From: a virus
DNA: 28,259 bases
IMG/VR virus record: IMGVR_UViG_3300008450_000345
Coordinates: 1 to 28,259 of that record
Reading direction: 5' to 3' (one strand)
Shown: positions 1 to 28,259 of the stretch, in pieces
How positions within the stretch are numbered: the first letter of the stretch is position 1
Layout: each line of letters begins with the position of its first letter
Program-made: the position numbers and the translations under genes
Notes under the pieces: generated by a model
The model's input: the letters and a program-made list of their open reading frames with translations, nothing else
The model's database searches: none
What the model was told of the DNA's origin: nothing

Positions 1-605
1 TCTCTTAAACGTTTTATTACTCCATTTAATTTATAATTATTTATCCAATTCTTTACTTTATCAACAAGACCGCTATTATATACAATAGCCGCGAGTGATG
101 GTACTCCTACCATTACTGCTAATAGTAACAATTGGTCTGGGGTTAAAGTAGATAAAGCATTATTTGAGGAGGAAGAAGCTGATCTTGCAGCAATAGCCGC
201 AGCGGTTGCAGCTACTACACTTTCATCTAATTCTTCTTCAATCATAGGTAAATCTAATGGTACTTCTTGACCTTCATATATACCATATTCACCTAAATTA
301 GTTTCAACAATTATGTCTTTATCTAAACCTGATACTTCAAGTAAATTACGTGAGTATAATTTTCTAGCTTCTTTCCATAAATCAAGAAATGCTGGTGAGC
401 CATAACGAAATGTATTTTCTGTTAATGGTTTTTTATTATCAACATGGTATTGTAAGTGTTCACTTAATAATGGTTTACGTGATAAATTTTCATTTATCAT
501 TGGTGCTTTTTCTTCAGCACATTTACCATTACATCCACAACCACAATCTGGTTTAAGATTGCGTTGCTGTATCACTTCTCTAATTATTTGTCTTAATTTA
601 TCCAT
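1..605 (-). CDS. Partial: putative virion/internal protein with Cys cluster and membrane segment
   Basis: N-terminal 201 residues of a longer protein; the C-terminus lies beyond the window edge. It starts at an ATG (603-605) and stays open to base 1. The N-terminus reads MDKLRQIIREVIQQ, an amphipathic segment ending in an IxE-type site like those of several neighbours. A cysteine cluster follows at residues 21-29 (CGCGCNGKC), a possible metal site. Around residues 125-145 there is an Ala/Ser-rich stretch, then a hydrophobic segment (QLLLLAVMVGVPSLAAIVY) that could span a membrane. I do not recognise the family. The tag plus hydrophobic helix would fit a head-packaged protein that meets a membrane during injection, but this is inference. 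The gene follows the nuclease-like gene after a gap of about 14 bases. Confidence 0.75.
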   Translation of the reverse strand, partial: MDKLRQIIREVIQQRNLKPDCGCGCNGKCAEEKAPMINENLSRKPLLSEHLQYHVDNKKPLTENTFRYGSPAFLDLWKEARKLYSRNLLEVSGLDKDIIVETNLGEYGIYEGQEVPLDLPMIEEELDESVVAATAAAIAARSASSSSNNALSTLTPDQLLLLAVMVGVPSLAAIVYNSGLVDKVKNWINNYKLNGVIKRLR

Positions 606-619
606 ACTAATAAATATTT

Positions 620-1759
620 TTATTTTAGATCTTTAAAATCTATTTCTTCACTAGAACCTTTTAATGAATCATCTTTGTATAGTAATCCTTTACTGAATGA
701 TCTGAATTCGATACCATATGCTTGTCCAATATGATTTGAAAATGCATATACTGGTTCATCATCAGTACCCATAACATCTTTAACATCAGTATATATTTTG
801 TAACAATTAATAACTAAAACTCCGTTTTCAAAAGTATAATTAGAAAAGTTTTCAAAATCTTCTTTAATAACTATAGTTTTAGGAACATCATTACCAAATA
901 TTACATCATTAACTACATCTGGAGGAGTATTTTTGATGATTACTTTAGATAATACTTTATTAGTTTGAGGATTATATAATTTAAATTTATTTTTCTTATC
1001 AAGCGGTTTTAAACTTACATTTGGAAATGCATTATTTGATACTTTTTGAATAAAGTTTTTAAACACATTAATACCGTCAATTTCTCTAGTTTTTGAACTT
1101 TCCCATCTAACAGCATTACGTTTTTTAAGTGATATATTACCTATCACTTCACCTTCATCATCAACTAACTGAGCATCTGCTTTAGCAAATTGTGTAGCAC
1201 CTTCAACTGAACTATCTTTAGCTTCTTCTATATTATTAAATTTAATTTTTTTCTTATCACTCTGGATAATCACAGTAATTGGACCATCATTTTCTTTAAC
1301 TTTATTATTTATTAAATCTAAAAACGATGATTCATTTTGCTTACCAGCAGATTTTTCACCTTGAGCTGATTTAGGTTTAACTAATATTTCAATATTATTA
1401 TCAGTTCTAAATCCTCCTTGTGATGAACCAGATATATTACTATCTCGTTTATAACCTAATTTTTCTAATTCAGAAAATATCTTTTGACGTTCATCTGATA
1501 AAATTACTATTTTATTTTTAGATAAAGCTTTAATATCATCTGCAGAAATATTCAAATTTTGAATAACATTCTGTGCTATTTTTTTAGCTTCATCTGAGAG
1601 AAAATCAATTGGTTTTTTCACTTCGTTAAAACTTATTTTTATATCTAATTCATTTAGTATATTTTCCAATAATAAAATATCCTGCTCATTATTCATGTCA
1701 GGATATCCTTTTGGAAATTTATAAGAATATTTTTTGAAAAACAAATCTAATACATCCAT
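620..1759 (-). CDS. Candidate PD-(D/E)XK endonuclease-like phage protein
   Basis: 379 residues, ATG start preceded by AACAA. The middle carries an arrangement like a restriction-endonuclease fold: Glu143 in GKQNESSFLDLIN, Asp195 in AKADAQLVDD, and the strand motif ISLK at 209-212. That gives E...D...xLK spacing as in PD-(D/E)XK nucleases. Residues 1-110 are mostly helical and charged. Residues 240-379 are beta-rich, including VIFGND and a YAFSNHIGQAYGIEFRSF segment. I recall similar E/D/xMK proteins from uncultured marine myophages, usually annotated as hypothetical or structural, but I cannot run a search. No clear (I/L)xE tag is seen at its N-terminus. Function as a nuclease is inferred from motif order only; an inactive structural relative is possible. 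Confidence 0.8.
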   Translation of the reverse strand: MDVLDLFFKKYSYKFPKGYPDMNNEQDILLLENILNELDIKISFNEVKKPIDFLSDEAKKIAQNVIQNLNISADDIKALSKNKIVILSDERQKIFSELEKLGYKRDSNISGSSQGGFRTDNNIEILVKPKSAQGEKSAGKQNESSFLDLINNKVKENDGPITVIIQSDKKKIKFNNIEEAKDSSVEGATQFAKADAQLVDDEGEVIGNISLKKRNAVRWESSKTREIDGINVFKNFIQKVSNNAFPNVSLKPLDKKNKFKLYNPQTNKVLSKVIIKNTPPDVVNDVIFGNDVPKTIVIKEDFENFSNYTFENGVLVINCYKIYTDVKDVMGTDDEPVYAFSNHIGQAYGIEFRSFSKGLLYKDDSLKGSSEEIDFKDLK

Positions 1760-1775
1760 TTGTTATTTTTTATTT

Positions 1776-2216
1776 TTATGCTGGTGGAAGTTCTTCTGGG
1801 GTTGCTTCTGCTGGAATTTCTTCTGTAGCTCCAGCTGTTTCAGATGTTTCATTTTTACCATTACTATATCTTAATACACGAGATATAGCATTCATAGCAT
1901 CTATTCTTTCACTTAAATTTAATAAATAAAAATTTTTACCTTCTATTTGTGCTATCCAACTTCTATCAGTATGAGTTAAAAAGAAATAATCACCATTAGC
2001 TAACATCACTCTAAATGTTGTTGGTTTTGGAGCTACCCATTCAACGCCAGTAACAAATATTTCATATTGTTCTGTCATTAAATCAACTAAAACATCATTT
2101 ACACTTGGATATTTAGCAATAACGTTTGTTCTACCGCCTGAAGTAAATTCAATTTGTTTATTGTATTTACTTTTAGCGATTGACTTAATTTTATCTATTA
2201 ATTCTTGTTTAGTCAT
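1776..2216 (-). CDS. Conserved hypothetical phage protein (146 aa), probably virion-associated
   Basis: 146 residues from ATG. The N-terminal helix is basic (MTKQELIDKIKSIAKSKYNK). The central part is beta-rich (EIFVTGVEWVAPKPTTFRVM, then ANGDYFFLTHTD and KNFYLLNLSERID). The tail is Pro/Glu/Ala-rich and acidic (EEIPAEATPEELPPA) and probably disordered. The WVAPKPTTFRV...NG...L pattern is familiar to me from T4-like phages of aquatic metagenomes, where no function is assigned. The start codon shares one base with the stop of the upstream gene (TAATG-type junction at 2216), so the two are probably translationally coupled. No catalytic motif is visible. Confidence 0.8.
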   Translation of the reverse strand: MTKQELIDKIKSIAKSKYNKQIEFTSGGRTNVIAKYPSVNDVLVDLMTEQYEIFVTGVEWVAPKPTTFRVMLANGDYFFLTHTDRSWIAQIEGKNFYLLNLSERIDAMNAISRVLRYSNGKNETSETAGATEEIPAEATPEELPPA

Positions 2217-3097
2217 TATTTTTTCTTAGATTTTAATCTAGTGATAATAACTTCTGTTAAAGCATCTATATTGATTGATGAAATATTATCCATAGCTGGT
2301 TGTTTCATTTCAAATTCTAAATAATGTTTAGCTTTATCCATGTTTTCAGCAGCTATATGAATTTTTTGCTGCCACCAATCTGGGAAATCTACTTCGCCAG
2401 GCATTTTATCAAATTTATCTAACATTTGATATAAAGCATTAGCATATTCAGCTATTCTAGCTACATCAGCTTTTAACATATCTGGTTCATCATCTTGATG
2501 ACCAATATCTAAATCTTCAGCTACTTTTTTAGCTTTATCAGTTGCTATTGCATACATAGCTGCTTTAGGGCCTTTAAAAGTACTTTTCATTGATTTAACT
2601 ATTTCTTCACGCTTTTTCATTTCAGCTGGTGTTAATTTCTTTTCACCAAGTGTTGATTCAGCTAATTCAGCATTTTCTTTATCTCTAATGAACATGTAAA
2701 CTAATCTTTCTTCTTCTGGTGTTAAATTATATTCACCTTTGTATTCATCAAATAATTCACCAGGATCATATGAACCTTGATTAGGAAATTTAGCTCTTAT
2801 TTCATTAGCAATTTTTTCTAATCTAGAAGTATATATTTCATTCATGTTTTCTTTATTTGCAGTAACTATATTATTATAATCACTCATTGTTAAAATTTTA
2901 TCTTCAGTACTTAATGAGATTACTTTTTCAGTTACATTATGTAAATCCATATCTGTTTTAGCATCTTCACGAGCATATTCTAACAAACGAATAAATAACG
3001 GAACATCTAGAGTTATTTTATCTGCTGGATTAAATTCTTCATTTAATTTGCCTGAAAGTATTTCAGTTACTAATTTAATAAAATCTGATTTTTTCAT
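2216..3097 (-). CDS. Putative head-packaged protein with N-terminal (I/L)xE tag
   Basis: 293 residues, ATG start. The N-terminus MKKSDFIKLVTEILSGKLNEE has the amphipathic character and LVTE/LNE sites seen in several proteins of this window and resembles T4 capsid-targeting sequences cut by the prohead protease. The rest is almost wholly alpha-helical and charged, with segments such as FDEYKGEYNLTPEEERLVYMF and YANALYQMLDKFDKMPGEVDFPDWWQQKIHIAAENM. No enzyme motif is visible. The protein lies two bases upstream of the Hc1-like gene's stop region and may be co-transcribed with it. Role as an internal or core protein is inference from the tag and context. Confidence 0.8.
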   Translation of the reverse strand: MKKSDFIKLVTEILSGKLNEEFNPADKITLDVPLFIRLLEYAREDAKTDMDLHNVTEKVISLSTEDKILTMSDYNNIVTANKENMNEIYTSRLEKIANEIRAKFPNQGSYDPGELFDEYKGEYNLTPEEERLVYMFIRDKENAELAESTLGEKKLTPAEMKKREEIVKSMKSTFKGPKAAMYAIATDKAKKVAEDLDIGHQDDEPDMLKADVARIAEYANALYQMLDKFDKMPGEVDFPDWWQQKIHIAAENMDKAKHYLEFEMKQPAMDNISSINIDALTEVIITRLKSKKK

Positions 3098-3099
3098 AA

Positions 3100-3267
3100 T
3101 TATGCTTTTGCTTCAGCAACTGAAGCTTTTTTATATTCAGTAGCTAATTTTTTTAATTCACTTGCTAATTTTCTAGCGCGACCCTGAGCTACTTTAGTTT
3201 TACCATTATGCTCTGCTACAAACATATTCCATGTTTGTTGCATGTTTTCAAATAATTCTTGTTTCAT
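3100..3267 (-). CDS. Histone H1-like protein, Hc1 type (55 aa)
   Basis: A short gene filling the gap between its neighbours: ATG at 3265-3267, TAA at 3100-3102, 55 residues. It is preceded by ATAAACAA, the A-rich start context common here. The protein begins MKQELFENMQQTWNMFVAEHNG and continues KTKVAQGRARKLASELKKLA, then TEYKKASVAEAKA. The Gly-x-x-Arg-Ala-Arg-Lys...ELKKLA...YKK pattern matches the small basic Hc1-type histone-like proteins found mainly in Bacteroidota (family knowledge). Those proteins bind DNA and are thought to compact it. In a phage, a DNA-condensing or host-nucleoid role is plausible. The match is by eye over one short protein, so it is moderately sure. It also supports a Bacteroidota host. 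Confidence 0.75.
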   Translation of the reverse strand: MKQELFENMQQTWNMFVAEHNGKTKVAQGRARKLASELKKLATEYKKASVAEAKA

Positions 3268-3271
3268 TTGT

Positions 3272-4069
3272 TTATATTTTATTAATAAAATCAGCTATAT
3301 ATTCAATAATATCTTCTCTATCAAATCCCTCTTGCATCCAGTCTGAAGATAAAATACGAAGTTTGGCTTTTAATACACCTAAATCTTCCATATTAGCTAA
3401 ATTTTCTAATTGTTCTATAGCATCTGTACTTAATTGTTCATTCATTGTTGGAACTTCTTCTTTAGATACTTGACTACGAGTAAAATAAGTTAAAGCATTT
3501 CCAATTTGACGAATTAATTTTTCATCTCCTGATGCTTTAGCTGCTTCTAACGCGTCCATTAATTCTTTTTGAACATCTGATGCAGCTGGAACTGATGTAG
3601 TATCCATTTCAGTACCCATGTCCATTTCATTACCCATATCAACATTAGCGTCTATTTCTACATCCGCTACTTCTTCATCTTTCTTTTTCTTAGCTTCATT
3701 TAGTCCATCTGATATTTTATTTACTAATTTTTCAGCTTCAGATTGAGATAAACCAGGGTAAGCAGCCATTAAATCTTCTTCATCATATTCACGTCTATCA
3801 TCAATTAGATCTTCTTTTTCAAACATCTTATATAATGAATCAGCTGTTAATTCTCCTTCAGCTAAGAAATCATAAAATTTATCATCATTAGATAAATCAA
3901 TATTCATTTCAGCTAATATCATTTCTTTAATCTGCTTTTTTAATTCAGATTTTTTCATTTTTTTCTTTTCAGCTTTTTCACCAGCTTCTTTACCTTTTTC
4001 ATATTCGTATGCTTCCATACCTTCAGTAATTAAACCAGCTAATTGCTGCATTCTTTTAAATTGTTCCAT
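3272..4069 (-). CDS. Acidic prohead-core-like protein with LAGLITE tag
   Basis: 265 residues, ATG at 4067-4069. The N-terminus has the 15-residue tag EQFKRMQQLAGLITE (residues 2-16), nearly identical to one in the protein at 9565-10113. A second lysine-rich amphipathic segment (MKKSELKKQIKEMILAEM) follows. The rest is acidic, helical and low in complexity, with a Met/Asp/Glu-rich stretch (VDMGNEMDMGTEMDTTSVPA) near the middle. Several other LxE or IxE sites are present, for example DFLAEGE. Acidity, helicity and multiple potential protease sites are like the prohead scaffold/core and internal proteins of T4-like phages, but no specific homologue is recognised. The motif TATTTATA lies about 18 bases upstream of the start, suggesting its own promoter. 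Confidence 0.85.
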   Translation of the reverse strand: MEQFKRMQQLAGLITEGMEAYEYEKGKEAGEKAEKKKMKKSELKKQIKEMILAEMNIDLSNDDKFYDFLAEGELTADSLYKMFEKEDLIDDRREYDEEDLMAAYPGLSQSEAEKLVNKISDGLNEAKKKKDEEVADVEIDANVDMGNEMDMGTEMDTTSVPAASDVQKELMDALEAAKASGDEKLIRQIGNALTYFTRSQVSKEEVPTMNEQLSTDAIEQLENLANMEDLGVLKAKLRILSSDWMQEGFDREDIIEYIADFINKI

Positions 4070-4087
4070 TATGATTATATTATATGG

Positions 4088-4095
4088 TATAAATA
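4088..4095 (-). promoter_or_regulatory. TATTTATA intergenic motif (candidate promoter element)
   Basis: On the coding strand ACATATTTATAC lies 18 bases before the ATG of the acidic tagged protein. The same octamer sits at similar spacing before other genes (10133-10140, 13254-13261). Promoter function is inferred from position and recurrence only. Confidence 0.35.
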
Positions 4096-4097
4096 TG

Positions 4098-4322
4098 TTA
4101 AGACTTATTATTCTTTAATTTTCTACGCAAGAAGAAATACCCACCAAAGCAACAAGCTGACGCCAGGTAAAAAAGAAGTGTTGTAATCAGATATGAATTG
4201 GTTAAACTCATGACTAAGTAAAAAAGGATATCGAATCCTAATGGATTGAAGAACATACCAACCATTAATATTATTTGGCTTAATAGTTCGAGATTTTTTA
4301 TTTTTTCTTGATTGTCGATCAC
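4098..4322 (-). CDS. Small integral membrane protein (74 aa)
   Basis: 74 residues with a GTG start at 4320-4322; an in-frame stop lies just upstream and no ATG is available before the first hydrophobic segment. After the polar MIDNQEKIKNLE come hydrophobic stretches LLSQIILMVGMFF, FDILFYLVMSL and YLITTLLFYLASACCFGGYFF, then a basic tail RRKLKNNKS. This suggests three membrane helices and a cytoplasmic basic C-terminus. A 68-residue frame starting at the ATG at 4327-4329 overlaps it, but it lacks this membrane-protein pattern. Function unknown; a holin-like or superinfection role cannot be shown. The GTG start is the weakest part of the call; a sequencing frameshift joining the upstream ATG is an alternative. 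Confidence 0.6.
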   Translation of the reverse strand: MIDNQEKIKNLELLSQIILMVGMFFNPLGFDILFYLVMSLTNSYLITTLLFYLASACCFGGYFFLRRKLKNNKS

Positions 4323-4362
4323 GGTCCATATTTATTTTATTAGGTGAAACATAGTAGCTACG

Positions 4363-4935
4363 CTACGAATCTGTCGAGTTATTTTTAAGATCTTCTAAAT
4401 ACTTTAATGAATCATCAATGTTTTTCTTTAGTTTATCTTTATTACCACCAATCCAATTCTCAATAACACCATCTTCTGTTGAAATTGATTTATTGTTTTC
4501 TTTTAATTCATCATCAGCCCAATCCTTAAAATCATTTATGAGATTATTAATGGCATTATTATACATTTGTTTTTGATAATCTTCCCATTTACCCTCTATT
4601 TTAAGTTTTGTTTCAAATTCAGTGACACAATTTAAACACATTTTATGTACCTGATAAAAAGGTTTATCAATATGTGTTTTCATTGGTTTAGTACACTTAG
4701 GACATAATAATGGTAAAACATGAGCATCTTTAGCTAAATCTAATTTAGTAACATTTTGTTTTATACCATTTTTAATAGTCCATTGTCTACCGTTCTCTTC
4801 CCAAATATCACCTTCTTCATGATGTTCATATTTTTTTGAATAACCTACTCCAACTGTTGTTTTATCTCCGTATTTACCTTTTACAAGGTTACGAAGACGT
4901 TGGACGTCTTTTTTTTGAAACTCTTTATTTAACAT
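4363..4935 (-). CDS. Conserved phage zinc-binding protein (CPxC...CxxC)
   Basis: 190 residues from ATG. The N-terminal half reads MLNKEFQKKDVQRLRNLV, then GKYGDKTTVGVGY and EEGDIWEENGRQWTIKNGIK. Two CxxC pairs follow at Cys78/Cys81 (CPKC) and Cys100/Cys103 (CLNC), a typical four-cysteine zinc ribbon. The C-terminal third is helical and charged. I recall close relatives with the same order of motifs in T4-like phages of aquatic metagenomes, where they are hypothetical. DNA, RNA or protein binding are all possible. It lies 6 bases from the preceding gene's stop. A short inverted repeat (GTAGC/GCTAC, 4354-4366) overlaps its TAG stop but has no T-run. Confidence 0.85.
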   Translation of the reverse strand: MLNKEFQKKDVQRLRNLVKGKYGDKTTVGVGYSKKYEHHEEGDIWEENGRQWTIKNGIKQNVTKLDLAKDAHVLPLLCPKCTKPMKTHIDKPFYQVHKMCLNCVTEFETKLKIEGKWEDYQKQMYNNAINNLINDFKDWADDELKENNKSISTEDGVIENWIGGNKDKLKKNIDDSLKYLEDLKNNSTDS

Positions 4936-4941
4936 TATATG

Positions 4942-5484
4942 TTAGATTAATTTTTTGTATATTTTAGATATTAATTCTTCTTTTAATGATTTAATATCTT
5001 TAGATTCCATAGTTGTTTCTTTTTCTTTAACTGTATAATCTATTCCTGCATTATTTAATACAGTTTTGATTATTTTTTTAGTTACATCTTTAGTTGGATT
5101 ATTTTTCTGTGGGAAAATCAACATGTCATCTTTAACAACAAATTTTAACAAATTAGGCTTTGAATTAAATGACTTAATAAAATCATCTATAGCTTGTTTT
5201 GTTTTAATAGGAAATAATTTACCTGTTTGTTTTTCAATTGATTTACGTTTAGAAGGAATATTTGGTCCAAAATAATCTTCTATAGCTTTATTAATTTCAG
5301 CTTTATTAACACCTGTATTTCTGATATTTGAAACATACATTCCATAATTATCAATGTTATTAAAAGCAGCAATAGTATCATCTATTGATTTTTTAGGTGT
5401 AACCACTATATCATATTCAGCTTTCATAGCTGAAAAACCTGATGGTTCTTGTTCAGGTGAGTCTTGTTCAAATATTTTTTTCAT
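4942..5484 (-). CDS. Hypothetical protein (180 aa) in the tagged-protein operon
   Basis: 180 residues, ATG start that overlaps the stop of the three-domain fusion gene by one base (TAATG-type junction at 5484), so translation is probably coupled. It begins MKKIFEQDSPEQEPSGFSAM, short and acidic, then forms a mixed alpha/beta protein. Recognisable segments are AEYDIVVTPKKSIDDTIAAFN, FIKSFNSKPNLLKFVVKDDM and a C-terminal amphipathic helix IKSLKEELISKIYKKLI. The C-terminal helix resembles the tag helices found at the N-termini of neighbours, but it is at the wrong end. No catalytic motif and no recognised family. Confidence 0.75.
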   Translation of the reverse strand: MKKIFEQDSPEQEPSGFSAMKAEYDIVVTPKKSIDDTIAAFNNIDNYGMYVSNIRNTGVNKAEINKAIEDYFGPNIPSKRKSIEKQTGKLFPIKTKQAIDDFIKSFNSKPNLLKFVVKDDMLIFPQKNNPTKDVTKKIIKTVLNNAGIDYTVKEKETTMESKDIKSLKEELISKIYKKLI

Positions 5485-6941
5485 TATAATCCTAGTTTTT
5501 TAAGTTGTTCAATTGTATTTTCAGTAGATGTATGTAATATACCTATTCCACCATTAGCGTTCCATTTTTCAATAGTATCAGCTCGGTCATCAATAAGTAT
5601 GCGATTTTTTCCTGAGAAATCAGGTTTATTTTGAGCAGCGCGGAAATATATATTTTTCATATTATCCAACTGTTCAACCCATTGTTTTTTACCTTGTTTT
5701 GAACCTGGGTCACGAGATGGAGCAGTTAATACATATGGATTATATGGTTTTATATAATCCCATAATTGTTTACCATCAGACATCCATTCTAGATTTACCC
5801 AATAATCATATTCAGTCATACCTTTTTCTTCAAGTGATAATCTAAATTTATTCCAAAATTCATTACTGTCTTGTACATCAACATGTTTGGTATGTAATCC
5901 TGTTAAATCTTCATAACCTTTTTCAAAATCTACTAATACTCCATCCATATCACAGAATATTATGTATTTTGATTTTTCTTTTTGTTCATTCATAACTGTA
6001 TTATTTTTAATACTATCTTCCCAATTTCTAAGAATCATATTACCATTTAAGTATGCTTCTTGTTCAAGTTGACTTAAATAATCATCTTCATTAGTATTAG
6101 TAGTATTAATATTATTTAATCTATTTTCTAAATTTTGTATATGGTGAATCATTTCATGTGAAAATGATCTTAATATATCTTTTGGATGTCTCCCAGTTAT
6201 GTATAAAGTTATTGATTTATTTGCTGGGTCATAATATGCTGTTTTACCTAATACTTTAGCAGCATTTTTAGTGTCATTATTAATAATTATTTTAGGTAAT
6301 GGATAAACATTATATCCATTATTTATATAATATTTTGTTAAAGATAATAACGCTTCATAAAAATCTAAATCTTGATTTTCAGTTATTGAATTAAACGGAG
6401 GTTCAGTTCTTAAACTTAAATCTAAAGCATTCATATAATCTGCTACTTCAATACCTTGAGGTAAAAATTTAGCTATATCAGTTGGATTATTAGACTTAAT
6501 AGAATTACGTAAGTCAGATGCGGATAAACCGCCTATATTACCAGCGTCATATATTTTAACGTTTGAATATTTTTCTTTGTTTAAAAGCGCGTTATAGCGT
6601 TTTTCTTCACCTTTACCAAATGCAACCACTATATCTTGTTGTGGATTAGATTTTATATAATCATAAACATATGATACTGGTGATGATGTATCTGAAATAA
6701 CTAATTTAGCTTTAGGTAATAAAGGTAAATATAATTTCCAAGCCGATAATGACTGCTGTGCTGTTATACCTTCACGAGCAATAGGTGAAATAATTACTAG
6801 TACTTCATCCGCTACTTTAGATAAGCGTTGTACTAATTCAAAATGACCTCTATGAGGTGGTTTGAATGCTCCTGGATATAAAGCTACTTTTTTAGGAGTA
6901 GGTTCAATTATTATTTCAGCTAAATATTTACCTAAACTCAT
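5484..6941 (-). CDS. Three-domain fusion: nucleotidyltransferase, HExxH metallopeptidase-like, HAD phosphatase-like
   Basis: 485 residues, ATG overlapping the stop of the kinase gene (ATGA). After a short tag (MSLGKYLAE) residues 18-150 form a cytidylyltransferase-like domain: GAFKPPHRGH at 24-33 holds the HxGH signature, and GLSASDLRNSI (138-148) resembles the second nucleotide-binding motif. Residues about 190-310 hold a zincin-like segment, SHEMIHH with His262-Glu263-His266 and a candidate third ligand in the EQEAY segment near 293-297. Residues 325-485 are a HAD domain: FCDMDGVLVDF (Asp331, Asp333), VLTAPS near 404-409, and ILIDDRADT with Asp451/Asp452; it resembles 5'-nucleotidase-like HADs. 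The nucleotide substrate is not determinable; NMN, pantetheine phosphate or a CDP-alcohol route are all open. The tag suggests virion packaging. All key residues appear intact. Confidence 0.85.
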   Translation of the reverse strand: MSLGKYLAEIIIEPTPKKVALYPGAFKPPHRGHFELVQRLSKVADEVLVIISPIAREGITAQQSLSAWKLYLPLLPKAKLVISDTSSPVSYVYDYIKSNPQQDIVVAFGKGEEKRYNALLNKEKYSNVKIYDAGNIGGLSASDLRNSIKSNNPTDIAKFLPQGIEVADYMNALDLSLRTEPPFNSITENQDLDFYEALLSLTKYYINNGYNVYPLPKIIINNDTKNAAKVLGKTAYYDPANKSITLYITGRHPKDILRSFSHEMIHHIQNLENRLNNINTTNTNEDDYLSQLEQEAYLNGNMILRNWEDSIKNNTVMNEQKEKSKYIIFCDMDGVLVDFEKGYEDLTGLHTKHVDVQDSNEFWNKFRLSLEEKGMTEYDYWVNLEWMSDGKQLWDYIKPYNPYVLTAPSRDPGSKQGKKQWVEQLDNMKNIYFRAAQNKPDFSGKNRILIDDRADTIEKWNANGGIGILHTSTENTIEQLKKLGL

Positions 6942-7762
6942 TTTACGAAATTAACTATTTTACTTATTACTTCATTTTCATCAGTAGTGATAGAACCTTT
7001 AACTTTACTTTCAATGTTATTAAATTCTTTTTGAAGTTTATCAATTTGAGTATCTAATAATGCTTTTGATTGAGCTTTAGCTTTTTCAGCTTTTTCTTTT
7101 TCTTCTGGAGATTGTAATTCAGGTTTATCTTTTCTAAATGTTGATTTAAATTCACCTGATGATAATAAACTTTCAAAAAATTCTTTTAATTTACCACTTT
7201 TGATAGCGTTATTAAAATCATCAATTTGTGTTTGAAATTCTTTATCAGGCGCTTGATATAATATAAAATTATCACCTAACTTATTTTTATATGCTTCTAT
7301 ATTACCATAAACATTATTCCATGTTGATAATACTCCAACTGTAGGTACTTTACGTTCACGTTTAAAATTACGTAAAAATGACACTATAGGATGTGTATAA
7401 ACCATTACCATCATTTCATCATAGCCTTCAGTATTTAATATACCTTTAACTTGTTTACGGCGATATTCTCCACCTAACATTTTAGCAGCGTTTGATGCTG
7501 TTGTGTCCCAAATAAATGATTCTCCTTTACTTATAGCGTCAGGTACATCAACATCATCAATTTGAGCTGATGCTTTTGTTAAGCTATTATACATTGGACT
7601 ATTTTTGTCTTCAATGTATGTATCTGGGTTAAGAATTTTGATATCTGGAACTTTTGATTTTACTTTATTAAGTAGATATGATTTCCCTGCCCCTGCTCCA
7701 CCAGCCATGACCACCATTTTATTTTGGGAAATTTCTTTTAATAATTCTAATAATTTTATCAT
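6938..7762 (-). CDS. P-loop kinase, zeta-toxin/polynucleotide-kinase-like, with N-terminal LLKE tag
   Basis: 274 residues from the ATG at 7760-7762. The frame extends 12 codons to a TTG at 7798, but that extension runs through a hairpin and encodes an unlikely hydrophobic leader. From the ATG, MIKLLELLKE matches the tags of neighbouring proteins. Walker A is GGAGAGKS at residues 21-28. A DxD-like strand (NPDTYIED) and IWDTTA at 84-89 follow, with the basic lid RNFKRERKVP at 131-140. This order fits the zeta-toxin/AAA_33/T4 Pnk group of small-molecule or nucleic-acid kinases. Residues about 190-260 form a charged coiled coil. The substrate is unknown. Its stop overlaps the next gene's start (ATGA), coupling it with the nucleotidyltransferase fusion. 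A hairpin and a TATTTATA motif lie in its leader. Confidence 0.85.
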   Translation of the reverse strand: MIKLLELLKEISQNKMVVMAGGAGAGKSYLLNKVKSKVPDIKILNPDTYIEDKNSPMYNSLTKASAQIDDVDVPDAISKGESFIWDTTASNAAKMLGGEYRRKQVKGILNTEGYDEMMVMVYTHPIVSFLRNFKRERKVPTVGVLSTWNNVYGNIEAYKNKLGDNFILYQAPDKEFQTQIDDFNNAIKSGKLKEFFESLLSSGEFKSTFRKDKPELQSPEEKEKAEKAKAQSKALLDTQIDKLQKEFNNIESKVKGSITTDENEVISKIVNFVK

Positions 7763-7780
7763 CAGTGTAAATATAATAAA

Positions 7781-7803
7781 GAAACTTGGGGATGCCAAGT
7801 CTC
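7781..7803 (-). terminator. Leader hairpin / weak terminator before the kinase gene
   Basis: On the coding strand ACTTGG, loop CATCC, CCAAGT, extended by AGA/TCT around a mismatch, then TTTCTTTATT. The stem sequence resembles the terminator at 9526-9553. It lies downstream of a TATTTATA motif (7805-7812), so it may be a 5' leader hairpin rather than the terminator of the nuclease gene. Confidence 0.4.
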
Positions 7804-7804
7804 T

Positions 7805-7812
7805 TATAAATA
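7805..7812 (-). promoter_or_regulatory. TATTTATA intergenic motif
   Basis: Coding-strand CAATATTTATAAG between the nuclease and kinase genes, 42 bases before the kinase ATG and directly before the hairpin at 7781-7803. Candidate promoter element by recurrence in other gaps. Confidence 0.3.
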
Positions 7813-7828
7813 TTGATAAAAAATAAAA

Positions 7829-8596
7829 TTATAATTCTCGTTTAGCAGATGTTTTAAATTCAGTGAAAACTGGGGCATCTTTTGGATTTTCTAAATCAAA
7901 TAAACGTTTCACGGTTTTAAATATGTCTATGTTTTCTTCATGTGAACGTTCAGGTATTACTATTTCCCATCCTTTACCAGACATTTTTTCTTTATTTAAT
8001 TTACGTTTAGTTGATTTTAACCATAATATACCATAATTATCAATTGGTTTACCAAAACATTCTTTATAACATTGACCATAAACAGCTGTTTGTAATTCAT
8101 ATGTTGGTTGAATATGATTTGATGTTTTAAAATCAATTAACCATAATTTACCATTAATCTCACAGATTAAATCACATGTACCTGCTACTTTTAACTCATC
8201 TGAAAATAAATGAACTTCAGTCTCAATTAATTTAGGATTATATGTTTCCCAAAATTCTACAAATCGTAAAAACATTAACCATATATCAGGACTATATTGT
8301 GGGTTACCATATTGGTTTAAGAAATTAAGTTCATTACCATTTAAATACTCTTCAATCATTTCATGGACTTGAGTACCTTCTTCGGCTGCTTTTTTAACAA
8401 TATACTCAGATGAGTAACCTACTTTTTTTAACCAATCTTCAAAAAATTTTCCTTTAGGATAATAATTTAATACATAAGTTACACTTGGATAATAATTACC
8501 ATTACGACGGTAATATCTTGAATCAGGTAAAGTTATCTGTTTATGATCATCAGATATTTCTAGGATTCGATTGTAAGAGTGTTTTATTTGACTCAT
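7829..8596 (-). CDS. RecB/Cas4-like PD-(D/E)XK exonuclease
   Basis: 255 residues, ATG overlapping the primase stop (ATGA). The motifs of RecB-family nucleases are in order. GTQVHEMIEEYL at 74-85 holds the conserved GxxxH. ETEVHL (125-130) is followed by AGTCDLI with Asp142. LIDFKTS (153-159) holds the Asp155-x-Lys157 metal site, and ELQTAVYGQC (167-176) holds the Q-x3-Y motif. The N-terminal YYPSVTYVL segment is also typical of this group. No cysteines are arranged for an Fe-S cluster. The protein should cut or resect DNA in replication, recombination or host DNA breakdown. Coupling with the primase suggests a replication role, although both sit between virion genes. All catalytic residues look intact. 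Confidence 0.9.
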   Translation of the reverse strand: MSQIKHSYNRILEISDDHKQITLPDSRYYRRNGNYYPSVTYVLNYYPKGKFFEDWLKKVGYSSEYIVKKAAEEGTQVHEMIEEYLNGNELNFLNQYGNPQYSPDIWLMFLRFVEFWETYNPKLIETEVHLFSDELKVAGTCDLICEINGKLWLIDFKTSNHIQPTYELQTAVYGQCYKECFGKPIDNYGILWLKSTKRKLNKEKMSGKGWEIVIPERSHEENIDIFKTVKRLFDLENPKDAPVFTEFKTSAKREL

Positions 8597-9513
8597 AATA
8601 ATAGTTTTTTCTCTAACAAATCTGAGTATGTTAGAGGAGTTGAACTGTATAGTAATTTAATAAAAGATCTAAAACCCATTTCATTTGGGTCTTTATCTTC
8701 TAATTCTATTAAATGTACTGTTTTACCTTCATTAATTAATTGTTCACAGAAATCAAGTGCTTGTTTAATAGCGTCTTTATCTAAGGCTATGTATACTTTT
8801 TTAACAGTAGATGAAACTATTTTAGACATTAACTTTGATTGTATATTTTTACCTAACAATGGAATAGCATTACGTTTAATTGAAATAGCATCAAACATAC
8901 CTTCACATAGTATGATTGGTGAATTCCAATTTATAAATATTTCAAAAGGTATTATATTACGTGATACATCTGGATTGAGTTTTCTATTTGATTCAGGTAA
9001 ATAACTTCTACCAACAAAATAATTTAAAGTACCAGATTCATCATATGAAGGAATAATAATCATATCTGAGTATTTTCCTGTTTCACAATAACCTATATTA
9101 TATTTAAATATATCATCTTCTGTTAAACCTCTATTTTTTAAATAAGCTAATGCTCGTTTAGCAGCATGAGATGGATTGTTTAACACATGTTGATATTCTT
9201 CAGGTAATTTAACTTGTTCACTAACTATTTGTTTATCAATAATAGCATCAGTTTTAACTAATGATTTCAGTTCATGTATTTTATCTGAAGGTACATCTAT
9301 TGCTTTAAATAAATTTATTAGCTTTTTACCTTTAAATTTACATACCCAACATCCAAATTTTTGAAAATCAGGGCTATTTTCATCTAGACATATTTCTAGT
9401 TTAGGTTTATGATGTTTACATTTAGGGCAAGTATAAGCATAATTACCTCTAGCTGTTGATTTACCTGTACTAAGTACAGAATTCATTAATGTAACTAATA
9501 GTTGATTTACCAT
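8593..9513 (-). CDS. DNA primase, T4 gp61/DnaG-like (zinc finger plus Toprim)
   Basis: 306 residues from ATG. The zinc-binding domain has CPKC (Cys29, Cys32) and CWVC (Cys55, Cys58). Residues 115-190 resemble the primase catalytic-core N-terminal part (LAYLKNRGLTEDDI, then FVGRSYLPESN). The Toprim domain follows: CEGMFDAISI at 203-212 with Glu204, ALDKDA with Asp245/Asp247, and DKDPNEMG at 273-280. Length is near that of T4 gp61 (about 340 residues). It should make RNA primers for lagging-strand synthesis with a DnaB-like helicase, which is not in this window. Its start lies just after a strong terminator (9526-9553), so it probably begins a transcription unit with the RecB-like nuclease. Confidence 0.9.
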   Translation of the reverse strand: MVNQLLVTLMNSVLSTGKSTARGNYAYTCPKCKHHKPKLEICLDENSPDFQKFGCWVCKFKGKKLINLFKAIDVPSDKIHELKSLVKTDAIIDKQIVSEQVKLPEEYQHVLNNPSHAAKRALAYLKNRGLTEDDIFKYNIGYCETGKYSDMIIIPSYDESGTLNYFVGRSYLPESNRKLNPDVSRNIIPFEIFINWNSPIILCEGMFDAISIKRNAIPLLGKNIQSKLMSKIVSSTVKKVYIALDKDAIKQALDFCEQLINEGKTVHLIELEDKDPNEMGFRSFIKLLYSSTPLTYSDLLEKKLLL

Positions 9514-9525
9514 TAATTATAATAT

Positions 9526-9553
9526 AAAAAAGAAAGCTTGGAAAACCAAGCTT
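9526..9553 (-). terminator. Rho-independent terminator between tagged protein and primase
   Basis: On the coding strand AAGCTTGG, loop TTTT, CCAAGCTT, then TCTTTTTTATATT: a perfect 8-bp stem followed by a T-rich tract. It lies directly after the stop of the gene at 9565-10113 and ends that transcript. Confidence 0.75.
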
Positions 9554-9564
9554 ACTTATATCTT

Positions 9565-10113
9565 TTATATTACTTTAATACCTAAACTATTTAAATGATT
9601 CATAAATGTTTGTATTTTCATATTATCTTTTTTACTAAAGTTACCTTCATAGGCATCTTTACCTGTAATGTCAGATATTGTGTCCATCCATTCATTTGAA
9701 CCTCCTTCAATTTCTTTACCACCCATGGCTGTAAAATATTCTTCGTCTATGCCATTATCAGCTAAAAGTTTAGTAACGTCTTTTGTATTAAGCACATTAA
9801 ATCTTTTAATTTCTATGTAATCATTTACTACTTGTTTCGCATTAGGATCAGTATTCATAGTGTTTAATAACTCAAGAAATTTATTATATCCTGCTTCTTT
9901 ATTAGCAAAATTTCTTGGTTCAATTACATCTTTATTACCATTAGATAAAGTAACAACTATTTTATTATTTTCTTCTTCAAATCCAGTTACTTCAGGAGAA
10001 TCTGAAGCTATGTATTTATTTTCGGTTAAGTTTTCTTCATTAATTTCATTTTCAGTAATTAAACCTGCTAATTTTAGCATTCTATTGAATTGCTCGTTTA
10101 ATATTTTTGTCAT
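9565..10113 (-). CDS. Putative head-packaged protein with LAGLITE tag
   Basis: 182 residues, ATG at 10111-10113. The N-terminus MTKILNEQFNRMLKLAGLITE contains EQFNRMLKLAGLITE (7-21). This agrees with EQFKRMQQLAGLITE in the acidic protein at 3272-4069 at 12 of 15 positions, although the remainders are unrelated by eye. A Glu/Asn-rich linker follows (NEINEENLTENKY), then a compact domain with VTGFEEENNKIVVTLSNGNK and a helical C-terminus. In T4, internal head proteins carry comparable cleaved N-terminal targeting peptides. The gene has a TATTTATA motif 19 bases upstream and a strong terminator just downstream, so it looks like a single-gene unit. The mature function is unknown. Confidence 0.85.
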   Translation of the reverse strand: MTKILNEQFNRMLKLAGLITENEINEENLTENKYIASDSPEVTGFEEENNKIVVTLSNGNKDVIEPRNFANKEAGYNKFLELLNTMNTDPNAKQVVNDYIEIKRFNVLNTKDVTKLLADNGIDEEYFTAMGGKEIEGGSNEWMDTISDITGKDAYEGNFSKKDNMKIQTFMNHLNSLGIKVI

Positions 10114-10131
10114 ATTATTGTAGTTATTTTG

Positions 10132-10593
10132 TTATAAATATATATCTTTTGAATAAAATTTACCTAATATATTGTCATTAATCCATCTTGATGAATCTTC
10201 TAATACACCATATTGAAATAAATATTTACATTCAAAATATGTTAATTCTTTCTTTGATTTACATAAACGTATAACACTTCTAATTATACGATCTTTAGGT
10301 TCTGTTTTTAATAACTCTTTAACTTCAGTTGATGAACCATAATATGTTTTCCAATCGCTTTCCTTTATTACTTGTTTTTTACTTGGCTTTTTACCACGAG
10401 TAACAGGCAATGCTGCTAATTCTTTTTTACCTAATTTAACATTAGTAGTGTGGAAAAAATTCTTTTTACCTATATAACTACGATTTAAATTTAAAAATGT
10501 AGTCATATAAATATATCCTTCATATTGGGTTGAGTCGAAATTTTCATCATTGATTAAATCTTCAACTGTCATAACTGGTTCTACTAAATTCAT
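10132..10593 (-). CDS. SegE-like GIY-YIG endonuclease
   Basis: 153 residues from ATG. The GIY-YIG core is visible as GYIYMTTFLNLNRSYIGKKN (residues 26-45), followed by the conserved SDWKTYYGSS at 79-88. RIIRSVIRLCKSKKE (102-116, with Arg105) and YFECKYLFQ (119-127, with Glu121) follow, and Asn139 is a candidate final catalytic residue. This order matches the putative SegE-like family of T4-type phages, which are often mobile homing-type nucleases or intergenic free-standing enzymes. It sits between the baseplate genes and a tagged-protein gene, so it may have been inserted here. Its stop overlaps the TATTTATA motif of the next gene. Confidence 0.8.
   Translation of the reverse strand: MNLVEPVMTVEDLINDENFDSTQYEGYIYMTTFLNLNRSYIGKKNFFHTTNVKLGKKELAALPVTRGKKPSKKQVIKESDWKTYYGSSTEVKELLKTEPKDRIIRSVIRLCKSKKELTYFECKYLFQYGVLEDSSRWINDNILGKFYSKDIYL
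10133..10140 (-). promoter_or_regulatory. TATTTATA intergenic motif
   Basis: Coding-strand ATATATTTATAACA, 19 bases before the ATG of the tagged protein at 9565-10113 and overlapping the stop of the GIY-YIG gene. Spacing matches the copies at 4088 and 13254. Candidate promoter. Confidence 0.35.
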
Positions 10594-10595
10594 GA

Positions 10596-11522
10596 TTATC
10601 TATCTATATTAATGTATATTGTCATATCTGTGGTTCTAGATGATGGTAATGGTTGTGATAATTTACCTATAGCTACTAGATTTTGTTGTTCATCATATAA
10701 ACCTACTGTTGTTATATAAGGAGTAAAGTAAGAACCAGTAGCAAAATCATATAACGTATCATCAGAACTTCCGGATAATAAAGTAGGATTTTGGCTAAAG
10801 TTAAATTCATTTTCTCTAATTGTACATTTATATTGAGTTTCATATATTGAATATGAGCTTGAAAAAGAACAAGTTACATTTGAACTTGTCGCGAAAGTAT
10901 TAATAACACTATTACTACCAGTAGTTAATATTATCATACCATGTTGATATACAATATTTCCTACAATGTCACTACCTGAAATAAGGTTTCCTTGTCCATC
11001 ATCAATATACGTTCCATTAGATGTTTTGTAATAAAAACTATTTGGTTGAATATTATCTCCAAATAATCTAGATGGTATTGCTAATACCCCTATTATAGTA
11101 TTTGATTCAGTTGGAAAATAATGAGGATAAGATAATGTTGTTTGTAAATAATTATCAAATGATGGTGTATAAGTACCACCTACTAATACATTTCCTTCAG
11201 TATCATTACCTGGTATTAAAACTGGTTGAGAAACAGATGAACCATAACTCCCACTTAAATAATTTGAATAATATAATTCTTTTATTGAGTTATATATTAA
11301 TCGTTGATATTGAGTTGATATTTGTCCTGTTGTAGGATCATTATTAGGATTAAAAATATCTATATTACCTTGATAACTAGCTGTTAAATTCTTACCAATA
11401 AATCTATCAATACCAACATTAGAACCTGTTAATTGAGAGGCCCCATTAAAGGTGAACAATTTGTTCACCTCAAATGGAGTTATAATAATATCTTGAGCTA
11501 ATAATTGTTTGTAAGCACCCAT
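10596..11522 (-). CDS. Tail/baseplate structural protein, paralogue of the next upstream gene
   Basis: 308 residues from ATG (11520-11522), preceded by TAACAA. The composition is rich in Ser, Gly, Thr, Asn and Tyr with many SGS repeats, as in beta-rich fibre or baseplate proteins. The C-terminal ~80 residues read RENEFNFSQNPTLLSGS, then ITTVGLYDEQQNLVAIGKLS, and end in YINIDR. The same pattern closes the 344-residue protein encoded just upstream, so the two share a domain by duplication. The N-terminal halves differ. No receptor-binding or enzyme motif is recognised. It ends the long tail block. A 10-bp inverted repeat lies inside its early coding region at 11450-11470. Confidence 0.85.
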   Translation of the reverse strand: MGAYKQLLAQDIIITPFEVNKLFTFNGASQLTGSNVGIDRFIGKNLTASYQGNIDIFNPNNDPTTGQISTQYQRLIYNSIKELYYSNYLSGSYGSSVSQPVLIPGNDTEGNVLVGGTYTPSFDNYLQTTLSYPHYFPTESNTIIGVLAIPSRLFGDNIQPNSFYYKTSNGTYIDDGQGNLISGSDIVGNIVYQHGMIILTTGSNSVINTFATSSNVTCSFSSSYSIYETQYKCTIRENEFNFSQNPTLLSGSSDDTLYDFATGSYFTPYITTVGLYDEQQNLVAIGKLSQPLPSSRTTDMTIYINIDR

Positions 11523-11525
11523 TTG

Positions 11526-12560
11526 TTAGAAATCAAGTTTCACTCTTATTAATGCTTCTTTAGTAAAATCTTTAATTAATGGTCTTGATAATTTAGCTAC
11601 AGCTAATAATTCATTATTATCATTGTACATACCTACAGTTGTGAAATATACTTGAGGATTATTTACAAATTCAGAGTATAATACTTCACCTGTTGAACCT
11701 GATATAAATGTTGGATTTTCTGAGTAATTAAATTCACTATTACGAGCTCTAACAAATACATAATCTGATGTAACCGTTTCTTGAGAATTTAAAGTAAAAT
11801 TACCACTACCGCTTATAGCGTTAAATAATAATCTATTATTTAAACCATTAGAATTATTGCTTCTACTTGGTGATAAACCTATAGCGCCTAATGCTGAACC
11901 ACTTAATGCTTGAGCATTTAATAAAATTATTCCTATATCTGGTAAGAACCAACCATATGAACCTGATGCTTTTGACCATCCTTGAGAATTTGTTTGAACA
12001 TCACCAGCTGATGTAGTTAAAACTCCAGCTGAACCTGATATTAAATTATAAACTCTACCTGCATCTGTAAATACATTAGTAGTAGTATATTGAGAATCAT
12101 CAGTTAAAGTAATTGAACGAGCTGAACCTGATATTTTTAAGGTTAATGAACCTGGAAATAATGATTCTTTATATCTATTTCTAGAAACTGAAAGTGCCCA
12201 AAAATCTGAAGCTGTTATATTACCAAATATAAAATCAGAATTTTCATCACCTAAAACTAATGCTCTATATTGACCATAAATTGTTTTAGTAGGTGAGTTA
12301 GATACTGAAGCTATACTATTATATAAAGCACTACCACTACCAAATTTATTAGCATATGCTATATCAAATTGAACTTCAGAACCTGATAGGGCTGAACCAG
12401 TTTGATAAGCACTTAAATAATATAATCCTGATGTAGAATTTTCTTGTGTAGAAGAAGTGAAAAATGTTGTTAATAAAGGAGCATTAGTACTCCATAATGG
12501 TGCTGTTATTGAATCAGCTGATAATATAAAATCTTCTTGGTCTAATCTTTTGAATGACAT
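11526..12560 (-). CDS. Tail/baseplate structural protein with SGSA repeats
   Basis: 344 residues from ATG. It begins MSFKRLDQEDFILSADSITA and contains at least eight SGS-type tripeptides (for example SGSALYN, SGSARSI, SGSAGVL, SGSGNF), giving a Ser/Gly-rich beta protein. The C-terminal domain reads RNSEFNYSENPTFISGS and FTTVGMYNDNNELLAVAKLS, and is shared with the 308-residue protein that follows it after a 3-base gap. The location in the tail block and the composition suggest a baseplate-attached or fibre-associated subunit. No specific T4 counterpart is recognised. Confidence 0.85.
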   Translation of the reverse strand: MSFKRLDQEDFILSADSITAPLWSTNAPLLTTFFTSSTQENSTSGLYYLSAYQTGSALSGSEVQFDIAYANKFGSGSALYNSIASVSNSPTKTIYGQYRALVLGDENSDFIFGNITASDFWALSVSRNRYKESLFPGSLTLKISGSARSITLTDDSQYTTTNVFTDAGRVYNLISGSAGVLTTSAGDVQTNSQGWSKASGSYGWFLPDIGIILLNAQALSGSALGAIGLSPSRSNNSNGLNNRLLFNAISGSGNFTLNSQETVTSDYVFVRARNSEFNYSENPTFISGSTGEVLYSEFVNNPQVYFTTVGMYNDNNELLAVAKLSRPLIKDFTKEALIRVKLDF

Positions 12561-12574
12561 AATTTATTTTTTAA

Positions 12575-13231
12575 TTATTGTACTTTAATTACTGTGATAG
12601 GAATAGTTAAACGAGCTCCACTGTCTCTACCTTCTACTGTTAAAGTAGCATATAGTTGAGAATTTGAACCAAATAAGGTATTGACTGTTGTAGCTGTTAA
12701 ATTAATTGTTGTACCTACTACAGTTTTAGATACATTAGTACCTATTGTTGTAGATGTATTTAACGCTTGAGCAGCTGGTGTATTAACTCCTACACCATTA
12801 AATGTTTTCATTAAACGAACATCTGATATAGTAGCTGTGTATCCTGATGATTCAAATGTTTGATTACCACCTAAATAATTTAATGTTTGAGGTGTAATAG
12901 CTAATGAAGCTCCTTGTTTTAAAATTATTGATGAATAACCTAAATCTAGTATAGGTAGTTTTGAAGTTCCACGAGGTAAAGTAGTTAATTTATATTTCAT
13001 TATTTGTGTTTCTTGAGGAAACGCTTCTAATAAAGGTAAATTTTCAATTGCTTCACCATAATAAGCTGAACCTGATGGATGTGAAGGATTATATAATGTA
13101 TAATCTATTTCATCATCTGCTAATGAGAATTGTGTAATTTTAAAACTACCATCACTTTTAGCTAAAAGTTCACGACCTTTTGTTGTTAATATAGCGTCTA
13201 CTGTTACTACTGTGTTATTTAAATATGCCAT
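12575..13231 (-). CDS. Tail structural protein (218 aa)
   Basis: 218 residues from ATG. The N-terminus MAYLNNTVVTVDAILTTKGR continues ELLAKSDGSFKITQFSLADD and EIDYTLYNPSHPSGSAYYG. I recall this opening from structural proteins of aquatic myophages. The C-terminal half is beta-rich and Thr/Val-rich (TVVGTTINLTATTVNTL, then LTIPITVIKVQ), as in a tail-surface or fibre-associated domain. A TATTTATA motif lies 22 bases upstream, in the only clear gap inside the tail block, so this gene may start a separate late transcript that includes the two SGS-rich paralogues. The molecular role is not determined. Confidence 0.85.
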   Translation of the reverse strand: MAYLNNTVVTVDAILTTKGRELLAKSDGSFKITQFSLADDEIDYTLYNPSHPSGSAYYGEAIENLPLLEAFPQETQIMKYKLTTLPRGTSKLPILDLGYSSIILKQGASLAITPQTLNYLGGNQTFESSGYTATISDVRLMKTFNGVGVNTPAAQALNTSTTIGTNVSKTVVGTTINLTATTVNTLFGSNSQLYATLTVEGRDSGARLTIPITVIKVQ

Positions 13232-13253
13232 TTTTTATGTATGTTTTACGTGT

Positions 13254-13261
13254 TATAAATA
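13254..13261 (-). promoter_or_regulatory. TATTTATA intergenic motif
   Basis: Coding-strand ATAATATTTATAACACG, 22 bases before the ATG at 13231 and just after the 1748-residue gene. Candidate promoter by recurrence and spacing. Confidence 0.4.
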
Positions 13262-13279
13262 TTATAATATTTTAAAATT

Positions 13280-16200
13280 TTATATTAGATTAGCTTTTCT
13301 CGCTATCTCTAATGGATCTAATGTAGGATTATAATTCTGTGGAACTAATAATCCTTGAGTTATTACAGAAGAAGATATATTACTTATTATAACAAAATCT
13401 TCTCTATGTAATTTCTTCATTAATCTAATAGCATATGAACCAGTCACTGCTCCAGTACTAGAAAGTATATTAGAAAATGGAGAATATAATGTATAAGAAG
13501 TTGATGATGTGTTTACAGTGTTTATTTGTCTTTGTTCATAATTTAAATTTGACTCAGCAAAACTAGCACTTGAAGTAACTATTCTTACAATATCATACTT
13601 TTCTAATGGAAAATAATTAGTATTAAATTGGAATTCAACATCAGAGTAAGTAGATGGATTATCATAAAAAATTACTGACAGACTAGGTTTCGTAAAACCA
13701 GCTATTGATAACACATTAATTAATGAATCTTCTTCCCAAGTTTTATTAGTCCAAGTAAATAATTGATTTGGAACAAATTGAAATTCACTACTTGTATTTA
13801 TTTTCCAATATGGTTTTGGATTTGAATATGATATTAAGTTTTCATAAAAACGTATATCTGTTATACTTCCTGAGAAATACAATGCGGTATCATAATAACC
13901 ACCAGCATCAATAATATTAGATGAAGCAGGTAATAAATTATTTATACTGCTTGATAAGTCATATAATTTTACATTATCACCAGGTTTAAATAATGTTTCA
14001 ACTGTGAATAAATTTGAACTACCTGTTACTCTTTGTCCTAATGGTAATGATTGTAAAGGAATTACAGTACCATCTGATTTTACTAATTTAGTGATATTAA
14101 CATTACCTGCATTAAATATTTCAGGAGATGCGTTTCCTATCCATTCAAAATAAGCAAATATATCTGTGTATGATTCAATAACAGGTTCTTTACCATAAGA
14201 AATATCACCAATATTATATTCATTAATTTGTGCTCCAGTTAATTTACTACCATCATATCTTGGTAAAGTACTTCTACGAACATTCCAGTTATAATCTTGA
14301 GTTATAGCTTTAGTCGCTGAACCTGATAAAATAGCTTGTTGATTTACAGGAATAAATTGACCTGATGAATAATCTATATCAAGATATTTAGTACTAGGTC
14401 TAGTAGAAATAGCGTTGTTTAATAACGGATTAGGTAATGATAAAGGAGCTTCAAAAATAAGAATTGATACATCTGGAGATACAAATAATGAAGCATTAAC
14501 AATTCTTAAAACACTAGTTTTAGCATTTTCAATTTTTATAAATGGACTAACTGATGTTAAAGGTAAAATATTATTATTTTCATATACAATATCAAGAGGA
14601 TCTGTACCAAACCAAAAAGCATAGACATCCGCTGAAAATATTGTATCAGTATTGTCTATATTAAGTTGTATATAATATACTTTATCTGATTTAAATTCAA
14701 ATGGTATATCATAACTTGTGACTAAGCTAAATCCAGAAATTACTTTAATTAATTCTAATTCAAAAGGTAGTGGTGTTGGACCTAAACTTTGAGTAGTCAC
14801 TACAATATTACTTCCGCTTAATTCACCTGTTAAAAACTCACTCTTATCATTATGTACTTGAGTTGTCATACCTAATGGTGTAAGTATATTTTCAACCCAT
14901 GATTGTGTTAAAGGTGATGTAGATAAATTATTATATACTCCTGCACTTCCACCTTCTGTTTTATATAATTGAGTAAAATAATGACGAGAAGAAGCACTTG
15001 ATTGAACTGTATTATAAATTATAGAACCAGTTGTATATATAGAAACATCTAATGTTTCTCCAGCTAAAAGAGCATCTGATGAAAAAGATAATTGATCACT
15101 ATTACTAAAAGATCGAGATAAAAAGAATGAAGATGTAGTACCAGGTACAGCAGATGGATAATCTATATATAATTCATTATAACTTGGATTATAATAAACT
15201 ACTCTTACTATATTTCCTGTTCCAGTATTGTTTATAAATGAACCAGAAATATATACTAAATCATAATTTTGAGTAAAAGTATATGTAAGAGGATCAGATG
15301 CTAATTCTCTACTTGATGTAGTTAATAAAACAACTGGTGATCCAGAATATGAACTTGATATAGCATCAATAAAAATAGATCCAGTATAAAAACCATAAGG
15401 GAAAGATTGAACTGATGCTGTATAATATGGTTCTGAGTATGATGATGAAGGTACTCTATATCTATTTCTTTCTAACAAATGTTGTTTAATTACAATACCT
15501 GATGATAAACTTGTTCTAGCTGGAACAAAGTCTTTAATCATTTTAAATAATGAATTATCAAAATATTTAATTAAACGAACATAATCTGTTAAATTATAGT
15601 TATGAGTATATTTTGAAAAATATTCATTTCTTAAAGTATCTAAATCAGGATATGAAGTATTAGTACTTATTAATTGTCTTGGGTCACCAATAAATTCTCC
15701 AATATTAAAGAAACCTAATTGATTTATTATATCTTGATTTATCTCATTTTGTGGAGATAAAGCTACTTCTAATAAATTTAAATCTTTAGTATAACTACCA
15801 CTTACTGGTAGTTCTTGTTGAGTTCTAATATAAGGTGATAATGTATCTCCTGATGGTAAAATAGTTTGAGCTATTTTAATCTTATTATTAACAATATTTC
15901 TTATACCTGCTAAAGGTTGATCTAAAAATATAGTATTAGTATTAGATACAAAAGATGTAAATGTTGGAGTAACATCAAATGAAAAATTACTATTAGAAAC
16001 AAATGATGAAGTAGCAACCCATGAACCTGTTACTTTAGGATGAATTGAAGATGAATTTAAATATAATTCTCCTCCTAATGGGGCTCTAAAAGCTAAATAT
16101 TCACTTGATTCAATTGAGTATGGATTCATTACATAATCATCAAAAATACTTTGACTTAAAGGTCTAGTATAATATCTTATTTCTTGTAATAAACCATCAT

Positions 16201-18526
16201 AATTATCATATGTTTGAGCTGAATCATAACCAAAATATATTACAGTTGATTGTTCCCATTCATTTGAAACATCTGTAACTGATGATGAACTTTGGAAACC
16301 TATTTGATTTCCATCTTCTCCATTATATAAATAATTTTTAGCTACTAAAGTAATATCACTAGTATTAGCATCATAATTTAATAATACTGACCACCAACCA
16401 TTATTATAAAATGGTAAGTAAATACTAGCTGTATTATTTAAATCTGAAATATTAGGATATAAAGTTAAAGTTCCGTATTCATAATATGGATCTGTTGTTG
16501 AACCTGAATATGATGAAGTAGGTATAACAGCATAATCTAATGTTAAAACTAAAGTAGAATCAGCTGAAATTAATGTTTGAGTTATATCTGATGTTGGAAG
16601 TTGATTTGAATTAAATTTAAATTCAACAGCATTAGGTACTCCATTAGATGATGACCATGATGAATTTAAAACAAAACTAGATGATATAAAATTTGTTCCT
16701 TCTGTATCAAAAGCATAATCAAATTGATTTTGCCATTGATCCCAATCATTTGAATTGTCTTTATTTTTACCTCCAAATTCATTTATTCTTAAAATAGTAT
16801 CTGGAATACCATATAATGTTATTAAAGCTCTTAAACCTTCAACTGTACCTTTTTTCTTAAATAAATAAGGAACATTATGGTAAATACGTTTATAAATTGA
16901 AGCGTTAACATCAGCTAATGGAACAACAATTGGTTGTCCATTTACATAATCTGTAATAACATATCCTGGAAGTACATATGGATTAAATGATGCTGAAATA
17001 TAATTAGTTATTAATTCACTACCAGTTGGAGGAACTAATGAACCACCAGGTGTAATACCTAAAAAGGCACTATATAAATCATCTGTTGAAAAATTATTTT
17101 GATATATTTTAATACCTAAATCTTTTAATACATCTGATATTAAGTCTTTAGATACACCATAATCTAAACGATTATCAGCATTATATTTATTAGTTATATC
17201 TTTAATATAAACCCAAATACTATCAAAATGTTGACCAATCATCTCAACAAATAAAATATATTGACTATTATCTGGATCATCTCTTAGATAACTAGGTATA
17301 GTGTTTATTAAATTGTTTGGATTTAAATCATTATCATAATATGAAGCACTAGTATATTGTAATGTTAACCATGATTGAACTGAAGCTGAACCTGTAGAAG
17401 CATTAATATAAGGAATATCAACATTAGTTTTAGGCCATGATTTTGAACCTGATTCATAATATAAGAAATACTCATAACCATCAAATTTAGTTATAATATC
17501 ATTTATTTTAGTTTGATATATATCAAAACTTGAAGATACATAGTATGAACCAGTAGCTGAACCTGTAATATTTTGATTTGATAATCTACTATATTCTTCA
17601 ATTAAAGACATTTTATAGTAGAAATTCTCTAATCTAGTTTGTGCTGATGAGAAAAATATAAAATTAGAATAGTCATTATAATCTATATTTATTTCAAATC
17701 CTTTTTCATTTAAAATACTATTTAATTGATATTGTAAACTAGAAGTACCATATTGTGATGTAGTATTATTTAAACTATTAAAATTAACAAATTCAGTAGA
17801 ATTATTAATTCTATCTTTTATAGGAATATTAAAATTAGGTCCGTTTAATTGAATATTATTATCTAAATTATTAAATATTAAAGTTATATCTATTTGATAT
17901 GTTAACGGATCTGATATAGTTTCTACCACCCATAATTCTGATTTTAAATCAAATTGTGTAGGTAGTGGTTCATATAATTTTATTAGAACTGTTGGATTGT
18001 CAGGATTTGAATTATCTAACAATACATTATTAGCTATAACTAAATCATTATTACTAAAATTTAAATAAAAATCTTTATAATATTGTGATTGTTCTAATTG
18101 AATTTTATAGTTATTAGTTTGATTTATAACAATATCATTAGATATTAAATTAGTATCTAAACGTATTTCAGTTCTATCTGAGCTTATTTCTGAAATATAG
18201 TATCTATTATTTTGAGTTGAACCTAATATATTTTTAAGAAAACTATAATTTGTTATATATTGGCCCTCATCAAATCCATATAGATTTAAATCTTGCTCAG
18301 GATTAATTTGAAGAACATTATTTAATAATGAATAATTAGTAAAATTATTTATATACAATAATAAGTTTTGATTAATATCATATATTGAATATTCTATATA
18401 ATCTACACTAGAAGTAAAAGAATTCTCTAAATCAAAACTAGATATTAAGTTTTGATCATCTGTAGAATATGTTTGTAATTCTAAAGTAGTTGGGTCTAAA
18501 TTTTGTATATTAACTATTTTATCCAT
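13280..18526 (-). CDS. Giant tail/baseplate structural protein (1748 aa) with LamG-like region
   Basis: 1748 residues, the largest gene here. The ATG overlaps the stop of the 117-residue gene by 8 bases. The N-terminal ~550 residues are Asn/Ile/Tyr-rich and beta-like. Around residues 555-590 lies KKKGTVEGLRALITLYGIPD and INEFGG, a segment I recall as conserved in large structural proteins of aquatic myophages. Residues about 610-810 look like a LamG/concanavalin-type jelly roll (WWSVLLNYDANTSDITLVAK; GLLQEIRYYTRPLS). A second shorter segment of this type lies near residue 1550 (ALYFSGSITDIRFYENLIS). Lectin-like domains suggest surface-glycan contact. The position after gp25/gp6 homologues suggests a baseplate-periphery or long-fibre role. 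No frameshift or internal stop is seen. Confidence 0.9.
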   Translation of the reverse strand: MDKIVNIQNLDPTTLELQTYSTDDQNLISSFDLENSFTSSVDYIEYSIYDINQNLLLYINNFTNYSLLNNVLQINPEQDLNLYGFDEGQYITNYSFLKNILGSTQNNRYYISEISSDRTEIRLDTNLISNDIVINQTNNYKIQLEQSQYYKDFYLNFSNNDLVIANNVLLDNSNPDNPTVLIKLYEPLPTQFDLKSELWVVETISDPLTYQIDITLIFNNLDNNIQLNGPNFNIPIKDRINNSTEFVNFNSLNNTTSQYGTSSLQYQLNSILNEKGFEINIDYNDYSNFIFFSSAQTRLENFYYKMSLIEEYSRLSNQNITGSATGSYYVSSSFDIYQTKINDIITKFDGYEYFLYYESGSKSWPKTNVDIPYINASTGSASVQSWLTLQYTSASYYDNDLNPNNLINTIPSYLRDDPDNSQYILFVEMIGQHFDSIWVYIKDITNKYNADNRLDYGVSKDLISDVLKDLGIKIYQNNFSTDDLYSAFLGITPGGSLVPPTGSELITNYISASFNPYVLPGYVITDYVNGQPIVVPLADVNASIYKRIYHNVPYLFKKKGTVEGLRALITLYGIPDTILRINEFGGKNKDNSNDWDQWQNQFDYAFDTEGTNFISSSFVLNSSWSSSNGVPNAVEFKFNSNQLPTSDITQTLISADSTLVLTLDYAVIPTSSYSGSTTDPYYEYGTLTLYPNISDLNNTASIYLPFYNNGWWSVLLNYDANTSDITLVAKNYLYNGEDGNQIGFQSSSSVTDVSNEWEQSTVIYFGYDSAQTYDNYDGLLQEIRYYTRPLSQSIFDDYVMNPYSIESSEYLAFRAPLGGELYLNSSSIHPKVTGSWVATSSFVSNSNFSFDVTPTFTSFVSNTNTIFLDQPLAGIRNIVNNKIKIAQTILPSGDTLSPYIRTQQELPVSGSYTKDLNLLEVALSPQNEINQDIINQLGFFNIGEFIGDPRQLISTNTSYPDLDTLRNEYFSKYTHNYNLTDYVRLIKYFDNSLFKMIKDFVPARTSLSSGIVIKQHLLERNRYRVPSSSYSEPYYTASVQSFPYGFYTGSIFIDAISSSYSGSPVVLLTTSSRELASDPLTYTFTQNYDLVYISGSFINNTGTGNIVRVVYYNPSYNELYIDYPSAVPGTTSSFFLSRSFSNSDQLSFSSDALLAGETLDVSIYTTGSIIYNTVQSSASSRHYFTQLYKTEGGSAGVYNNLSTSPLTQSWVENILTPLGMTTQVHNDKSEFLTGELSGSNIVVTTQSLGPTPLPFELELIKVISGFSLVTSYDIPFEFKSDKVYYIQLNIDNTDTIFSADVYAFWFGTDPLDIVYENNNILPLTSVSPFIKIENAKTSVLRIVNASLFVSPDVSILIFEAPLSLPNPLLNNAISTRPSTKYLDIDYSSGQFIPVNQQAILSGSATKAITQDYNWNVRRSTLPRYDGSKLTGAQINEYNIGDISYGKEPVIESYTDIFAYFEWIGNASPEIFNAGNVNITKLVKSDGTVIPLQSLPLGQRVTGSSNLFTVETLFKPGDNVKLYDLSSSINNLLPASSNIIDAGGYYDTALYFSGSITDIRFYENLISYSNPKPYWKINTSSEFQFVPNQLFTWTNKTWEEDSLINVLSIAGFTKPSLSVIFYDNPSTYSDVEFQFNTNYFPLEKYDIVRIVTSSASFAESNLNYEQRQINTVNTSSTSYTLYSPFSNILSSTGAVTGSYAIRLMKKLHREDFVIISNISSSVITQGLLVPQNYNPTLDPLEIARKANLI

Positions 18527-18872
18527 TATTTGGTAAATTGTTATTTATAATTTGAAGTTGTTGTTGTAGGTCTAGGTTTTGTTGTCTTAAAAATGTTACT
18601 TCATCAATCAATGCTTGGATATTATCAGATTGAAAAGTTGAACCAACATATTCTTGACTTGTTTTTATAAGATACTCATGAGAGTTTACTTCTCCAAGTT
18701 TAGGTATATCAAAAAATAATTGATTATAATAATTAAAAAATTGATCAATAGTTATAGTTTGTTCTTCAATTGGAGTAATAGTTTGAGGAATAAGTTGTGT
18801 GAAAGAAGTATCAATTACCTTTTGGTATTGTCTTTTTTCAAATACGTTTTTATTTAAATTTACTTGATCCAT
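18519..18872 (-). CDS. Small coiled-coil tail/baseplate protein (117 aa)
   Basis: 117 residues from ATG (MDQVNLNKNVFEKRQYQKVI). The middle is FFNYYNQLFFDIPKLGEVNS, and the C-terminal part is a coiled coil rich in Gln and Leu (EVTFLRQQNLDLQQQLQIIN). It overlaps the giant gene by 8 bases and the upstream 374-residue gene by one base, so it is translationally coupled on both sides. It could be a chaperone, linker or small baseplate subunit for the giant protein. No family is recognised. Confidence 0.8.
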   Translation of the reverse strand: MDQVNLNKNVFEKRQYQKVIDTSFTQLIPQTITPIEEQTITIDQFFNYYNQLFFDIPKLGEVNSHEYLIKTSQEYVGSTFQSDNIQALIDEVTFLRQQNLDLQQQLQIINNNLPNNG

Positions 18873-19996
18873 TATCCATTAATTATTTTAAAATAATAGT
18901 TATTGTCTAATATTACAGTATTACCATCTATAATAGTTTTGATTAATATTTTATAATAACGTTCAGGTTGTAAACCATTCATATATAAAGTAAAATAACT
19001 ACTATTACTATCAGCACTTATTTGAGTATATTGATCATCAAAATCAATAATATATTCATTAGTATCTAGATCCTTTATAGCGTAATATGAAGATGTTGGT
19101 AAATAGAAATTATTAGTATAAACTGAAGAAGTTTGATATGTTCTAACAGGATACATAGGTCTACAATTTACTCTAAATTTATTTACACTTTCTGGGTAGA
19201 AAAATCCTGGATTTTCTGTTACTGAAGCATAAAGTTGAGATGTAGTAATTATAGTTTGAGATGAAGATCCAGTACTGAAACGGTAATCTCTCCATTTAAA
19301 TTCTAATTCTGGTGGGTATATAGTGTTAGTATCAACTGAAAAGAATTTTAAATCAGGTTGAACTGAACTTGATGTTGAAAATTCAATTGAATCATCCCAT
19401 TTAACTATAAATCCATTATTACTAAAAGATGAACTATGCCATCCTTTAACTATATCTGTTACTACAACATTAAAGTCTTTACTACTTCTTATGTCAAATG
19501 ATTGTGATGAAACAACATTTAAATTTGTATTTGAAGAACCTGTAAGCCATACTCCTCCTCCTTTACTTGTATCAATAAATGAAGCAGTAGCATATGGTCC
19601 AAAGTTTGATTGTTCCCAAGCACTTCCACTTTCAAAAGTTCTCCATTCCCAACTAACACCATCATTAACTATTGGATTATCTCCAAAATTACCTGTACCA
19701 TTATCCCAAGAACCAGATACTGGATAAACGTATACTGTGCTATTAAAACTTATTCCTTCAGCATTTGCTATATAACATTTTAAATTAGATTGCCATAATG
19801 AGCTACTAATTTTATTGTTAATAACATCATTAATTTCATCTTGATCAAACGCTAATAAAAATCTAAAAACACTTGAATTACCTTCAAATGTTATAGCATT
19901 ACCTACTTCAATAATAGAGTCTAGTCCTGTATTGGCATATGGGTAAAATGAATATAATGTAGCATCTTTGTATGGGTATATTTTATAAACAGCCAT
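18872..19996 (-). CDS. DNRLRE-like beta-sandwich tail protein
   Basis: 374 residues from ATG. The N-terminal ~230 residues resemble DNRLRE-type surface domains. They start with a DATLYSFYPYANTGLDSIIE strand, then FRFLLAFDQDEI, then SGSWDNGTGNFGDNPIVNDG with WEWRTFESGSAW, and later VVVTDIVKGWHSSSFSNNGF. This order (array of strands, tryptophans, then 'DIV..W') is typical of that family of cell-surface beta sandwiches. The C-terminal part contains FRVNCRPMYPVRTYQTSS and ends YYFKIING. It directly follows the gp6-like wedge gene, so it is probably a baseplate-attached decoration or adhesin. The functional assignment is inferential. Confidence 0.85.
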   Translation of the reverse strand: MAVYKIYPYKDATLYSFYPYANTGLDSIIEVGNAITFEGNSSVFRFLLAFDQDEINDVINNKISSSLWQSNLKCYIANAEGISFNSTVYVYPVSGSWDNGTGNFGDNPIVNDGVSWEWRTFESGSAWEQSNFGPYATASFIDTSKGGGVWLTGSSNTNLNVVSSQSFDIRSSKDFNVVVTDIVKGWHSSSFSNNGFIVKWDDSIEFSTSSSVQPDLKFFSVDTNTIYPPELEFKWRDYRFSTGSSSQTIITTSQLYASVTENPGFFYPESVNKFRVNCRPMYPVRTYQTSSVYTNNFYLPTSSYYAIKDLDTNEYIIDFDDQYTQISADSNSSYFTLYMNGLQPERYYKILIKTIIDGNTVILDNNYYFKIING

Positions 19997-20019
19997 TATA
20001 TATAGTTTTTAATTTTAAA

Positions 20020-21876
20020 TTATAAAGAAACAACTCTTCCTAATATATCTGATGATGGATATTTTATTTCAAATATAGAAGGATCTAAACTAGGGTATAT
20101 TACATTAGTTTGTGTAGCACCCTCAATATCATAAGCATACTGTGAGTATCCTAAGTTAGTTCCAACTTTATTCACAATATTAACATTTTTAACAGTTTGT
20201 ACACCATCTATTTGATTTAAAATAATGTATAAATCTCTTAATATTATAGGTTGATTTATAGACCATTTATCTATAGCAAAATATTCTTTTAAAGAATTAA
20301 TACATGCTAAAAGAACATCATTGTTATTGTAATCTGGAAGAACTACTATTTCAAAATTAACACCAATATTAATAATAAATCCATCTTTAATTCTAACTGA
20401 ATCTCCTATTACTCTATATTGTGATAAATATGTTGATAAATTTTGTTTTAAAGTGTTAGAACATACTCTTAAATTACTATTACTATCATATGATAGAACA
20501 TATAAATCTAAAGTAGATGGTAATTCACCTGAAGAAACATTTTGTGCTTTAACAGGTTCAATATATGCTTTAGCTATTACACCATATTGAGATGGTAAAC
20601 TTAAAGCTCTAACTAAATAATCATCAGCTGTTACATTTCGAAGTTGAGATGCAAAATTACCTATAGAATTTTGTCTTATTTCTTCTACTGTATCTCCGTC
20701 TTGTCCTCCATCTGCTGCTAAAGCATTATTCACTGCTATTGAATTCACAATTGAATCTGCAGTTACACTATTTAAATTAGGAGTTAAAAATACAGGAGTA
20801 TTAACTATAGTATTAATTGAATTAGCAGGAACATTTGATTCTATACCTCCTCCAGTTAAATATCTAACAGTTAATGTTGTATTTGAAGGTGCTATACCAT
20901 ATGTTTTTGTAAATATAAAATTTGATGGTGAATATGCTGTTGTTAATTTATTTTGTTCTGATAATAATCCTATACCAACATTAAATGGATTAGGTGTTAT
21001 TTCTTCATCATTATCATAAGCTATACCTGAACCAAATTGCACTTGTAATGTTGTATCATCAATAAAACGAGTAGCAAATCTTCTTTGTATTTTTTCTAAT
21101 TTTAAAATATAAGGAGCATCTCCATTATTTACATAAGCATTAGGATCATTAACATTAGTATTTTTTATTGGTTTATATATAGTTTCTTGAGCTAAATAAT
21201 CAACTTCATACCATATATTACCATCACTATCAGTTATATCTAAAATACCAATTATATTATCAGCATTAATATCTATTGTTGCAAATGGTGTTGGATCACT
21301 AAAAGCAAATGTAGTAGTATTAATAGTAGCTGATATTCCTTTACGAGTTTTCTTTAATAAGAATCTATTTGGCTGATTTCCAACAACACTATAAACTGTT
21401 ACTTCAGTTGGATCATTTGAACTTGACACACTAAAATCAACAGGATCTTGTATTAAGAAATTTATAGGATTGGCTGCTATTGTTCTAAATGATGAATTTG
21501 GAGCAAAATATAAAGCATATGAGAAATCAGGTACTTGTACACTTCCACTTGTAATTGTAGGTACTTGTTGATACAAATCAATGTCAACTGTAGCTACACC
21601 TGTTACATTAGGTTTATAACCAAACATATATGCTAATTCATATAAATTATTTGTTTGGCGAGCGAATTGAAGAAATGTTTCTTGTATTTGATTATCTTGA
21701 TAAAAAGATAACACATCTCCAACATAAGCAGCCATTTCCATAAAAGCCATACCTGGTGAGGTAGGACTAAAGTCATTATATGTTGTTGGAAAGTATGTTT
21801 TAGTGAAATTTATTAACGCTTGTCTTAATTCACTAAAATCCTTATTAATATATTTTATATCTCTATTTTCAGCCAT
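20020..21876 (-). CDS. 6: Baseplate wedge protein gp6-like (baseplate J family)
   Basis: 618 residues from ATG; T4 gp6 has 660. The N-terminus has the family's opening: INKDFSELRQALINFTKTYF, then DFSPTSPGMAFMEMAAYVGD and YQDNQIQETFLQFA (residues 10-72). The baseplate-J core shows TGGGIESNVPANSINTI (341-357) and GGQDGDTVEEIRQNS at 390-404, followed by NVTADDYLVRAL. gp6 forms dimers that build the iris-like inner ring of the wedge and changes shape at tail contraction. The gene directly follows the gp25-like gene, as in many contractile tails and type VI secretion loci. All hallmark regions are present, so the call is confident. Confidence 0.93.
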   Translation of the reverse strand: MAENRDIKYINKDFSELRQALINFTKTYFPTTYNDFSPTSPGMAFMEMAAYVGDVLSFYQDNQIQETFLQFARQTNNLYELAYMFGYKPNVTGVATVDIDLYQQVPTITSGSVQVPDFSYALYFAPNSSFRTIAANPINFLIQDPVDFSVSSSNDPTEVTVYSVVGNQPNRFLLKKTRKGISATINTTTFAFSDPTPFATIDINADNIIGILDITDSDGNIWYEVDYLAQETIYKPIKNTNVNDPNAYVNNGDAPYILKLEKIQRRFATRFIDDTTLQVQFGSGIAYDNDEEITPNPFNVGIGLLSEQNKLTTAYSPSNFIFTKTYGIAPSNTTLTVRYLTGGGIESNVPANSINTIVNTPVFLTPNLNSVTADSIVNSIAVNNALAADGGQDGDTVEEIRQNSIGNFASQLRNVTADDYLVRALSLPSQYGVIAKAYIEPVKAQNVSSGELPSTLDLYVLSYDSNSNLRVCSNTLKQNLSTYLSQYRVIGDSVRIKDGFIINIGVNFEIVVLPDYNNNDVLLACINSLKEYFAIDKWSINQPIILRDLYIILNQIDGVQTVKNVNIVNKVGTNLGYSQYAYDIEGATQTNVIYPSLDPSIFEIKYPSSDILGRVVSL

Positions 21877-21878
21877 TT

Positions 21879-22286
21879 TTATTGAAATTCAATTTGTAAG
21901 TTATCTGTTATACCTGTGTTAGCTATACTATAATATAATTCTACAGTAATACTATTATTATCGGGATTTTGTAATATATTTAATGAATCAACTATAACAC
22001 TAGGAAAAAATTTTTGTATTTGAGTTTGTATATCTTCTTTTAAAAAATCTATATTACCTGATGTTATCTGTTCAAATATAAATGCTCTTAAATTGCCTCC
22101 TAAAGATGGATTTAAATAACGTTCATTTGTATTAGTTAAAAAGTAATTGATTAAATTAGTTTTAATAGAATCTTTAGTGACATATGTTGAACTAAATACT
22201 CCTGGTTGATTAAAAGGAATAGACACACCTATGGCTACTCTAGGTTTTGTATCAATAGGAAATATTTTTTTAGCTCCGTATGCCAT
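21879..22286 (-). CDS. 25: Baseplate wedge protein gp25-like
   Basis: 135 residues, close to T4 gp25 (132). The ATG overlaps the preceding gene by one base. The N-terminus contains the typical AYGAKKIFPIDTKPRVAIGV stretch and IPFNQPGVFSSTYVTKDSIK, then LINYFLTNTNERYLNPSLGG with N-L-R-A-F-IFE. The NxxERxxxPxxGxxLxxxxFE-like signature of the gp25/GpW family is present in the form NERYLNPSLGGNLRAFIFE. The C-terminal half is a two-strand hairpin (DSLNILQNPDNNSITVELYY). It nucleates sheath assembly on the wedge. Adjacent to the gp6-like gene. Confidence 0.92.
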   Translation of the reverse strand: MAYGAKKIFPIDTKPRVAIGVSIPFNQPGVFSSTYVTKDSIKTNLINYFLTNTNERYLNPSLGGNLRAFIFEQITSGNIDFLKEDIQTQIQKFFPSVIVDSLNILQNPDNNSITVELYYSIANTGITDNLQIEFQ

Positions 22287-22636
22287 TATTTATTACTTAA
22301 TAATCCCATAATTTGACTCATATCAACTTCACCTGGTGGTAAAGATGAACCTTCAGCAGCAGTATTCACAGCCATAGGTCTAAATACATTAGCACTTGTC
22401 ATACTAATTGTACCCATTTCTGGGTCTAAACCTGCGGTTTGATTTAAAACTTCCATATAACGTTGACGTTTTTCAGATGATGGTATTATGTTTTCATTAA
22501 CTACTCCAGCACTACCTACCCCAATCGATGTTGATTTAGGAGATTTAACGGCTTCTAAAATAATGTCTTTTAGTTCTTCATGGATAGCTTCTTTTACAGC
22601 TTCTTTGATTATTTTTTTAAATTCAGTTGGTTTCAT
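22286..22636 (-). CDS. Small tail-cluster protein with N-terminal amphipathic (I/L)xE helix
   Basis: 116 residues from ATG at 22634-22636. It starts MKPTEFKKIIKEAVKEAIHE, then ELKDIILEAV, a charged amphipathic helix with IIKE and other xxE sites like the tags of putative packaged proteins. The rest is Ser/Pro/Met-rich and probably flexible (SIGVGSAGVVNENIIPSS; MGTISMTSANVFRPMAVN). It sits between a hub-region protein and gp25 and overlaps gp25 by one base. A structural or chaperone role is likely, but packaging cannot be excluded. A TATTTATA motif lies only 5 bases before the start, so any transcript from it would be nearly leaderless. Confidence 0.8.
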   Translation of the reverse strand: MKPTEFKKIIKEAVKEAIHEELKDIILEAVKSPKSTSIGVGSAGVVNENIIPSSEKRQRYMEVLNQTAGLDPEMGTISMTSANVFRPMAVNTAAEGSSLPPGEVDMSQIMGLLSNK

Positions 22637-22641
22637 ATAAT

Positions 22642-22649
22642 TATAAATA
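22642..22649 (-). promoter_or_regulatory. TATTTATA intergenic motif, very close to a start codon
   Basis: Coding-strand TAAATATTTATAATTATATG, ending 5 bases before the ATG at 22636. If it is a promoter, the transcript would be leaderless or nearly so; the shorter spacing makes this copy less certain. Confidence 0.25.
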
Positions 22650-22654
22650 TTTAA

Positions 22655-23509
22655 TTAGTTAGCTTTTAAATTATCTCTGTCAATAATAAATTTAAGTTCA
22701 TCAATTAATGTTTGTTGATTTGTTGTGAATGATAATGGTGTTTCTATAAGTTTTATACCCTCTGAGTTAAGACCTATAGCTTTAAAACGATTCACTGTGT
22801 TTGAGAAAGGTACAGTTTCTATTTGAATTATAAATCCTTCATAAATAGCTTCATTAGGACTATTTTCAGCATCAATAGCTTGATTACTTATATCTATTAA
22901 ATTTTGATTAATAGGAGTTAAAGTTATATTAGAACATCTATTTAATTCTGTATCTAATTGATTTAATAATAAAATAACACCTTTTATAGTAACTGATAGT
23001 AACGATGTAGCTATTGCTGCTCCACCACTGATGTTACGGAGTTTTTCTAAACGTGGATTACCTAAATTATCAAATGTTATACTATTAGTAGCAGTATTTA
23101 AATCATCAATACCTGATACTATACCTCCATTTACAACAGGAAGGAATTTAGAAGCTACATTTATACCTAATTTAGTTACAGTTAATACATTTTTAACTAA
23201 TAATAGTAGTTCAAATAATGTGGCTACTCCGGCGAAAGCTGATGATGTTTGGTCTAAAAAACGGGATATGTTATTTAACTTATCAACAATATTATTTCTA
23301 ACTTGAATTAAGTTATTTAATTTTTCTTGATTTGAACATAAAGATGAATCTTTAGCATTTTTGATTTCTTGTATTAATTTAGGTTCAATTTGAGTTTTTA
23401 TTTCTTCACCTTTTTTAATAAGAATATCTGATAATCTATCAATACCCTGTTTTTTTAAATTATTTGGGGTAGCATTTTGGATTGTATTTATATCTATTCC
23501 TAAAGCCAT
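22655..23509 (-). CDS. Baseplate-hub-region protein with hydrophobic helices (284 aa)
   Basis: 284 residues from ATG, overlapping the upstream spike gene by one base (TAATG). Residues 1-80 are a coiled coil (IDRLSDILIKKGEEIKTQIE and NLIQVRNNIVDKLNNISRFL). Two hydrophobic helices follow (FAGVATLFELLLLVKNVLTV near 95-115, and IATSLLSVTIKGVILLLNQL near 165-185). The C-terminal ~70 residues form a small mixed domain (YEGFIIQIETVPFSNTVNRF, then LSFTTNQQTLIDELKFIIDR). Its place between the gp5-like spike and gp25 suggests a hub, tape-measure-related or membrane-contacting tail component. The helices could insert in the host membrane on infection; this is inference. No family is recognised. Confidence 0.85.
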   Translation of the reverse strand: MALGIDINTIQNATPNNLKKQGIDRLSDILIKKGEEIKTQIEPKLIQEIKNAKDSSLCSNQEKLNNLIQVRNNIVDKLNNISRFLDQTSSAFAGVATLFELLLLVKNVLTVTKLGINVASKFLPVVNGGIVSGIDDLNTATNSITFDNLGNPRLEKLRNISGGAAIATSLLSVTIKGVILLLNQLDTELNRCSNITLTPINQNLIDISNQAIDAENSPNEAIYEGFIIQIETVPFSNTVNRFKAIGLNSEGIKLIETPLSFTTNQQTLIDELKFIIDRDNLKAN

Positions 23510-24756
23510 TATAGTGTTTTACTTATTGTTGATTTGGTAGTTGTTTCTAATTCGGCTTTTAATTGAATTAAATATGGAATTAACTGGGTAGCTGCTGGAG
23601 CAACTGCAGGACCCGCAGGTGTAGTTACTGATTGTAAAGCCGTAGCTAAAGCTATTAATTGATCTACTAATCCTGAGAATAGTTTTATAGTAGTATCTCC
23701 TTTTAAAACAGATTCAGTAGCATCTTTTCCACCTAATTTTATTATTGGAGCATCAATTATGAAACTAGATTTAGTATCAAAATTAAATCCCTTGATAGCA
23801 TTAAATCCTATAGTTAAAGCTGAGCTTAACAATATATGGTCTTTATTACTATTTAAAATTAAACGTCCTGAATTAAGTATTATTTGTTTATCCTTATATT
23901 GATTTGGATTTATAGGCTGTTCAGAATAACTGTTATATATAGACTGTGCTACTTTTATAGGTACTTGTTGAGTACTTGTTAAGTATATAGATGATAAATC
24001 TTTATTTATATCTTCAACTACAGGTATCCATCCTTCATTAGAAGCATCAAATAATTGACCATTTCTAAGAATAACAATAGGGTCACCATTGTTACCAGCT
24101 GATGACCAATTATTAGATTTATTTTGAACTGTTGAACCAAAACGAATACTATTACCCCATCTACCTTCTAAGATTACATCTCCTTCAAACGGTAATAATG
24201 GATGTATATTTGAACGTTCTTTAAAAGTAGTACCTAAATTAATTTCATATTGTTCATTTATAATTTTACTAGTACTACCTATTTCTGATTCATTATAATT
24301 TTTTCGTTGAGGTAAAGGTTGCTGATTCGGAATATCAGGATAAGCATTATGATGAGGATGATTCCATAATGAAATTATATCAACATAATATGCTTGTTTT
24401 AATACTGTATTTTCTCCAATGTTAGTTGAAGGTAAAATGAAAATATAAACTATTTCATTAATTAACGGATACTTTTTTAAATTTGAATTTAATGGTCTAG
24501 CATAAGGTAACGACTCAATATTATTACTTTTATTTGATAATGTTATATTATCATCAAATATTATAGTACCTATACTGTTTTCTTTACCTAATTCATTGTA
24601 TCTAGGATGAGATGAATCAAGAATAATACTTTTAACCCTAACCGCTTTAATAGATGTGTTAACTAATTTTTGATTAAAATCAATTAATACATTATCATAT
24701 GGTGTAGGGTTGTATGTATTATTTATAGCATTTTGTCCTTCTCTAAATCTAGCCAT
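23509..24756 (-). CDS. Baseplate hub/spike protein, gp5-like
   Basis: 415 residues from ATG, overlapping the preceding gene by 8 bases. The N-terminal ~150 residues form an OB-like beta domain (SIKAVRVKSIILDSSHPRYN; IGTIIFDDN; INEIVYIFILPS). The middle has FEGDVILEGRWGNSIRFGST followed by GNNGDPIVILRNGQ, which I recall from gp5-type proteins of aquatic myophages. Residues about 285-345 are short repeated strands (QIILNSGRLILNSNKDHILL; FIIDAPIIKLGGKDA), as in the triple-stranded beta-helix of gp5 and VgrG spikes. The C-terminal segment is Ala/Pro/Thr-rich. No lysozyme catalytic domain is visible, unlike T4 gp5. It should form the membrane-puncturing tip at the tail centre. Confidence 0.8.
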   Translation of the reverse strand: MARFREGQNAINNTYNPTPYDNVLIDFNQKLVNTSIKAVRVKSIILDSSHPRYNELGKENSIGTIIFDDNITLSNKSNNIESLPYARPLNSNLKKYPLINEIVYIFILPSTNIGENTVLKQAYYVDIISLWNHPHHNAYPDIPNQQPLPQRKNYNESEIGSTSKIINEQYEINLGTTFKERSNIHPLLPFEGDVILEGRWGNSIRFGSTVQNKSNNWSSAGNNGDPIVILRNGQLFDASNEGWIPVVEDINKDLSSIYLTSTQQVPIKVAQSIYNSYSEQPINPNQYKDKQIILNSGRLILNSNKDHILLSSALTIGFNAIKGFNFDTKSSFIIDAPIIKLGGKDATESVLKGDTTIKLFSGLVDQLIALATALQSVTTPAGPAVAPAATQLIPYLIQLKAELETTTKSTISKTL

Positions 24757-25090
24757 TATTTTGAATTTTATCTATTTCAGCCATTAATTGTGCTTTTTCT
24801 TCTTCTGAAATGCCAAATCCACCATCATTATTGGATGTTGAATTATTCATGGTTCTTTGAATGATAGTAGCTATTTTAACTAATTGTTCATCATTTTTAA
24901 CATCTATTTCTAAATATTCTTTAATTAACGGAACAATTAATGTAGCATCACTTATTTCTTGAACAAGAGGTTTTAACTCAGCTATTAATGATGATATTTG
25001 GCGTGATTTTTTCTTTTGGTTATCATATATCTCTTCAAGTAGATTTGAAAATGATTTTTTTCCAAATATAATTTTATCAAATTCGCTCAT
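24749..25090 (-). CDS. Conserved phage protein (113 aa), start MSEF
   Basis: The reading frame allows ATG starts at 25102 and 25090. I prefer 25090 (MSEFDKIIFGKKSFSNLLEE): I recall related phage proteins beginning this way, and it puts the upstream TATTTATC motif (25111-25118) 20 bases away, the spacing seen at other genes. The protein is helical, with NLLEEIYDNQKKKSRQISSL, ATLIVPLIKEYLEIDVKNDE and a C-terminal helix ISEEEKAQLMAEIDKIQ. It lies between the sigma-factor gene and the spike gene. The role is unknown; a transcription partner of the sigma factor or a tail-assembly factor would both fit the context, without motif support. Confidence 0.8.
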   Translation of the reverse strand: MSEFDKIIFGKKSFSNLLEEIYDNQKKKSRQISSLIAELKPLVQEISDATLIVPLIKEYLEIDVKNDEQLVKIATIIQRTMNNSTSNNDGGFGISEEEKAQLMAEIDKIQNNG

Positions 25091-25122
25091 ATTTATTAAC
25101 ATTTATTTATGATAAATATATT

Positions 25123-25827
25123 CTATTTAAATTTTATATACCCATATTCTAAATAATGGGAATAGCTGTTTTTAAATATAGAATATAAAATATTAGCTAT
25201 TTTAGTGATTTTAGGTGTTTTTATATCTATAATTTCTCGAATGTAAATATATAATGCTTTTTTGTTAAAAATATCTAAATGTTCACGTTTACGAAATAAT
25301 TCAAGAATAGCATCTGCTGTTTTGGCATCATTTTCTTTAGGAAACAATTTATAAATATTATTTGTACAATACTCTACATATTGATCTATAAACCAATATA
25401 ATTGATCATTAGTACTAGTGTTATCATCTAATGTATATGAGAATTTTTCATCTTCACTAATGTTATCAATTTCAATTTTATCTACTCGTTTTTTATAGTT
25501 TTTAGCGTTGTCTATAATAAGATAACGTTTAGCTATAGTTCCAAAATAAGAGTAGGCTTTAGCGCCATTATCTGGGTTAAAACGATGAATTTTAGATAAT
25601 AAAAATATTATTACTTCATGTTGTAAATCTTCAATATTATCTACTTCAGTATAATAAAATTTAAAGGTATGAATAATATTCTCAGTTAATTTAAAAAATG
25701 CTGGGTGTATTTTTTCATAATAAATTTTACTTCTTTCTTTAATAGAACTAGTGTTATTATATAATATAATAGCTTTCTCAGTTTCTGAAGTGAAATATGG
25801 TATAGATTTCTTTTTTTGTTTAGCCAT
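25123..25827 (-). CDS. 55: Late-transcription sigma factor, T4 gp55-like
   Basis: 234 residues from ATG; T4 gp55 has 185. Residues 63-105 match sigma-70 region 2: DNIEDLQHEVIIFLLSKIHR and FNPDNGAKAYSYFGTIAKRY, then LIIDNAKNYKKR, which includes the core-binding helix and the aromatic-rich part that contacts the -10 element. The C-terminal half has helical segments (ADAILELFRKREHLDIFNKK; IYIREIIDIKTPKITKIANI) that could be a reduced region 4 or a partner-binding part. In T4, gp55 replaces host sigma at late promoters with gp33 and the sliding clamp. Position just before the tail genes fits a late regulator. The gene follows a small membrane-protein gene that contains an internal hairpin. Confidence 0.82.
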   Translation of the reverse strand: MAKQKKKSIPYFTSETEKAIILYNNTSSIKERSKIYYEKIHPAFFKLTENIIHTFKFYYTEVDNIEDLQHEVIIFLLSKIHRFNPDNGAKAYSYFGTIAKRYLIIDNAKNYKKRVDKIEIDNISEDEKFSYTLDDNTSTNDQLYWFIDQYVEYCTNNIYKLFPKENDAKTADAILELFRKREHLDIFNKKALYIYIREIIDIKTPKITKIANILYSIFKNSYSHYLEYGYIKFK

Positions 25828-25828
25828 A

Positions 25829-26101
25829 TTATTTAGGAATCTTATATTGATTTAGTATGTTTTGTATTTCTTTTACTTTAATAAAGAAAAATCCAATTTC
25901 ATCATCACTTTTAAACATACCTTTTTCATCAATTTCTTTTAATTTTTTATCTGTAAAATAAATAGCTTCATTGATACTATCCATGTATACTTTATAAGAA
26001 AATATGATATCTTCAGCTTTTTCATTTTTTCTTAAAAGATTAAAAGTCGTGAACCCTAGGATCACGACTAAAACACTTAATATACTAATTGCTATAACCA
26101 T
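25829..26101 (-). CDS. Small single-span membrane protein (90 aa)
   Basis: 90 residues, ATG overlapping the HD gene's stop by one base. Residues 1-23 (MVIAISILSVLVVILGFTTF plus NLL) form a single N-terminal membrane helix. The basic RK follows, then a cytoplasmic or periplasmic charged helical domain (AEDIIFSYKVYMDSINEAIY; KKLKEIDEKGMFKSDDEIGF). Similar N-anchored coiled proteins are common between the HD and sigma genes of aquatic T4-like phages, as I recall, with unknown function. An 8-bp perfect hairpin with a trailing T-rich tract lies inside its membrane-helix codons (26045-26069). Confidence 0.75.
   Translation of the reverse strand: MVIAISILSVLVVILGFTTFNLLRKNEKAEDIIFSYKVYMDSINEAIYFTDKKLKEIDEKGMFKSDDEIGFFFIKVKEIQNILNQYKIPK
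26045..26069 (-). terminator. Intragenic terminator-like hairpin
   Basis: On the coding strand AGTCGTGA, a 9-base loop, TCACGACT, then TTTAATCTTTT. The 8-bp perfect stem is GC-richer than its surroundings and lies about 30 bases into the small membrane-protein gene. It could attenuate transcription between the HD gene and the sigma factor, or be a chance result of the coding sequence. Confidence 0.4.
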
Positions 26102-26862
26102 TATAAATTATCTAACATGTTTTTTAAACTATCACTTTTAATGCTACCTAATGCTTTAGTTTTAGCTGGAACTTTAGATTTAACAATAGGTGTAGAAACT
26201 GGTGTATCACTGTTTAATTTAGGTGACCATTCACGTTCAAATTCAACACGAGCCGCTAATAAATCAGCTTGGTGTAAAATATAAATTAATGAAGTACGTG
26301 GTTTAGTTTCTGGCATGAAATTAATTAAATATGGTTTGTTTGCGTCATCATATAAACCATCATGTAATTTGATTGCTAACATTTCGTTCTTAGTAAATGT
26401 TACACCATGAGACATCAATAGATATAATCCACGATCTGGGACTGACATGAATTCTAAACGATCATTGAATTTATAATCTTCACCTAGTTTTTCTTTTCTC
26501 CATTGATCAGTTTGAGGAATATAAGCTTCGTTGTTCTCATCTCCCATTTTTCCTAAGTCATGATTTAGAGCTGAGAATACTAATTCTTCTAGAGTATATG
26601 TATTAGTATCAACTCCATATTTAATCCATATGTTATTGATATCAATAGCGCTATCTATTACTCGGAGTACATGTTCTACATATCCACCTGGAAATGCATT
26701 ATGATATTCTTTCTTATGAGCCGCTGGCATTAACATAATACGTTCAGCATATTTTTGATAGAACTCTTTAAGTTTAGTTCTACGAGGTTCTGAGATATAA
26801 GCGTCTATTCTAGACATTAATTTATCCCAGTTTTCAGATATTTGTTCAGCTGTTAAATTCAT
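26101..26862 (-). CDS. HD-domain phosphohydrolase
   Basis: 253 residues from ATG. The HD superfamily metal ligands are present: His64 in GGYVEHVLRVI (59-69), His101-Asp102 in SALNHDLGKMG (97-107), a further His167 in IKLHDGLYD, and Asp200 in LHQADLLAARVEFE. This arrangement resembles HD nucleases/phosphohydrolases of the YhaM or dNTPase-like types. The N-terminal 50 residues are helical (RTKLKEFYQKYAERIMLMPA). The C-terminal 40 residues are Lys/Ser/Pro-rich and probably a flexible tail. The substrate (nucleotide, RNA or a signalling nucleotide) cannot be told from sequence. Cleavage of a host second messenger is an attractive but unsupported idea. It follows the 66-residue gene by one base. 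Confidence 0.88.
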   Translation of the reverse strand: MNLTAEQISENWDKLMSRIDAYISEPRRTKLKEFYQKYAERIMLMPAAHKKEYHNAFPGGYVEHVLRVIDSAIDINNIWIKYGVDTNTYTLEELVFSALNHDLGKMGDENNEAYIPQTDQWRKEKLGEDYKFNDRLEFMSVPDRGLYLLMSHGVTFTKNEMLAIKLHDGLYDDANKPYLINFMPETKPRTSLIYILHQADLLAARVEFEREWSPKLNSDTPVSTPIVKSKVPAKTKALGSIKSDSLKNMLDNL

Positions 26863-26863
26863 A

Positions 26864-27064
26864 TTATTGTAATCCGTATCCTTCTTCTGGTGATAATGGT
26901 TCTTGTTGAATAAGTGATTTCACATCAGAAATAATTTCTTCAGTATAATTAAGTTTATTAATGAATTCTTGAATAGGTTCTCCTCTATTCACCATAAACT
27001 TCAGTGCTTTTAATTGTCCTTCTACGTGTTCTAATTTACGTGTTGTTAATTCTCTATATCTCAT
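26864..27064 (-). CDS. Small helical protein (66 aa), conserved in related phages
   Basis: 66 residues from ATG. It begins MRYRELTTRKLEHVEGQLKA, continues LKFMVNRGEPIQEFINKLNY and ends with LIQQEPLSPEEGYGLQ, predicted as a helical hairpin. I recall similar 'MRYRE(L/F)T.R' proteins from T4-like marine phages, all hypothetical. The VEGQLKALKFMV...G segment is loosely like the helices of CsoR/RcnR repressors, but the metal-binding Cys/His are absent, so this is weak. A purine-rich 12-13 base tandem array (27083-27154) lies in its leader. Autoregulation through that array is possible but unproven. Confidence 0.75.
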   Translation of the reverse strand: MRYRELTTRKLEHVEGQLKALKFMVNRGEPIQEFINKLNYTEEIISDVKSLIQQEPLSPEEGYGLQ

Positions 27065-27082
27065 ATTGTTTTTAATTTGTTT

Positions 27083-27154
27083 ATATCCCGTTATGTTACC
27101 CCGTTATGTTCCTCCGTTTCACTCATCCGTTCATCCTCTCGTTCACCTTTCCGT
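27083..27154 (-). repeat. Degenerate 12-13 base tandem array (ACGG units)
   Basis: On the minus strand six units begin with ACGG (one ACGA) at 27154, 27142, 27130, 27117, 27104 and 27091, so spacings are 12, 12, 13, 13 and 13. Unit examples are ACGGAAAGGTGA, ACGAGAGGATGA, ACGGATGAGTGAA, ACGGAGGAACATA and ACGGGGTAACATA. A seventh ACGG lies at 27175. The array is purine-rich on this strand and fills most of the 148-base gap between the genes at 27064 and 27213. The mixed 12/13 spacing argues against coding. The rest of the gap holds an imperfect inverted repeat (27171-27193). Confidence 0.65.
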
Positions 27155-27212
27155 CTCTTAATCCCTTAAACCCGTATTAAGAATATACGAGGGAATATTT
27201 ATTTAGCCAAAC

Positions 27213-27635
27213 TTAAGATAAATTATCTTTAATAATGTTAATAATTGGTAAAATAAAAGTACACTTCTCATACTCTTCATATTTTTCATAATATGATAAA
27301 GATAATTCTAACGCAACTAAAAACTCAGGATTTGTATTATTTTGTATAACCTGTAAATCAAGTTCACGCTTTATATCTAAACGTTTAAGAAAAACGTAAG
27401 ATCTTGTGTATATAATATACTCACCAGCATTACTAATGTCATTTATGTCTAAATCAGGGAAAATAGTTTTAAACAACGTTAAGTGGGCTGATTTAGAATT
27501 AGTATAATTTAGTATAATTCGAGTGAACATATTGATCCAAAACAGAGGATGTTCATTAATATCTTTAAATACTTGTTTTTTAGCATTTAAAGTTTCATTA
27601 TTTTCAAATAGTTCAAATATTTTGTTTATATCCAT
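27213..27635 (-). CDS. Hypothetical helical protein (140 aa)
   Basis: 140 residues, ATG at 27633-27635. It is all-helical by appearance: MDINKIFELFENNETLNAKK, then FKDINEHPLFWINMFTRIIL, SKSAHLTLFKTIFPDLDIND and LDIKRELDLQVIQ, ending FILPIINIIKDNLS. No motif or family is recognised. A clamp-loader small subunit (gp62-type) was considered because of size and helicity, but nothing specific supports it. The start lies 14 bases after a hairpin with a T-tract (27643-27690), so expression could be controlled by attenuation, or the hairpin could end an upstream RNA. Confidence 0.72.
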   Translation of the reverse strand: MDINKIFELFENNETLNAKKQVFKDINEHPLFWINMFTRIILNYTNSKSAHLTLFKTIFPDLDINDISNAGEYIIYTRSYVFLKRLDIKRELDLQVIQNNTNPEFLVALELSLSYYEKYEEYEKCTFILPIINIIKDNLS

Positions 27636-27642
27636 AATAACA

Positions 27643-27690
27643 GAGAAAACCCTCAGCAGTGTCTAGTACGTCTACTAGTCTTTCTGAGGG
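27643..27690 (-). terminator. Two-tier hairpin with T-tract upstream of the 140-aa gene
   Basis: On the coding strand an outer 7-bp stem CCCTCAG/CTGAGGG encloses an inner 6-bp stem CTAGTA/TACTAG with a GACG loop, followed by TTTTCTCTGTTATT. It is GC-richer than the surroundings. It may terminate an RNA made from 27691-27787 or act as a leader element of the gene at 27213-27635. Confidence 0.5.
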
Positions 27691-27787
27691 ATGTGACTAT
27701 AACTTATACCTTGGGCTATTCGTTTGTGCCACTACATGACCACTACGTTTGAGCTGTTCTAATGGGAAGCTTCGTGGTACTTTATAA
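27691..27787 (-). other. Non-coding stretch, possible small RNA body
   Basis: About 97 bases between the lipoprotein stop and the two-tier hairpin, more G+C-rich than its neighbours and without a start-to-stop frame of note. It contains direct repeats (GTAGTGG twice, 10 bases apart), GAAGCTTC, and ACCAC/GTGGT complementarity. With the downstream terminator-like hairpin it could be a phage small RNA. No known RNA family is recognised. Confidence 0.3.
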
Positions 27788-27979
27788 TTAGTTTACTGAA
27801 TCAATAGTAGTATCAATAACCATTGATTCATAGATTAACGAATCAACAGTAGTTGTATCAGCTGAGATAATAGCTGAATCTCCACCTAATAAACCTGAAT
27901 TTGTTTTGTTGTCTGATGCGCATGACGCAAATACTACTAATACTGCTGTGATAGCAGCTAAAATAATGTCTTTTTTCAT
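27788..27979 (-). CDS. Small phage lipoprotein (63 aa)
   Basis: 63 residues from ATG, preceded by an A-rich leader. MKKDIILAAITAVLVVFASC is a lipoprotein signal peptide with lipobox F-A-S-Cys20. The mature part begins CASDNKTNSG, with a polar, partly acidic stretch after the cysteine as in Bacteroidota lipoproteins, then a Thr/Ser/Asp-rich tail (SADTTTVDSLIYESMVIDTT). It should be lipid-anchored in the host envelope. A superinfection-exclusion role or an Rz1-like spanin role are possible; the tail is too short and non-proline-rich to say. A variant of the intergenic motif (AATATTTATTAT at 28021-28030) lies 42 bases upstream. Confidence 0.8.
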   Translation of the reverse strand: MKKDIILAAITAVLVVFASCASDNKTNSGLLGGDSAIISADTTTVDSLIYESMVIDTTIDSVN

Positions 27980-28032
27980 TTTTGTTTTGTTTTTAATTTA
28001 ATTGTTTGAAATATAATATATAATAAATATTA

Positions 28033-28259
28033 CTAATTGGCAAATTTAAGATCCTTTATTTTTAATCCTCCTTGTATAAAATTAAATTCAATATTTAATT
28101 TATCAATAATATAATCTTTAATAAGAGATTCATGTTCTGTTCCTGAGAAATTTTTAACTAAACCACTCACAAATGATTTCCAATCTTTATCCCAAAGAAT
28201 ATCTCTAGATTTAAGAGTATTTAATAATGTTCTTAAATTACGATTACTTGTTTTTAATT
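28033..28259 (-). CDS. Partial: C-terminal 74 residues of an unidentified protein
   Basis: A frame open from the window edge to TAG at 28033-28035. The last 74 residues contain SNRNLRTLLNTLKSRDILWD, KDWKSFVSGLVKNFSGTEHE and LIKDYIIDKLNIEFNFIQGG, ending KIKDLKFAN. It appears mixed helical with a final strand. The start is beyond the window and the fragment alone does not identify a family. The codon pattern is like its neighbours and no internal stop occurs, so it is likely real. Confidence 0.6.
   Translation of the reverse strand, partial: LKTSNRNLRTLLNTLKSRDILWDKDWKSFVSGLVKNFSGTEHESLIKDYIIDKLNIEFNFIQGGLKIKDLKFAN

Follow-up and report, generated by a model that had tools for sequence, protein, structure and literature searches.

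The stretch of viral DNA analysed here (IMG/VR record IMGVR_UViG_3300008450_000345, positions 1 to 28,259; hereafter the window, 28,259 nt) contains a regularly repeated, purine-rich sequence in a gap between two genes, and the question it raises is what such an array does there. The gap spans 148 nt (27065-27212) and is noncoding, as the sequence-only reading had held, and both genes that flank it lie on the minus strand, which makes the purine-rich one the sense (mRNA) strand. The six ACGG-type units at 12-13 base spacing described in that reading were also borne out. Seven ACG starts occur on the minus strand of the gap (27175, 27154, 27142, 27130, 27117, 27104 and 27091, the third of them ACGA), separated in that order by 21, 12, 12, 13, 13 and 13 nt; the last six form the array of ACGG/ACGA units, 12-13 nt apart (27088-27154, minus strand; ACG scan and TRF), while the extra ACGG at 27175 stands apart from them as part of the predicted transcript start.

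The array is real and striking. Six ACGG in 98 nt are found only here in the window, the best stretch elsewhere holding two, and 100 dinucleotide shuffles of the window gave a maximum of three. Its period-13 self-similarity is 46 versus 32.2 +/- 4.5 (p 0.003), and TRF independently called a period-13 repeat at 27087-27118. The last two units fall inside a 13-nt tandem duplication, AACATAACGGGGT / AACATAACGGGAT (27085-27110, minus strand), which can be read directly from the sequence and is reflected in the period-13 TRF repeat. The description of the array as nearly all purine went too far: the stretch is purine-rich, with a fraction of 0.73 that 89 of 28,162 windows of sequence match or exceed, and its G fraction of 0.35 is the more extreme value.

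Relatives of the locus were collected via the HD-type phosphohydrolase encoded nearby. Flavobacterium phage immuto, which is T4-like, has dozens of uncultured relatives in which the gap recurs between the same two genes, with the order of the 140-aa gene, gap, p66 and HD gene kept. Immuto is the only cultured relative; its HD protein is 49% identical to that of the window and its baseplate wedge protein 47% identical. From this kinship we take the window to be part of the genome of a T4-like phage, probably one that infects a Bacteroidota bacterium. Three contigs (L001-L003) belong to the same virus population as the window (>99.8% identical). Downstream of the gap, four minus-strand genes make up a predicted operon: p66 (26864-27064), an open reading frame for a 66-aa helical-hairpin protein that is conserved and always the next gene after the gap in relatives; the HD-type phosphohydrolase (26101-26862); an open reading frame for a 90-aa protein (25829-26101); and a sigma-like factor (25123-25827), whose match to Sigma70 region 2 (PF04542) scores 23.9 bits, just under the Pfam cut-off of 24. 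On the other side of the gap, the gene for the 140-aa protein (27213-27635, minus strand) is the conserved upstream neighbour, its stop codon abutting the predicted promoter described below. Further upstream, the 152-nt gap before the 140-aa gene (27636-27787, minus strand) contains a predicted hairpin (CCCUCAG...CUGAGGG) followed by UUUUCU, which is terminator- or attenuator-like, with a fold z-score of only -1.2 and no Rfam match. Beyond it lies a gene whose 63-aa product has a signal resembling that of lipoproteins (FASCAS; 27788-27979, minus strand), preceded by a promoter-like TTGCCA-N17-TATATT (28015-28043, minus strand).

When the same gap is aligned across relatives, a check that the sequence-only reading had itself proposed, the gap, a promoter motif and an element next to it, TACGGGTT, are kept, whereas the number, spacing and presence of the array units are not. 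The best-conserved stretch lies upstream of the array rather than in it (27211-27169), and consists of TTTGGC, 18 nt, TATATT, about 5 nt and TACGGGTT. The upstream box, TTTGGC (27206-27211, minus strand), is a phage-wide motif that occupies the corresponding position in almost every relative's gap, and the downstream box, TATATT (27182-27187, minus strand), 18 nt from it, resembles the Flavobacterium -7 element. With both boxes, the 18-nt spacing, the coding strand and a gene directly ahead (27211-27182), the site belongs to the promoter class TTTGGC-N18-TATATT that we defined in three genomes (G1, G2 and G3). The motif occurs on the coding strand 33 times in G1 (plus strand) and 41 times in G2 (minus strand), as against 0 to 1 matches of the reversed control; nearly all copies are 18-nt spaced and most lie just upstream of start codons. 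Genome-wide in G001, G002 and G003, TTTGGC-N18-TATATT(T) is strongly coding-strand specific and densest among small early-type genes. The motif resembles Bacteroidota primary-sigma promoters, for which the F. johnsoniae consensus is -33 TTTG / -7 TAHHTTTG (PMC6847099), in its TTTG upstream box, its TATATT(T) downstream box and a comparable spacing, but differs from them in its strong TTTGGC box, in a spacing kept strictly at 18 nt and in having TACGGGTT at the predicted start of this one operon.

Promoter spacing places the predicted transcription start at the A of TACGGGTT (27169-27176, minus strand; the A at 27175), so that the seventh ACGG would be the 5' end of the transcript. Among 53 distinct gaps selected by their proteins, TACGGGT is exact in 40 and present as a close variant in 52; we quote conservation of the element from this set only, because the pattern used to pick a set of 72 leaders itself contains TAC[GA][GA]GT. 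The combination of promoter and TACGGGT occurs once per genome in six of the seven relatives searched, in which TACGGGTT directly follows the promoter solely at the p66 operon, and those of the listed viral-contig matches whose geometry fits are followed by p66 homologues (a call made by eye on geometry and protein). At four similar loci (L039, L043, L046 and L072) the upstream boxes have changed but TACGGGTT is retained, and TACGGGT was not found in immuto's version of the gap. The promoter motif together with TACGGGTT is a more general result than the array.

Our favoured account, which we hold to be probable, is that the 148-base gap is an operon-specific promoter and regulatory leader carrying a lineage-specific 13-nt expansion. 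RNA polymerase would use the phage-wide TTTGGC-N18-TATATT and start at the A of TACGGGTT, producing a transcript that begins 5' ACGGGUU and continues into an unstructured, purine-rich leader; the gap would thus supply the promoter and 5' leader of the operon comprising p66, the HD phosphohydrolase, the 90-aa protein and the sigma-like factor. TACGGGTT and the AACG boxes downstream would most likely be operon-specific regulatory sites, bound as DNA or RNA, and the regular 13-nt array would be a lineage-specific expansion of these boxes, arising at least partly by short tandem duplication.

The predicted leader (27065-27175, minus strand) is noncoding, homologous to the leaders of divergent relatives and 73-77% purine, and it contains the array downstream of the predicted start. 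It is predicted to be unstructured, with an MFE of -2.9 kcal/mol over 110 nt that 191 of 200 shuffles equal or better, and there is no Rfam match in 26800-28259 at E up to 1; on these two grounds a structured RNA leader (a riboswitch or known Rfam element) was rejected. A leader-encoded peptide was likewise rejected (93 ATG in the leaders versus 94.4 expected), as was a regulon sharing the same leader element, since the leader profile matches the p66 site alone in each genome matched. Being unstructured and purine-rich, with an A-rich end before the ATG, the leader is like Bacteroidota leaders without a Shine-Dalgarno sequence (PMC6847099), but it is unlike them in being G-rich, in its repeated AACG boxes and in being longer than the leaders at these phages' other promoters. 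Among the 72 leaders, length ranges from about 12 to 121 nt: in L159 and L177, which have the same gap, the leader is too short (about 12 nt) to hold an array, and the short leader of L009 (p66 74% identical) has none either.

Such variability raises the alternative that everything downstream of the promoter is a neutral spacer, in which only purine-richness and lack of structure are needed for translation in a host without Shine-Dalgarno pairing, and slippage during replication would have produced the regular ACGG pattern. In line with this, the leader and that of L004, the nearest non-identical relative, align over about 64 bases and differ at 10, each an A/G exchange, which is the same, neutral rate as at the fourfold sites of the HD gene (12/76 changed). 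Three of the six units have become ACAG in L004, the ACGA unit is kept, and two units are lost in a deletion that covers the region of the tandem duplication AACATAACGGGGT / AACATAACGGGAT; because the array there evolves at the neutral rate and loses units, the downstream boxes are not essential in L004. Relatives' leaders are purine-rich as well (median 0.69) and vary freely in length, and upstream adenines, together with an absence of structure, tune translation in Flavobacterium (PMC6847099). Against a spacer stand the strong conservation of TACGGGTT, the similarity of the window's leader to divergent leaders above shuffles (z 6.9 for L194, 7.3 for L104 and 4.9 for L123), and the roughly twofold enrichment of AACG boxes across leaders, with 43 in 32 non-redundant leaders versus 22.3 expected and a maximum of 33 in 300 shuffles (a count uncorrected for kinship). 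We therefore regard the neutral spacer as a possible but distinctly less likely account.

The spacing of the AACG boxes differs by clade, being 13 nt in the window, L051, L123 and L194, 16 nt in L013 and L035, 8 nt in L011, L016 and L063, and 7 nt in L163; across clades, spacings of 7, 8, 13, 16 and 26 nt are found. The excess of 12-13 nt spacings (8 versus 0.5) comes mainly from the window and L051 and so is not independent evidence. At the level of sequence comparison, leader similarity, AACG enrichment and the leader profile support a putative operon-specific cis element with boxes turning over, and a fixed iteron lattice is not supported. In other clades (leaders of L104, L035 and L020) the boxes are AACGT/ACGTT-like at 8 or 16 nt spacing, and pairing between them could form a small hairpin ahead of the p66 start codon.

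The regular 12-13 nt spacing, and the G-rich non-template strand of the leader, make it worth weighing an origin of replication here, as iterons or as an R-loop-prone start, both of which the sequence-only reading had raised, together with a triplex. The comparison is fair, since 12-nt repeats at even intervals, whose role is unproven, are known from T4 oriE (PMC3016281). Both loci have short, regularly spaced direct repeats close to a promoter of early type in a T4-like phage, but in the window's case close relatives differ in how many units they have, how these are spaced and whether they are there at all. In the T4 oriE region, oriE lies inside gene 5. Relatives that share the gap carry a decayed array (L004) or none (L009, L159 and L177), and box spacing is clade-specific, which goes against origin iterons, whose unit and spacing should be kept among close relatives. 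Cumulative GC skew is a weak test here, because nearly every gene is on the same strand. In immuto and G2 the curve is monotonic or close to it, with no clear inversion at the site; in G1 it peaks at 149,679, some 4 kb away from the site (145.7 kb). An R-loop or triplex start fares no better, with purines at only 73-77% and a G-rich leader that is not conserved; a homopurine triplex calls for a near-complete purine strand, and at a fraction of 0.73 to 0.76 the triplex was rejected.

Immuto and related contigs have two ACCCGT arrays at another locus, one on each side of a similar noncoding stretch, with 11-13 nt spacing (mostly 12) and spacers that otherwise vary (L084:6319-6913, that is, MW353175.1 66318-66912; L278:7108-7499; L256:9382-9842; L313:4900-5600; also L265, L330 and L368). 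In immuto they lie about 10 kb upstream of p66, and their orientation relative to genes is opposite to that of the window array. Their resemblance to origin iterons is closer than that of the window array, a further point against an origin in the gap. The origin, R-loop and triplex readings are unsupported, and we consider an origin at this site, whether of iterons or of an R-loop-prone start, very improbable. Because the array follows a conserved promoter, in the untranslated start of the predicted mRNA, and expands and decays between relatives, we read it as part of a regulatory leader and not as an origin.

Purine-rich, GAACAGGTAGGGA-like arrays with a period of about 13 nt also occur on the sense strand between early genes in G001 (133806-133896, 134662-134731 and 135473-135506; L217) and G002 (94805-94926, reverse strand), those of G001 directly upstream of TTTGGC promoters. 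Scans of viral contigs with an ACGGGT-array pattern returned many coding repeats among the matches listed.

If the leader is regulatory, p66 might bind it, as the sequence-only reading suggested. The protein was expected to be helical, and an AlphaFold model (pLDDT 90) agrees, predicting a confident helical hairpin. In the operator version of this idea, p66 would bind TACGGGTT and the AACGG boxes and repress its own operon, analogous to CsoR/RcnR/FrmR systems, whose fold the p66 hairpin resembles in the model. That p66 is always the next gene fits this idea, as do the Foldseek search, in which CsoR/FrmR-family chains ranked first (E 0.2 or worse), and a PF02583 (CsoR/RcnR) match of the window protein (18.8 bits). 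This match falls under the cut-off of 22.8, however, and no PF02583 match was found in nine further p66 homologues; the third helix is short; the VIA Z of 8.8 ties with the 8.7 of designed hairpins; and a profile search of p66 against solved structures returned mostly coiled-coil noise. CsoR operators are pseudopalindromes (PMC3902906), which the candidate site TACGGGTT is not. The resemblance to CsoR is weak and membership of that family is not supported. Autoregulation by p66 is a testable idea rather than a finding, because the Pfam match is unrepeated and the VIA scores tie with designed hairpins, and we judge the operator array improbable. The family-wide form of the proposal, that in these Bacteroidota T4-like phages p66 binds TACGGGTT at its own start and AACGG leader boxes whose number and spacing are reset in each lineage, is in our view improbable too. 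The earlier suggestion of a regulatory, protein-binding type of sequence before the 66-aa gene is reasonable in general outline, given the conserved promoter and leader and the recurring AACG boxes; its specific proposals are weaker.

Under the promoter and leader reading that we favour, a conspicuous array of repeats need not mark an origin but can be a 5' leader open to change. For a large and almost uncultured group of Bacteroidota phages, the analysis defines a conserved promoter motif and a predicted start-site element, and part of the transcription programme of those phages thereby becomes testable in a Flavobacterium host.
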